Part shown: positions 1 to 49,487 of the stretch, piece by piece | Layout of the letters: each line of letters begins with the position of its first letter | How positions within the stretch are numbered: position 1 is the first letter of the stretch | Translations under genes and position numbers: made by a program | Notes under the pieces: generated by a model | The model's database searches: none | Seen by the model: the letters and a program-made list of their open reading frames with translations, nothing else | Told to the model about the DNA's origin: nothing | Origin: a virus | Reading direction: 5' to 3' (one strand) | Length of the DNA stretch: 49,487 nucleotides | Virus record (IMG/VR): IMGVR_UViG_3300008114_002113 | Coordinates: 1-49,487 of that record

Positions 1-131
1 TCTCAATTAAAGAAACTGTGAATGGTGACTCTGAGTCCTATCTATTGGGAGTTAATGCCGTAGTTGAAGATTCCAAGAACGTTCGATTTTGTATAATCGA
101 CAAAAACGTTCGTGGTGTTAAAATTAATTGA
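1..131 (+). CDS. 3' end of an unknown gene (partial)
   Basis: Only the last 42 codons of a gene that begins before the window are visible. The frame opens at base 3 and closes with TGA at 129-131. The fragment mixes hydrophobic and charged residues, ends in VRGVKIN, and shows no motif I recognise. It lies 31 bases before the next gene on the same strand as the polymerase, so it may share its transcript. Function unknown. Confidence 0.55.
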   Translation, partial: SIKETVNGDSESYLLGVNAVVEDSKNVRFCIIDKNVRGVKIN

Positions 132-162
132 CTTTTTGACCACCATAGAATAAGGTTATAAG

Positions 163-396
163 ATGACATTAGAAGAATTGCAGTCCCTTAACGAGGATGA
201 AACTGCCATGTTATGGTACATGGTAAATAAAATTGGAAGACCTGCCATCTATGGTATAGAATTGGAACCATCAGTATTTCCATCAATTAGTCGTTTTTGG
301 TTGGCAGAAAAGATTTTGGCATCTAAAGATTCTGTTAAACCGGAACACCTTCCTATCTATGAGAGTCTGACATCCAAGTTGGGGTATATCAAATAA
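163..396 (+). CDS. small hypothetical protein upstream of DNA polymerase
   Basis: A 77-residue acidic protein starting MTLEELQSLNEDE and ending SKLGYIK. A purine-rich stretch (AAGG, about 10 bases upstream) can serve as ribosome binding site. It has no signal peptide, membrane segment or cysteine motif. Its stop is only 3 bases before the polymerase start, so the two genes are almost certainly co-transcribed and probably translationally coupled. I do not recognise the family. The position suggests a replication accessory or regulator, which is inference only. Confidence 0.7.
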   Translation: MTLEELQSLNEDETAMLWYMVNKIGRPAIYGIELEPSVFPSISRFWLAEKILASKDSVKPEHLPIYESLTSKLGYIK

Positions 397-399
397 GTT

Positions 400-1467
400 A
401 TGTATCAAAATATTTATATCGACAAGAAGACTGAAACCGTACACCTTTGGGATGACCAAAAGGGATATGTTACGTTCCCGATGCCTAAGTATGCGTACCG
501 TAAGAAGACGGGTGGACGTTATCGTTCTGTTTATGGCGACGAGCTAGAAAAGGTCACCAATTTTAATCGTAATGATCCTTCAATCTTTGAAGGTGATGTT
601 CCTCCCGAAACACGGGTATTGATTGACGCTTACGAAGATAGTGATGAACCTTCCAAAGGACATCGTGTGGTGTTTTTCGACATTGAGGTCAGTTCTGAAG
701 GAGGATTTCCTGTTATTGAAGAAGGTGACAAGGAACTGACGGCTATTGCTTTGTATGACGGTGCTGCATCCAAGTATACAGCGTTCATCTTGGATAAAGA
801 TGGAAAACTTAAAGACAGTGAAACTTCCGATACGATTATTCAAAGTTTTGATAATGAGGAATCGTTGATCAGTCACTTTATGAATAAGTGGGAGGAAATT
901 CAACCCACAATTATCACCGGTTGGAACATCGACGGGTTTGACGTTCCTTATCTGTATAATCGAATCAAACGGGTGATGGGTACAAACTTCGCTAAGAGGT
1001 TGAGTCCTATCCGTGAATGTTACTACAACAATTTCTCTAAACGAATGGTTGTTGCTGGTATTTCGTGTATGGACTATATCGAACTATACAAGAAGTTCAG
1101 TGGCAAAAACGAACCAAGTTATACACTCGGTGCGATTGGTAAGAAAGTGGTCAATATTGACAAGATCACTTATACCGGAAGTCTTAATGATTTGTACCGG
1201 GATGACATTCAAAAGTACATTGAGTACAACCTGAATGACGTTAAGATCGTGGTTGCTCTTGATAAGAAACTACAATTCATCGATCTTGCACGTCGTATTT
1301 GTCATACTGGACATGTTGGTTATGAACAGTTTGGAACTTCATCACGTTATCTTGAAGGTGCTATATTGATGTATCTACGTCGTCAAGGTCGTGTTGCTCC
1401 TAATAAACCATTGGAAGGACGTGAAGAATATGAACAACGAATGGAAATTTTGTTCGTGGTAAATTGA
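400..1467 (+). CDS. DNA polymerase family B, N-terminal and 3'-5' exonuclease part
   Basis: This 355-residue protein carries the exonuclease half of a T4 gp43-like family B polymerase: Exo I (FFDIE, residues 92-96), Exo II (GWNIDGFDVPY, 174-184) and Exo III (YNLNDVKIV, 276-284). The region after residue 305 (VGYEQFGTSSRYLEGAI) is the usual lead-in to the palm. The reading frame then ends about 40 residues later in an unrelated-looking tail (MEILFVVN), exactly where the segment with palm motif A (DxxSLYP) should follow. The next ORF resumes the polymerase in another frame. Together the two have about 790 residues against roughly 900 for T4 gp43. Either the gene is truly broken or split, or sequence was lost in assembly. 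Confidence 0.9.
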   Translation: MYQNIYIDKKTETVHLWDDQKGYVTFPMPKYAYRKKTGGRYRSVYGDELEKVTNFNRNDPSIFEGDVPPETRVLIDAYEDSDEPSKGHRVVFFDIEVSSEGGFPVIEEGDKELTAIALYDGAASKYTAFILDKDGKLKDSETSDTIIQSFDNEESLISHFMNKWEEIQPTIITGWNIDGFDVPYLYNRIKRVMGTNFAKRLSPIRECYYNNFSKRMVVAGISCMDYIELYKKFSGKNEPSYTLGAIGKKVVNIDKITYTGSLNDLYRDDIQKYIEYNLNDVKIVVALDKKLQFIDLARRICHTGHVGYEQFGTSSRYLEGAILMYLRRQGRVAPNKPLEGREEYEQRMEILFVVN

Positions 1468-2780
1468 CCGAGGTAATTCTCAGTGGTCAAAAGTATTCTG
1501 CTCAGGATTTCAGTGAAATGTTGATTCAGAATAACCTCAGCGTTGCTAGTAACGGAGCAGTGTATAAACTTCCAAAGGGAGAAGGTGAAGAGGGTACTAT
1601 TCCAAGTATTCTTATCAAGTGGTTCAATGAACGTAAAGAAATGCGTAAGTTGGCCAAGAAACACGCTGATGCTAAAGAGTGGGAAATGTATGAGTTCTAC
1701 GATCAACGTCAGAAGGTTCAAAAGATCTTGTTAAACTCCATTTATGGTTGTTTGGGTCTTCCTGTGTTTCGTTTTTATGATAAGGACAACGCTGAGGCAG
1801 TTACCTTGAGTGGTGTCAGCATCATTAAGACTGCGAATATGGCAATCAACCAGTATTACAAGAATGTCTTGGGTGAAGAGGCTAAGGGTAACGATTATGT
1901 TATCTACGTTGATACCGATTCTTGTTTTGCCAGTGCGTTGCCTATTATCAAGAAAACGATGCCGGATATTGATATGGAAGATGAAAAACAAATGACGGAG
2001 GCGATTCTCAAGGTAACTGGAGAAGCTCAGACTTATGTCAACAAGATGTTTGACATTATGTCACTTCGTTTGTTTAACGTGAAGAAACATAGGTTTGACG
2101 CAAAACAAGAGGTGATTGCCAAGTCATCGTTTTGGTTGGCGAAGAAACGGTATTGTCAGTTCATTATTAACAAGGGTGGAGTTGAGTGTGACGAATTGGA
2201 AGTTAAGGGTATTGACGTTGTTAGAACGTCGTTTCCTGCCAAGTTTCGTACCTTTATGAAACAGTTCTTGATTGATCTTTTGAAGAAGGTTGATCAGGAG
2301 ACCATTAACAACAACATTCTACAGTTCAAAGAGGACATGAAGGACTTTGGTGTTATTGAACTGGCGAAGAATACCAGTGTAAAGTTTAAGAGTGATGCGA
2401 CAAAAAAGGTGGATTACAATCCTAAGAGTCGTCAACCTTTTCAAATCATTTCAGGTACTCCTGCTCAGGTTAAGGCAGCATTGTATTATAACGATCTATT
2501 GGCACAGTTTAATTTGACCAAGATTATTCCTCCGATATTTCATGGTCAGAAGATTAAGTGGGTATATCTAAAACAGAATGAGTATGGTATTGAGTGTCTT
2601 GCTATGAAGGCGGACGGTACTGATCCTCAACCGATTATGGATATTATCACAAAGTATATGGATCGTGATACCATGTATGAACAAGAGTTGAAGAGTAAAC
2701 TTGTTGATTTTTACGAGGTGTTAAATTGGGAGTACCCAAATTCAAATTGGAAAGCTGCATCTGCATTTTTTGAGTTTTGA
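1464..2780 (+). CDS. DNA polymerase family B, palm/fingers/thumb part lacking motif A
   Basis: This 438-residue protein continues the polymerase: fingers helix and motif B (KILLNSIYGCLG, residues 87-98), motif C (YVDTDS, 148-153, the palm metal aspartates), then a KKRY motif and a thumb-like C-terminus. The annotated start is TTG overlapping the previous stop (TTGA). Read upstream in the same frame the protein continues smoothly as NFVRGKLTEVIL, so the natural polypeptide began earlier. Motif A with the first catalytic aspartate is in neither fragment. As it stands it could not polymerise alone. A missing piece of roughly 50-70 residues would restore the family's usual length. Confidence 0.88.
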   Translation: MTEVILSGQKYSAQDFSEMLIQNNLSVASNGAVYKLPKGEGEEGTIPSILIKWFNERKEMRKLAKKHADAKEWEMYEFYDQRQKVQKILLNSIYGCLGLPVFRFYDKDNAEAVTLSGVSIIKTANMAINQYYKNVLGEEAKGNDYVIYVDTDSCFASALPIIKKTMPDIDMEDEKQMTEAILKVTGEAQTYVNKMFDIMSLRLFNVKKHRFDAKQEVIAKSSFWLAKKRYCQFIINKGGVECDELEVKGIDVVRTSFPAKFRTFMKQFLIDLLKKVDQETINNNILQFKEDMKDFGVIELAKNTSVKFKSDATKKVDYNPKSRQPFQIISGTPAQVKAALYYNDLLAQFNLTKIIPPIFHGQKIKWVYLKQNEYGIECLAMKADGTDPQPIMDIITKYMDRDTMYEQELKSKLVDFYEVLNWEYPNSNWKAASAFFEF

Positions 2781-2782
2781 TT

Positions 2783-3553
2783 ATGAATATTGCTATTTTG
2801 ATGTCAGGAAGAACCGAACGGTTTAATTTTGTTTTAGATTTGAATAAAAGCAATTTGATCCAACCACTTTTGGATTCGGGTCATAAAGTTGATATGTTTG
2901 GATCTTTCTGGGATGAACATGATACAGAATCATGTATTCACGCATTTCAACCCCATTTGAAAGTTACTGACATTGAAACGTTTACACCTTTCACTTGTGG
3001 TATGATTAATAATTTTAACGAACATGAAGAACGTATTAAGAAGTATCAAAATGATAGTAAACTTTCAAATACATTGTATTGGCTTTATAAGTTGAATCGT
3101 TTATATAAAATTGTTAAACAGTATGAACGTATGAATAGTATAAAATATGACTATTATGTTCGTATTCGTCCTGACGTTGGATTGAGATATCCATTTAATG
3201 TAGATGATTTAAATCACTTAACGGATGATTCTATTATTACCCACGTTGACCACGTAGTTAATTCGGGTGGTAAGATATATGGGTGTGGAGAAGGATGGAT
3301 AGATGACAATTTCTGTATTGCTAAACAACATCCATTTGAGGTCTATTGTAGTGTCTACGATGATATACTGTCACTCTGTGATATGTGTCAGAACTGTATA
3401 TCTCATTTGTTGTTTAAAAAACAATTTGAATTGAAGAATATAAAAACATTGCTTCCTAATTCGCCATTAATTATAGTTCATAAAACCCATATGGGTATAC
3501 AACTGTTTACTTACTTTGAATATGTGTACCCAAATTTTGGTGTTACCCGGTAA
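2783..3553 (+). CDS. glycosyltransferase-like protein (putative)
   Basis: A 256-residue protein starting MNIAILMSGRTERF. I chose the ATG at 2783, just after the polymerase stop. An earlier in-frame TTG at 2777 overlaps that stop. The opening beta-strand with ILMSGRTER and the later YDYYVRIRPDVGL (about residues 122-134) resemble small GT-A-like sugar transferases in surface-glycan clusters, but I cannot name a family with certainty. It is the first gene of the cassette that interrupts the replication genes and uses far more AAA, ATA and AAT codons than the polymerase, consistent with separate acquisition. Confidence 0.65.
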   Translation: MNIAILMSGRTERFNFVLDLNKSNLIQPLLDSGHKVDMFGSFWDEHDTESCIHAFQPHLKVTDIETFTPFTCGMINNFNEHEERIKKYQNDSKLSNTLYWLYKLNRLYKIVKQYERMNSIKYDYYVRIRPDVGLRYPFNVDDLNHLTDDSIITHVDHVVNSGGKIYGCGEGWIDDNFCIAKQHPFEVYCSVYDDILSLCDMCQNCISHLLFKKQFELKNIKTLLPNSPLIIVHKTHMGIQLFTYFEYVYPNFGVTR

Positions 3554-3555
3554 GT

Positions 3556-3660
3556 GTGATTGAGTTAATTATTTTTGATTTGGATAAAGTTTTGGTTGAA
3601 ACAAATATTGAAAATATGTGGGGTGGGAAAACTAGAAGAGTAAAAAATTATATTAAGTAA
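3556..3660 (+). pseudogene. HAD-family phosphatase remnant (N-terminal motif I only)
   Basis: A GTG-initiated 34-codon frame starts 2 bases after the previous stop. It begins VIELIIFDLDKVLVETN, a textbook HAD motif I (hydrophobic strand, then DxDxxLVxT), and breaks off after about 17 more residues in a basic tail. A functional HAD enzyme needs about 200 residues with motifs II-IV, which are absent. It therefore looks like the 5' stump of a deleted phosphatase gene. HAD phosphatases often sit next to nucleotidyltransferases in sugar-phosphate pathways, so the intact ancestor may have acted with the RLP and nucleotidyltransferase that follow. The alternative of a functional micro-peptide is unlikely. 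Confidence 0.6.
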
Positions 3661-3691
3661 AACGATTAAATATAAATTAGTTATAATTGTT

Positions 3692-4903
3692 ATGATAACC
3701 AAATCGATAAAAGAACTTATTTTTGTTAACCGGAACACTGTGTTTTCTGGTAACATTGTTACATATTATATTAAATCTAAAACGGATTTATTTGATGCGG
3801 CTAAAGCTATTGCATTGGGACAAAGTGTTGGGAACCCAGAAAAAAGATCCGAATTTGAAAGCAACGAATTGTTTGAAACATTTTGTGCCAAAGTTATTAT
3901 AGACGACGTTGATTTTTCTAAAAATGAAGGATCGGTTGATATTTATTATCCAGACTCCAATTTCAATTATCAAGAAGATGGAATAACACATTTTTTAACC
4001 ACTATTATGGGTGGACAAGTTGATATTGACATCATTCAAAAATGTCGAATAACAAACATACAGTTTTCAAATAAATTCACATCCATATTTAATGGACCGA
4101 ATCTTGGTTTATATGAAATGCGGCAGTTGTGTAACATCAATGATAAAACACCGTTATTTGGTGGAATTATCAAACCGAAAATCGGACTTAATGTAAATGA
4201 TTATGTAGAAGTTGTTAAAATTTATGCGGATAATGGATGTAATTTTATCAAAGAGGATGAAATTTTATCAAATCAATCGTTTTGTTCAATTGAAAAACGA
4301 CTTGAAAAGATTGGTGATTATCTTAGAACCAACAACATTAAGATGGTCTATGCACCATCGATAACGTGTGACCATTTATATTTAGAGGACCGTATACGTA
4401 AAGTCCATAATATGGGAATAAACGGTATCCACATCAATATTCATAGTGGATACGGTGCATATAAATTGGCAAAAGATCTTAATCTATCTATGTTTTTACA
4501 TTATCAGAAAAGTGGAGATAGGTTATGGACAAATCCACAACACGATTATTCTATAGATGAATCAGTTTTGTTTGAAATTGCAAGTCGATGTGGATGTTCT
4601 ACACTTCATGTTGGTATGATTGGTGGATATTTAAATAGCGATTCTGATAGTTTGAAGAAAACTATAAAGAAACTAGTTGAATTAAATTCTGTGCCAGCTT
4701 TAAGTTGTGGAATGCATCCGGGGTTAATTGAATATATTAAATCCGAACTTGGTCATTCAAACTGGATGGCAAATGTTGGTGGATCAATTTCATCACATCC
4801 GATGGGCAGTAAAGCTGGCGTAAAAGCGATGGTCCAATCGATTCAAAAAACATACGGTGATGAATATTACACAGCAATTGAAACGTGGGGATTAAAGAAA
4901 TGA
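3692..4903 (+). CDS. RuBisCO-like protein (form IV-type RLP)
   Basis: A 403-residue protein with the RuBisCO large-subunit fold signature. Residues 161-163 KPK match RuBisCO Lys175/Lys177. Residues 187-190 KEDE match the carbamylated Lys201 with metal ligands Asp203/Glu204. His270 and His306 match His294 and His327. SCG 338-340 and GG 363-364 match the two phosphate-binding loops. Key changes: the loop-6 lysine (Lys334) is Tyr313, Arg295 is Tyr271, and the Thr65-Trp66 pair is Asn-Pro (48-49). The metal/enolisation site is therefore kept while CO2 fixation is not expected, as in form IV RLPs (DK-MTP-1-P enolase and sugar-acid-phosphate enzymes). Its stop overlaps the nucleotidyltransferase start (ATGA). 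The substrate is unknown. Confidence 0.9.
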   Translation: MITKSIKELIFVNRNTVFSGNIVTYYIKSKTDLFDAAKAIALGQSVGNPEKRSEFESNELFETFCAKVIIDDVDFSKNEGSVDIYYPDSNFNYQEDGITHFLTTIMGGQVDIDIIQKCRITNIQFSNKFTSIFNGPNLGLYEMRQLCNINDKTPLFGGIIKPKIGLNVNDYVEVVKIYADNGCNFIKEDEILSNQSFCSIEKRLEKIGDYLRTNNIKMVYAPSITCDHLYLEDRIRKVHNMGINGIHINIHSGYGAYKLAKDLNLSMFLHYQKSGDRLWTNPQHDYSIDESVLFEIASRCGCSTLHVGMIGGYLNSDSDSLKKTIKKLVELNSVPALSCGMHPGLIEYIKSELGHSNWMANVGGSISSHPMGSKAGVKAMVQSIQKTYGDEYYTAIETWGLKK

Positions 4904-5625
4904 CTTTAAACGTTGTTATACCAGCTGCTGGTCTTGGTACTCGATTTAATACCACAATTCCAAAACCTTTACTGGATGTTAATGGATCTCCGATGTTAGC
5001 GAGAGTTATAAATAACTTTCATCATCGTGATGTAAAGTTTTTTGTATGCATTCTTAAAGAGCATCAACAGAAATTTAATATCATAGATAATGTAAAAACA
5101 TACTGTGACACATCATCTATCAACTATGTTATCATTGATGAACTTACAGATGGACCTGCTCGAACATCCTATTTTGTAAAACAACATATTAATGTCGATG
5201 AACCATTGATCGTGACAAATTGTGATCAGGTTATTTTTGATTTGGATTTGGATAAACTAACGTCTTTTTCAGAAAAGAAATCAGCAGATGGAGTCGTTGG
5301 GACGTTTTATTCAAATAGTCCAAAAAATAGTTATATTAGATTAAATGATGATGGGTTAGTTACACAAGTTAGAGAAAAAGAGGTTATTAGTAATTATGCT
5401 ACAAACGGACTTCATTTTTGGTCAAAAGGATCTTATTTCTTTGAGTCATGTGACGAAATGTTTTCTCGAAATGACAGAGTAAATAATGAGTTTTATGTTG
5501 GACCAAGTTACAACTATATGATCAACAAAGGAATGAAAGTTGTTCAATATTTTTTCAATGAACATTTTCCAATAGGAATCCCACAAGATTTAGAGTTATT
5601 TAAAAAAATAGATGAAAATATTTGA
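4900..5625 (+). CDS. sugar-phosphate nucleotidyltransferase (GT-A NTP_transferase fold)
   Basis: This 241-residue enzyme should activate a sugar (or polyol) phosphate to an NDP derivative. It has the signature AAGLGTRF (residues 9-16) and PKPLL (21-25) that bind the NTP, a metal-binding TNCDQV strand near residue 108, and a C-terminal G(I/T)PQDLE motif typical of RmlA/HddC/LicC-like capsule enzymes. The ATG at 4900 overlaps the RLP stop. An upstream GTG in frame is less likely. Tight coupling to the RLP suggests that the RLP product, or its dephosphorylated or isomerised form, is what gets activated. The nucleotide used cannot be read from the sequence. Confidence 0.85.
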   Translation: MTLNVVIPAAGLGTRFNTTIPKPLLDVNGSPMLARVINNFHHRDVKFFVCILKEHQQKFNIIDNVKTYCDTSSINYVIIDELTDGPARTSYFVKQHINVDEPLIVTNCDQVIFDLDLDKLTSFSEKKSADGVVGTFYSNSPKNSYIRLNDDGLVTQVREKEVISNYATNGLHFWSKGSYFFESCDEMFSRNDRVNNEFYVGPSYNYMINKGMKVVQYFFNEHFPIGIPQDLELFKKIDENI

Positions 5626-5938
5626 TTCAAAACCGTTTATGGATAAAGGCGGTTGGTTTATTGGAGATTTCGAACCAACTGTTTTTAAAACGACTGCATT
5701 TGAGGTTTCATACAAACTCCATTATAAAGGAGAGAGTTGGCCAACTCACCACCATAAGGTAAGTGAAGAAATAAACTTTCTAATTCGTGGTAGAATGACT
5801 ATTAATGATGTAGTTATTAATGTTGGAACCATATTCATCATTGATCGATATGAATCGATAAAACCAGTATTTCTGGAAGATTGTGAACTAATTGTTGTGA
5901 AAGTTCCGTCTTCGAAAAATGACAAATATGAAGATTAA
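5612..5938 (+). CDS. single-domain cupin protein
   Basis: A 108-residue protein overlapping the nucleotidyltransferase by 14 bases. Cupin motif 1 is complete: His46-x-His48-x4-Glu53-x6-Gly60, the usual metal ligands. Motif 2 normally supplies a fourth ligand histidine, but the matching strand (residues 69-85) has none, so the metal site would be three-ligand. Small cupins in sugar clusters act as isomerases, epimerases or sensors; acireductone dioxygenase is also a cupin but is longer. Translation coupled to the NTase implies a shared pathway. The reaction is unknown. Confidence 0.8.
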   Translation: MKIFDSKPFMDKGGWFIGDFEPTVFKTTAFEVSYKLHYKGESWPTHHHKVSEEINFLIRGRMTINDVVINVGTIFIIDRYESIKPVFLEDCELIVVKVPSSKNDKYED

Positions 5939-5940
5939 TT

Positions 5941-6573
5941 ATGAGCAATATAGATCAAAATTTATACGTTAAGAATACATCAAATGTTAATGGACTTTCT
6001 TATCTACCATCTTTCAAAAATGAATATGATAACGACGTTGACTGGCCCCGATGGTTTGATGTAAAAAACGGGATTCCAAATGAAATTAGTGATGCGAACA
6101 AAGAAGCATTGGATGATATTCTACGTAAGGTCAATGTAAAAAACGTCATTGAAATTGGTATTTCTCGTAATGATACAAGATCTTTTACCACACAACTACT
6201 TTACGCAAAGAAAGGAATTTATTGTGGAATTGATATTGAGGACAAAACATTTTTGAATGATCATTTAAATCGTGTATATACAATCAAAGCTAATTCACAT
6301 GATCAATCAACTATACGTTCATATTTAAATACCATTGGATTGAAAAAATGTTCTGTATTATTTATCGATGGATGGCACTCGGTTAATACTGTTATTAATG
6401 ACTGGAAATATACAGATTTGCTTGATGACAATGGTGTCGTTATTTTTCATGATACTAACTATCATCCGGGTCCAAATCTTATTATTGATGCAATTGATCG
6501 ATCCATGTATAGGGTAGTAAAGTATTGTGATGGTGGTTGTGATTGGGGTATTGCAGCTGCGTATAATTTATGA
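5941..6573 (+). CDS. SAM-methyltransferase-fold protein (Methyltransf_24-like)
   Basis: A 210-residue Rossmann-fold protein. The SAM loop region reads VIEIGISR, followed by YCGIDIED, then FIDGWHSVNTVINDW and VVIFHDTNYHPGP. This FIDG-H...FHDT pattern is characteristic of class I methyltransferases of the Methyltransf_24 and cephalosporin-hydroxylase type found among sugar O-methyltransferases. The glycine-rich motif I is degenerate (EIGIS in place of GxGxG), so activity is plausible but not assured. It starts 2 bases after the cupin and overlaps the next glycosyltransferase by 4 bases. A role in modifying a sugar or glycan is inferred from context. Confidence 0.75.
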   Translation: MSNIDQNLYVKNTSNVNGLSYLPSFKNEYDNDVDWPRWFDVKNGIPNEISDANKEALDDILRKVNVKNVIEIGISRNDTRSFTTQLLYAKKGIYCGIDIEDKTFLNDHLNRVYTIKANSHDQSTIRSYLNTIGLKKCSVLFIDGWHSVNTVINDWKYTDLLDDNGVVIFHDTNYHPGPNLIIDAIDRSMYRVVKYCDGGCDWGIAAAYNL

Positions 6574-7406
6574 TACACGTATATATTCTAACATATAATA
6601 ATAACCAAATCTTAAACGGATGGGCATTAAAATCATTACACGAATCAGAGTATGACCGTGATAAAGTCAAGGTTTTTGTAATAAACAATCACAGCAATAT
6701 TGTTATTGAGGAACAATATAAACAAACTGTTACTGTATTAAACAATGTATTACGTCCAGATTTTTCAACTGGACATTTGGCCAGAAATTGGAATCAGGCA
6801 ATAATGAGAGGATTTGTTAATTTGAATAATCCTCAATGTGAATATGTTATCACATGTCATAACGATACCGTCTTCAAAAAAGACTGGTATAATAAATTAA
6901 TGAAACATGCACGTATATACAACTATATTCAGTTAGGTGCTGGCGATCAATTTCAAATGTTTAGCCCAATTGCTGTAAAATATATTGGCATGAACGATGA
7001 ACGATTTTGTGGAAACGGTGTACAAGAAGCAGATTATTTGTTACGTGCCAGATTATATTTTGGACAACATTCGACTATTAATGACTATAGTCATGATCGA
7101 ATTCATAATCCAATTGAAGAAAATGACGTGATCGAAACTACACCCCTTGGATGGCAACATTCAAAAGACATCCACGCATTGTATGTACGATTTCATCCGA
7201 TTTGTTATACTATTTTTAAGAAAAAGTGGGGAATATCTCCTATCGAATGGAGTCGTTATGATGTTCCATTTGACAGTCTTGAACCACTAATTGATAACTA
7301 TATTTTATACCCATATTTTGAACGGGATATCATTACATTAAAACAACAAAAATACGTTTGTGAAGATACTTCGCTTGATGAAATTTGTAAACTAAGAACC
7401 AGATGA
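6570..7406 (+). CDS. family 2-like glycosyltransferase
   Basis: A 278-residue GT-A protein. It starts MIHVYILTYNN (the GT2 opening strand) followed by VFVINNHSN, and carries the metal-binding motif as ITCHNDTVF near residue 109, a DxD variant with HND. The C-terminal part has WQHSKD and a histidine/aromatic-rich acceptor region. It overlaps both neighbours by 4 bases (ATGA), so it belongs to one continuous operon with the RLP cassette. The donor sugar is probably supplied by the upstream nucleotidyltransferase; this is inference. Confidence 0.8.
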   Translation: MIHVYILTYNNNQILNGWALKSLHESEYDRDKVKVFVINNHSNIVIEEQYKQTVTVLNNVLRPDFSTGHLARNWNQAIMRGFVNLNNPQCEYVITCHNDTVFKKDWYNKLMKHARIYNYIQLGAGDQFQMFSPIAVKYIGMNDERFCGNGVQEADYLLRARLYFGQHSTINDYSHDRIHNPIEENDVIETTPLGWQHSKDIHALYVRFHPICYTIFKKKWGISPIEWSRYDVPFDSLEPLIDNYILYPYFERDIITLKQQKYVCEDTSLDEICKLRTR

Positions 7407-7864
7407 AACTCATATCACACAGAGGCAACTTACATGGACCAAATCCGGATAAAGAAAACCATCCAGATTACATTACCTCTGCATTAAAAGCTGGACATGA
7501 TGTTGAAGTTGATGTATGGTATCAGAATAACAAGTGGTATTTGGGACATGATAACCCTGAATATCAGGTTAAGTATGATTTTCTAGCAGAACGTAAGTTT
7601 TGGCTACATGCCAAGAATGGAGATGCGTTTCACCTATTGTTACAAGATTTTACGTTGAATGTATTTTGGCACACCGATGAAGATTGGGTATTGACAAGTA
7701 AACGATATATTTGGACTTATCCTACCAAACAATTATATCCTGAAAGCATCTGTGTAATGCCAGAACGGGGTTGGATGGGTGATCTTACAAAATGCTATGC
7801 AGTATGTACTGACTTCGTAAAAGAATTTCCAGAACAGTTTGAACAAGAATATTGGCTAAATTAG
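7403..7864 (+). CDS. GDPD-like phosphodiesterase (short form)
   Basis: A 153-residue TIM-barrel fragment resembling glycerophosphodiester phosphodiesterase: SHRGN at residues 5-9 (catalytic His), a PDKENHPDYITSAL helix, then VEVDVW (35-40) carrying the metal ligands, and GHDNP near residue 49 matching the family's second catalytic histidine. Full GDPDs have about 230-260 residues, so this is a reduced version lacking the last strands, a form also seen in sugar clusters. It may cut a phosphodiester in a glycan or lipid headgroup. It overlaps the upstream glycosyltransferase by 4 bases and precedes the GT10-like gene by 2. Confidence 0.75.
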   Translation: MKLISHRGNLHGPNPDKENHPDYITSALKAGHDVEVDVWYQNNKWYLGHDNPEYQVKYDFLAERKFWLHAKNGDAFHLLLQDFTLNVFWHTDEDWVLTSKRYIWTYPTKQLYPESICVMPERGWMGDLTKCYAVCTDFVKEFPEQFEQEYWLN

Positions 7865-7866
7865 TT

Positions 7867-8706
7867 ATGATTAACGTAAGTTTATATGATGGATCATTTG
7901 CACATGCATATTCGTGTTCAAATGGAGATTTGAATATTTTATCAAAACATGTACATTTTGATAGAGAAAATATACATGACATTGCGTTTTTTACGGATGG
8001 GTATGTTACGTGTGATAGTATAGATAACCATAACCACAAACGAAAAATTGCGTGGTTATTGGAACCAAGATCTATTTTACCTGATTTGTATAGTTTTGAT
8101 ATAGACTGGAGTAAATTTGATTTTATTTTAACTCACGATAAACAGTTCATTAAAGACGTTCAATCGCATACAAATGCCAATGTGTATTGGTATCCTGTAG
8201 GAGGAACTTGGCTATATGAAAGTGATTGGGTCATATATCCAAAGACTAAAAACTTATCTATCATTGCGTCTGGAAAACGAGAAACTGTTGGTCACAAAAT
8301 GAGACACGATATTATTGATCGTTTTCGTAGTCATTTTGATGCAATACACGGACGTGGTTATCAATGTGTCGAATATAAATTTGAATCGTTGGCACCATAT
8401 AGGTTTTCAACTATTATTGAAAACGCTCGTATAGATGACTATTTTAGTGAGAAACTTATTGATTGTCTACTGACGGGTACCATACCAATTTATTATGGAA
8501 CCAACAACATAGGAAATTATTTTGACACGAACGGTATGTTGTTGATCGATAACGTTGATTCGTTTAGTAATATAATTCCGATGTTAAACGAAGAGTATTA
8601 TGAATCCAAAATGGACATAATTCTTGAAAACTACAATCGTGCCAAAGAATACGTCAATACCGAAGACTGGATTTATAACAAGTATAAAGATATACTGTTT
8701 GTATGA
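7867..8706 (+). CDS. GT10 (alpha-1,3-fucosyltransferase-like) glycosyltransferase
   Basis: A 279-residue protein whose C-terminal third shows the GT10 nucleotide-sugar signature: ENARIDDYFSEKLIDCL, then GTIPIYYGTNN. GT10 enzymes transfer fucose from GDP-fucose. A GDP-mannose 4,6-dehydratase, which makes the GDP-fucose precursor, is encoded at 30165-31394 in this window, a consistent pairing. The ATG at 7867 was chosen over an in-frame TTG at 7852 because it lies cleanly after the preceding stop. It overlaps the GT25 gene by 4 bases. The donor is inferred. Confidence 0.82.
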   Translation: MINVSLYDGSFAHAYSCSNGDLNILSKHVHFDRENIHDIAFFTDGYVTCDSIDNHNHKRKIAWLLEPRSILPDLYSFDIDWSKFDFILTHDKQFIKDVQSHTNANVYWYPVGGTWLYESDWVIYPKTKNLSIIASGKRETVGHKMRHDIIDRFRSHFDAIHGRGYQCVEYKFESLAPYRFSTIIENARIDDYFSEKLIDCLLTGTIPIYYGTNNIGNYFDTNGMLLIDNVDSFSNIIPMLNEEYYESKMDIILENYNRAKEYVNTEDWIYNKYKDILFV

Positions 8707-9401
8707 TTACAGATTTGTTTAACATACTGGATTCTGTTGAGATAATCAACCTTGATGAAAGAACTGATAGGTTTGATAGAATATCAACACATCTAAATAA
8801 AATCGGATTTAACGGACGTTTTAATAGGTTTTCAGCTATAAAACGTGAACATACAGAACTTACACGTTCTGAGAATGCAAGACTTGGGTGTTTTTTAAGT
8901 CATTGTAACGTGATTGAAAACGCTTATAATAAAAAACAAAAATATGTACTTGTTCTTGAAGATGACTGTGAATTTATAGAAAATAACATCAGATACTTCA
9001 ATTTTCAGAGTCTATGTGAAACCATTCAAAATATTCAGTTTGATATGGTATATCTAGGAGCAACGTACTATCATTTAGAATCAACATCATTTTCACAGTT
9101 GGATAAAGTTAAACCATATGGGTGTAATGCCGCGTTTTGCGTAATTATTAATATTCAGTCAATGTTTGAGAAAATAATTAATGAATACGTGGATGAAGAT
9201 CATATTACAAATTTGGCAAAAAACAACCGTACAGATTATTCTAAAACCACGATTGATGGAGCATATAATTTTTTGAATCCGGTACGATATGCCACGGATC
9301 CAATTCTAGCGACTCAATTTTCATCATTCAGTGATATAGAACAGGTTGACGTGTCGTATCCACTGGTAACCATGTGGAAAGATGCAAAATCGAAGATATA
9401 A
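8703..9401 (+). CDS. GT25 (LPS-type) glycosyltransferase
   Basis: A 232-residue protein with the GT25 layout: INLDERTDR (residues 15-23), GCFLSHCNV (62-70) and VLVLEDDCEF (82-91, the DxD-type metal site). GT25 enzymes add galactose or related sugars to lipopolysaccharide. It is the last gene of the inserted cassette, ending 57 bases before the sliding clamp gene. A role in remodelling a host or virion glycan is likely but the acceptor is unknown. Confidence 0.85.
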   Translation: MITDLFNILDSVEIINLDERTDRFDRISTHLNKIGFNGRFNRFSAIKREHTELTRSENARLGCFLSHCNVIENAYNKKQKYVLVLEDDCEFIENNIRYFNFQSLCETIQNIQFDMVYLGATYYHLESTSFSQLDKVKPYGCNAAFCVIINIQSMFEKIINEYVDEDHITNLAKNNRTDYSKTTIDGAYNFLNPVRYATDPILATQFSSFSDIEQVDVSYPLVTMWKDAKSKI

Positions 9402-9458
9402 AAACTGGACATTTCAGGAAATCATAGTAAAGTATAGGAACAATAAACGAAAAAAGTT

Positions 9459-10202
9459 ATGACAAAGACAAATCTACAAAAATTCATTAGCAAGTATTCT
9501 CTTAACGGAGAAGTAACCGCAGTTAAGTGGAATCTTTCCACCAAGGACAATCAGATCAGTCTGAGTGCCATCACAAACGACAAGAGTTTGGTTTATGATG
9601 TGAACTGGAAGAATGTCGAAGGACTTTCTGCTGATTATGAGATTGGTGTGTATGATACCGATAAGTTGCAGAAGATGTTGAAGGCTCTTGGTGAGGATAT
9701 TACCATGACAGTTAATCAGAATGAGGGACGTGTGACTTCATTGTCATTTTCTGATGGTACTTCGGAAATTCAGTTTATGACCGCTGAGTTGACTGTGATT
9801 CCCAAGTCTTCACGATTGAAGGGTCAACCCGCGTACAACTTTGAAATCGATCTCACTAAGGATTTCATTGCCAAGTACCGTAGTGCCAAGGATGCGTTGT
9901 CTGACGAATCCAAGTTCACCCTTCTCATGAACAAGAAGAGTAAGAAGGTTCAGTTGGTTATCGGATACGCTTCAATCAACAGCAATCGTGTGACTTTGGA
10001 TGTTCCTATTAAGAGTGGAACTGCGAAGCTCGAGAAGTCGTTGAACTTCAACGCTGACTTCCTCAAGAGTGTGTTGGATGCTAACAACGAGTGTGAAAAT
10101 GCGGTGTTGAAGGTTTCCGAGTCAGGATTGGCAACTGTTCAGTTCAGTACTGATGCCTTTGAAGCTGTTTATCATTTCGGTCCAGTTCAAGCTAACGACT
10201 AA
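9459..10202 (+). CDS. gp45: sliding clamp, T4 gp45-like DNA polymerase processivity factor
   Basis: A 247-residue protein with two PCNA-like halves and the T4 gp45 pattern: a short N-terminal helix, acidic and Ser/Thr-rich strands, and an FEAVYHFGPV C-terminal strand. In T4 it trims as a ring around DNA, tethers the polymerase and also activates late transcription. The clamp loader gene follows after 5 bases. Codon choice (AAG, TTC, GAC frequent) matches the polymerase and loader and contrasts with the AT-rich cassette just upstream. A 57-base gap with a purine-rich run before the ATG separates it from that cassette and may hold its own promoter. Confidence 0.88.
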   Translation: MTKTNLQKFISKYSLNGEVTAVKWNLSTKDNQISLSAITNDKSLVYDVNWKNVEGLSADYEIGVYDTDKLQKMLKALGEDITMTVNQNEGRVTSLSFSDGTSEIQFMTAELTVIPKSSRLKGQPAYNFEIDLTKDFIAKYRSAKDALSDESKFTLLMNKKSKKVQLVIGYASINSNRVTLDVPIKSGTAKLEKSLNFNADFLKSVLDANNECENAVLKVSESGLATVQFSTDAFEAVYHFGPVQAND

Positions 10203-10207
10203 GTATT

Positions 10208-11176
10208 ATGGATGCCTTTTTTGAAGAGGTTAGTCACACCAACGATGAAAAGGTTCATAGTTTGTGGGTCGAGAAGTATCGACCCACAACCCTTGAAAAC
10301 TATATCGGTAATGAGAACATTATCACGACTATCAAGTCGTATATTGATCAACAGAACATTCCTCATTTGATGTTGTATGGTGGTGCGGGTACTGGCAAGA
10401 CTACTCTTGCTAAACTTCTTACCAAACAAATCAATTGTGATGTTTTGTATATCAATGCGTCTGATGAAAACAAGGTTGATAACGTTCGAACCAAGATCAA
10501 GACTTTTGCGTCTTGTGTGGGTATCAAACCGTTGAAGGTTATCATTCTTGACGAGTGTGATTATATGTCACCTGAGGCACAAGCGGCTCTTCGTAACCTG
10601 ATGGAGACGTTTAGTATGTCTACAAGGTTCATTCTTACGTGTAACTATCATGAGAAGATGATTCTTCCGATTGTGTCACGTTGTATGACTTTTGAGATTG
10701 CTCCGATGACTAAGGTTTCGGTGGCAGTTCATATGACCAAGATTCTTAAGACTGAGAATGTTGAGTATCAGAATGATGACTTGGCTTATATTGTTAACAC
10801 GTACTATCCTGATATTCGTAAGATTATCAATGTGACACAACAGTCTACCTTTGAAGGTAAGTTGAAAATCAATAAGGAGTCATCCTTAAAGACTGATACT
10901 CACCAAAAGTTGATTGACATGATCAAGAGTGGTATTGGTAAGCCTACTGCGTTCAATGAGATCCGACAGTTTCTTGCGGATCAACGTATTAAGGTGTACG
11001 ATGATTACTTTGCGGTTCTATACCAGAAGGTAGATGAATACGCTAACGGTAAACAAGCGATTGCTACAATCATCATTTCGGAATATATGTATCAGTGTAG
11101 TTTGTTGATTCCTCCTTTGAAGGAGATTGCGTTGATGGCGTGTATCAGCAAACTTCTGAACGATTTACGAAAATGA
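10208..11176 (+). CDS. gp44: clamp loader ATPase subunit, T4 gp44/RFC-small-like
   Basis: A 322-residue AAA+ ATPase: VEKYRPTTLENYIGNE (residues 21-36, RFC box), Walker A GGAGTGKTT (58-66), Walker B VIILDECD (111-118), sensor 1 ILTCNY and the SRC arginine-finger motif (157-159). It opens the clamp and loads it on primer-template junctions. T4 needs a second small subunit, gp62. No recognisable gp62 lies here, and the next gene (62 residues) is far too short. Its stop overlaps the next start (ATGA). Confidence 0.92.
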   Translation: MDAFFEEVSHTNDEKVHSLWVEKYRPTTLENYIGNENIITTIKSYIDQQNIPHLMLYGGAGTGKTTLAKLLTKQINCDVLYINASDENKVDNVRTKIKTFASCVGIKPLKVIILDECDYMSPEAQAALRNLMETFSMSTRFILTCNYHEKMILPIVSRCMTFEIAPMTKVSVAVHMTKILKTENVEYQNDDLAYIVNTYYPDIRKIINVTQQSTFEGKLKINKESSLKTDTHQKLIDMIKSGIGKPTAFNEIRQFLADQRIKVYDDYFAVLYQKVDEYANGKQAIATIIISEYMYQCSLLIPPLKEIALMACISKLLNDLRK

Positions 11177-11361
11177 AACCGATTGAGTTAATTACAAAAA
11201 CGTTTGGCAAACGTCCTTGGTATAATAGGTTGGAAAATGGGTTAAATAAACGTGAGTTTATTATATATGCTAATTACTATCCATATACTGAGGACGGCAA
11301 AGTGTATGACTTTGCCAAATCAAATAAAATTAAAATAAGTATACGACCATTGGGTGGTTAA
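11173..11361 (+). CDS. small hypothetical protein, ANYYP family copy 1
   Basis: A 62-residue protein starting MKPIELITKTFGKRPWYN. The ATG at 11173 overlaps the clamp loader stop as ATGA. It is paralogous to the product at 11744-11947: both share a conserved W/N-rich start, then an I-x-ANYYP core and a strand ending in a Gly-rich C-terminus. No known domain. The position next to the replication genes suggests a small regulator, but this is a guess. Confidence 0.65.
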   Translation: MKPIELITKTFGKRPWYNRLENGLNKREFIIYANYYPYTEDGKVYDFAKSNKIKISIRPLGG

Positions 11362-11379
11362 TATATATAACCACAAAAT

Positions 11380-11751
11380 ATGGTTACAATCAGTGTCGAT
11401 GAAGGTTATGCGTTTGATATCTTGACTATTTTTCAAGTCAAGATACATAATTGTACTGATCCAGTTAAACTTGAAACGAGTAAACGTGGATTTTCCATGC
11501 TTTATGAAGAATTGAAAGTCCAATTGGGTCAAGACAAGTTATCTGAAATATTAAACTCAAAAGAGTATGATGACTTGTATGCAGAAAATCAAACAACGTT
11601 TGTGTTGGTTGATGCAATTCGTTCTAGTAATGAAGTTTCAATTGGTAAAGACATTGATAATACTAATTTAGCACGTTTCGACTGCAAGCGTCGTTTGCAG
11701 TCGAAATTTTTTAATTCACAGATGGTAGAAACCAAAACAAAACATGAATAA
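11380..11751 (+). CDS. hypothetical protein with an intrinsic terminator inside its 3' end
   Basis: A 123-residue protein starting MVTISVDEGYAFDILTIFQVKI. I do not recognise it. Residues about 97-112 are encoded by a 12-bp-stem hairpin plus six T (11676-11712) that looks like a strong intrinsic terminator, so most transcripts may stop before the gene ends. Either the C-terminus is a read-through extension of a gene that formerly stopped earlier, or the terminator acts as an attenuator. The stop overlaps the next start. Confidence 0.6.
   Translation: MVTISVDEGYAFDILTIFQVKIHNCTDPVKLETSKRGFSMLYEELKVQLGQDKLSEILNSKEYDDLYAENQTTFVLVDAIRSSNEVSIGKDIDNTNLARFDCKRRLQSKFFNSQMVETKTKHE
11676..11712 (+). 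terminator. strong intrinsic terminator within a reading frame
   Basis: The arms TTTCGACTGCAA (11676-11687) and TTGCAGTCGAAA (11695-11706) are perfect reverse complements around a 7-base loop and are followed directly by TTTTTT (11707-11712). It lies about 500 bases after the clamp loader and inside an open frame. It would end the replication transcript on the plus strand. Confidence 0.85.
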
Positions 11752-11947
11752 ACGTCAAATTCTTAAAGAGGTGTGGGATAATTGGGCCGGTAAAGAGTGG
11801 TTCAAGTATGCTAATTATGAAAATGAACAATCAAACAAGATTGTGATTCAAGCAAACTATTATCCTACGTTAGAAATGCCACAGTTTAGAATCTTTATGG
11901 GTAAATATCCTGAGATTCAATATGAGGTAACATATCCAAGAGGTTAA
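11744..11947 (+). CDS. small hypothetical protein, ANYYP family copy 2
   Basis: A 67-residue protein starting MNKRQILKEVWDNWAG. It shares the I-x-ANYYP core and the spacing to a C-terminal PRG/GG end with the 62-residue protein at 11173-11361, so the two are probably diverged duplicates flanking the terminator-bearing gene. No known domain. It overlaps the preceding gene by 8 bases and is followed after 3 bases by the next ORF. Confidence 0.65.
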   Translation: MNKRQILKEVWDNWAGKEWFKYANYENEQSNKIVIQANYYPTLEMPQFRIFMGKYPEIQYEVTYPRG

Positions 11948-11950
11948 TTT

Positions 11951-12511
11951 ATGGGTATGTATGATGACATAGTGTGTAAGTATCCTCTTCCTTTACCGGA
12001 GGATCCCAAGGGGTATGTACAAGATCGTTTTCAGACCAAAGATCTTGAAAACTTATTGAATCTTTATGAGATTCGTGAGGATGGCACATTGTGGTTGTAT
12101 GAATCGGAACATGTATGTACTGATGTTGATCCTGATGGGTGGCCAATTGTTGTAGAAAAAAATAAACGTTGGTCATTCGTTAAAACAACCCGATGTATAT
12201 CAATGTATGATTACCAACGTTCAAATGGTGATTATGATTATAGTATTGAGTATGAGATTGTTTTTATTGATGGTGTGATAGACGAAATCAAACTTATAAA
12301 GTTTGAAACGTTTGATAATACTATACGAAAAGAAAACGACAGAATGTTTATTGAAGAACTCAAACTTAGAAAGAAGTTTGAATCAACGTTAAGGTACAGG
12401 TTAATTTATCGGTGGTATAATAAGTCTATTTATAAGGTCTCTATGTGGTTAAATCTTTTTGGAAATAGATTATCAAGTGTGTCATTTAAGTTACATAAGT
12501 TTACTGTATGA
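11951..12511 (+). CDS. conserved hypothetical protein (MGMYDDI family)
   Basis: A 186-residue protein beginning MGMYDDIVCKYPLPLPEDP with a QTKDLENLL segment. This opening (MGMFDxIxCxYPLP...QTKDL) is a recurring family of unknown function in phages and bacteria. Two regularly spaced Trp/Tyr-rich strands follow, and a basic C-terminal helix-rich tail (after about residue 120) seems an addition. No catalytic motif is obvious. It overlaps the next gene by 4 bases. Confidence 0.7.
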   Translation: MGMYDDIVCKYPLPLPEDPKGYVQDRFQTKDLENLLNLYEIREDGTLWLYESEHVCTDVDPDGWPIVVEKNKRWSFVKTTRCISMYDYQRSNGDYDYSIEYEIVFIDGVIDEIKLIKFETFDNTIRKENDRMFIEELKLRKKFESTLRYRLIYRWYNKSIYKVSMWLNLFGNRLSSVSFKLHKFTV

Positions 12512-13065
12512 ATAAAGATCAGTTTAACATTTTGCCAAATTATATTAATAAGAAGTTGGAAGTCAGTGAAGTAAAACAAGAACTAAAGTCAGTTAATATA
12601 AAAAGCACAGATGTGCCCGATTTATCAATTGATACAAAAATATCAAATGATGATTGGGTTATTTATTTAAACGGCAAGTATAATTATGAATATCCCAGTA
12701 AAAAGTTTTGGTGTAAACCTCAATTTGTTATTCGTCCACAACTTCCAAAAACCGTATTCAAATATTTGTTTTTGACTTTATCGATACCCGATGTTGAAAA
12801 TAATAAAATAACTGTAAAAAATCGTGATGAATTATTGTTTGAAAGTAGTAATGTTAATCAAGATATTGACATAATTTTAAAATACAAAAATGAATATACT
12901 TTCAACAGTTTGCCATTTACTCCTCAAAACTCCGAAGATAAACGAGTTCTGGGATCTTATATTGCAAGTATAAAAATAGTAGACAACGATAATTTCACAT
13001 ATCCAATATCATTAAGAAATATAGTCGTATTCGACTGTAATAGAATGTCTCAATTCATTGTATGA
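12508..13065 (+). CDS. beta-rich protein sharing a module with the next glycosyltransferase
   Basis: A 185-residue protein without catalytic motifs. Its C-terminal part reads EDKRVLGSYIASIKI. The same EDKRVLG...SMKV pattern recurs in the linker between the two glycosyltransferase domains of the next protein (around residue 470 there). This D-x-R-x-LG strand pair is typical of a beta-sandwich module attached to phage and bacterial glycosyltransferases. Its gene overlaps the glycosyltransferase by 4 bases, so it is likely a free-standing accessory or acceptor-binding subunit. The function is inferred from that shared module only. Confidence 0.6.
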   Translation: MNKDQFNILPNYINKKLEVSEVKQELKSVNIKSTDVPDLSIDTKISNDDWVIYLNGKYNYEYPSKKFWCKPQFVIRPQLPKTVFKYLFLTLSIPDVENNKITVKNRDELLFESSNVNQDIDIILKYKNEYTFNSLPFTPQNSEDKRVLGSYIASIKIVDNDNFTYPISLRNIVVFDCNRMSQFIV

Positions 13066-15650
13066 AAAAACTTAATATATTATTCATTTCAAATAGTGTA
13101 TCTAAAACTGGTGCTCCTAAGATGTTGGAGTTGTTATTGAATTATATAAAGAAACACAAAGCTGATAAGTATACTGTTTATGTTGCGAGCGTATTAGAAT
13201 CAGAAATTAAAGTAGAAGATAAAACGTATTGGGAAAGAAACTATAACTGTTTCTTTTTACGTCCAGTTTATAACATTAATGAATTAAAAACTTCTGAAGT
13301 ACCGATTCTGTTTAATTTGATAGATATTGATATTGTTTATGGAAATTGTACTTGTACACTTCCATATCTTTACTTGTTTAAAAAATGTAATTCTAACATT
13401 AAAACGATTTTACATTTACACGAACACGCAAATGGATTTCAAATGTCAAGAATGAAGTTTGGCGAATACACAGAATCATTGTTTCATCATGTTGACGAAT
13501 TTATCACTGTATGTAAATATCAAATTTCTGCACTTCAACAATTCAATATACCTCTAAAGAAACAACTTCATGTGTCAGAAATGATTGATGTTGATGTTAT
13601 AGAACAACTTGTTTCTACCAATCCTCCGTTTAATATAAAACAGAAAGTTAGAATTATTGGATGTGGAACAGGCGGTAGTCGTAAAGGAATTGATAGGTTC
13701 ATCGAAATATCTAACAGATTTGATCCAAATATTTTTGAGTTTATATGGATTGGCGACGTACCTGTCAAGGACGACAAGGTGTTTTTAGAAGGACATGGTG
13801 TATTTGAAGATTACCACGTTGATATCGGTAATGTAAAGTTTATTGGTCAAATTTCGGTACCATCTACATATTTTACAAATTCAAATATATTCTTGATGTT
13901 ATCAAGACAAGATCCATGTCCTCTTGTAGTTTTAGAAGCGTTATACATGGGTATGTTTGTAGTTACCATTGAAGAAAGTGGAGATTCTCACATTTACTGT
14001 ACTCAATATGATGAAATATTGAAAAAGTATGACGCTGATGATGTATTTACATCTATAAATCGAATTTTAGAAAAAAGGAAAGATCTTAATATAATCAATG
14101 AAAAACGGAATTACTACAAGATTCTTAAAAACATAGTTAGTCCAAACATTGTATCTGACAAAATTATAAAGTTAATTGAAAATGACTATCCGATTGTGAC
14201 AATTAAAAATTTCAATGATTTTGAAGGCGAAAATAACTCAGTAGTGTGGACCAAAGATACTTCAACTATTACGTTTAATAAACCTTGTAAAAAGTTAGAT
14301 TTAAAAATTCAAAATACTTTTCAAACTGCACACACTATTGACTTTGTTTTTGACACCAAAGTAAAATCGTTATTGATTCCCCCTGATGTGTTTCATTATG
14401 ATGTATCGTTTGATATATCCAACGTTAAAACGGTAACAATCAATTCAAAAGTTTATCCGTGCACAGAAGACAAACGTGTTCTTGGAACGCATTTGTTGTC
14501 GATGAAAGTTGATGGGGTTATAATTGATAAAAACATTTTCAAATCAATTGATGTTAAATCAGAGTATCATGACGAAAATGTCAATTACTCTCCGTTTAAC
14601 AAGTCAGATAAAATTGTATTTGCATGTATTGATGGAACATCTGGTTATGGCGTTTTGGCAAGAGAGACTGTGTTAAATTTACGTAATTCTGGGTATAAGG
14701 TAAATTATCTTCCATTCGTTTTTGAAAAGTCACTGGGTGGACACAATCAAGATTTGCTTCTAAATGATTTTGATGAATCTCAGGCAACTTGTTATATCTT
14801 GAATTTTCCTCCACATATATTGGAATATGTATACAATTATTTGTTGGGTGGTCGTTGTAAAGGTAAGAAAACTATATCGTTTCCTTTGTGGGAATCTGAA
14901 TATATCAAGAAAGAATATGTTGATCAGATAAACAGATTTTCATCGTCTGTAATTGTCTCATCAGAGTGGAACAAAAACACTATGAGACAATGTGGCGTTA
15001 TTAAAGACATACAAGTTATGTATCATAAACCCATATTGCCACCGTTGAGAACAAAAAATGAAGTTATCAACTTTGTTTATCAAAACTCAAAAGTATTTGG
15101 TCAACCAAAAGACTTAATAACAACAAAGAATTTTTATTCTATTGGACAATGGACGTGTCGTAAAGGAATAACCGAGGTACTTGAATCTTTTTGTCAATCT
15201 TTTACAAATAACGATAATACCGCATTGATTCTAAAAACTCATTATGTTTCACATGATGAAACAAGTGTGACAACATGTGTTGATAGAATAAATGACATAT
15301 TGAAAAGATATCCAAATCATCCAACGATTTATTATATCTATGTTAATTTGTTGGATGTTGATATGATGAATATTCATTTTTGTGGAGATGTGTATGTGTC
15401 TGCTACAAAGTCTGAAGGCATTGGTTTAGGAGCAATTACTGCGTCTGCATATAATAAACCTGTAATAATAACAAAATATGGTGCTCAATATGAATATTTA
15501 AAGAATGATCCAAATGTGAAGTTTGTATCATATACGCTACATCCAGCGAAAGATGACTTATCGTTTAATTTGGATTTGTCAAATCAATTGTGGGCACATC
15601 CGGATATATCTGATATGGTAGATAAAATGAAAATGGTATACAAATTATGA
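13062..15650 (+). CDS. two-domain GT4-like glycosyltransferase
   Basis: An 862-residue protein with two GT-B units. The first (about 1-370) has ILFISNSVSKTGAPKMLE, HLHEHANG, GCGTGGSRKGID and the donor-site pattern SRQDPCPLVVLEAL. A beta-rich linker (about 385-510) carries TEDKRVLGTH, shared with the preceding protein. The second unit (about 520-862) has GTSGYGVLARETV, FPLWESEYI, IGQWTCRKGITEVLESF and SATKSEGIGLGAI. Such tandem enzymes often add two sugars in turn or polymerise a repeat. It overlaps the neighbours by 4 bases on both sides. Confidence 0.85.
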   Translation: MKKLNILFISNSVSKTGAPKMLELLLNYIKKHKADKYTVYVASVLESEIKVEDKTYWERNYNCFFLRPVYNINELKTSEVPILFNLIDIDIVYGNCTCTLPYLYLFKKCNSNIKTILHLHEHANGFQMSRMKFGEYTESLFHHVDEFITVCKYQISALQQFNIPLKKQLHVSEMIDVDVIEQLVSTNPPFNIKQKVRIIGCGTGGSRKGIDRFIEISNRFDPNIFEFIWIGDVPVKDDKVFLEGHGVFEDYHVDIGNVKFIGQISVPSTYFTNSNIFLMLSRQDPCPLVVLEALYMGMFVVTIEESGDSHIYCTQYDEILKKYDADDVFTSINRILEKRKDLNIINEKRNYYKILKNIVSPNIVSDKIIKLIENDYPIVTIKNFNDFEGENNSVVWTKDTSTITFNKPCKKLDLKIQNTFQTAHTIDFVFDTKVKSLLIPPDVFHYDVSFDISNVKTVTINSKVYPCTEDKRVLGTHLLSMKVDGVIIDKNIFKSIDVKSEYHDENVNYSPFNKSDKIVFACIDGTSGYGVLARETVLNLRNSGYKVNYLPFVFEKSLGGHNQDLLLNDFDESQATCYILNFPPHILEYVYNYLLGGRCKGKKTISFPLWESEYIKKEYVDQINRFSSSVIVSSEWNKNTMRQCGVIKDIQVMYHKPILPPLRTKNEVINFVYQNSKVFGQPKDLITTKNFYSIGQWTCRKGITEVLESFCQSFTNNDNTALILKTHYVSHDETSVTTCVDRINDILKRYPNHPTIYYIYVNLLDVDMMNIHFCGDVYVSATKSEGIGLGAITASAYNKPVIITKYGAQYEYLKNDPNVKFVSYTLHPAKDDLSFNLDLSNQLWAHPDISDMVDKMKMVYKL

Positions 15651-16372
15651 AAACAATTTCTGTGACAGTTGTAGGCAGACCGGAATTTCTAACTCAATTT
15701 ATTGAATGTCTTAGAAAGGTTAATAAACGAAATGAATATGTTTTATATGTTGCAGTAGAACCAACCACAAATGAAGTATACGACTTGATAGAATCCATCG
15801 ATTTCATGGAGAAAAAAGTCATTTATAACTCTAAGGTATTGGGTGTATTTGACAATCCGTATCATTTATTATCTACAGTTTTTAATGATGGTGCGGAACA
15901 TAACATTTATTTAGAGGAAGACTTACTATTCTCACAGGATATCACTGATTTGAGTGAATGGATGATTTCTAATTTTAGTGACCGTGATTATTCACATTTT
16001 AGTATGTATATGCACTCTTTAAGTTCTAAATGGAAATGTCCTGACATAAAGTATATACGTGAACGTCATGATTCTGTATTTAGTCCACTTGGATTTACTT
16101 TAACGAAGTATCAATGGAACAGTCATTTTAAACCTAATTGGCATATTAACAAAGATGGTTGGGATTTTTCGATATTACAATACATTAAATCACATGGGTT
16201 TAAGAATATTGAACCTCATGTATCACGTACAAAACACATAGGTCATTATGGTACAAACTGTGTATTTGAATCAAAACAAGCTCACGATGACATGTATAAT
16301 GTTAATTATTATGATGGACCCAAACCAGAATATTATGTACTGAGTGATGAACCAGTAGTTCAGTTACAGTGA
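15647..16372 (+). CDS. GT-A-type glycosyltransferase (putative)
   Basis: A 241-residue protein. ISVTVVGRPEFLTQFIECL opens a nucleotide-sugar fold. IYLEEDLLFSQD (about residues 87-98) sits where the DxD metal motif belongs, and SPLGFTLTKYQW plus DGWDFSILQYI form the usual acceptor side. It overlaps the double glycosyltransferase by 4 bases and converges with the minus-strand gene that follows (13-base overlap of 3' ends). A sugar-transfer role is likely from fold signals. The family number is uncertain. Confidence 0.7.
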   Translation: MKTISVTVVGRPEFLTQFIECLRKVNKRNEYVLYVAVEPTTNEVYDLIESIDFMEKKVIYNSKVLGVFDNPYHLLSTVFNDGAEHNIYLEEDLLFSQDITDLSEWMISNFSDRDYSHFSMYMHSLSSKWKCPDIKYIRERHDSVFSPLGFTLTKYQWNSHFKPNWHINKDGWDFSILQYIKSHGFKNIEPHVSRTKHIGHYGTNCVFESKQAHDDMYNVNYYDGPKPEYYVLSDEPVVQLQ

Positions 16373-17031
16373 TATGATATAAGTTCGTGATTGTTTTTAT
16401 CAATCGGAGATATGTGGTGTTTTAAGAATATGTTTGTTAGTATACTTTGATCATGACGGTGATCTCTAAATCCATCAAAGTTTGGTTCTCCACATATGTT
16501 AGGAAGATCTGTTACAATTTTTTCATTTTGACAGTGTTGTAACCATTCTGTAATTATTTGAACTGCGACTGGACTATTTTTCACTCCTATTAGTCCTGCT
16601 TCTAATTGGGTTGAATTGTGATATTTTGGTTCATCACAGTTCATTAAAATAAAACAATCACGTTTAGTCCAATGACGATGCAAATGACACATGTCGAATA
16701 CAAATAAATGATTGGTTTGCATGTGTTCTATAAAAACTTCAAAGAACTTTGAACTCACCATATCTTGAGAGTCCATATAGACCAACAATTCGTTTGGTTC
16801 TAACTTTGTCATTTCTTGTAGAATAAAGTATGGTTTCCACAACCAATATCCATATCCTCTTTTGTATTTGAAGATATGTTTATTATCTTGTTTAAACTTT
16901 TCGTCAATATCGTGTTCATTTTTTTGTATGTGATGAACCGGATATATTTCTAGTATTTTTTCATTCAATCTTTGACGAAAAGGTTCGTATGCTTCTGTAG
17001 CGAAGGTTATGATTTTTATCTTTAATGACAT
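16360..17031 (-). CDS. GT-A-like glycosyltransferase with RGYGYWLWKP motif
   Basis: A 223-residue protein on the minus strand. It shows IKIITFATEAYEPFR at the start, RGYGYWLWKPYFILQ (about residues 58-72), YMDSQDM as the metal motif, and a C-terminal HRHDQSILTN. The RGYGYWxWKP signature recurs in a group of small sugar transferases in surface-polysaccharide and phage clusters. It starts 19 bases from the divergent neighbour and overlaps the upstream plus-strand gene's end by 13 bases. Confidence 0.72.
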   Translation of the reverse strand: MSLKIKIITFATEAYEPFRQRLNEKILEIYPVHHIQKNEHDIDEKFKQDNKHIFKYKRGYGYWLWKPYFILQEMTKLEPNELLVYMDSQDMVSSKFFEVFIEHMQTNHLFVFDMCHLHRHWTKRDCFILMNCDEPKYHNSTQLEAGLIGVKNSPVAVQIITEWLQHCQNEKIVTDLPNICGEPNFDGFRDHRHDQSILTNIFLKHHISPIDKNNHELISYHCN

Positions 17032-17050
17032 GTATCAATATATATTTACA

Positions 17051-17719
17051 ATGAAAAATGTAATTTGTTTTGTTTTATCCACTGAGAAATATGTAGATCG
17101 TATTGAAAGAATTGAAAGAACGTGGAGTAAAAATGTACCAACAATTTTTTATTCGGATCATGATGTAATAGAACGGAATATTATAAAAGTACATGATGAA
17201 AAAAACTATCGTGCTGCCGAAATGAAACAATACAAAGTTTTGAATTCGATAAAAAAGATGTCAGATGTTATTTCAAAATATGATTGGATCTGTTTTACCG
17301 ATGATGACACTTTTTTGAATGTTAAAAAACTAAATGAAATAATTCAGACTTTGGATGAAACCAAATCTTATGGTGAAGTTTTATCTTATCAAAACGATCC
17401 ACGAAATCCGATGTTTCAACGATCTGATATACCTAAAGATTTAAGGTATCCAAATGGAGGGTCTGGATTTTTAATTAGTGTAAAAACAATAAACCAAATA
17501 CCCGAGTTTAAAAGTTATGATACTGGATTTAGTGATGTAACATTTGGTTTAAATTTATATTTTAACGGTGTATATATAGAACACTGTGATTTGTTTCATA
17601 GACACCCACCTTCTTTTTATAATCACAACATTGATCAAATTAAAAAGAATATCTCGTATCATTACATATTAAACGACGATGATATGAATAAACTATATTC
17701 AATCACTGAGGAAGAGTAA
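17051..17719 (+). CDS. fringe-like (GT31-type) glycosyltransferase
   Basis: A 222-residue protein. I chose the ATG at 17051 (MKNVICFVLSTEKYVDRI) because the longer frame would overlap the divergent gene. WICFTDDDTFLNVKKL is the fringe/GT31 metal motif with the following Asn-Val, YPNGGSGFLIS is the conserved glycine-rich strand, and FSDVTFGL the following acidic helix. GT31 enzymes transfer GlcNAc or galactose. It diverges from the 16360-17031 gene over a 19-base gap and converges with the next gene. Confidence 0.8.
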   Translation: MKNVICFVLSTEKYVDRIERIERTWSKNVPTIFYSDHDVIERNIIKVHDEKNYRAAEMKQYKVLNSIKKMSDVISKYDWICFTDDDTFLNVKKLNEIIQTLDETKSYGEVLSYQNDPRNPMFQRSDIPKDLRYPNGGSGFLISVKTINQIPEFKSYDTGFSDVTFGLNLYFNGVYIEHCDLFHRHPPSFYNHNIDQIKKNISYHYILNDDDMNKLYSITEEE

Positions 17720-18368
17720 AAAATGGACTATGACATACTTCTGGGTGCATGTGTGAACTACGTCCGGGTATACAAGATGCCACTTTTCGTTTATTTTTTC
17801 TTATTTGAACAAATCCGTGATAATCATATTGCCAAATGTTATGCACCACTTCGTTCATCCAAATATCATAATCTTCAACCAAAGTTTGGTGTTTAAAAGC
17901 AAATGTACCGGTAGTTGAGTTGGTGTATTTCCAATGAGAACTCTTGGTTAAGAATACCACTGTATTTTCTCCAATATCTGTTAATTCTGGATTTGGGTAA
18001 ATGAACTGAGAATATTTATCTGGATGGTCATATAAAGTAACATAATCAGCGTGTTGTAATCCTTCTTCAAACAGTATATCTGACCCCGGATAGTGTATGT
18101 AATCGTCTTCTACCATGTACACAATATCGTCTGAATCGAAGTTATTACGACAAAATTCAAACTTATCAATCATGTATTTATCCTTTCCACGTACTTGATT
18201 GTCTACCGTAACATTGTAGGATTTCAGAAAATCCATCATTTCGTCGCTCAAATCATCACCCAATATATAAATGTTGTGATTGGTGAATACTGTAAATAAG
18301 TTTTCTAAACATGGCTTTTTTGGATAGGTTGATCTAGATTTTTCACACAAAGAAAGCACAACATTCAT
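17703..18368 (-). CDS. GT-A-like glycosyltransferase (putative)
   Basis: A 221-residue minus-strand protein with MNVVLSLCEKSRSTYPKK at the start, YMVEDDYIHYPG (the VEDD metal motif, about residues 88-99) and a TGTFAFK strand. Its overall organisation matches small GT-A transferases, but I cannot give a family. Its 3' end overlaps that of the fringe-like gene by 17 bases, so transcripts converge. Its start is followed by a 57-base divergent region shared with the ArdC-like gene. Confidence 0.68.
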   Translation of the reverse strand: MNVVLSLCEKSRSTYPKKPCLENLFTVFTNHNIYILGDDLSDEMMDFLKSYNVTVDNQVRGKDKYMIDKFEFCRNNFDSDDIVYMVEDDYIHYPGSDILFEEGLQHADYVTLYDHPDKYSQFIYPNPELTDIGENTVVFLTKSSHWKYTNSTTGTFAFKHQTLVEDYDIWMNEVVHNIWQYDYHGFVQIRKNKRKVASCIPGRSSHMHPEVCHSPFFTLPQ

Positions 18369-18413
18369 ATATTGATATATATCAATATCTGATGTGATTT
18401 GATATTTTTACCA

Positions 18414-18420
18414 TATTTAT
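18414..18420 (+). promoter_or_regulatory. TATTTAT promoter-like motif before ardC-like gene
   Basis: TATTTAT lies 5 bases upstream of the ATG at 18426 within CCATATTTATAGATT. The same heptamer, in the same orientation relative to the gene, precedes about a dozen other starts in the window. Read on the other strand it could also serve the divergent gene, so direction is ambiguous at this site alone. Confidence 0.5.
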
Positions 18421-18425
18421 AGATT

Positions 18426-20321
18426 ATGACCTATAAAGACTTCTTCAAAGAATATAATATGAGTCAGGTTCCTGTTGGTGGACAACCATCAATTTCAGGT
18501 CAATCTGGAACATATGCATCACCTGACGTGACTCAAAATCCCGGTTCGTTTCCTGCAGATAGTTCAAATGTCAATATTGTTCCTCCAGTGGATCAAGACA
18601 TTAAGTCCAAAATTGATCCTGAACAGTATAAAAAGGATGTTGAGGACGTTAAAACAAAGGTAACTCCCGATGATATCATTCAAGGGATGCAATATGAACT
18701 CAAGAAACAGATTTATAAGAACAAAATGGTTGCAAAGGAAACCGTTGTTCAAAACTTGAAAGAAAATCCACGTTATTATCGTGATCTTGGTATGTTGGGA
18801 ATGACTCCTGACATGATGAATGAATCTGTTACAGGCGATATTAATGAGAAATTGGAACTTCATCGCCATACCGATGAGGAAACCGGAAAACAATACATTA
18901 TTGTGGTGTCTGATTTATACAAACCATACGATCCAGATCAACCAGAATCTCCAGATAATAATCCAGACACTACGGTTAAAAGTTCTAGAGCTGCTGGTAA
19001 TGAAACATATAAATCAAAGGATGGCATCAAGTCATTGGGATTTCTATGGAATCCAGATAGAGGGTGGGAAAAACCATATACTACCGATGAAGATTTACGA
19101 TACTATATGAAAGCAATTGAGAAGATCAATGCTGGATATTCATATAATTGGAAAACGAAAACGTGGACTCCTCCAAAATCTGGTCCTATACAATATGAAG
19201 AGTTGTTACATACATTTGAAAATCTTAAAGTGTTTGTAGAGAGAGAAGACTTTAACAAGAAACGAATGCTTGCCGACAAAATTACATCGATAATTAATGA
19301 TTTGGCAAACGCAATTGAAGGAGCTTCAATGAGCGAAGCAATGAAGTCGTTTTTGAATTTCAAAAAGAAATTTTGGAAGTACAGCTTTAGTAATAGTTTA
19401 CTAATTTGGTCACAAAAACCTAATGCTACTCAAGTTGCTGGACTTAGTAAATGGAAAGAACTTGGTATAAAAGTTAACTTTGAAACTGCTACTCGCATTA
19501 AAATTTGGAGACCTCTAAAAGCAAAGAAAGATGATTCCGAAGTTAAACCGGGAGAAGATACTGGTCTAGATGATGAAATAGCTAAAAATAACATTACACG
19601 ATTTGTTATTGGAATCGTGTATGATATTTCAGATACTAATGCCGCAGAGTTAGGAAAGATACCACAAATACCACAATGGCACGATCCTAATACGCCAAGT
19701 GAAACCGCTGATAAACTTTATAATTATCTCATTGAATTTTGTCAAGATAAAGGTATCAAAGTTACCACTGATCCAGCCACGGGTAAAGAACAAGGATGGG
19801 CAAGTGGAGATCATATTAACTTAACAAGTACTATATCGGGTATAAATCGTGTGTCAACTTTGATTCACGAAATTGCACATTCATTATTACACTTTAAAGA
19901 TAGTTCAGTGTTTTATGGAAATGATGAAACGTTAAAGTTAACCAAAGAAGAAGCCGAACTTCAAGCTGAATCAGTTGCTTATACTGTGACAAATCATTAT
20001 GGACTAGATACAAAACACGGCGCCGCTTACATTTCCCTGTGGAAAGGTAATAAAGAAGCTGTTCAGAAAAATTTAACTTTAATACATAAAGTTGCTACCT
20101 TTATTATTAAAGGTGTTGATCAAATTGCAGAAGAAAAATCGAAAGAAACTCCAATGAACGAAAATCAAAAAGAGAAGATTGGAAGTATCATACGTGATAT
20201 GGCTAATCAATCCAAAACACGTGAACGTGTTGAACAAAAATATGGTAACTTTGAAGCTATCAAGAAGTTGATGGAAGAAAAATGGGAAGAAAAGAAAAAG
20301 AGAAGGAACTACGGTGGATAA
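18426..20321 (+). CDS. ardC: ArdC-like antirestriction protein with metallopeptidase domain
   Basis: A 631-residue multidomain protein. The leader MTYKDFFKEYN resembles the short capsid-targeting leader of T4 internal head proteins. Residues about 60-130 resemble a helical domain also present in the 20505 product. Residues about 285-390 are ArdC-N-like (FSNSLLIWSQKPNATQVAG, then IKIWRP), known to bind single-stranded DNA. The C-terminal part has the zincin motif HEIAH (about residue 480) with a downstream EEAELQAES helix for the third ligand. ArdC proteins block restriction of entering DNA. The leader suggests packaging in the head and ejection with the genome, which is inference. Confidence 0.82.
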   Translation: MTYKDFFKEYNMSQVPVGGQPSISGQSGTYASPDVTQNPGSFPADSSNVNIVPPVDQDIKSKIDPEQYKKDVEDVKTKVTPDDIIQGMQYELKKQIYKNKMVAKETVVQNLKENPRYYRDLGMLGMTPDMMNESVTGDINEKLELHRHTDEETGKQYIIVVSDLYKPYDPDQPESPDNNPDTTVKSSRAAGNETYKSKDGIKSLGFLWNPDRGWEKPYTTDEDLRYYMKAIEKINAGYSYNWKTKTWTPPKSGPIQYEELLHTFENLKVFVEREDFNKKRMLADKITSIINDLANAIEGASMSEAMKSFLNFKKKFWKYSFSNSLLIWSQKPNATQVAGLSKWKELGIKVNFETATRIKIWRPLKAKKDDSEVKPGEDTGLDDEIAKNNITRFVIGIVYDISDTNAAELGKIPQIPQWHDPNTPSETADKLYNYLIEFCQDKGIKVTTDPATGKEQGWASGDHINLTSTISGINRVSTLIHEIAHSLLHFKDSSVFYGNDETLKLTKEEAELQAESVAYTVTNHYGLDTKHGAAYISLWKGNKEAVQKNLTLIHKVATFIIKGVDQIAEEKSKETPMNENQKEKIGSIIRDMANQSKTRERVEQKYGNFEAIKKLMEEKWEEKKKRRNYGG

Positions 20322-20508
20322 ACCTAAAGGAGATTGGTATATTGTAGGATCTCAGAAGAAAATTCAAGATCCTCTGATTGGTCATCCGGCTATGAAAGGT
20401 CGTAGATGGCAAATTGATTACGCATATCCATCAAATGGTTATAGTAAAATGCAAAAAGCCGAACAAGAAGCTTCACAACACAAACATAAAAGTAACAACC
20501 GACCATGA
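20314..20508 (+). CDS. small basic hypothetical protein
   Basis: A 64-residue protein with a GTG start preceded by AAGGA about 10 bases upstream. It overlaps the end of the ArdC-like gene by 8 bases and the next gene by 4. Sequence features are WYIVGSQKK, a GRRWQIDYAYPS core and a His/Lys-rich tail. I recognise no domain. The coupling on both sides argues that it is expressed and belongs with the putative packaged proteins. Confidence 0.6.
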   Translation: MDKPKGDWYIVGSQKKIQDPLIGHPAMKGRRWQIDYAYPSNGYSKMQKAEQEASQHKHKSNNRP

Positions 20509-21410
20509 AATATAAAGACTTTTTCATCAACGAAGATAACGAACTCAAAGGTGGTGTAGGTGACGCAACCGCTCCAGCAAATGTAGATCCCGCACAACTA
20601 GCGTTGGGTGTTCAAATCGAAATGGAACATACCAACGATGAAAAGATTGCTACCGAAATTGCATTGGACCATCTAACAGAAGACGGTCAATACTATCAGA
20701 AGTTAATCGCCGCTGGTCTTGCCAAAGAGTTTCAACCACAAGCCAATTCTGGATTTGGTGATCCAAAACAAAGTTTCAACGACAAAGCCAGACTTGGAAG
20801 CGAAATATCTTGTACACCGGGAAACAATGTGGTAGGTAAGATTGGTACAACACCAATTGGTCAAGTCAAAGACAGTGAACCAGTTGGACCAAGTAAAGTA
20901 CCTGGCGTTGAACTTGATATTGATGAACCATCGTTAGATGAAGATAGATGTACAAACATTGCCAAACGTAAGTACAAAAAGTGGCCAAGTGCATACGCAA
21001 GTGGTGCCGTTGTACGTTGCAGAAAAGGAAAGATTTGGCGTAAAAAGAATGAAGAAGTTGAACTAGAAGAGAAAAAAGACTTTAGTAAAGAAAAGAAACA
21101 AGGTCTTCATGGATGGTTTGCAAGACAGGGTGGAAAAGGAAAAAGCAAAGGTTGGGTAGATTGCAATACTTGTCGTAAAGATAAAAAGACCGGTCGTAAA
21201 ACATGTAAAGCCTGTGGTCGTCAAGCCGGTGAAAAACGATCCAAGTATCCAGCTTGTCGTCCAACTCCTTCACAGTGTAATAAACGTGGAACAAGTAAGA
21301 AAAAAGGTCCAAGCTCGGTTTCTTGGCAAAAGAAAAAGAATGAATCTGTAGAACCACAGAATCCAATCAAGTTGACCGATATTCTCAAAGATATATTGAA
21401 AGACCAATGA
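20505..21410 (+). CDS. multidomain basic protein with head-leader-like start (DUF5661/DUF5872-like)
   Basis: A 301-residue protein starting MKYKDFFINEDN, nearly the same leader as the ArdC-like protein. Residues about 38-75 (LALGVQIEMEHTNDEKIA) match the DUF5661 pattern. Residues about 155-180 (KKWPSAYASGAVVRCRKG) and about 185-275 (KQGLHGWFARQGGKGKSKG, then a Cys-rich CNTC...CKACGR...YPACRP part like DUF5872) are small basic domains seen in large phages and viruses. The C-terminal IKLTDILKDILKD helix repeats in neighbouring proteins. Likely DNA-binding and virion-packaged. This is inferred from composition and leader. Confidence 0.72.
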   Translation: MKYKDFFINEDNELKGGVGDATAPANVDPAQLALGVQIEMEHTNDEKIATEIALDHLTEDGQYYQKLIAAGLAKEFQPQANSGFGDPKQSFNDKARLGSEISCTPGNNVVGKIGTTPIGQVKDSEPVGPSKVPGVELDIDEPSLDEDRCTNIAKRKYKKWPSAYASGAVVRCRKGKIWRKKNEEVELEEKKDFSKEKKQGLHGWFARQGGKGKSKGWVDCNTCRKDKKTGRKTCKACGRQAGEKRSKYPACRPTPSQCNKRGTSKKKGPSSVSWQKKKNESVEPQNPIKLTDILKDILKDQ

Positions 21411-22489
21411 TCAAACTAGCAGACATCGCAAGAGAAATTCTTTCGGAGGAAAACGTTAAGAAACTCTTTGGATCATTATCCAACAGAGTTACCACCGAGG
21501 AAATGCATGGTGTTTTTGGTGAGTTAAAAAAGAAACTCGCTAAGAAGTTTTCTAGCTTCAACAACACAACCAAACTGTCAAGTCGTCAAGATCATGGCGA
21601 TATTGACATTGTTGTTGTACCTCCTGCGGGACAATCTGCGCGTGATATTATAACCAACGCAGTTGGAACCAATATTGTCAGAAATACCGAACCAAATGCG
21701 GTTGTAACATCTAATGGTAACGTATATCAACCAAAACAAATGTATGTTACCACCAATGGTAATATCTTTTCTATATTGTATCGGCCAGATAAGTTGGATA
21801 AACAAGTTCATATTGACTTTATTGTAGCAAAAGATGAAGAAGATGCACGTAACAAACAAGATTATCTAGCATACAATGACTTTTCAGGTATAGTTGGTGT
21901 TATTGCCAGAAAACTTGGGTTTAAGTATGGTAGTGATGGTTTCTTTAAGATCTTTGTTGATAACAAGGGTCAAAATCGATCAATCTTAATTACAAAGAAC
22001 CTTCGTGACGCTCAAAAGATTCTTGGTTTTCGTAATGTTGATACTAATTTTTCCAACATTAAGAGTGAAGATGATATTGTAGAATACATCAAGACATCAC
22101 CATTGTTTGATATACGTCAATTAAGTGGTGAATTGAATCGTGGTGATCGTAAAAAGATGCGTAGTGAACGTCAGTCCGCGCAGTATATACGTGATCAGTT
22201 GTTGCAAAGTGGTCAACGTCGTAGTGTGAATGATGATGACTTCTTCTTCAAGTCGTTGTTTCCATCTTTGTATGATCAGGTTGACCAAGAAAAACAAAAG
22301 TTAGACGCCGAAACCGTTAAAACTGAAAAGTATAATGGTAAGTGGATCATAAACACATTCAATTTGAAGACTGGTAAGGTTATAGGCGATATTAAAGACC
22401 ATTTGAACAAACAGTATGGTGACGAGTTAGAAAACACCCCTGAAGAAGAAGTGATTAACACTGTTAAACAATATTTATCTACACTATGA
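21407..22489 (+). CDS. nucleotidyltransferase-fold protein (pol beta superfamily)
   Basis: A 360-residue protein. The segment SSRQDHGDIDIVVVPP (about residues 58-73) provides the GD-x-D metal motif of pol-beta-type nucleotidyltransferases, and HIDFIVAKDEEDARNK (about 137-152) supplies the third acidic strand. The following YNDFSGIVGVIARKLG helix resembles poly(A)/CCA-type and phage NTases. Its N-terminus (IKLADIAREILSEE) echoes the C-terminal helix of the preceding protein. It could modify RNA ends or a protein. The substrate is unknown. It overlaps both neighbours by 4 bases. Confidence 0.7.
   Translation: MIKLADIAREILSEENVKKLFGSLSNRVTTEEMHGVFGELKKKLAKKFSSFNNTTKLSSRQDHGDIDIVVVPPAGQSARDIITNAVGTNIVRNTEPNAVVTSNGNVYQPKQMYVTTNGNIFSILYRPDKLDKQVHIDFIVAKDEEDARNKQDYLAYNDFSGIVGVIARKLGFKYGSDGFFKIFVDNKGQNRSILITKNLRDAQKILGFRNVDTNFSNIKSEDDIVEYIKTSPLFDIRQLSGELNRGDRKKMRSERQSAQYIRDQLLQSGQRRSVNDDDFFFKSLFPSLYDQVDQEKQKLDAETVKTEKYNGKWIINTFNLKTGKVIGDIKDHLNKQYGDELENTPEEEVINTVKQYLSTL
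22472..22478 (+). promoter_or_regulatory. TATTTAT promoter-like motif before cell-wall hydrolase
   Basis: TATTTAT within ACAATATTTATCTACACT lies 7 bases before the ATG at 22486. It is inside the last codons of the preceding gene, so it would give the hydrolase its own internal transcript. Confidence 0.45.
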
Positions 22490-24411
22490 ATGAACTTACG
22501 AAGGATCAGTGGAAAAAAAGTATGTCAACCGGATTTGGTGATAGTAGTCATCCAATCAATATGGACAATCCACATCACGATAAACTGGTGGTTAAGTTAG
22601 AAAATGCCGAAATGGCCATGAGTGACATGACCAAGGCCATTGAATATAGCGACAAGTTGCAGAAGATGTTCAATGTCAGTGATGATTTGGAAGATTGGGT
22701 AAAAGCCAAGTTGAATCACGCTGCGGATTATATTGCTACTGTAAGAGATTACTTGAAGTTTTACCATGATGAAAAATCGTTGGGTACATCTGATCAAGAA
22801 ATAAACGAAAGGTGGACACGTAAGTATAAAACCAGTATTGATTGTTCACATCCAAAGGGATTTAGTCAAAGAGCACATTGTGCTGGACGTAGAGCTAGAC
22901 GTGATGGTAGACATACCAAAAGTAGTTCTGTTAGCGAAGTGGAAGTATATAACGAAGTTTTAAAAGATTTGATTGAGGATATTCTTGAAGAAGAAAGTTC
23001 TATGGCAATGGGTGCGGTGAAACAGATAAACAGTGATGCACAAGAACTTCAATCAATGTTGAAACCACAGATGGAACTTCCTGACTGGTGTAAAGCCAAA
23101 TTAAACTTGGCAGGAGAATATTTGGATGATGTATATCATCACTTAGATCATTTTGGTCCACAAGGTCGTAAGTTTGATGAAAACATCAACGAACTTGATT
23201 ATGAAGGTGCGGTGGGTTTTCATGAATTGATGACTTTTTATGGAAAAGCGTCAGATGAACAACGTCAACAAATGGATGATTGTTTGGCTAATAAAAACGT
23301 TGATTGTGTCAAAGATCTAATTCATCAAGTAACTGGTATGACTATGAATAATGTTAAAGAAGCTGTTACAGATCCACGTTTTCTTGCAATGAAACAGATG
23401 AGTCCACAGGACTTGGAACGTTATATTCTTTCTACTCAACAAAAGAAGTCATCATATGTTCCACCCGTTATACAAAAAGCATATTGGATAAGTCCAATCG
23501 GAGAATTGACTCCTGTATCTGATCACGAAAGATGGGCAAAAGAAATGTATCCTGACGCAAAAGATCCAAAGATGGAAGCATTTCGTAATGGATATATTAG
23601 AATGGTATATTCTGTTCTTAAGAATGGTCGTGTTCAGTTTGACTTTCAAAATATAAAAACTCCATCTGGTGGAGAAGAATTCAATAAAAATGGTAATTCT
23701 ACGTTAGGAATACCTCCTGTTAAACCGAATGTCATGGTAGTGATACATCAATTTATTAAAGAAAAGAATAAATTGACTAACACTGTTGCTGATGATAACT
23801 TGGAGGAAGCCATGAGTATCGAAGAAGATTGGAAAAAGATGTTAGGTACCGCCGCATTAGCAGCTGCTACTGCATTTGGTACCCCGCAGGTACAAGGTGG
23901 TGCGTCTGCGAATGTCACCACTCCACAACCTGTTGTAACAACAACTGTACAAAAACAATATCCGTATACAGTTGAAGATATCATTGCCGCTACACTAGTT
24001 GATGAAGCTGGTGGAGAGAAAAATTCATTGGAGGGCATGCATGCTGTCTTGAACGTTATTATGAATCGTGCGAAAGGCAATATACGTCAAGCTGCAATTG
24101 AATGTTTGAAACCAAAACAGTTTAGTGGTTGGAATACCGTTGATAAAAAGAGTGCAGATGCAATCAAGAAATTTATCGACTCCAAACGTGGACATTCACA
24201 ATTCAAGAACGCTTTGAAGTTGGTTGACCAAGCAAAAAACAAATCCTTGAAGGATATTACCAAAGGATCCAATCATTTTTTGAATGTAAAGTTAACACAA
24301 CAACAACGTAAAGGCGGTAAATTACCATCTTGGTACGATCCTAAAAAGGTTGTTGTTGACTATGGAAAACATCGGTTCTTGAAATTAGAAGAGTTGTATG
24401 AACTTGCCTGA
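22486..24411 (+). CDS. multidomain protein with C-terminal SleB/CwlJ-like cell-wall hydrolase
   Basis: A 641-residue protein. It has two similar helical repeats (about 20-95 and 175-230; both contain DWVKAKLNHAADY-like segments), a basic module with CSHPKGFSQRAHCAGRRAR (about 118-136), an Ala-rich linker (about 455-480), and a C-terminal hydrolase_2 domain (about 500-641). The last has the Glu in LVDEAGGE, then VLNVIMNRAK, QFSGWN, GSNHFLN and a final KHRFLKL strand. SleB-type enzymes cut peptidoglycan glycan strands. The extra helical domains suggest a virion-associated or packaged lysin and not a simple endolysin. Confidence 0.8.
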   Translation: MNELTKDQWKKSMSTGFGDSSHPINMDNPHHDKLVVKLENAEMAMSDMTKAIEYSDKLQKMFNVSDDLEDWVKAKLNHAADYIATVRDYLKFYHDEKSLGTSDQEINERWTRKYKTSIDCSHPKGFSQRAHCAGRRARRDGRHTKSSSVSEVEVYNEVLKDLIEDILEEESSMAMGAVKQINSDAQELQSMLKPQMELPDWCKAKLNLAGEYLDDVYHHLDHFGPQGRKFDENINELDYEGAVGFHELMTFYGKASDEQRQQMDDCLANKNVDCVKDLIHQVTGMTMNNVKEAVTDPRFLAMKQMSPQDLERYILSTQQKKSSYVPPVIQKAYWISPIGELTPVSDHERWAKEMYPDAKDPKMEAFRNGYIRMVYSVLKNGRVQFDFQNIKTPSGGEEFNKNGNSTLGIPPVKPNVMVVIHQFIKEKNKLTNTVADDNLEEAMSIEEDWKKMLGTAALAAATAFGTPQVQGGASANVTTPQPVVTTTVQKQYPYTVEDIIAATLVDEAGGEKNSLEGMHAVLNVIMNRAKGNIRQAAIECLKPKQFSGWNTVDKKSADAIKKFIDSKRGHSQFKNALKLVDQAKNKSLKDITKGSNHFLNVKLTQQQRKGGKLPSWYDPKKVVVDYGKHRFLKLEELYELA

Positions 24412-24679
24412 GTTTCCGACTTCTATAAACGATCCAATCTTTCAAAGTTTGGTTCGTAGAAAGAAACAGGGAGAAGATACAACACTTCCTCCTGTTCAAG
24501 AATTTCCTCAATCGGATATTGATGAACTAGAGTCTTTTTGTAGGGCACATGGTATATTGGGATTTAACTGTGGACGTATGAATCCCAAGGCCGCACTACA
24601 AATGCTTAAAAGCAAATTGGGTGTATTGAGTCATAACGAAGTTACTTCGACTCAAGTAAAACAAATATTAAAGGGTTAA
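24398..24679 (+). CDS. small hypothetical protein
   Basis: A 93-residue protein starting MNLPEFPTSINDPIFQSLV. It has a central SDIDELESFCRAHGI helix and ends in a KQILKG helix. It overlaps the hydrolase gene by 14 bases and converges with the fibre-like gene over 4 bases. There is no signal peptide or membrane segment. The short form and location are compatible with a structural or assembly role, but I recognise no family. Confidence 0.65.
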   Translation: MNLPEFPTSINDPIFQSLVRRKKQGEDTTLPPVQEFPQSDIDELESFCRAHGILGFNCGRMNPKAALQMLKSKLGVLSHNEVTSTQVKQILKG

Positions 24680-25149
24680 CTCCAAAGGTTAACTGCTATA
24701 CGTTTCCATTTATTATCAACGTATACATAAATGTAATTATCATCTAATCTTACTTCTCCGACTAATCCTGAATCTGTTGGTGATGTTGGTGCGGATGCGG
24801 TGGTATTAAGTTGAAATGATACAAATGACCCACTTGGTGAACTAATACTATTAGTGAAATACGCATTAGATGCAGTGATGTCACCACCACTTCCACTTAG
24901 ACTAGAACTTACATCACTTGGTACAACGATTAAACTGCCACTGATGATTTGATTTCCTTGGAACGTATTACTTCCAGTACTAGCACTTCCACTAATAGAT
25001 GTTACCAGTTCGTTGATACTTACCGCGGCTAAATTACCAGATCCATCTGTACCAAATACAATGTTGGACCCAGATAGATATTTTTCATCGAACTTCGTAT
25101 TAGAAGCATTTCTCTGTGAAAATATGATGCTTAATGGATATAGTGGCAT
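24676..25149 (-). CDS. fibre-like structural protein
   Basis: A 157-residue minus-strand protein rich in Ser, Gly and Asn, with the repeat-like strand pattern TGSNTFQGNQIISGSLIV and SNAYFTNSISSPSGSF. Such GSNTFxGxQxISGS repeats are typical of trimeric beta-structured fibres of marine and gut phages. A C-terminal VRLDDNYIYVYVDNKWKRI strand pair resembles the end module of short fibre or baseplate proteins. It has its own TATTTAT-type motif 9 bases before the ATG. Role as virion fibre is inferred. Confidence 0.75.
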   Translation of the reverse strand: MPLYPLSIIFSQRNASNTKFDEKYLSGSNIVFGTDGSGNLAAVSINELVTSISGSASTGSNTFQGNQIISGSLIVVPSDVSSSLSGSGGDITASNAYFTNSISSPSGSFVSFQLNTTASAPTSPTDSGLVGEVRLDDNYIYVYVDNKWKRIAVNLWS

Positions 25150-25158
25150 ACAATACGT

Positions 25159-25165
25159 ATAAATA
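25159..25165 (-). promoter_or_regulatory. TATTTAT promoter-like motif for the fibre gene
   Basis: On the minus strand TATATTTATACG lies 9 bases before the ATG at 25149. The plus-strand lipoprotein unit has its own copy 34 bases away, so this short region holds two divergent copies. Confidence 0.5.
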
Positions 25166-25198
25166 TAAGAAAAAACGGTAGATCTATGTTTTAAAATA

Positions 25199-25205
25199 TA
25201 TTTAT
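25199..25205 (+). promoter_or_regulatory. TATTTAT promoter-like motif before the lipoprotein unit
   Basis: TATTTAT within ATATATTTATGACGGT lies 6 bases before the ATG of a 19-codon leader ORF that is coupled to the lipoprotein gene. Confidence 0.5.
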
Positions 25206-25211
25206 GACGGT

Positions 25212-25271
25212 ATGGGCTTTAAAGAACAACTTTTGGAACAAACACTTGAACTGAAAGAAAGAAATTTATGA
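25212..25271 (+). CDS. 19-residue leader peptide coupled to lipoprotein gene
   Basis: An ATG-initiated frame of 19 codons (MGFKEQLLEQTLELKERNL) ends with TGA overlapping the lipoprotein ATG as ATGA. It sits directly behind a TATTTAT motif and contains the purine-rich AAAGAAAGAAA that serves the lipoprotein start. It may be a translated leader that couples or tunes lipoprotein synthesis, or a short membrane-free helix with its own role. Its reality rests only on position and overlap. Confidence 0.4.
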   Translation: MGFKEQLLEQTLELKERNL

Positions 25272-26218
25272 AAAGAATATATATTGTTTTGTCGTTATTG
25301 TTATTAACCAGTTGTGCTACTGTTAGACCCGCTAAACAAGTTACTACCAATCAAGATGGTATTGCTAAAGAAGAAAAGAAAGTAGATAAAACCTTGGATC
25401 AAATTGATAAGAATGAACAAGGTAAAAAATCACAAACATCTACATTAGCACAAGGTATTCAACACTCGTTGAATCAAGTTACCAATCCTCCAATTCAGGT
25501 TGAAACTGCCAAGTCTTTGAACGACCGTGTTGTTTCTATTGTTGGATCTCCTAACGTCGATGAAATGAAACGTATCAAAGCAACCGTGGATCTTTTGAAT
25601 TCCGCAGTTGAAGAAGAACGTAAAAAAGGTCAAGAGTTGTTGAGTAAACGTGATGAAATTATCAGTAAATTACAACAAGAAAATGCCGAACTCAATCAAA
25701 AGTACGATGACCAAATGTGGGAAATGACTGATAAGGCTAAGGAACAAGCAAAAATAGCAGATCAAAATAAAGCCGCATTGGATTCAATGAGCGGTATGTT
25801 TGGTTTGAACGCTGTATTTTGGGGTTTAAAGAAGTTTGTATTTAGTTGTTTAACCTTTATTATTGTTTTTGGTATTATCTTCTTGATTTTACGTGTATTG
25901 AGTACATTGAATCCCGCCGCAGCTGCTGCTTTCGGTATTTTTAATCTAATTGGTACTACAATATTGAGTATGATTAAGGCACTAACACCACATGCGTTTG
26001 AAATGGCTAATTTTACATCTAAAGATCATGTAGATGAATACAAATCACCGTTGACAAAAATAGTGGATGTAATTCAAGAGTTCCGTGAAAAATACAAAGA
26101 AAATCCAGATCGAACTTTTACATTAGATGAGTTATTGAAGAAATTTGATAAAGAAATGGACAGTCATGAGAAGTCACTGATTGATAATCTATTGGCCGAA
26201 CTAAGATGGAAACGGTAA
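25268..26218 (+). CDS. membrane-spanning lipoprotein with coiled coil (spanin-like candidate)
   Basis: A 316-residue protein. A lipoprotein signal peptide (IVLSLLLLTSC, lipid-modified Cys16) is followed by a charged linker, a long coiled coil (about 100-165, EERKKGQELLSKRDE and on) and two hydrophobic segments (about 190-211 and 217-237), then a charged helical tail. A lipid anchor in one membrane plus transmembrane helices for the other is the logic of unimolecular spanins, but those have a single C-terminal helix and are shorter. Alternative roles are an envelope-embedded superinfection or secretion factor. Late expression is suggested by the upstream motif. Confidence 0.7.
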   Translation: MKRIYIVLSLLLLTSCATVRPAKQVTTNQDGIAKEEKKVDKTLDQIDKNEQGKKSQTSTLAQGIQHSLNQVTNPPIQVETAKSLNDRVVSIVGSPNVDEMKRIKATVDLLNSAVEEERKKGQELLSKRDEIISKLQQENAELNQKYDDQMWEMTDKAKEQAKIADQNKAALDSMSGMFGLNAVFWGLKKFVFSCLTFIIVFGIIFLILRVLSTLNPAAAAAFGIFNLIGTTILSMIKALTPHAFEMANFTSKDHVDEYKSPLTKIVDVIQEFREKYKENPDRTFTLDELLKKFDKEMDSHEKSLIDNLLAELRWKR

Positions 26219-26229
26219 CATATATTAAG

Positions 26230-26258
26230 TTGAACATCGTTACATAGTAATATATACT
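26230..26258 (+). promoter_or_regulatory. sigma70-like promoter for the helicase operon
   Basis: TTGAAC (26230-26235), a 17-base spacer and TATACT (26253-26258) make a near-consensus host-type promoter in the 100-base gap after the lipoprotein gene. It points to the 26319 gene and the helicase behind it, consistent with early expression by host RNA polymerase. Confidence 0.6.
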
Positions 26259-26279
26259 ATTACCATAACAAGTAAATTA

Positions 26280-26299
26280 TATTTAGTGTATACTAAATA
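26280..26299 (+). repeat. inverted repeat in leader of helicase operon
   Basis: TATTTAGT and ACTAAATA form an 8-bp stem around GTAT, 22 bases downstream of the predicted -10 box. Placement just after the transcription start suits an operator or a leader hairpin. It has no T tract, so it is not a terminator. Confidence 0.45.
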
Positions 26300-26318
26300 A
26301 ACCACTAGTTATTAAGGT

Positions 26319-26624
26319 ATGAGTATGAAGTATTATATTATTGACAAACAGGTTAGTCATCAACCTGCCATTTTTAATTCACTAAATGAACTAGTTAGTA
26401 CACTTGAACGTGTGGTACAATACAAGTTCAAGATGACTCGTAAACAGTACATGCAAAATCTTATAGATTTGGGACATGGTGTTGATGATCATCTTGGACG
26501 TACATTTACTGAATCTATGTCTGAATACGTAGAGATTGGCGTTATGAAGAATAACGCATGTGTTCGTTGTAATGTACATGAAGTGACACATTACGCTAAG
26601 TATATTAATGAAATGGGTCACTAA
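26319..26624 (+). CDS. hypothetical protein, first gene of helicase operon
   Basis: A 101-residue protein starting MSMKYYIIDKQVSHQPAIFN. It contains a basic helix (QYKFKMTRKQYMQNLIDLG) and a C-terminal CVRCNVHEVTHYAKY segment with two Cys and two His that could bind a metal. It has a promoter about 60 bases upstream and is followed after 3 bases by the helicase. I do not recognise the family. Confidence 0.65.
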   Translation: MSMKYYIIDKQVSHQPAIFNSLNELVSTLERVVQYKFKMTRKQYMQNLIDLGHGVDDHLGRTFTESMSEYVEIGVMKNNACVRCNVHEVTHYAKYINEMGH

Positions 26625-26627
26625 TAT

Positions 26628-28241
26628 ATGATCAACATTGATATTGAGTGGGGTGATCCCTATCAAATGTCCGATGATAAAGGTATGTGGAGACGGGAAG
26701 GTTTGATTCCGGTCTCTTACCGTAATGAGTTTTTTGCTTACTGGAAGGTTAATAGTTATAAACTAAAGGACAAGGGTTTTGGTGTAGTAAAAAAAGATAA
26801 AGATTGGTATTTAACCCAAACCAAAACAACCAAAGACCAATTTACCAACGCAAAACCCAAACAGTTGATATCAGAAGATGTGGTGTTAAAGCCATATACA
26901 ATGAAACACAGTGATGGATTGCGTCCATGGCAGGTTGAAAGCGTTGCCAAACTATGTTCTGTGATTAAAACGATTGGATGTGGTATTGACGGTAGTGACG
27001 TTGGTATTGGCAAAACATACGTTGCATGTGGTGTTGCACGTGAATTGGACATGGATATTCTTATTGTGTGTCCTAAAGCAGTTATGGAAAGTTGGAGACG
27101 TGTTGTCATTAACCACTTTAAAATGAAAACCCGGTTGATTGGTATTATCAACTATGAACTACTTCGTATGGGTCGTTCAGATTCAATGATTGCATCCTAC
27201 GTTAAAAACCGTAAAACCCACGTAGAGGAGTTTAAATGGAAGATTCCTAAATCCACCTTGATTATATGGGATGAAAGTCAGAAACTAAAAGGAGCCACTA
27301 CTAAAAACAGCGAGGTATGTTTAAAAGCTCTTAAAGACGGATATAAAATGTTGTTTTGTAGCGCTACCAACGCTACTAATCCGTTGGAATTACGAACTGT
27401 TGGGATGGCAATTAAACTTTTTGAAAACAATCGTCAGTATTATCAGTGGTTGTATACACATGGTGTATCCAAAGGTCGATTTGGATTACAGTTTAACGGT
27501 AATAAAGAAGTATTAAAGAAACTCCACAAGGATATCTTTGTTAATCGTGGAACTCGTCTTACAAGAGATACCATTCCGAACTTTCCAGAAAGTCAAATTA
27601 TTGCGGAGTGTTATGATATGGAAGAAGAAGCCAAACACAAGATCAACTCCATTTATGACGAAATGGAAGTTGAATTGACTAAACTCAAGAAGAAGGTCAA
27701 AAAGGAAAAGAATGATACCGCAAGTGAGTTGACTGCTATTTTAAGAGCAAGACAAAAAGTAGAACTTGTAAAAGTTCCATTGTTTGTAGAAATGGTTGAA
27801 GAAGCTCTTGAAAACAACATGAGTGTGGTTGTCTTTGTTAATTTTACTGAAACCATAACAGCGTTATCTAAACGTCTTGGTACAAAGTGTATTGTTAACG
27901 GTGTTGTATCTGACACTGAAAGACAACAAAACATTGATGATTTTCAAGCGGATAAGCAACGAGTTATATTGGTGAATATTGCGGCTGGTGGTGCGGGTTT
28001 GTCATTGCATGATTTGCATGGCAATCATCCACGACAAGCATTAATTAGTCCATCGTATAGTGCTGTACAAATGAGACAAGCAACTGGACGTGTGTGGCGT
28101 GATAGTGCAAAGAGTAAGAGTATTCAAAAAATTGTATTTGTTGCAAATACAGTTGAAGAAAAAGTATGTGACGCTGTTAATGAAAAATTAAAGAACATGG
28201 ATTTATTAAACGATGGTGATTTGAAATATGAAAAGAACTAA
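26628..28241 (+). CDS. SNF2-like superfamily 2 DNA helicase/translocase
   Basis: A 537-residue ATPase. LRPWQVESVAKL (Q-motif region, about residue 98), Walker A GSDVGIGKT (122-130), LIVCPKAVMESW (Ia), LIIWDES (Walker B, DExx as DES), LFCSATN (III), then the second RecA domain with VVFVNFTETI, GGAGLSLHD and ATGRVWRDSAKSK (VI). This layout is SNF2-like and matches phage repair and remodelling helicases comparable in role to T4 UvsW. It probably acts in replication fork or recombination control. It overlaps the next gene by 14 bases. Confidence 0.88.
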   Translation: MINIDIEWGDPYQMSDDKGMWRREGLIPVSYRNEFFAYWKVNSYKLKDKGFGVVKKDKDWYLTQTKTTKDQFTNAKPKQLISEDVVLKPYTMKHSDGLRPWQVESVAKLCSVIKTIGCGIDGSDVGIGKTYVACGVARELDMDILIVCPKAVMESWRRVVINHFKMKTRLIGIINYELLRMGRSDSMIASYVKNRKTHVEEFKWKIPKSTLIIWDESQKLKGATTKNSEVCLKALKDGYKMLFCSATNATNPLELRTVGMAIKLFENNRQYYQWLYTHGVSKGRFGLQFNGNKEVLKKLHKDIFVNRGTRLTRDTIPNFPESQIIAECYDMEEEAKHKINSIYDEMEVELTKLKKKVKKEKNDTASELTAILRARQKVELVKVPLFVEMVEEALENNMSVVVFVNFTETITALSKRLGTKCIVNGVVSDTERQQNIDDFQADKQRVILVNIAAGGAGLSLHDLHGNHPRQALISPSYSAVQMRQATGRVWRDSAKSKSIQKIVFVANTVEEKVCDAVNEKLKNMDLLNDGDLKYEKN

Positions 28242-28539
28242 AATTATAGTAAGATTGTCGTCTGAGTATTTTACAATTGATATTGAAGATATGTTTGACG
28301 ATCCGTATATGGAAGCCTGCACACGAGCAATAGAGTTTAAATGTAAAACCAGTGATAAACTCTCAGCTCCACCGTGTATTATTGCGTCTTTGGATCGTAA
28401 AGGTGCAAAAACACATGTATATAACACTTATAACGTTTTGATAAATGCGGGATTACATACCTTCGCTGAAAACTTAAGAGTTAGATTCATGAATGACAGT
28501 GGCATCGATTTACAAAAAGAACCATCAAAATCTAAATAG
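28228..28539 (+). CDS. hypothetical protein downstream of helicase
   Basis: A 103-residue protein starting MKRTKIIVRLSSEYFTIDIED. Alternating strands and a central IEFKCKTSDKL segment, no metal or nucleotide motif. The start overlaps the helicase C-terminus by 14 bases and its stop is 1 base before the next ATG, so it belongs to the same unit. Function unknown. Confidence 0.65.
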   Translation: MKRTKIIVRLSSEYFTIDIEDMFDDPYMEACTRAIEFKCKTSDKLSAPPCIIASLDRKGAKTHVYNTYNVLINAGLHTFAENLRVRFMNDSGIDLQKEPSKSK

Positions 28540-28540
28540 T

Positions 28541-29257
28541 ATGGATAATATACCAGATAATCTTTCTCCAGATTTGATACAGGAACTTGAAAAGTTAAAA
28601 CAAGAAGTACGTGAAATTAAAAAACTTCAAGGTTTAGGTGAATCAGTTGCGGAAGAAATTCAAAGAGAAATTGCCGAAAGTCTTGACGTTCCACATTTAC
28701 GTGATAAACAGGATAGCCTAAAGGTAAAACTAAAAAGAGGACACGGATCAAGACCACTTTTGCAATCAGAAATTGCAGCTGCTCAAGCGGTTTCACGTAG
28801 TGGTCGTGAAGCAGCACGTAAGTTGGGAGTAAACTATTTAACATATCGTAAGTATGCAAAAATGTATGATATGCACAATCTTTTGAATCCATTCAACAAA
28901 GGAATCAAAAAAGATGTAGATCCCGAAGTTGGTAAATATCCGTTAGCAGAATTGTTGGAAGGTAAGTATCCAGATTATCCTGTATACCGACTCAAAGACA
29001 AGTTGATCCGATCACGTAAGAAAGACGCTTGTTGTGAAATCTGTGGATATAGAGAACGTAGGGTTGTAGATGGAAAGATACCGTTACTGTTGAATTTTGA
29101 AGACGGTAACTCAAAGAATCATAAAATTGAAAATATCAAGTTACTGTGTTACAATTGTACGTTTGTAGCGGGTAAAGGGTTTATTAAAAGAGGACAAAAA
29201 CACTTTGATCCAGATGTGATGCAAGGATCGAAACACTTGTTTATTACTAGATTCTAA
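28541..29257 (+). CDS. HTH protein with degenerate HNH-like zinc domain
   Basis: A 238-residue protein. I chose the ATG at 28541 (MDNIPDNLSPDLIQELEKL), since the longer frame would run inside the preceding gene. Residues about 5-50 are a coiled coil, about 75-105 a helix-turn-helix (SGREAARKLGVNYLTYRKY), and about 165-210 an HNH-like treble clef, CCEICGYRE...LCYNC. The catalytic HNH histidine position reads LNFEDGN, so it may bind DNA without cutting. A transcriptional regulator or inactive homing-type protein are both possible. Confidence 0.72.
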   Translation: MDNIPDNLSPDLIQELEKLKQEVREIKKLQGLGESVAEEIQREIAESLDVPHLRDKQDSLKVKLKRGHGSRPLLQSEIAAAQAVSRSGREAARKLGVNYLTYRKYAKMYDMHNLLNPFNKGIKKDVDPEVGKYPLAELLEGKYPDYPVYRLKDKLIRSRKKDACCEICGYRERRVVDGKIPLLLNFEDGNSKNHKIENIKLLCYNCTFVAGKGFIKRGQKHFDPDVMQGSKHLFITRF

Positions 29258-29259
29258 CA

Positions 29260-29266
29260 TATTTAT
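29260..29266 (+). promoter_or_regulatory. TATTTAT promoter-like motif
   Basis: TATTTAT within AACATATTTATATAGC lies 5 bases upstream of the ATG at 29272, in a 14-base gap where no divergent gene could use it. The sense of the motif is therefore clear here. Confidence 0.55.
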
Positions 29267-29271
29267 ATAGC

Positions 29272-29757
29272 ATGGACACATGTGATCATATATTAGCAAA
29301 GTATGGAGTTATGGCCAACTTTTCAATTGCAAAGAAGGTCACCAAAGAACGTATCAAAAGAATGTCTGAACGGTTAAACACCGAAGACGAAACTTCTGCG
29401 GAGTTTCAAGAAGCATTAAAACAAGAAATTCTAAAAGAAACTCAGGTAGCAATATTCAATAATACCATACCCGGATTGATTACCAATGCTAAAGTTAACA
29501 AATCATCCATCAAACCAAAGATAATAAACGATAAAGACAAACGTAAAGTAACTCTATTGTCTGCTATCATTATTCAAACCATACTCGAAAAGAAATTAAC
29601 CAAAGATGAAACATGTTTGTTGATCATTCAAATGGTTAACGCTCTTGGATTAAAAGATTCAGATTTTAAAGATTTTACCCAACGATATTACATTCAAACA
29701 GATGATGAAGACGAAGAAGAGGACGATTATTATGATGGAGATGAAGAAGACGATTAG
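29272..29757 (+). CDS. hypothetical protein with acidic C-terminus
   Basis: A 161-residue, mostly helical protein (MDTCDHILAKYGVMANFSIAK) ending in a run of Asp, Glu and Tyr. No known domain. The acidic tail is like those of DNA-mimic, scaffolding or assembly proteins. The TATTTAT motif directly upstream would group it with the putative late genes. Its 3' end overlaps the minus-strand gene by 4 bases. Confidence 0.65.
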   Translation: MDTCDHILAKYGVMANFSIAKKVTKERIKRMSERLNTEDETSAEFQEALKQEILKETQVAIFNNTIPGLITNAKVNKSSIKPKIINDKDKRKVTLLSAIIIQTILEKKLTKDETCLLIIQMVNALGLKDSDFKDFTQRYYIQTDDEDEEEDDYYDGDEEDD

Positions 29758-30116
29758 TAAAAGTATACTTTGATTTTGTCGTGTAAGTGAACTACACTTA
29801 GTCCTTCATATTTCCAATTTTCAGTTTTAGCCCTACGAATTAGACGTAGGTACTCTTCATCGTTTGTAATTTCAAATACTTTACCATCTACCCGGAGTGA
29901 GTTTGAATTGTCATTGATATAGTTTAACAAATTTTTACGAAAATGTTCATTCTCATCGTAAAATCTACAAATCGTATTTTTACATTTTTCGTTATGTTCA
30001 GGCGATGCGTTTTGACGATATGCAGTGATGTACGAGTATAAACCGGGAAACTTTTTTATCAGTTCATTGCTGAATTTATTGTCATTGATAATTAAATAGA
30101 ATAATTCATCTTTCAT
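29754..30116 (-). CDS. hypothetical protein
   Basis: A 120-residue minus-strand protein starting MKDELFYLIINDNKFSNELIKKFPGL. It has helix-rich character with CKNTICRFYDEN in the middle and a final beta pair (VVHLHDKIKVYFY). No family recognised. It is convergent with the acidic-tail gene and divergent from the Gmd gene, with no clear promoter in the short gap. Confidence 0.6.
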   Translation of the reverse strand: MKDELFYLIINDNKFSNELIKKFPGLYSYITAYRQNASPEHNEKCKNTICRFYDENEHFRKNLLNYINDNSNSLRVDGKVFEITNDEEYLRLIRRAKTENWKYEGLSVVHLHDKIKVYFY

Positions 30117-30164
30117 AGTCTCTCATATATATGAATGTCATTACATTCAAGGGTTATTTTAAAT

Positions 30165-31394
30165 ATGATATCAAAAAATATAGAAGTTACACTATACGGT
30201 AAAAAAATTGATACCGCAAACATTCTTAGCGTTGCTGATGCAAAGATAATACGTGACAACAAGATTAAAAGAAATATATATGCAAACATTGTAATCATTA
30301 CAGGAGTAACCGGTCAGGACGGTAGTCATATGGTTGATTATCTTTTGGAACACACAGATGCTATTATATTTGGTGGTGTGCGTAGATTAAGTGTTTATAA
30401 TCATACCAATCTGGCTCACATCAATTCTGATAGATTTTTCTTGGTCAATTTTGATCTTACCGATTCACATTCAATTGGACAGTTTATCGAAAAAATGCGG
30501 CCTGATTACTTTATCAACTTCGCTGCACAGAGTTTTGTTGCAAGTAGTTGGGATTTTCCACGACAAACTTGGGAAACCAATTGTACTGCGGTACTAGACA
30601 TTCTTGAAGCAATTCGTTTGTATCGACCAAGTTGTAGGTTCTATAACGCCGGTTCATCAGAAGAGTTTGGCAATGTTTCATACTCTCCACAAGACGAAAC
30701 ACATCCTCTCAAACCTCGTAGTCCATACGGTGCTAGCAAAGCCGCAGCAAGACAGATTGTAAAGGTATATCGTGACAGTTATAACCTATATGCAATTCAA
30801 AGTTGGTTGTTTAACCACGAAGGAACACGTCGTGGTGAAGAGTTTGTAACACGTAAGATATCAAAGAACGTTGCCCGTATATCAGAAGAACTAAACGAAG
30901 GTAAAGTTCCAACACCAATCGAACTTGGTAACGTGTATGCCAAACGTGACTGGAGCGATAGTGAAGACTTTGTTCAATGTGTGTGGATGATGTTGAACCA
31001 AGAAAAGTATCGTAAAGAATTAGACTCCAAGTTGTATACTGGTTTGATGTATACGAAAGATGCTATTGAGTCTTTGAAGGAATATGTGTTGTCTAGTAAC
31101 GAGACTCACACAATCAAAGAGTTTGTTGAACTGTCATTTAAGTCTTTAAACATTCATGGTCATTGGGAAGGTACTGATATCAATGAAAAGTTTATTCAAA
31201 ATGATACCAATAACGTACTTGTTTCCATCAATAGTAACTTTTATAGACCAGCCGAAGTGGAACTTCTATTGGGTGACAGTACCCAGTTTAGAAATGATTT
31301 CAACTGGACTCCCAAGACATCGTTTAACGAGTTGGTACAAAAAATGGTAAAACACGATCATTATTTGAGATGTAAAGCGTATCTAAACAAGTAA
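30165..31394 (+). CDS. gmd: GDP-mannose 4,6-dehydratase with N-terminal extension
   Basis: A 409-residue short-chain dehydrogenase/reductase enzyme: GVTGQDG nucleotide-binding loop (47-53), NFAAQSFVASSW, AGSSEEFGN (catalytic Ser/Glu), YGASKAAA (Tyr/Lys), and NHEGTRRGEEFVTRKI, all diagnostic of Gmd. It makes GDP-4-keto-6-deoxymannose, precursor of GDP-fucose, rhamnose or perosamine. The start at 30165 has an AAGGG about 10 bases upstream; an ATG at 30135 in the same frame is possible. About 40 residues before the Rossmann start are not normal for Gmd and look like an added domain. No GDP-fucose synthase is visible here. Confidence 0.9.
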   Translation: MISKNIEVTLYGKKIDTANILSVADAKIIRDNKIKRNIYANIVIITGVTGQDGSHMVDYLLEHTDAIIFGGVRRLSVYNHTNLAHINSDRFFLVNFDLTDSHSIGQFIEKMRPDYFINFAAQSFVASSWDFPRQTWETNCTAVLDILEAIRLYRPSCRFYNAGSSEEFGNVSYSPQDETHPLKPRSPYGASKAAARQIVKVYRDSYNLYAIQSWLFNHEGTRRGEEFVTRKISKNVARISEELNEGKVPTPIELGNVYAKRDWSDSEDFVQCVWMMLNQEKYRKELDSKLYTGLMYTKDAIESLKEYVLSSNETHTIKEFVELSFKSLNIHGHWEGTDINEKFIQNDTNNVLVSINSNFYRPAEVELLLGDSTQFRNDFNWTPKTSFNELVQKMVKHDHYLRCKAYLNK

Positions 31395-31399
31395 TACTT

Positions 31400-31801
31400 A
31401 TGTCAAACGAAACTTACACACTCTATAACAACACTGTGATGGATCATTTTATGAATCCACGTAACATGGGTGATATTCATGATGCGGATGCTATAGGAGA
31501 AGTAGGTGCAGCTGCATGTGGTGATATCATGAAAATCAGTCTTAAAATTGATCCCGAAACACAAACGGTGACAGATGCTCGGTTTAAAACATTTGGTTGT
31601 GGTAGTGCGATTGCTGCATCCAGTATGGCAACTGAACTAATCAAGGGTCGTAAAATAGATGATCTACAATCTAATTTTACCAACGATCAAATAGTTGATG
31701 CATTGGGTGGTCTTCCTCCCGTTAAAATTCACTGTAGCGTACTTGCGCATGAAGCATTACAAGCTGCATTGGATGATTACAAACGACGTAAGGGGTTGTA
31801 A
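31400..31801 (+). CDS. iscU: IscU-like iron-sulfur cluster scaffold
   Basis: A 133-residue protein with a complete IscU site: Cys40 and Asp42 (ACGDIMK), Cys67 (GCGSAIA) and Cys112 (KIHCSVLA). IscU assembles [2Fe-2S] clusters received from a cysteine desulfurase. No desulfurase (IscS) or chaperone binding partner is in the window, so it would have to use host IscS. The Pro in the chaperone-binding motif is partly kept (LPPVK). It starts 5 bases after gmd and overlaps the next gene by 1 base. A phage-borne scaffold could support Fe-S enzymes during infection. Confidence 0.88.
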   Translation: MSNETYTLYNNTVMDHFMNPRNMGDIHDADAIGEVGAAACGDIMKISLKIDPETQTVTDARFKTFGCGSAIAASSMATELIKGRKIDDLQSNFTNDQIVDALGGLPPVKIHCSVLAHEALQAALDDYKRRKGL

Positions 31802-32730
31802 TGAGAGCTTACGTACTGTTTGCGGTAGGACAATCTTATATTGACAAAATACAAATATTAGTAGATTATTTATTAAAGTATTCTATTAATAATATTGTTT
31901 TGTGTTATTCTGAAGGAGTCGTTAATTTTAGTGATGATCGATTAATATCGATTTATATGTCGATTCCATATGTGATTGATTTTAATATTCATCCACATGC
32001 ACCATCGAGTGTACGTAATTGTTATTTAATGAGTTTTAAATCAACTGCGTGTCAACTAGCAATAAAAAAAACTAATTATGACGAATTTGTATATTTAGAT
32101 TCTGATGTATTACCCATGCCTAACATTGATACAATGTTTGATGTGTGGTCGAGTCAATGTACTAATTTTCCATTGTTAAGCAAATATCCATCAAATGAGA
32201 TGTTGATTGAAGGCAGACCACTTGTTCTTGATAAAGTATTAAATATACTCGGTATATCGAGAAACATGCAGTGTGTACCATCATTGTGCGCCGGATTTTT
32301 CTTTTTTAATCGACAATGTTGGTCATTTATAAACACATGGACATCATTGATTCAGAGTAAACAATATATTGACGTTTTTACAAAACCAGATGAATTTGGA
32401 AATTTAGACATGTGTCAATATACAGATGAAGGGCCTATAAACTCACTGTTGTGGCTATATGGTTATGATAAATATATTGGACCAATGGTATGGACTTCAT
32501 TGGGGGAGTGTATAAAATATGTATTAGGTAGTTATCATACATCGATCCCGATCACTTTACATCCCGATTATCCAAACACTTATGGTTGGACTCCTGATGA
32601 ATATTCATATCCATACGTAGGAAATGCGTCGGTGTTTCCTATAAATAAAAATGACTTGTTTGCATTTCATGCAATCAAGGATTATAAGGAATTTGAATTG
32701 GGTATAAAATATGTCGATGAACTTTATTGA
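31801..32730 (+). CDS. GT-A-type glycosyltransferase
   Basis: A 309-residue protein. YVLFAVGQSYIDKIQILVDYLLKY opens the fold, FVYLDSDVLPMPN (about residues 94-106) is the DxD metal site, and CAGFFFFNRQCW, TDEGPINSLLW and FHAIKDY mark the acceptor region. The layout resembles GT8-like or related retaining transferases. Coupled to gmd and iscU on the plus strand, it ends with a 7-base convergent overlap to a minus-strand gene. Confidence 0.75.
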   Translation: MRAYVLFAVGQSYIDKIQILVDYLLKYSINNIVLCYSEGVVNFSDDRLISIYMSIPYVIDFNIHPHAPSSVRNCYLMSFKSTACQLAIKKTNYDEFVYLDSDVLPMPNIDTMFDVWSSQCTNFPLLSKYPSNEMLIEGRPLVLDKVLNILGISRNMQCVPSLCAGFFFFNRQCWSFINTWTSLIQSKQYIDVFTKPDEFGNLDMCQYTDEGPINSLLWLYGYDKYIGPMVWTSLGECIKYVLGSYHTSIPITLHPDYPNTYGWTPDEYSYPYVGNASVFPINKNDLFAFHAIKDYKEFELGIKYVDELY

Positions 32731-32888
32731 AATCGATTTGTCATGAACGAAATAAGTCTGTTGTAAAACTTTTCAATACCACGTTTGGTTACTCTCTTTT
32801 TACGTGTAGTGTTTTTGTATCGTTCAATCAAATCATGTGTCAATTCAACTTCAGTGTTATCAACAACGATGGTTTGAAACTTAAGCAT
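32724..32888 (-). CDS. small basic hypothetical protein
   Basis: A 54-residue protein starting MLKFQTIVVDNTEVELTHDL with a Lys/Arg-rich middle (TTRKKRVTKRG). The ATG at 32888 lies immediately after the T tract of an intrinsic terminator. A TTG further upstream is inside the hairpin and less likely. A TATTTAT motif sits in the terminator loop 18 bases before the ATG. It is convergent with the glycosyltransferase over 7 bases. Function unknown. Confidence 0.55.
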   Translation of the reverse strand: MLKFQTIVVDNTEVELTHDLIERYKNTTRKKRVTKRGIEKFYNRLISFMTNRFQ

Positions 32889-32922
32889 AAAAAATCCAGA
32901 TGACAAATAAATATCATCTGGA
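32889..32922 (-). terminator. intrinsic terminator of the HNH gene
   Basis: On the minus strand a 9-bp stem (TCCAGATGA with TCATCTGGA) closes a 10-base loop and is followed by six T. It lies 24 bases after the HNH stop. The next gene's ATG follows the T tract with no gap. Confidence 0.75.
32907..32913 (-). promoter_or_regulatory. TATTTAT motif inside a terminator loop
   Basis: TATTTAT occupies the loop of the terminator hairpin on the minus strand, 18 bases upstream of the ATG at 32888. It would restart transcription exactly where the preceding unit ends. Confidence 0.4.
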
Positions 32923-32945
32923 AATTTTACGTTTAAGATTTTAGA

Positions 32946-33590
32946 TTAATTCACCAAAAAATGTTTCCAATCTTCGTGTTTAGCTTCCTTGATCAAAGCA
33001 TAAGCTGGAATTGGTTGTGGAGCAATTGGATTCTTCAATAGAGTTAAACCGGCTTCACTGTTGCTCTTGTTACCCTTCTTGCTGTTGATGTCTTTTGAAC
33101 ACAACACCAGATTGGTCCAAGTATCCGCACCACCCTTACTACGAGGAACAACGTGATCGACAGTAGCACTATGACGATCCACCTTTTTGCCAGTGTACTG
33201 ACAAATACCATTGTCACGGTTGTAAATCGCTTCCTTACTTGGCTTACTCTTGAAATGTTTCACTGGCATCTTTGCGTAATTGATCGCAATGATAACAGTA
33301 GGAACACGGTAAATACGATTGACGCTAGAGATGGTAAGATCCCAACTACGAATAGGCAGTTGCATCCAATCGGTCCAACTCACAGGATTCATGCTCTTGG
33401 CTTCATCCATGATTGGTTCTCCATTTTCATCAATTTCATAATCAATATCAAGAGCCAATGAAGTGGGTTTGCCGTTGGTATCATAACCGCAAAGATCGAT
33501 AATGGCATCTTTGACAGTCTTGAATCCGACTGGCTGCCAGTTTGCATTTAAATTCAAACAAATCGCTTTATTTACAACGCTTCCATTCAT
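32946..33590 (-). CDS. HNH endonuclease
   Basis: A 214-residue protein. The N-terminal part (LNLNANWQPVGFKTVKDAI) is the usual lead-in of McrA-type phage HNH proteins. The nuclease core is YNRDNGICQYTGKK (first zinc/structural pair), then TVDHVVPRSKGG (catalytic His) and TWTNLVLCSKDINSKKGN. Such enzymes nick or cut DNA and may be free-standing homing endonucleases or packaging-associated nucleases. AGGA stands about 9 bases before its ATG and a strong terminator follows. Confidence 0.88.
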   Translation of the reverse strand: MNGSVVNKAICLNLNANWQPVGFKTVKDAIIDLCGYDTNGKPTSLALDIDYEIDENGEPIMDEAKSMNPVSWTDWMQLPIRSWDLTISSVNRIYRVPTVIIAINYAKMPVKHFKSKPSKEAIYNRDNGICQYTGKKVDRHSATVDHVVPRSKGGADTWTNLVLCSKDINSKKGNKSNSEAGLTLLKNPIAPQPIPAYALIKEAKHEDWKHFLVN

Positions 33591-33610
33591 AACGTCATCC
33601 TATCATCAAA

Positions 33611-33922
33611 TTAAAATAAGTCAATACCTTTTTTATCGTATTCTTCCAACTGTTCGTCCAGCCGTGGTTTTGCCATGTGAAGGTCTACTTCAAACCATTC
33701 GTTTTTGATGGCTTTTGCAAACGGTTTCATGGTTTCCTTGATGCGTTTTTCTGCTTCAAGGTATTTGGGGTGAAAAATCGAATACACCAACCGATAATTT
33801 CTATACGGACTTGCCGTTTGATAGTTATTCAAACGAGCGTCAAGGTCTTTAGTAACACCTACTTTGACCCATCCCGGAAAGTTTTCATTGGTTATGATGT
33901 ATAAGTATCCACCCACCGACAT
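33611..33922 (-). CDS. GIY-YIG-like protein (T5orf172/MUG113 type)
   Basis: A 103-residue protein: YLYIITNENFPGWVKVGVTKD followed by LDARLNNYQTASPY and a C-terminal KPFAKAIKNEWFEVD. This is the short T5orf172/MUG113 branch of GIY-YIG nucleases common in phages; the Y-Y spacing and the Arg after the tract are kept and EWF marks the catalytic Glu helix. DNA cutting is likely but small members often lack clear activity. Minus strand, between HNH and the ClpP-like gene. Confidence 0.78.
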   Translation of the reverse strand: MSVGGYLYIITNENFPGWVKVGVTKDLDARLNNYQTASPYRNYRLVYSIFHPKYLEAEKRIKETMKPFAKAIKNEWFEVDLHMAKPRLDEQLEEYDKKGIDLF

Positions 33923-33933
33923 GTGGATACATA

Positions 33934-34554
33934 TTAGACAATTTCGTCAACCAAACCGTATTTTACACATTCTTCTGCGTTCAAATAGGTATCATGTTTG
34001 AGTATTTCTATCAAATCTGACTCTGGAATCTTGGTGTGTTCAAGGTATATCTTCTTGATACAAGTCATCAAAAGTTCCATGTTTTCATATTCTTCTTTGA
34101 TAATTTCGTAATTACCCCATATACCGCCACTCAGTTGATGTATCATCATAAACGCATTTTTGCGTATGTATCTTTTATGTGCAACCACACTAATTAACGT
34201 CGCTGCACTTGCACAAAATCCTTCGACGGTGGAATGTATTGGAACCTTTGAACTTTTTATACGGTCAACTGCGCTGAAAGCGCTAAACACTTCTCCACCT
34301 TCACTATTAACAAATAATTCTATTGGTGGTGTGATTGGAAGATTATAATGTATGTTTAACAATCGAATTGATTTGACTGTAGCGTCCAATTGTCGATTGA
34401 AGGTGTATATACTTTGTCGGGTCACATCATCGTAGAAGAAAATTTGATTACTACTGATGTTGATAGTATCTTTGGATGGTTTAGTGGAATCACTTTCAGT
34501 ATCATCATCGGTCATTAAGTACACTGGCGTATAAGTCTTTTTTGTCATAAACAT
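33934..34554 (-). CDS. clpP: ClpP-like serine protease
   Basis: A 206-residue protein with the ClpP fold. Triad residues are Ser116 (GFCASAATL), His139 (FMMIHQ) and Asp188 (HDTYLNAEE), and the C-terminal YGLVDEIV is typical. No Clp ATPase is visible. Phage ClpP homologs of this size often act as prohead maturation proteases, which fits the TATTTAT motif upstream. Start choice: ATG 34554; a GTG at 34566 in frame gives 4 more residues and would lie 6 bases from the motif. Acidic residues 17-30 form a non-conserved leader. Confidence 0.85.
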   Translation of the reverse strand: MFMTKKTYTPVYLMTDDDTESDSTKPSKDTINISSNQIFFYDDVTRQSIYTFNRQLDATVKSIRLLNIHYNLPITPPIELFVNSEGGEVFSAFSAVDRIKSSKVPIHSTVEGFCASAATLISVVAHKRYIRKNAFMMIHQLSGGIWGNYEIIKEEYENMELLMTCIKKIYLEHTKIPESDLIEILKHDTYLNAEECVKYGLVDEIV

Positions 34555-34717
34555 TATTTGATTCACCGTTTAATAAATATACTTTATCAGTATGAAATCC
34601 CAATAATATCTCTTCTAACTGTAAATGTCTGTAATCGTCATCACAAATACAGCACATTTTTATTAAAGATCCAGATTTTTTAGTAGGAGCGTGACAACAT
34701 GTACAAAAAAACTTCAT
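34505..34717 (-). CDS. small Cys-rich hypothetical protein
   Basis: A 70-residue protein with MKFFCTCCHAP and MCCICDDDYR, spaced like a zinc-binding knuckle pair, then an acidic region with LEEILLGFHTDK. The end overlaps the ClpP-like start by about 50 bases, which is long. Either the ClpP gene starts later (an internal ATG at 34515 exists) or both frames are used. No family recognised. A shared promoter-like motif sits about 60 bases upstream. Confidence 0.55.
   Translation of the reverse strand: MKFFCTCCHAPTKKSGSLIKMCCICDDDYRHLQLEEILLGFHTDKVYLLNGESNNVYDKKDLYASVLNDR
34573..34579 (-). promoter_or_regulatory. TATTTAT promoter-like motif for clpP
   Basis: TATTTAT on the minus strand lies 6 bases before the GTG (34566) and 18 before the ATG (34554) of the ClpP-like gene, inside the preceding reading frame. 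Confidence 0.4.
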
Positions 34718-34774
34718 ACATGTTAAAGTATAAAGTTTTGATATCAAGGTTGTGAACGTAATTGATTTGTCACC

Positions 34775-34786
34775 GGTGTAACTATA
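34775..34786 (-). promoter_or_regulatory. TATAGTTACACC element (copy 1)
   Basis: The minus strand carries TATAGTTACACC about 60 bases before the Cys-rich gene. An identical 12-mer occurs at 36943-36954, where it contains the -10 box of a good sigma70-like promoter. No matching -35 is obvious here. Read as an early promoter candidate. Confidence 0.4.
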
Positions 34787-34789
34787 TTG

Positions 34790-35443
34790 TCACAATAGAT
34801 AATTACCCAGTTGTTCTTCAGGATCGCCTGTAAAGATATAATGCCATGTATATTCTAATATACGACCACTTACATACGCGTCCGATTTGGTAAAATACTC
34901 TATTTTTCCAGTGTAAAGATCTTTATCAATCGTAGTTGTTTCCAACCAATTTATAATTTGTTTATAAAACTCGATTGGATGACGTAACACATAGTTTTTT
35001 GACACCAAAAACTGTGCATGACCTAAAAAAGTCAACGTGTGCGGTATTGGAAATTCACCAAATACCTGTTTCCACGGAGTTTCAATCCACAATTCATAAC
35101 TTTTACGATAGTTTCTCTCATTATCTTCAAAATCATTTATTATACTGATATATTGTTCATCAAATCTACGAGTATTAATGTTCATAAACTCGTTGTTCCA
35201 ATTCAAATTATTGGCAATATACCACGTTGGATAATCTTGATGATAAGAGTTTTCATGACCGTGTACAAACAACATACGGTCAGGTAAATTGTTGTAGTTA
35301 TCAATAATAAAACGAATGTAGGACCACGCTTCGTTTCCTACATTCGCTGTATTTTCTTTGTTTATAATTGTATACGGATCTTTGAGCTTGTTAACCCAAT
35401 TTACGTTATCGTTATATCTAGATACAATTATATGTTTATTCAT
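34790..35443 (-). CDS. DUF3431-like putative glycosyltransferase
   Basis: A 217-residue protein starting MNKHIIVSRYNDNVNWVNKL, then NVGNEAWSYIRFIIDNY and LPDRMLFVHGHENSYHQD. The VSRYNEdxxW...N-x-G-xEAxxYLxxIIdxY...LPDR pattern is DUF3431, a family related to sugar transferases. ATG 35443 is 6 bases after the preceding stop; an ATG at 35455 would overlap. Another member of the unusually large sugar-transfer set in this genome. Confidence 0.75.
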   Translation of the reverse strand: MNKHIIVSRYNDNVNWVNKLKDPYTIINKENTANVGNEAWSYIRFIIDNYNNLPDRMLFVHGHENSYHQDYPTWYIANNLNWNNEFMNINTRRFDEQYISIINDFEDNERNYRKSYELWIETPWKQVFGEFPIPHTLTFLGHAQFLVSKNYVLRHPIEFYKQIINWLETTTIDKDLYTGKIEYFTKSDAYVSGRILEYTWHYIFTGDPEEQLGNYLL

Positions 35444-35448
35444 GATTA

Positions 35449-36189
35449 TTACCATCTACTAATGTCAATAGAAGATTTAATCTCCAATTTACCATTACTA
35501 TATATCACATAATCTCTGTTGTGTGTATCCAAACACAGATTTTCACTGGTCAATCCGTTCTCGGTATAATTCTTCCAAGTTGGCGTTGGTTGTGGAGTGT
35601 GTCCAAAGATTTGTTTTACACCCGGAATGCCTTCGAATTCAGCAAAGTCACACCATACAATTCCACCATACTTGTTTATGCCACCACGACTGTATCCGGC
35701 ATGAAACATTTCATGAATTTGAGGACGGTTTTCAAACGCATTTCTCAATGCAAATTTAGACTCTTCCTTCAACCATGTGTTGATATCACGTTCACCGATG
35801 CAGTTCTTTTTATAGAAATATCGGTGGACACCAGCGTGACTACAAAGAATATCATCCAACCAATGATACATCTTGATCTTCTTCCAATGATCACGTGTCA
35901 TCACTGTATTGATTAAATACTCTTTGTCTTCGTTATAGCCAGAACAACGATAGTTACGATCACGTGTACCATACATGATATCGTGATTGCCCATAAGATG
36001 AATACGGTTTGGTTGTTCAATTGAACGTACCAACCATTCAGCCATTACGAGATTACGTTCTGGTGTATCACCAAAATCATCAAAGTAGTCACCCAAGAAA
36101 ATAATTTCATCAGGCGATTCCTCCTTGATAATGTTGTCCACCAACTTCCATCTAAGATGGATGTCAGATATAATAAGTGTTCTTTTCAT
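35449..36189 (-). CDS. calcineurin-like metallophosphoesterase
   Basis: A 246-residue enzyme with the full motif series: IISDIHLRW (D-x-H), FLGDYFDDFG (GD), LMGNHD (GNHD), SHAGV and FGHTP. Such phage enzymes act on phosphoproteins, dinucleoside polyphosphates or DNA. Within T4-like genomes similar proteins may act in nucleotide or DNA repair, but the substrate cannot be read from the sequence. Its ATG overlaps the stop of a 40-residue gene upstream (ATGA). Confidence 0.87.
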   Translation of the reverse strand: MKRTLIISDIHLRWKLVDNIIKEESPDEIIFLGDYFDDFGDTPERNLVMAEWLVRSIEQPNRIHLMGNHDIMYGTRDRNYRCSGYNEDKEYLINTVMTRDHWKKIKMYHWLDDILCSHAGVHRYFYKKNCIGERDINTWLKEESKFALRNAFENRPQIHEMFHAGYSRGGINKYGGIVWCDFAEFEGIPGVKQIFGHTPQPTPTWKNYTENGLTSENLCLDTHNRDYVIYSNGKLEIKSSIDISRW

Positions 36190-36308
36190 TTCTTCTTCTT
36201 GGGTCTTCCCCAGTCAATTTTATCGTAGTTTTTATCATAGACGCTTTTCTTAACTGGACGAGGAGCGTCACCTTTTCCGTTTTGTCCTGAACTATTGGAG
36301 TCCTTCAT
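36186..36308 (-). CDS. 40-residue Lys-rich small protein
   Basis: An ATG frame of 40 codons (MKDSNSSGQNGKGDAP at the start, YDKNYDKIDWGRPKKKK at the end). It overlaps the upstream nucleotidyltransferase-fold gene by 17 bases and the phosphoesterase by 4 (ATGA). The YDKNYDKIDW ending is of a kind often seen in tiny phage proteins. It fills what would otherwise be a 100-base gap, which strongly supports it as a real gene. Function unknown. Confidence 0.72.
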   Translation of the reverse strand: MKDSNSSGQNGKGDAPRPVKKSVYDKNYDKIDWGRPKKKK

Positions 36309-36930
36309 ATGCATGATCTGCTGTGTGTTTTTTGTTGTTTTGTATATCTTTGGTTATTGCATCAAAAAATTTATTGATTTCACTGTGAGGTAATTTGAAT
36401 CCAAGACGTGCATATTTCATGCACCGTGACATTACATTTGTTCCATTTGAAATTCTATTCAAATAAAAGGTTCTGTCTTCTATACATTGTATTACATTTT
36501 GTTCCAAATATAAATGTCTGCCATCATATGCAAGTTGACAGATATTGATATCAAAATCATCCAAAAGGTTGCATGGATTATCATAGTACTTTCGGGTAAT
36601 CAATTGAAGTTTGTAACTTCGATCCATGTATTTGATAAATACATTTTTTGCGTATGCACTATCAGAATCAGTTACATAAAGAAACTGTTTTCCTTCATAA
36701 TTTGATTTGATTTTAAAAAGATAATCATCAAACTGTTGTTTGTTTTTAAAGAAAATATCAATATCGGTGGTCATTGGAAGTCCCAATTTAGTTCTCAACA
36801 ACGATCCACCGGCAATCCATGGTCCATCTTCTTCAAGTTTAGGTAGAATCTCTACAAGATATTCTATCTCCGTTATTTTTTCATATTTTGCAGTCAGTGT
36901 AACCAACGGTACCTTGAAATAATTTGGCAT
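36292..36930 (-). CDS. nucleotidyltransferase-fold protein
   Basis: A 212-residue protein. PWIAGGSLLRTKLG with the following TTDIDIFFKNKQQFDDY (about residues 38-68) is the GGS...D-x-D metal-binding core of pol-beta-type nucleotidyltransferases, and DFDINICQLAYD supplies a third acidic strand. Phage members may nucleotidylate tRNA, protein or small molecules. It has a clear RBS (AGGAG 6 bases before ATG) and a near-consensus sigma70-like promoter, so it is likely early. Confidence 0.75.
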   Translation of the reverse strand: MPNYFKVPLVTLTAKYEKITEIEYLVEILPKLEEDGPWIAGGSLLRTKLGLPMTTDIDIFFKNKQQFDDYLFKIKSNYEGKQFLYVTDSDSAYAKNVFIKYMDRSYKLQLITRKYYDNPCNLLDDFDINICQLAYDGRHLYLEQNVIQCIEDRTFYLNRISNGTNVMSRCMKYARLGFKLPHSEINKFFDAITKDIQNNKKHTADHAYEGLQ

Positions 36931-36948
36931 GATATCTCCTATGGTGTA

Positions 36949-36977
36949 ACTATAGAGGATAAAAACTTGACTGTCAA
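36949..36977 (-). promoter_or_regulatory. sigma70-like early promoter
   Basis: On the minus strand TTGACA (36977-36972), a 17-base spacer and TATAGT (36954-36949) form a near-consensus promoter, followed by TACACC, then AGGAGATATC and the ATG at 36930. It shares TATAGTTACACC with 34775-34786. Confidence 0.7.
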
Positions 36978-36985
36978 CCGAATAT

Positions 36986-37174
36986 TCAGATTTCTTTGGT
37001 GTTCATTTCTGACGCACACGTTACACAGAGTTGCCCTGCACCTTCGATGTAGTTAGTTCTAAAATCAATGTGCATGGAACGAGGAACGTCAGTTTCTGCG
37101 TCACACATGATGCATGTTTCGTTTTGTTCGACTTTGAAGTCGCCTTTTTCAAGTTTAGTAACTGTATTGTTCAT
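36986..37174 (-). CDS. small zinc-ribbon-like protein
   Basis: A 62-residue protein starting MNNTVTKLEKGDFKVEQNE. CIMC and CVTC, spaced by about 30 residues, form two Cys-x2-Cys knuckles of a zinc ribbon. The ATG at 37174 lies 5 bases after the preceding membrane-protein stop; a longer frame would overlap it. Small zinc ribbons in phages usually bind nucleic acid or RNA polymerase. This is inference. Confidence 0.68.
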   Translation of the reverse strand: MNNTVTKLEKGDFKVEQNETCIMCDAETDVPRSMHIDFRTNYIEGAGQLCVTCASEMNTKEI

Positions 37175-37179
37175 ATTGT

Positions 37180-37518
37180 TTATTTCCAAATAACTTGTAA
37201 TGCCACAATAAGACCACTTAATGCAATCAGTACAAGAGTTTTAAGGTTAATTTTCTCATTAAAATATATCTGGGTCAATAATGTAAACATCACAATTCCA
37301 ATACTGAATGTAAGAATACGATTTGGCCACATCTTACCATCAAAATGTTCACTGATCAGTTTTACAGAGTAAATAGATAGTAACGTGTTTGGTATGCTAA
37401 ACAATACCAACCAGTTTTGGTACTTTTTATACCACTCTGCAATGAATTGACCATATAACTGATGCCATCCGATAACGTATACAAAAGTTAATATTCCGAT
37501 TCCAAGTAGTAGTTTCAT
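37180..37518 (-). CDS. four-helix membrane protein (DMT/SMR-like)
   Basis: A 112-residue protein with four hydrophobic helices at about 2-16, 35-52, 66-86 and 92-111. The last pair (TLLTQIYFNEKINLKTLVLIALSG) resembles the end of drug/metabolite or small-multidrug-resistance transporters. It is the size of EmrE but lacks the membrane Glu14 at the usual position, so efflux by the EmrE mechanism is not assured. It overlaps the 37515 gene by 4 bases. Confidence 0.7.
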   Translation of the reverse strand: MKLLLGIGILTFVYVIGWHQLYGQFIAEWYKKYQNWLVLFSIPNTLLSIYSVKLISEHFDGKMWPNRILTFSIGIVMFTLLTQIYFNEKINLKTLVLIALSGLIVALQVIWK

Positions 37519-37760
37519 TTAATTATAAACATAGGAGTAGTATCTCCCAACCACGCATCTGCTTGATTATATTCGTGGTATTCTTCTGCTTGTTCATACG
37601 TCATGTCATGTGTCATCAGTTTACGAATGACCTTTTCACGATCATAAATCACCACCATTTCACGCATTTTACCATATGCGATACCTTCAATACAATCATC
37701 AAATCCATCCATAACTAGAAGATGATTAGACTCAATCATTTCTTTAATAAGTTCGTTCAT
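37515..37760 (-). CDS. conserved small phage protein
   Basis: An 81-residue protein: YDREKVIRKLMTHDMTYEQAEEYHEYN followed by ADAWLGDTTPMFI. The YDR-x-VI...L-x-x-x-MTxEEAxE...N-xxxAxxGxxTPxF pattern is a common family of unknown function in T4-like phages. The acidic N-terminal half (VMDGFDDCIEGI) is also conserved. First gene of a minus-strand unit, 56 bases from the divergent Thr/Val-repeat gene. Confidence 0.75.
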   Translation of the reverse strand: MNELIKEMIESNHLLVMDGFDDCIEGIAYGKMREMVVIYDREKVIRKLMTHDMTYEQAEEYHEYNQADAWLGDTTPMFIIK

Positions 37761-37803
37761 TCAATTAAGTTATCACATCCATATCGTCTTGTAAAGTGTT
37801 ATC

Positions 37804-37810
37804 TATTTAT
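37804..37810 (+). promoter_or_regulatory. TATTTAT promoter-like motif
   Basis: CTATTTATTATAAA lies 6 bases before the ATG at 37817. A 14-base match to this stretch precedes the lipoprotein at 40410 on the other strand, so these two genes are probably regulated together. Confidence 0.55.
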
Positions 37811-37816
37811 TATAAA

Positions 37817-38518
37817 ATGAACAGACGACTATTAAATAAACATGGTAAATCCAAGAACAACGTCAAAATTAGTATTTTGAATAAAGATACTTCGGATGTT
37901 GACCCGCAACCAATTGTAAAAACGGAACCTGTCGTCAAAAAATCGTGGATGTGGCGAATACTTGGTTGGTTTACAGTAAAGTTTGTTCAGTTTGTCAAGT
38001 GGGTATGGAGTTACCCAAAGAGATTCATTAAATGGTTGGCAGCAATGATCTTAATGTGGCTTTTAAGTTTTTTACCGTTCAAATTGCCTAATTTACCGTT
38101 TCTTCCACTGCCGGTACAACAATCTAAACCACAAGAGAATAAAAAGGAAGAAAAGAAAGAAGATCCTAAGAAGGAACAATCAACACCAACCGATCAAACA
38201 AAAACAAACGTAGTAACGACCACGGTTACAAACACAGTAACTCAAACTAATATAGTGACACAAACAAATTACGTTACTGAAACCAAATACATAACCAATT
38301 TTGTTGTACAACCAATCGTTGTAACTAATACAGTGATAAAAGAGGTTCCTGTCGTTGTTACAAATGTATTGGTGATTAAAAATGGTATATCTGATACCAG
38401 CACTAATGGTGCAAAAAATAAGGTAATGAATGGTCCAGCATTTTATTTTACTGACGATTTCAATACCTTATTACAAAACCAACAACAGAATCCTGTTAGA
38501 GGTCAACGTGTTAATTAA
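37817..38518 (+). CDS. membrane protein with Thr/Val/Asn repeat tail
   Basis: A 233-residue protein. Basic N-terminus, then a Trp-rich amphipathic and hydrophobic region (about 42-90, WMWRILGWF, AAMILMWLLSFLPF), a Lys/Glu/Pro linker (about 100-122), and a repeat of TVTNTVTQTNIVTQTNYV type (about 127-185) with beta propensity. The C-terminus returns to normal composition (AFYFTDDFNTLL). It may present a beta-repeat domain from a membrane. It converges with the repetitive lipoprotein gene over 4 bases. Related function with that lipoprotein is possible but unproven. Confidence 0.68.
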   Translation: MNRRLLNKHGKSKNNVKISILNKDTSDVDPQPIVKTEPVVKKSWMWRILGWFTVKFVQFVKWVWSYPKRFIKWLAAMILMWLLSFLPFKLPNLPFLPLPVQQSKPQENKKEEKKEDPKKEQSTPTDQTKTNVVTTTVTNTVTQTNIVTQTNYVTETKYITNFVVQPIVVTNTVIKEVPVVVTNVLVIKNGISDTSTNGAKNKVMNGPAFYFTDDFNTLLQNQQQNPVRGQRVN

Positions 38519-40410
38519 TTCCAACTAAACCAACTGTCCCATAAACTTTGGAAGAAACTTGGTTGTGGCACTGAGTTTCCTTTGTTACCATTACCTTTTC
38601 CATCATCAATTGGAACAACTGGTGTCACTGGCGTAGTTGGATCTGTAGGAACAACTGGAGATGGCGCATTACCGCCTGAACCTATAGCACCTGCGTCGTT
38701 GTCACTATTACCTCCGCCTGGTGGTGGTGGATCATCACCATTACCTATTCCGTTATTTCCTTTTGGACCACCACCATTTCCACCGGAATTATTATTTCCT
38801 CCGGAGTTACCATTATTATTTCCGTTGTTTCCATTATTGCCTCCAGAATTTCCATTGTTACCTCCTGAGTTATCGGTTGGTGTGGTTGGAGTAGTAGGTG
38901 TGGTTGGTATTGTTGCAGATCCACCTGCACCACCTGTGCCTCCGTTACCTATGCCGCCTTGACCTCCAGTAGCGGTATTATTTATTTCACCCGTTGATGC
39001 GTTACCTCCATTACCAGTGCCTCCTGTTGCGGTATTATTGTTATTGATTTCACCTGTTACCGCATTACCACCATTACCTATCGCAGTTGATTGTCCACCT
39101 TCACCGCCGGTTGCAGTATTACTATTGTTGTTGGTATTTTGTGCATTACCACCATTTGCGGTGTTTGCATTGCTGTTATCAATATTTCCAACAGATCCAC
39201 CCGTGGCATTACCACCGGAACCACCAGTAGCATTTGATGTAGAATTACCACCTTGACCGCCTTGTGCCACATTGGCAATATCACCAACGTTACCACCAGT
39301 GGCATTACCTCCTGCACCACCGTTTCCTACACCACCTTGTCCACCTGTAGCCGAATTATTATTGTTTATTTCACCGGTAGTTGCATTTGCATTTCCACCT
39401 AATCCTCCCTGACCTCCTTGTCCACCTTGTGCTACATTATTGATTTCACCCGTGGTTGCATTTCCACCGGTTGCAGAACCACCTGCACCACCTTGTGCGG
39501 TATTATTTGCAGTATTGCTATTGTTATTGTTTAAATCGATATTACCAACCGATCCACCAGTAGCATTACCTCCTAATCCGCCCTGTCCTCCATTGGCAGT
39601 GTTATTGTTATTATTTGTAGCAACTCCACCCTGTGATGTATTATTGATATCGTTATTATTTGATGCTGATGAATTACCACCAGTAGCGTTTGCTACACCA
39701 CCTTGACCACCATTTGCAGTATTTGAATTTTGAAGGGTGTTATTTAGATTATTGTTGCTAGACGATGTATTTGCAATATCATTCTTGTTATTCAACAGGT
39801 TGTTAATATCGTTAGAATTGCTGTTATTAGCTGTATTGCTATTATTGTTGCTAGCTGAATTGCTATTTTGGTTATTGTTGTTAGCAGTATTGTTATTGCT
39901 ATTAGAAGCGAGATTGCTAATATCATTTTTATTGGCGTTGTTTGCAGTGTTATTAGCAGTATTATTTGCCGTGTTAGCATTTGAATTGTTTGCTACACTG
40001 GTATTGTTATTACTGCTGGTAGAACTACTATTACTTGTGTTGTTATTAGATGACCTACTATTAGCATTTACTGTGGTTGTGCTACCATTAACTGTAGTGT
40101 ATGAATTTCCGGGTTGTGGAAGACTTAAACCCATAGTTGCACTAGAAGCAACTTGTCCACCCGTAGCAATGATTGATTGTCCTATACCCGCACTACCAAA
40201 CACATAATTGATACTTACTTTACCATCTTGGTCTTTGGTTACCAATGCAGTAAAGTTAGGACCATCAAAGTCAAAACTGTGTACTTTGTAAAACTCTACT
40301 TCACCGATCTTACCAATCTGTGAAGTAGAACTACATCCTACAGTCAAATAAATTGTAGCACATAACCCAGCCTTGATAACAAGACCAACGATAGTATTAT
40401 TTTGGTTCAT
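38515..40410 (-). CDS. Asn/Gly-rich repetitive lipoprotein
   Basis: A 631-residue protein. A lipoprotein signal peptide (YLTVGC, lipid-modified Cys26) leads into a short normal domain (about 27-100), then Asn/Ser/Thr-rich sequence (about 115-260), a long Gly-rich block of GGQGG, GGNATGG and GEINN units (about 260-500), a Pro/Thr-rich part and a C-terminal WDSWFSWN. The start at 40410 was chosen because the longer frame would cover the promoter motif. Gly/Asn-rich arrays like these form extended surface fibres, ice-binding folds or phase-separating matrices. No domain can be assigned. An unusual product for a phage. Confidence 0.78.
   Translation of the reverse strand: MNQNNTIVGLVIKAGLCATIYLTVGCSSTSQIGKIGEVEFYKVHSFDFDGPNFTALVTKDQDGKVSINYVFGSAGIGQSIIATGGQVASSATMGLSLPQPGNSYTTVNGSTTTVNANSRSSNNNTSNSSSTSSNNNTSVANNSNANTANNTANNTANNANKNDISNLASNSNNNTANNNNQNSNSASNNNSNTANNSNSNDINNLLNNKNDIANTSSSNNNLNNTLQNSNTANGGQGGVANATGGNSSASNNNDINNTSQGGVATNNNNNTANGGQGGLGGNATGGSVGNIDLNNNNSNTANNTAQGGAGGSATGGNATTGEINNVAQGGQGGQGGLGGNANATTGEINNNNSATGGQGGVGNGGAGGNATGGNVGDIANVAQGGQGGNSTSNATGGSGGNATGGSVGNIDNSNANTANGGNAQNTNNNSNTATGGEGGQSTAIGNGGNAVTGEINNNNTATGGTGNGGNASTGEINNTATGGQGGIGNGGTGGAGGSATIPTTPTTPTTPTDNSGGNNGNSGGNNGNNGNNNGNSGGNNNSGGNGGGPKGNNGIGNGDDPPPPGGGNSDNDAGAIGSGGNAPSPVVPTDPTTPVTPVVPIDDGKGNGNKGNSVPQPSFFQSLWDSWFSWN
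38940..40070 (-). repeat. low-complexity repeat array coding Asn/Gly-rich lipoprotein
   Basis: Irregular short units (AAT, GGT, GGN and ACC codons on the minus strand) repeat over about 1.1 kb and give GGxGG and NNxNN peptide periodicities. It is not a CRISPR: units are variable, in frame and without spacers. Long spurious frames rich in Leu, Pro and Val on the opposite strand come from this composition. Confidence 0.8.
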
Positions 40411-40419
40411 TATTTTATA

Positions 40420-40426
40420 ATAAATA
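40420..40426 (-). promoter_or_regulatory. TATTTAT promoter-like motif for the lipoprotein
   Basis: On the minus strand CTATTTATTATAAAATA lies 9 bases before the ATG at 40410, a near copy of the motif before the Thr/Val-repeat gene. Confidence 0.55.
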
Positions 40427-40477
40427 GAATAATGAACCACCCAACTTTATAAAAAGTATGTTAATTAATCACAGAAT

Positions 40478-40512
40478 AAAAAAACAACCCAATAATTACT
40501 ATTGGGTTGTTT
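40478..40512 (-). terminator. intrinsic terminator of thyA
   Basis: A 13-bp perfect stem (AAACAACCCAATA with TATTGGGTTGTTT) around a 5-base loop with a run of seven T at its 3' side on the minus strand. It lies 7 bases after the thymidylate synthase stop. Confidence 0.85.
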
Positions 40513-40519
40513 AACTTAA

Positions 40520-41638
40520 CTATACTGCTACTTCTCCTTTAATTGCTGGATGTGGGTTATAATCTATAATTTCGATATCTTCAAACTTAATATCAAATAT
40601 TGACTTGCCCGGTGTCTTGATATTCAATCGTGGTAATTCTCTAATATCTCTGGTTAATTGTAATTTAACTTGTTCCAAATGATTTTCATATAAATGAACA
40701 TCTGCCGCGCTATATACTAATTGACTTGGAATCATGTTAAGTTGATTTGCAATTAAATGTGTAAACAACGCATAAAATGCACAATTAAATGGCAGACCCA
40801 AGAAAGTATCAGATGATCGCATATTAAAGTAACAATTCAAACGATATTTTGGAATACCTGTTCTATCAAAATCTTCATCGGAATATTTATAATACATATT
40901 TTCATTTCTTGAATCTTTCTCCCGTGCGATTTCCAAACGTTCTTGCCATGTCAATTGTTCTGTACCAAACTGAATATAATTGTGACACGCTGGCAATAGA
41001 GCGTCTTCTCGGTTATTACTATGATATGGATGCCATGCGGTAATAATGATTCTACGACTATCTGGATTGTTCTTTAGATCATTGATTGCATTAGTAAGTT
41101 GATCCACCGTTTCAACGGACCACCCTTTGACAATCATGTGATCACCATTGTTTTGACCAATTGGGCTAATACGATGTGGAAAGTTTCTCCACATTCCACC
41201 ATAACCATATCGTCCAATACTTCCCCACTTTTTGGCAAATTCATCATTATTGATGATTTCTTGTTCGAATTCTTTTTGTGTCATTTCACGCACACAATTT
41301 TTTTCAATATCCTCGATATGAACATCATAATCGGGTTCGGTGAGTGTTTTACAATGGTTAAGATACTTTTGATAGGGCCATTCAGTCCAGAATGTTACGC
41401 CGTTCTTTAGAAGATACTGAATGTTTGTATCTCCATTAATCATCCACAATAGTTCATGCACTACACTCTTCCAGTGCATTTTCTTTGTGGTAAGAAGAGG
41501 AAATCCACGTTGTAGATTGACATAAATCTGCGCACCCCAAACCTTTCGGGTGTTTATACCGGTTCGATTCTTAGAAAGTGTTCCTAAATCACATATGTCA
41601 TTAAGAAGGTTTATATATTGTTCTTCGTAATTATTCAT
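40520..41638 (-). CDS. thyA: thymidylate synthase (ThyA-type) with insertions
   Basis: A 372-residue enzyme converting dUMP to dTMP. Motifs are RTGINTRKV, GFPLLTTKK, the catalytic Cys218 in LLPACHNYIQF, NMRSSDTFLGLPFN and DVHLYENHL. It is about 100 residues longer than E. coli ThyA. Extra segments lie near residues 86-140 and 224-266, the second between the catalytic strand and NMRSSD. Phage enzymes often carry such loops. Supplies dTMP to phage replication together with DHFR. It overlaps the upstream 75-residue gene by 8 bases. Confidence 0.92.
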   Translation of the reverse strand: MNNYEEQYINLLNDICDLGTLSKNRTGINTRKVWGAQIYVNLQRGFPLLTTKKMHWKSVVHELLWMINGDTNIQYLLKNGVTFWTEWPYQKYLNHCKTLTEPDYDVHIEDIEKNCVREMTQKEFEQEIINNDEFAKKWGSIGRYGYGGMWRNFPHRISPIGQNNGDHMIVKGWSVETVDQLTNAINDLKNNPDSRRIIITAWHPYHSNNREDALLPACHNYIQFGTEQLTWQERLEIAREKDSRNENMYYKYSDEDFDRTGIPKYRLNCYFNMRSSDTFLGLPFNCAFYALFTHLIANQLNMIPSQLVYSAADVHLYENHLEQVKLQLTRDIRELPRLNIKTPGKSIFDIKFEDIEIIDYNPHPAIKGEVAV

Positions 41639-41858
41639 TTTTATATTTATTGTCGATAAAGTTTATACAAGATCTTTCCCAGTCTCTAACATCATTGATA
41701 TCGGGTCCAAATTTTGCATCATACGTTATCGTAACCTGTTGGATTGTCAACATTTTACCATTTTCACTTATAACCAATTCACCTTCATATGGAGCTACAC
41801 GTTCGACCCATACATCGAATTTTTTATCAACCTTGCTTTTCCATATTATGTAATTCAT
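41631..41858 (-). CDS. small hypothetical protein upstream of thyA
   Basis: A 75-residue protein starting MNYIIWKSKVDKKFDVWVERV. The first half forms a short beta sheet, the second ends in DINDVRDWERSCINFID, a segment resembling a conserved small phage family. It overlaps thyA by 8 bases, so they are coupled. Function unknown. Confidence 0.62.
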   Translation of the reverse strand: MNYIIWKSKVDKKFDVWVERVAPYEGELVISENGKMLTIQQVTITYDAKFGPDINDVRDWERSCINFIDNKYKNE

Positions 41859-41859
41859 A

Positions 41860-42639
41860 TTAACTAAATTTACAGTCTTCCGGTTGAGTATACTTTAGAC
41901 TTTCTGGTTCGGCAGAAGGTCCATTATTCAGAAATGACAAACTATAACTGTATTTGCCAATATGAGCTAATACAACTCGGGTGTCACAATATAACTTGAT
42001 TCCACTTTGGGTTGCTCTATGACAAAATGCAAAATCTTCTCCGATGTACTCGTTGTCGTAAATCATTGGATAAAAATAAGGATACACATTGTATTGTCCG
42101 CCCCAAATCTTAACCCGTTGCATATTGTAATGTTTTGCAATCGACTCATATACACTACGATGTGTGTACATAAAGCCAGTTGCAGCGTACTTCACTTCGT
42201 ATAACCCACCCTGTTGTCCCAATTTGACTTCCTTGTCAACAAACTGTGTGGTAAGTACCGGCCAACCCTTTACACTATATGGTGCACTAACAAAAGGAAG
42301 ACCCATACTGACAATCTTCTCAACATCATATGGCCAGAAAGTAACATCAGCGTCAATCCAAAACAAATGTTCAAAGCCAGCGTCTAACGCTTCTTGTGCC
42401 ATTGCGCATCGTCCTTGGTCGATTGCTGACCAACCATATTTTCTCCAAACGGTGTATCCCATCGATTCCAACTTACGAAGAGATTCGTCAACTGGTGGTT
42501 CAATGTGATGTCCTACGGGTACAAGAATTACTACCGAGTTTTTCTTAACTGGCTGTACATTAACAGGTTGTGGAGTTGGAAGTTTGGGTTGTTTTTTACC
42601 ACCCAAATTTTTTAAGAAAGAAACAAATTTTGAGATCAT
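41860..42639 (-). CDS. GT-A-type glycosyltransferase
   Basis: A 259-residue protein. The N-terminal 30 residues are basic and Pro-rich. The catalytic fold begins at about residue 35 with VVILVPVGHHIEPP and carries GRCAMAQEAL, FWIDADVTFWP (D-x-D) and GEDFAFCHRA. This matches phage and bacterial sugar transferases of the GT2-like kind. A TATTTAT motif is 12 bases before the ATG, and another overlaps the ATG itself. It is one of few sugar genes with that motif. Confidence 0.75.
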   Translation of the reverse strand: MISKFVSFLKNLGGKKQPKLPTPQPVNVQPVKKNSVVILVPVGHHIEPPVDESLRKLESMGYTVWRKYGWSAIDQGRCAMAQEALDAGFEHLFWIDADVTFWPYDVEKIVSMGLPFVSAPYSVKGWPVLTTQFVDKEVKLGQQGGLYEVKYAATGFMYTHRSVYESIAKHYNMQRVKIWGGQYNVYPYFYPMIYDNEYIGEDFAFCHRATQSGIKLYCDTRVVLAHIGKYSYSLSFLNNGPSAEPESLKYTQPEDCKFS

Positions 42640-42651
42640 AAATATTCGCCG

Positions 42652-42658
42652 ATAAATA
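42652..42658 (-). promoter_or_regulatory. TATTTAT promoter-like motif
   Basis: CACTATTTATCGGCG on the minus strand, 12 bases before the ATG at 42639. It lies in the gap after the DHFR gene, which has no such motif itself. Confidence 0.5.
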
Positions 42659-42672
42659 GTGAAATAATCACT

Positions 42673-43149
42673 TCATGTCTTTTTATATTTCACAACCTTG
42701 TGTCCATTTTCAAATTCAATGTACAGTGAACTTTCAGTGTGGTACTTACTCAACGGAGGCATGTATGTATCACCTTCATATTCACCATTAACGTGAGTAA
42801 TATAAAACTCATCAATAGCGTCCATGAACAATTCATACGTTTTGGCACCACCCGCAACAATAACATCACGTTTTTCAGCAACCTTTAGTACATCAACATA
42901 TGACATTGTACACATCGCAGTGTCTTTGAAAGGATTAAACCAACGATCTGTAAACGAATCGGTTAACACCAATAACTTTCTGCCAGGAAGTGGTGGAAGT
43001 GTTCGATATGTGGTTGATCCCACAACAAGATACTGATTGGCAGTAAATGTCTTGAACCACTGAAAGTCTTCTTTGATACTTGGCCAAGGAAGACCACCAC
43101 CCCGTCCAATCAGACGGTTTTTATCCATTGCAGCAATTGCTTTGATCAT
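42673..43149 (-). CDS. folA: dihydrofolate reductase
   Basis: A 158-residue enzyme: IAAMDKNRLIGRGGGLPWP (substrate loop), FKTFTANQYLVVGSTTYRTLP (cofactor-binding), IVAGGAKTYELF and FYITHVNGEYEGDTY. It regenerates tetrahydrofolate consumed by thymidylate synthase, so both genes cooperate in dTMP supply. Length matches bacterial enzymes. Overlaps the kinase gene upstream by 4 bases. Confidence 0.93.
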   Translation of the reverse strand: MIKAIAAMDKNRLIGRGGGLPWPSIKEDFQWFKTFTANQYLVVGSTTYRTLPPLPGRKLLVLTDSFTDRWFNPFKDTAMCTMSYVDVLKVAEKRDVIVAGGAKTYELFMDAIDEFYITHVNGEYEGDTYMPPLSKYHTESSLYIEFENGHKVVKYKKT

Positions 43150-43574
43150 GTCAATATGTAGGTTAATGCTTTCTGTTGTGTTTCTACCACAGAATGTATG
43201 TCGGTGTCAATATGTAAATAATTGTTGGTTGGAGGAGAATAGTAATCGACCATACGACCATCACGTTGACGACTACTTGTCAAGTAAATTTCTTTGACAT
43301 TAGCTTTGGTTTTAACCCAATCACGTTGGTCTTTAAATGGACTCACCGCTGCAACAATGACATAATCATAGTAATGATCTTCTCCTAACGCAAATATCAT
43401 CATGCGTTCCACATTTAGTCTACGTCCTTGTTCAGAATAGTCATTATTTTCTGTCAACCTTCTAAAGTTATCACCGTCAATGACTCTGTATGATTGAGAT
43501 ATAAAACATTCACATAGTTTATTTGCCAAAGTTGTTTTTCCACTGGCAGGTTGTCCCGTAATCCAAATAATCAT
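43146..43574 (-). CDS. APS-kinase-like P-loop kinase
   Basis: A 142-residue P-loop enzyme: Walker A GQPASGKT (7-14), VIDGDNFRR (like APS-kinase LDGDNVR), EQGRRLNVERM and VIVAAVSPFKDQRDW, which follow CysC-type APS kinase order. It is shorter than CysC (about 200) and lacks the long C-terminal lid. CysC makes PAPS, the sulfate donor. In this operon it could equally phosphorylate another small substrate or RNA end. It overlaps the neighbours by 4 bases. Confidence 0.78.
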   Translation of the reverse strand: MIIWITGQPASGKTTLANKLCECFISQSYRVIDGDNFRRLTENNDYSEQGRRLNVERMMIFALGEDHYYDYVIVAAVSPFKDQRDWVKTKANVKEIYLTSSRQRDGRMVDYYSPPTNNYLHIDTDIHSVVETQQKALTYILT

Positions 43575-43951
43575 ACAGAAACAGTTCTGTTATACCTTTC
43601 AATAATGTTACGAATATTAGCAGCACCAACCGGATTCATACTATGAACCACATAAGGTGGATGTTTAATACCCATATTATTACATTGATTAAGTAGAAAC
43701 TGACAACAATCGTATCCAGTTTTTTCTTTATATTTTGTATAATCAATTTTATCACCATGCAAACCATCACCATAGTGAGTGTCTGCCAAATCATGATCAT
43801 ACGCAACAAACTCCGGAATACCCAAGTTCAATATAATATTACGAAACTCCGAATAGTTACGAATAATAGTCCATTCAACTTCAGGCAGTCTTACCCAAGT
43901 AACATCTTCTGGCATTCTAATATCGTCCAAAAATAAATAATACTTCTTCAT
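43571..43951 (-). CDS. cREC-type receiver domain protein (cyclic-phosphate processing, predicted)
   Basis: A 126-residue protein: YYLFLDDIRMPED at the start (receiver-like DD), FVAYDHDLADTHYG in the middle and YVVHSMNPVGAANI near the end. This set marks the family named cyclic-phosphate processing receiver domain, which is predicted from genome neighbourhoods to act on RNA ends in repair operons. It sits between a 5'-kinase and an APS-kinase-like enzyme with 4-base overlaps. It lacks HAD motifs, so it may stand in for the 3'-phosphatase of T4 Pnk. Confidence 0.75.
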   Translation of the reverse strand: MKKYYLFLDDIRMPEDVTWVRLPEVEWTIIRNYSEFRNIILNLGIPEFVAYDHDLADTHYGDGLHGDKIDYTKYKEKTGYDCCQFLLNQCNNMGIKHPPYVVHSMNPVGAANIRNIIERYNRTVSV

Positions 43952-44403
43952 ACAAAGTGAATTTGATCAATACCTTCTTCTTTAGAAGGTTCAACATAAT
44001 TAGTCAACATACGATCAATAACTTCAACAGGCACGTTTCTGCCACCCATTTCTCCACGTTTTTGATTGCGTTCAATCAAAGTATCACGATCAACAACAAA
44101 AACATACGCTGTAACCGTAGCACCATGTTTCTTTGCCAAATCAATCCACACTTTACGTGCCCTACGATGCATGTTAGTTGCATCAATACACACATCTTCA
44201 CCCTTTTTCAAGAGTCGATCAACCTCATGTTCCATGTACTCAAATACACGAGCACTCACGGTTTGGTCGTTTTCATCCTTTCCAAAGACAGCACGAAGAG
44301 CGTCACTGCTTAAGTTTATGTATGGATGCGTGTTCTTATACTTTTCTACCCAAGTGGATTTGCCACTTCCCGGTGCTCCCACAGTAATTACAACGTTGTT
44401 CAT
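43948..44403 (-). CDS. polynucleotide 5'-kinase (Pnk kinase domain only)
   Basis: A 151-residue P-loop kinase: Walker A GAPGSGKST (9-17), LSSDALRAVF, DATNMHRRARK and RNQKRGEMGGRNVP with lid arginines, the order of the T4 Pnk kinase domain. The C-terminal HAD 3'-phosphatase of T4 Pnk (about 150 further residues) is absent. It would phosphorylate 5'-OH ends of cleaved RNA. Directly upstream is the RNA ligase; directly downstream is the receiver-domain protein with a 4-base overlap. An RNA-repair unit is the natural reading. Confidence 0.88.
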   Translation of the reverse strand: MNNVVITVGAPGSGKSTWVEKYKNTHPYINLSSDALRAVFGKDENDQTVSARVFEYMEHEVDRLLKKGEDVCIDATNMHRRARKVWIDLAKKHGATVTAYVFVVDRDTLIERNQKRGEMGGRNVPVEVIDRMLTNYVEPSKEEGIDQIHFV

Positions 44404-44405
44404 AT

Positions 44406-45425
44406 TTAATCGTTATGTTTAAGTTCAAAGGTTTCACTGATAATCTTACCAGACAAACGTCCCTTTAGAGTCTCACTATAAGACTCCTCGGTTGGACGAA
44501 TCACAATACCCTCAGCAAGATTACCGTTATCGTACTTCAAGTTGTTAGCAAACTCTTGTAGTTCTGAAAGAGTCTTATTGAAAGACGGTCCAATATCAAT
44601 AGTGTCAACAATTGGAATTGAGTTATAGAAACAAAACTCTTGCAACTCCTTCCAATCAAGATACTTGTAGTTGTCAATGTCAAATAGATTGAATGCACGA
44701 AACTGAATATCCTTGACCCCAAGTAGATTTCCTTGAATGCCAGGTCCGTAAACCTCACCTTGAATAGCAAGATTACGTCCAGAGTTCTTCAACTTGTTCT
44801 CAAGATCATACTTTCTAGCGATGACCCAAAAACTGTTCTTATCGTCTTCCTTGAGTTGATAGTTTCGACTACAAACACCAAATCCAACATCGTTCTTGTA
44901 AAAGTAAGTTCCACTGCTTCCATCAACCTTTACAGTGATGTAATATGGCTTACCAGTAAGCTCTTGAATGATCTCGGGATTGTTCTTGATATTGTCCTCG
45001 TCAGTCTTACGAAGATAACTAGGCATCAGACCAACCATTTGACCTGCCAATTGCGCAGAAAGCGGCTTTTCATAGTGTTTTGCGTAAACATAATGACTTA
45101 CATCACTTCCAATAACATCTGGCTCTGTAAACACTACGGTATCATGTCCAAGAGTCTTGAATAGACTCATGGGAAATGCAATACCCTGACTAATTTGTCC
45201 ACGGAGTTTGACAGTCTTAATACGGAAATGCTTGTTACGTAAAAACTCATAACAAGGCTTGTCTTCAAGAACGCTATCAACACAGATATAGATACAAAGG
45301 TCTCCTTTCTTGAACTCACCTTTCTTGATACAAACCTGCCAACCCTTGATCTTTGCAAGTTCAAGAGCGTCAGCGTTTGGGTGAGGAAGTACCTCTGCGA
45401 TTTCTTCGATTGTAGCGACTTTCAT
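44406..45425 (-). CDS. RNA ligase, Rnl5/DraRnl-like
   Basis: A 339-residue ATP-dependent ligase. The N-terminal about 110 residues look like an OB-fold (MKVATIEEIAEVLPHPNADALELAKIKG). The nucleotidyltransferase part has Lys166 (VKVDGSSG), GEVYGPGIQGN, AEGIVIRP (motif IV) and SGKIIS (motif V). An OB domain at the N-terminus is characteristic of the DraRnl (Rnl5) group, unlike T4 Rnl1/Rnl2. It seals nicked or broken RNA. It precedes the kinase by 2 bases. Confidence 0.85.
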   Translation of the reverse strand: MKVATIEEIAEVLPHPNADALELAKIKGWQVCIKKGEFKKGDLCIYICVDSVLEDKPCYEFLRNKHFRIKTVKLRGQISQGIAFPMSLFKTLGHDTVVFTEPDVIGSDVSHYVYAKHYEKPLSAQLAGQMVGLMPSYLRKTDEDNIKNNPEIIQELTGKPYYITVKVDGSSGTYFYKNDVGFGVCSRNYQLKEDDKNSFWVIARKYDLENKLKNSGRNLAIQGEVYGPGIQGNLLGVKDIQFRAFNLFDIDNYKYLDWKELQEFCFYNSIPIVDTIDIGPSFNKTLSELQEFANNLKYDNGNLAEGIVIRPTEESYSETLKGRLSGKIISETFELKHND

Positions 45426-45443
45426 AACTTTTTATAGAATATA

Positions 45444-45662
45444 TCAATCGACGGATGAAATCAACTCTTTTTTTGGTTGAACCTTATTTTTATTTTCTTC
45501 GAAATACTTTTCTGCCTTTTCGATGACCAGTTTAATAAAATCGGTGGTCATGCCAGTTGACTTATTATGAGCCAAATCTTCTTGAATGGCGTTTTGTTTC
45601 CACTTTGGAAGTTTTTCAAACTCGGCATCGTAGATTTTTTTGTATATGTCAGACAATTTCAT
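45444..45662 (-). CDS. small helical hypothetical protein
   Basis: A 72-residue, mostly helical protein starting MKLSDIYKKIYDAEFEKLPKWKQ and ending KKELISSVD. The charged N-terminal helix and no hydrophobic segments suggest a soluble small protein. Its stop lies 18 bases before the ligase ATG. Function unknown. Confidence 0.62.
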   Translation of the reverse strand: MKLSDIYKKIYDAEFEKLPKWKQNAIQEDLAHNKSTGMTTDFIKLVIEKAEKYFEENKNKVQPKKELISSVD

Positions 45663-45667
45663 AATGT

Positions 45668-45919
45668 TTAGAAAGATGTTGAAATTCGACTTGCGTAACC
45701 CATGTTGCTTCCTTTGTTCATACGATATGACACTTTGCTATAGTTTTCAAATCCTGCTTTGCTAGTCACGACAATACTACCTGCCGTTTTATGTCCATAG
45801 TGAACATAACCATATGGTTTGTTTTTTCTCGCCACTTTATCCCCACAGGTCAGACAAATTTTAAATCCAAGGTTGTAACGTTCATCCGGAATTGAATTTC
45901 CACATCCACAATTGTTCAT
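45668..45919 (-). CDS. zinc-binding small protein, DksA-like N-terminus
   Basis: An 83-residue protein. CGCGNSIPDERYNLGFKICLTCGDKVA is a Cys4-type knuckle reminiscent of TraR/DksA-like zinc domains (C-x-x-C-x-x-x-IP-x-R). The second half (VHYGHKTAGSIVVTSK) is basic and beta-rich. It may bind RNA polymerase or DNA, but no DksA coiled coil is present. Similar small proteins occur in T4-like phages. Confidence 0.7.
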   Translation of the reverse strand: MNNCGCGNSIPDERYNLGFKICLTCGDKVARKNKPYGYVHYGHKTAGSIVVTSKAGFENYSKVSYRMNKGSNMGYASRISTSF

Positions 45920-45926
45920 GATGTGA

Positions 45927-46220
45927 TTATCGTATCATATCCACAACAAAAATCAAGTCATTTAAATTATTGTAAGTCAACTTTTTTATAGATTCGTGTT
46001 TAAGTCTGAATCCATGTGCTTCTCCTACGATAACCAGTTCTTCAACAAAATCCATGGCATATTTGTCTTTTAACCACCTATAGTAAAAATCAACTTCTCC
46101 CGGTTGAACTTCGACCAAACAGTTTAGTTTTCTGAATACAGTAGCATATAGTGTAAGTGTTCTAAATGCCGACACTTCACTCGGTGGTGCAGTCAACTCG
46201 CCGCTAATCAAAAGGTTCAC
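45927..46220 (-). CDS. hypothetical protein
   Basis: A 97-residue protein with a GTG start, TATTTAT motif 4 bases upstream. LTLYATVFRKLNCLVEVQPGEVDFYYRWLKD has mixed strands and helices, with no catalytic motif. It diverges from the secreted EF-hand gene. Function unknown. Confidence 0.58.
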   Translation of the reverse strand: MNLLISGELTAPPSEVSAFRTLTLYATVFRKLNCLVEVQPGEVDFYYRWLKDKYAMDFVEELVIVGEAHGFRLKHESIKKLTYNNLNDLIFVVDMIR

Positions 46221-46224
46221 TATA

Positions 46225-46231
46225 ATAAATA
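46225..46231 (-). promoter_or_regulatory. TATTTAT promoter-like motif
   Basis: On the minus strand AAATATTTATTATA ends 4 bases before the GTG at 46220. Confidence 0.5.
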
Positions 46232-46326
46232 TTTTGTTAAGGACATGTAAAAGAAAAAATCAACAAGTAATTTGGTCATATGTATCAATGAAACTCAGCG
46301 TCAGGCTGAACAACGAAAGGAAATCT

Positions 46327-46644
46327 ATGAAGTATGTTTTGTTAGTATTATTGACTGCGTTTGTTGTGAACGCACAAGAAGGTCCAAAAACCGGTGGACC
46401 CGATCCCGTTCCACCACATTTGCGTCCTCAACGTCCAAAATTGACAGAGGAACAAAAGAAGCAACGTGACTCTCTTGTTGCAAAGTATGATACAAATAAG
46501 GATGGCAAATTGGATAAGGAAGAACGTATCAAGGTTAGTGATGAAGATCGTAAACTATTGAGACGTTTCGGGCCACCGCCAGGTGGACCAAGAGGTCCAA
46601 AGAAAGACGGTGATCGTCCAAGTAAACCACAAAAGAAAGACTAA
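46327..46644 (+). CDS. secreted EF-hand protein
   Basis: A 105-residue protein. MKYVLLVLLTAFVVNAQ is a signal peptide with a clear AQ cleavage site. A Pro-rich segment (HLRPQRPK) and one EF-hand loop (DTNKDGKLDKEE) follow, then a Pro/Gly/Lys-rich tail (GPPPGGPRGPKKDG). This architecture is frequent in secreted proteins of aquatic Planctomycetes/Verrucomicrobia. ATG 46327 has AAAGGA about 6 bases upstream; earlier in-frame ATGs would interrupt the signal peptide. Calcium-binding envelope or release role is inferred. A terminator follows. Confidence 0.75.
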   Translation: MKYVLLVLLTAFVVNAQEGPKTGGPDPVPPHLRPQRPKLTEEQKKQRDSLVAKYDTNKDGKLDKEERIKVSDEDRKLLRRFGPPPGGPRGPKKDGDRPSKPQKKD

Positions 46645-46647
46645 ACA

Positions 46648-46680
46648 AAAACCCCACTGTAAAGTGGGGTTTCTTTTTTT
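46648..46680. terminator. intrinsic terminator between convergent genes
   Basis: ACCCCACT and AGTGGGGT form an 8-bp stem around GTAA, flanked by A-rich and T-rich runs on both sides. It ends the EF-hand gene on the plus strand and can end the convergent minus-strand gene. Confidence 0.85.
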
Positions 46681-47095
46681 ATTGTTCGACAATGAAATAA
46701 AAATCGATGTTTGCTAAATTTTTAGATATTGACCACATAGTTAACTCTTCTTGAAGTTCTTTCAATGACTTTAGTATTTCCACTTTATCTGGTTCATCGG
46801 TGATTCCGGTGATTGTAAAATGAGTCTTAACTTTTATATGGTTATCGGGTAATTTTTCGTTTTCTTTTTCATAAGGTTCTTTAAAGTTTTTTGTAAAAAT
46901 TACATCTGTATCGAATTCATATTTTACAATCTCAACCATTTTTGGTATATATTCTTTTATTTCATTTTCATACCCGATTGCGATTGAAACAATTTTTATT
47001 TCGTCATCGATGATGTTGTTTGAATGGGTATATGGTCCTGTAAAAACCTCATTTATACATTCTTTGATCAACTGTTTTAATTCAGATTTGGTCAT
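46679..47095 (-). CDS. hypothetical protein with short helical leader
   Basis: A 138-residue protein. MTKSELKQLIKECINEVF is an amphipathic leader of the type LKxLIKExLNE found at ends of several virion-related proteins of such phages and echoed in the 21407 and 22486 products. The rest is alternating strands and helices with no motif. A TATTTAT motif lies 8 bases before the ATG. Possibly a packaged or baseplate protein. Confidence 0.62.
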   Translation of the reverse strand: MTKSELKQLIKECINEVFTGPYTHSNNIIDDEIKIVSIAIGYENEIKEYIPKMVEIVKYEFDTDVIFTKNFKEPYEKENEKLPDNHIKVKTHFTITGITDEPDKVEILKSLKELQEELTMWSISKNLANIDFYFIVEQ

Positions 47096-47101
47096 ATTGT
47101 T

Positions 47102-47533
47102 CTATAAATATGGTTGTAAATCGGGTACGCAATAACTTTTAGGAACTTGATTGAATTTAATTGGACTTTTTTTGATTAGTGTACCAAATATCCAGTCTGC
47201 AAAGGGCAATACCACATTGAAATTCTTGTTCATGTACCGGTGGTGTAATATATGATGACCATTTAGTTTTCTATACCACGTTTTATACTCAATCTTTCTT
47301 TTTTTAGGAAGATGCATGTACCAATGTAATGTTTCGTATATACCATAGTAACATAATGCCACAATATAGTTTAGAACAAAGAGCTTCCACCCAAATACCA
47401 ACAACGGTAAACTAGAAAGCAACGCAATTACGATTCCATTCCACCACGCCATAGGAATCTTTTTACCATCATCTCCCTCTTGAGCGTGATATGTTTCATC
47501 ATCATTATTATAAATATGACTATTTAAGTTCAA
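47102..47533 (-). CDS. fatty-acid-hydroxylase-like membrane protein
   Basis: A 143-residue membrane protein with two hydrophobic helices (about 30-50 and 52-68) and the di-iron histidine boxes of the fatty acid hydroxylase superfamily: HWYMH (H-x3-H, about 70-74), HHILHH (H-x2-HH) and an NFNVVLPFADWIFGT segment. It is shorter than typical members (about 200 residues). It would hydroxylate or desaturate a membrane lipid. The ATG at 47533 is the first in frame. A methionine 27 residues later (MAWWNG, ATG 47452) may be the true start, since a TATTTAT motif lies inside the first codons. Confidence 0.75.
   Translation of the reverse strand: MNLNSHIYNNDDETYHAQEGDDGKKIPMAWWNGIVIALLSSLPLLVFGWKLFVLNYIVALCYYGIYETLHWYMHLPKKRKIEYKTWYRKLNGHHILHHRYMNKNFNVVLPFADWIFGTLIKKSPIKFNQVPKSYCVPDLQPYL
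47104..47110 (-). promoter_or_regulatory. TATTTAT promoter-like motif
   Basis: CCATATTTATAGAACAAT on the minus strand ends 8 bases before the ATG at 47095, overlapping the end of the hydroxylase-like gene. Confidence 0.5.
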
Positions 47534-47699
47534 ATCGACTTTTCAAATTAGATTTAAAGTCATTTAGTCGATTAAGTATTTCTTCTTTTTGTTGGTCCAT
47601 ATAAAAAGACCATTCTCGTATTTGTTCCCAAGTACGTCCACATCCTACACACGTTTGTTTATCATCTAATTTACAAATACGTCTACATGGATTTCTCAT
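47520..47699 (-). CDS. DUF1289-like small Cys protein
   Basis: A 59-residue protein: NPCRRICKLDDKQTCVGCGRTWEQIREW matches the DUF1289 pattern (SPC-x3-C...C-x-GC-R-T-x-x-E-I-x-x-W) found in bacteria as small Cys4 proteins. A charged helical tail follows. The ATG at 47699 is preceded by TATTTATAA at 4 bases. It overlaps the next gene by 14 bases. In bacteria the family is often near Fe-S or redox genes. Role here unknown. Confidence 0.78.
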   Translation of the reverse strand: MRNPCRRICKLDDKQTCVGCGRTWEQIREWSFYMDQQKEEILNRLNDFKSNLKSRFELK

Positions 47700-47703
47700 A
47701 TTT

Positions 47704-47710
47704 ATAAATA
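47704..47710 (-). promoter_or_regulatory. TATTTAT promoter-like motif directly behind a terminator
   Basis: TTATTTATAAAT on the minus strand lies 4 bases before the ATG at 47699 and immediately after the terminator hairpin at 47714-47736. Confidence 0.5.
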
Positions 47711-47713
47711 ACA

Positions 47714-47736
47714 AACCCCACCTTAAAAGTGGGGTT
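47714..47736. terminator. intrinsic terminator-like hairpin
   Basis: AACCCCAC and GTGGGGTT form an 8-bp stem around a 7-base loop. It lies 5 bases beyond the Rnl1-like gene stop on the minus strand. The T-rich side is interrupted on that strand (TTTGTTATTTAT) and stronger on the plus strand. Confidence 0.65.
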
Positions 47737-47741
47737 GTTTT

Positions 47742-48848
47742 TTAGTTTTTTAATACTTGGAACATTAACTTCTTATATTCTTCCTTACCCAATGACTTAC
47801 CATCAAGCAACTTGAATAGAAATGAAGCTCTGTTGGTTTCACCATAAGATGAAATAACCAGTTGTGCTTGTTCCTTTCGGGTAGACAATGAACGAAGTCT
47901 GTTATTCACAAAACTATTCATAGCATCCACAATCTTGTCTACTTCTTTTTTTGCATCAACAATTCGGCTGATGTCACCCACAATTTGTTTTGCGGTTTCC
48001 CAATCCACGACTTCTGCAATTTTGCTTTGAAAAGTGTGAAAATCAGGATAACCTGAATCTAGATAAAAATCCAAAACTTTTTCAAGTGATGAAAATTCAT
48101 CCTTCAAACGATGACGAATCAAATACCAATCACTCTTTAGTTTGTGCAAAACTTGATCGTTCTTTGAATATACAACAACCCCCTCAAGTTTTTCCCAAGA
48201 CTTTACTAACATTGACAGGTCATTTATGTCATTAAAAGTATAAGTAGCAGGACGTTTGAGTCCCAATTCCTGTGCAGCTTCGTCCAAACGAGACTGTGAC
48301 CACAACATATAATGATGATGGTTGATTACGCCAACTAAATACCAATCAGGTTCATCACCATAGTTCAATACAATCTTATTGATAGGACTAACCCATTCAA
48401 ATAGAATGGAATAATGCCAATTACCATTTAGATCCACAGGTAGACACGTATCAATCTTCTTGAGAATAGTATCCTTGAACAGTTCCAACTCATGACCATT
48501 AGCCATAGTAGAAGCATCAACAGTTCCACGGGTTCGTAGAATATATTGACCCTTATACTTGCTAACAATCAATAGAGAACCGTCAAGCTTCTCCATTACA
48601 GTACAGTTCCGTAATGAAGTAGGAACAGGAAAGTGATCGGGATTCTCACCCCAGTTGGTAAACTTTGGAAAGCCTGCACTAATCACTTCACCATCGTAAT
48701 TGACAACAACACTACGTAGGTGTTTGTTGTCTTGCGTCCATTTAGTTCCGATGTGTTGTGGCTGAACCAAGTAAACAACTTCTCCGTTGAGAAAGTGTTC
48801 ATGCACCATGAATTGGGTGCGGTCAACCGTTGAAACATCTATTTTCAC
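47742..48848 (-). CDS. rnlA: RNA ligase 1 (T4 Rnl1-like)
   Basis: A 368-residue ligase of the T4 Rnl1 family. Motif I Lys87 (MEKLDGSLL), RTRGT, SILFEWVSPINKIVL (motif III/IIIa), LEGVVVY (motif IV) and HKLKSDWYLIRH (motif V), followed by an all-helical C-terminal domain as in Rnl1. T4 Rnl1 reseals tRNA cut by the host anticodon nuclease PrrC together with Pnk. With the Rnl5-like ligase at 44406 the phage has two different RNA ligases. It overlaps the next gene by 4 bases. Confidence 0.9.
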   Translation of the reverse strand: MKIDVSTVDRTQFMVHEHFLNGEVVYLVQPQHIGTKWTQDNKHLRSVVVNYDGEVISAGFPKFTNWGENPDHFPVPTSLRNCTVMEKLDGSLLIVSKYKGQYILRTRGTVDASTMANGHELELFKDTILKKIDTCLPVDLNGNWHYSILFEWVSPINKIVLNYGDEPDWYLVGVINHHHYMLWSQSRLDEAAQELGLKRPATYTFNDINDLSMLVKSWEKLEGVVVYSKNDQVLHKLKSDWYLIRHRLKDEFSSLEKVLDFYLDSGYPDFHTFQSKIAEVVDWETAKQIVGDISRIVDAKKEVDKIVDAMNSFVNNRLRSLSTRKEQAQLVISSYGETNRASFLFKLLDGKSLGKEEYKKLMFQVLKN

Positions 48849-49042
48849 AAGTCTCTAAGGTTGTAAGTATCAAAAGAGTCTACCGCCTTATAAAGGCTAT
48901 CAACTGCTTTTTCTTTGGTATCACACACATCAAGAATAAACGCTCCATCTTTTGTGTGATCCATATCGTCAAGTTCATCGACTTGATCGTCGGTGAGTTC
49001 GATTTTGCGGATGTTGAGACAAACAATGTATTTGGTTTTCAT
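48845..49042 (-). CDS. small acidic hypothetical protein
   Basis: A 65-residue acidic protein starting MKTKYIVCLNIRKIELTDDQVDELDDMD and ending FDTYNLRDL. One central strand and a C-terminal helix with alternating charged residues (VDSLYKAVDSF). No family recognised. Coupled to the RNA ligase by a 4-base overlap, it may act in RNA repair. Confidence 0.62.
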   Translation of the reverse strand: MKTKYIVCLNIRKIELTDDQVDELDDMDHTKDGAFILDVCDTKEKAVDSLYKAVDSFDTYNLRDL

Positions 49043-49100
49043 TTCGAAAATAGAATAAACGATTGGTATTGAAAAATCAAGAAGTTTTTTGAAAATTGTT

Positions 49101-49232
49101 TTGATTGATAGTAGGAGTCGAACCTACAATCCCCACCCCTATTTAGGTTTATATGATGGTTACGCCTGTTTTCGCCATGAACCTCATTGGGCTACCGACA
49201 CGCTCCTTTTCCAGTTAGGTAATATCAATCAA
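49101..49232 (-). ncRNA. tRNA-like element with T-arm and 10-bp end stem (atypical)
   Basis: On the minus strand a 17-base segment (49127-49111) forms an ideal tRNA T arm (5-bp stem GTAGG/CCTAC, loop TTCGACT). It is directly followed by TATCAATCAA, fully complementary to TTGATTGATA at the 5' end. After the 5' stem come TT and a D-arm-like ACCT...TGG...AGGA. The whole is 132 bases, about 55 longer than a tRNA, and no normal anticodon arm (5-bp stem, 7-base loop) can be drawn. It could be a degenerate tRNA, one with an insertion, or a tRNA-mimic RNA. No CCA is encoded. Confidence 0.45.
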
Positions 49233-49487
49233 AGAACTAAAAATTGGAGCTAAGGGATGGTTCTTTATCCATCTACAACAGGTTGATCCGATAACCATTC
49301 CGGTGTCCTGTGTTCTATCCCAATTCATCCATTGGTTATTACAAATGACTGGAGGCGTATTACTCGCACTCTCCTCAGCATTAAAATTGTTGCCCATTTT
49401 TGTCGCAGTGTAAAGTGACTGGAACCATTATCACTTGGGCGGCACTGTCTGGTTGTGCAGTTTATACAGGATTTTCTGCACTAGCCT
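49233..49487. other. edge region with inverted repeats, no confident gene
   Basis: About 255 bases without a supported gene. A 60-codon minus-strand frame (49215-49397, MGNNFNAEE...) exists but its codon use is unlike the neighbours and it runs into the tRNA-like element. Several stems are visible: CAGTG/CACTG nested with AAGTGA/TCACTT (about 49398-49447 on the minus strand) and GTGCAG/CTGCAC (49454-49480). A run of structured RNA genes continuing beyond the window is possible. Confidence 0.4.

Follow-up and report, generated by a model that had tools for sequence, protein, structure and literature searches.

The open reading frame at positions 3692..4903 (+ strand) of the window, the 49,487-nucleotide stretch of viral DNA analyzed here (IMG/VR record IMGVR_UViG_3300008114_002113), encodes a RuBisCO-like protein (RLP) of 403 aa. 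The protein has the RuBisCO fold, keeps the metal/carbamate site, has lost the carboxylase residues and falls with its relatives into a separate clade, the genes of which lie in a conserved module. The explanation that we favor, at a probability of roughly 60%, is that of a non-carboxylating, metal-dependent enolase/isomerase which feeds a phosphosugar to the nucleotidyltransferase of the same cassette. A first-pass annotation had proposed a metal-dependent enolase-type enzyme acting in phage glycan synthesis; sequence, fold, phylogeny and gene neighborhood all favor this proposal, while the residue argument behind it was partly misaligned and the family is not restricted to phages.

Fold and active site of the RLP

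The open reading frame starts with an ATG, and stop codons are found throughout the opposite strand. Membership in the RuBisCO superfamily was judged by a match over a curated cut-off together with a RuBisCO fold, and both were found. PF00016 matched with E=2.9e-27 (96.1 bits, cut-off 30.1), far above chance, and the AlphaFold2 model (20 homologs; pLDDT 89, pTM 0.88), a check recommended in the first-pass annotation, matched form III RuBisCO 8dht with a TMq of 0.86 at 23% identity. The reading frame is real and its product is a member of the superfamily. All NCBIfam RuBisCO and RLP models that matched did so far under their cut-offs: form III RuBisCO, the best of them, scored 137.6 bits (cut-off 497), two MtnW models 126.8 (cut-off 409) and 88.9 bits (cut-off 513.6), and the OiaX model 88.6 bits (cut-off 700). 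PHROGs held no family for the protein, and among the matches listed from the viral fold library BFVD there were only partial TIM-barrel matches (TMq <=0.41).

Active-site positions were mapped by HMMER and in an L-INS-i alignment in which 87 family members were set against forms I-III, MtnW, photo-type RLPs, OiaX and other RLPs. Several assignments made from the single sequence were borne out: the KPK motif (4172..4180, +), whose K161 and K163 correspond to RuBisCO K175 and K177, the carbamylation site K187 with D189 and E190 (4250..4261, +; K201, D203 and E204 in RuBisCO) and Tyr313 in place of loop-6 Lys334 (4628..4630, +) align as claimed and are invariant in 87/87 members. His306, also aligned as claimed, occupies the H327 position, with His in 66 of the 87 and Gln in 21. 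The mapping of His270 to H294 and of Tyr271 to R295, by contrast, was off by two in both HMMER and L-INS-i. Within H270-Y271-Q272-K273 (4499..4510, +), H270 corresponds to H292 (85/87 members), Q272 to H294 (87/87) and K273 to R295 (Lys in 69/87, Ser in 18/87), and Tyr271 is the residue between H270 and Q272.

Two losses had been missed, E60 to Gly43 and N123 to Gly108. Both are common to all 87 members, as are the replacements of T65 by Asn48, W66 by Pro49, H294 by Gln272, K334 by Tyr313 and G380 by Cys339, and the residues typical of the carboxylating forms I-III (Glu60, Asn123, His294, Arg295 and loop-6 Lys334) are absent from the RLP. The retention of both phosphate-binding loops, as had been claimed, held in part. 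The P1 glycines G340 (G381), G363 and G364 (G403 and G404) are invariant (87/87), as is S338 (S379), while T65/W66 and G380 have been exchanged and the P2 residues R295 and H327 have changed, both being lost in one subclade. Since the P1 glycines are invariant and the P2 residues dispensable, the substrate probably carries one phosphate. The forms with Ser at R295 and those with Gln at H327 are for the most part the same sequences, which make up a single set; in the subclade recognized by QSSGA...TIQTGM (L058, L065, L072, L077, L089, L101 and about 12 more) both P2-phosphate residues are replaced, and its substrate is perhaps a different one.

It had also been stated that form IV RLPs lose Lys334. 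This is not general, as a Lys is found at this position in several RLP groups (OiaX, 3nwr, four-carbon-kinase-linked, Bacteroidota). None of the reference RLP groups compared, on the other hand, has retained K177, and the combination of a kept K177 with a lost K334 sets the present family apart from all of them.

The disappearance of several canonical residues could be taken to indicate a non-catalytic or regulatory remnant. We consider this very improbable: none of the 87 members, down to ca. 37% identity to the window protein, deviates at the metal/carbamate triad, K175, K177, the P1 glycines or Tyr313, which points to selection on the active site. A RuBisCO carboxylase serving phage carbon fixation can hardly be entertained. 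Form III RuBisCO does provide the best family model and the closest solved structures, but at a score far short of its cut-off, and K334, H294, N123 and E60 are replaced in every member; moreover, the gene neighborhood is one of glycan and not of Calvin-cycle functions. An 'rbcL' match in viral metagenomic data does not necessarily indicate carbon fixation.

Distribution and phylogeny of the family

When IMG/VR was scanned with the window protein as query, 16 loci were obtained, and a two-motif scan derived from the family alignment returned 346 relatives on contigs of up to 519 kb, 80 of which were retained; no relatives were present among the 50,697 phage records of INPHARED. The family is widespread and is not one orphan gene. 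Six of the contigs carrying it, 187-519 kb in length, encode a T4-type portal and terminase, and the carriers therefore include true large tailed phages. On one contig of jumbo-phage size (L118, IMGVR_UViG_3300017917_001342, 519 kb), terminase and T4-type portal were found along with the full RLP module.

The window encodes a clamp loader, PolB and T4-type RNA ligases; portal and terminase were looked for and were absent from the window and from its 127-kb near-twin contig. PolB is split into two open reading frames (400-2780), where the 99.9% identical contig L002 has a single one of 848 aa. About 165 bp are missing near position 1446 relative to L002, either by a real deletion or by an assembly error. 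Other genes of the window include a phage-encoded NifU/IscU iron-sulfur scaffold (31400-31801; PF01592, 2e-47), a thymidylate synthase of 372 aa (40520-41638, - strand), which exceeds in length by ca. 100 aa the Pfam model that it matches end to end, a DHFR (42673-43149, -) and, a few kb apart, two different RNA ligases (44406-45425, -, and 47742-48848, -; PF09414 and PF09511 matches).

GTDB contigs contributed ten cellular members, which come from SAR11, one further alphaproteobacterial genome, a Crocinitomicaceae MAG and Azospirillum oleiclasticum. The family is rare in cells: of 247 genomes sampled from the SAR11 order two carried it, one of which had supplied the query, and among 297 sampled Bacteroidota genomes it reached a family-level score in one, which was the genome already known. 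A phage-only origin of the RLP was considered as well, and is ruled out by the SAR11, Crocinitomicaceae and Azospirillum members. The SAR11 loci L023-L026 and L044 represent a second cellular RLP lineage, flanked by two different nucleotidyltransferases.

The placement in a RuBisCO/RLP phylogeny suggested in the first-pass annotation was carried out with IQ-TREE on 91 sequences, 39 of them sampled family members, with the photo-type RLPs represented by 2qyg and its relatives. All 39 members formed one group with a support of 100/100 and a branch length of 1.9, outside forms I-III, MtnW, photo-type RLPs, OiaX, 3nwr and the four-carbon-kinase-linked RLPs, and thus outside every assigned RLP clade sampled. 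Neither of the outcomes named in the first-pass annotation as fatal to its proposal, a position within MtnW or another assigned clade and a fold other than that of RuBisCO, was therefore observed. The clade also held in a quick tree without the long rows. Its nearest group differed between the two, the careful tree pairing MtnW with the photo-type RLPs and the quick tree placing MtnW beside the family. Cellular and viral RLPs interleave in the tree, indicating that transfer has occurred.

It is quite possible, though less likely than not, that the family corresponds to a metagenomic RLP group already described (IV-GOS or the unplaced GOS sequences of 2007), in which case only the phage hosts and the module would be new; this is compatible with the function favored here. 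The GOS paper reports 65 RuBisCO homologs that cluster with no known form (PMC1821046), and marine SAR11 members are present in the family.

A conserved module and its RLP-less counterparts

In the window, the RLP gene follows an uncharacterized gene of phrog_13607 (2777..3553, +) and is followed by a sugar-phosphate nucleotidyltransferase (NTP_transferase/IspD-like; 4885..5625, +, with a likely ATG at 4900) resembling RmlA/GlmU/IspD-type enzymes, and by a small single-domain cupin of 108 aa (5612..5938, +) with an HxH...E metal motif and matches to Cupin_7/Cupin_2. These two are core partners of the RLP, as is a short GDPD-like protein of 153 aa (7403..7864, +), which has an SHRGN motif and retains the catalytic residues of GDPDs (H6, E18, E35/D37 and H49/D50). 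Its model is confident (pLDDT 91) and its best fold matches are not significant (E 0.055 and worse; GDPD 2o55, TM 0.55, E 0.16); the label 'GDPD-like' derives from the catalytic motif together with a weak match to a profile. Between and beyond these genes lie a methyltransferase-like gene (5941..6573, +; Methyltransf_24, just under cut-off), a methyltransferase family of this type being present in 31/92 RLP family loci, and the glycosyltransferases of the glycan cassette, with matches to family 2 (6570..7406, +; weak, under cut-off), family 10 (fucosyltransferase C-terminus; 7852..8706, +) and family 25 (8703..9401, +).

Within four genes of the RLP, the nucleotidyltransferase was found in 86 of 92 loci, the short GDPD-like protein in 73 and the small cupin in 65; the next commonest neighbor family reached 41. 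When the RLPs were grouped into 21 clusters at 70% identity, the three partners, on the same strand, were present in 20, 17 and 18 clusters, respectively. Junctions between the RLP and adjacent module genes had a median gap of -4 nt, i.e., an overlap, and 94% were within 30 nt. The commonest orders were nucleotidyltransferase-cupin-RLP-(x)-GDPD and GDPD-nucleotidyltransferase-RLP. The complete four-gene set occurs in phages, in an alphaproteobacterial genome, in the Crocinitomicaceae MAG and in Azospirillum oleiclasticum RWY-5-1-1, where all four genes are adjacent (GDPD-RLP-cupin-nucleotidyltransferase). Downstream of the Azospirillum module there are genes which, by eye, resemble those for sulfate activation, cysD and cysNC. 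The module is embedded among genes for glycosyltransferases and sugar epimerases, and the constant nucleotidyltransferase with nearby glycosyltransferases that marks an NDP-sugar glycan cassette is seen at the RLP loci. No common glycan is defined by them, because the glycosyltransferases vary between loci.

This neighborhood bears on two further explanations. In a methionine-salvage-type pathway, the RLP would be an enolase (MtnW), the cupin ARD-like and a HAD protein MtnX-like, acting on a methylthioadenosine-derived diketo phosphate as phage auxiliary metabolic genes. RLP, cupin and HAD are indeed the same fold trio, MtnW models match weakly, a Gly at the E60 position is common to MtnW and the family, and the quick tree puts the two side by side. 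We nevertheless regard this as improbable, given MtnW scores that are a fraction of their cut-offs, a position outside the MtnW clade (which the careful tree joins to the photo-type RLPs), differences from MtnW at K177, H306 and Tyr313, a cupin of only about 108 aa with Cupin_7/Cupin_2 matches, and, amid glycosyltransferases, a GDPD-like protein and a sugar nucleotidyltransferase as the constant partners. Somewhat less improbable, yet still unlikely, is OiaX-like chemistry, by which the RLP would decarboxylate or de/trans-carboxylate a 3-oxo sugar-acid phosphate and provide the cassette with the phosphate of a tetrulose or of a branched sugar. OiaX is among the family models that match, and such RLPs exist (PMC6302742). 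Against it, the score is far below the cut-off, the RLP lies outside the OiaX clade in both trees, in the OiaX group position 334 is Lys, 294 is His and 295 is Arg while K177 is missing, which is the reverse of the present family, and neither a sugar-acid dehydrogenase nor a kinase recurs as a constant neighbor.

Related cassettes were collected with the GDPD-like family as bait, together with cyanophage cassettes and loci with DHBP synthase fusions; 80 of the 91 loci examined were without an RLP. In these, the nucleotidyltransferase most often carried a fused N-terminal beta-PGM-like HAD domain (TIGR02009 2e-33, below its own cut-off). In L132 (7574-8770), L157 (4516-5691) and L169 (252-1427) a C-terminal RpiB/LacAB domain was found instead (PF02502 8e-36; TIGR00689 121.7, cut-off 88.3) and the fusions adjoin the small cupin; a scan for further RpiB fusions returned only the two contigs that were already known. 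DHBP synthase (RibB; PF00926 5e-65; TIGR00506 188.1, cut-off 177.5), a riboflavin enzyme, is fused C-terminally to the nucleotidyltransferase in Synechococcus phage S-SKS1 and, by cluster and length, in six IMG/VR loci (L210-L215). The S-SKS1 fusion (L127:6001-7428) sits in a glycan cassette, and its record names the DHBP synthase only. In L181 the nucleotidyltransferase carries another, C-terminal HAD, and in L185 nucleotidyltransferase, cupin and GDPD lie beside a phosphomannomutase (PF03332 7e-20). All of these substitutes make or interconvert phosphosugars, and it is mainly for this reason that the RLP is proposed to supply the nucleotidyltransferase. The replacement is not strict, since HAD-fused nucleotidyltransferase and RLP occur together in a few loci (L003, L004, L012). 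In a quick tree of the nucleotidyltransferase domain, with many weak forks, the unfused RLP-linked enzymes of SAR11 and of some phages fell inside the HAD-fused group. An HpcH/HpaI aldolase was observed near the GDPD/nucleotidyltransferase cassettes L171-L174, L191, L195 and L199 (L172:6420-7106, PF03328), which perhaps encode a sugar-acid pathway.

Proposed function and comparison with known systems

Proton-transfer chemistry is the best-supported class of reaction for the RLP, because the metal site and K175/K177 are kept and the CO2-handling residues are gone. In the mechanism that we envisage, a divalent metal would be held via carbamylated K187 with D189 and E190, and the P1 glycine site (G340, G363/G364) would bind a small ketose phosphate, or a sugar-acid phosphate, by its single phosphate group. 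Abstraction of the alpha proton, with K161/K163 as acid/base helpers, would then yield an enediolate that, without Lys334, His294, Asn123 and Glu60, would be reprotonated or rearranged with no addition of CO2. The phosphosugar thus made or interconverted may be activated to an NDP-sugar by the neighboring nucleotidyltransferase, presumably with support from the metal cupin and from the short GDPD-like protein, and the cassette glycosyltransferases would use it for a glycan that modifies either the host surface or the phage particle. From the retained residues and the gene neighborhood we infer enolization or isomerization, a single phosphate, this direction of the pathway and the use in glycans. 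By analogy, a pentulose- or tetrulose-phosphate is weakly favored as the substrate, since RpiB and DHBP synthase, which are fused to the same nucleotidyltransferase family, both use ribulose 5-phosphate. Against this scheme, besides the varying glycosyltransferases and the replacement that is not strict, count the indirect nature of gene neighborhood as evidence, the cupin, which was not found in about a third of the loci, and the GDPD-like protein, which, with no significant fold match, has no clear place in the path.

More tentatively, and at somewhat less than even odds, the family may constitute a functional class that is new to the RuBisCO superfamily, namely sugar-phosphate isomerases/enolases devoted to making NDP-sugars for surface glycans. 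Such an enzyme would be found mainly in large aquatic phages, could be exchanged in its cassette for a beta-PGM-like, RpiB, DHBP-synthase or phosphomannomutase domain, and would lead to an undescribed sugar nucleotide. To our knowledge, the functions established for RLPs lie in sulfur salvage or sugar-acid breakdown. A clade with K334 lost and K177 kept, which is a fixed part of a biosynthetic glycan module and has been spread by phages, would, if the reading is true, extend the family of RuBisCO by an anabolic branch and provide a testable link from RLP chemistry to sugar-nucleotide synthesis. The proposal can be tested in a named strain, as all four genes are adjacent in A. oleiclasticum RWY-5-1-1.

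Among open-licence papers, no RLP in polysaccharide biosynthesis or in a glycan module was found. Virally encoded RuBisCO-like proteins as such are already on record, and unplaced RuBisCO homologs were reported from GOS data in 2007 (PMC1821046). Auxiliary metabolic gene (AMG) surveys contain RbcL/RLP entries, RuBisCO-large-domain proteins of viral contigs, which are given, in the parts concerned, as single AMGs without module or residue analysis (PMC12607003, PMC10159854).

The closest known proteins by family score and fold are form III RuBisCOs (8dht, 1geh; 22-23% identity), which have the KPK motif in common with the phage RLP and differ in that their E60, N123, H294, R295 and K334 are all replaced in it. 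Established RLP chemistry comprises enolization (MtnW), 1,3-isomerization of a pentulose phosphate (R. rubrum RLP) and de/transcarboxylation (PMC6302742). The R. rubrum enzyme, an MTRu-1-P 1,3-isomerase, demonstrates that a RuBisCO fold is able to isomerize a pentulose phosphate (PMC6302742), without CO2 chemistry, as proposed for the phage RLP. Its context and that of the photo-type RLPs is sulfur salvage, unlike that of the phage RLP. The photo-type RLPs (2qyg) form another clade, in which K177 is replaced by Asn, R295 by Phe and K334 by Arg, and nothing corresponds to His306. MtnW, the DK-MTP-1-P enolase (2zvi, 2oek), resembles the phage RLP in the metal/carbamate site, K175, a single phosphate and Gly at E60, but stands outside the clade, lacks K177 and has Ser at K334 and Pro at R295. 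OiaX, a 3-oxo-isoapionate-4-phosphate decarboxylase, is likewise RuBisCO-like with a sugar-acid phosphate as substrate, whereas it keeps Lys334 and Arg295, lacks K177, forms a separate clade and works in a catabolic context. As for the module, the cyanophage cassettes of S-CAM9, DSL-LC03 and B23 contain the same nucleotidyltransferase and GDPD-like families, close together and amid glycosyltransferases; they have no cupin, and a beta-PGM-like HAD domain takes the place of the RLP.
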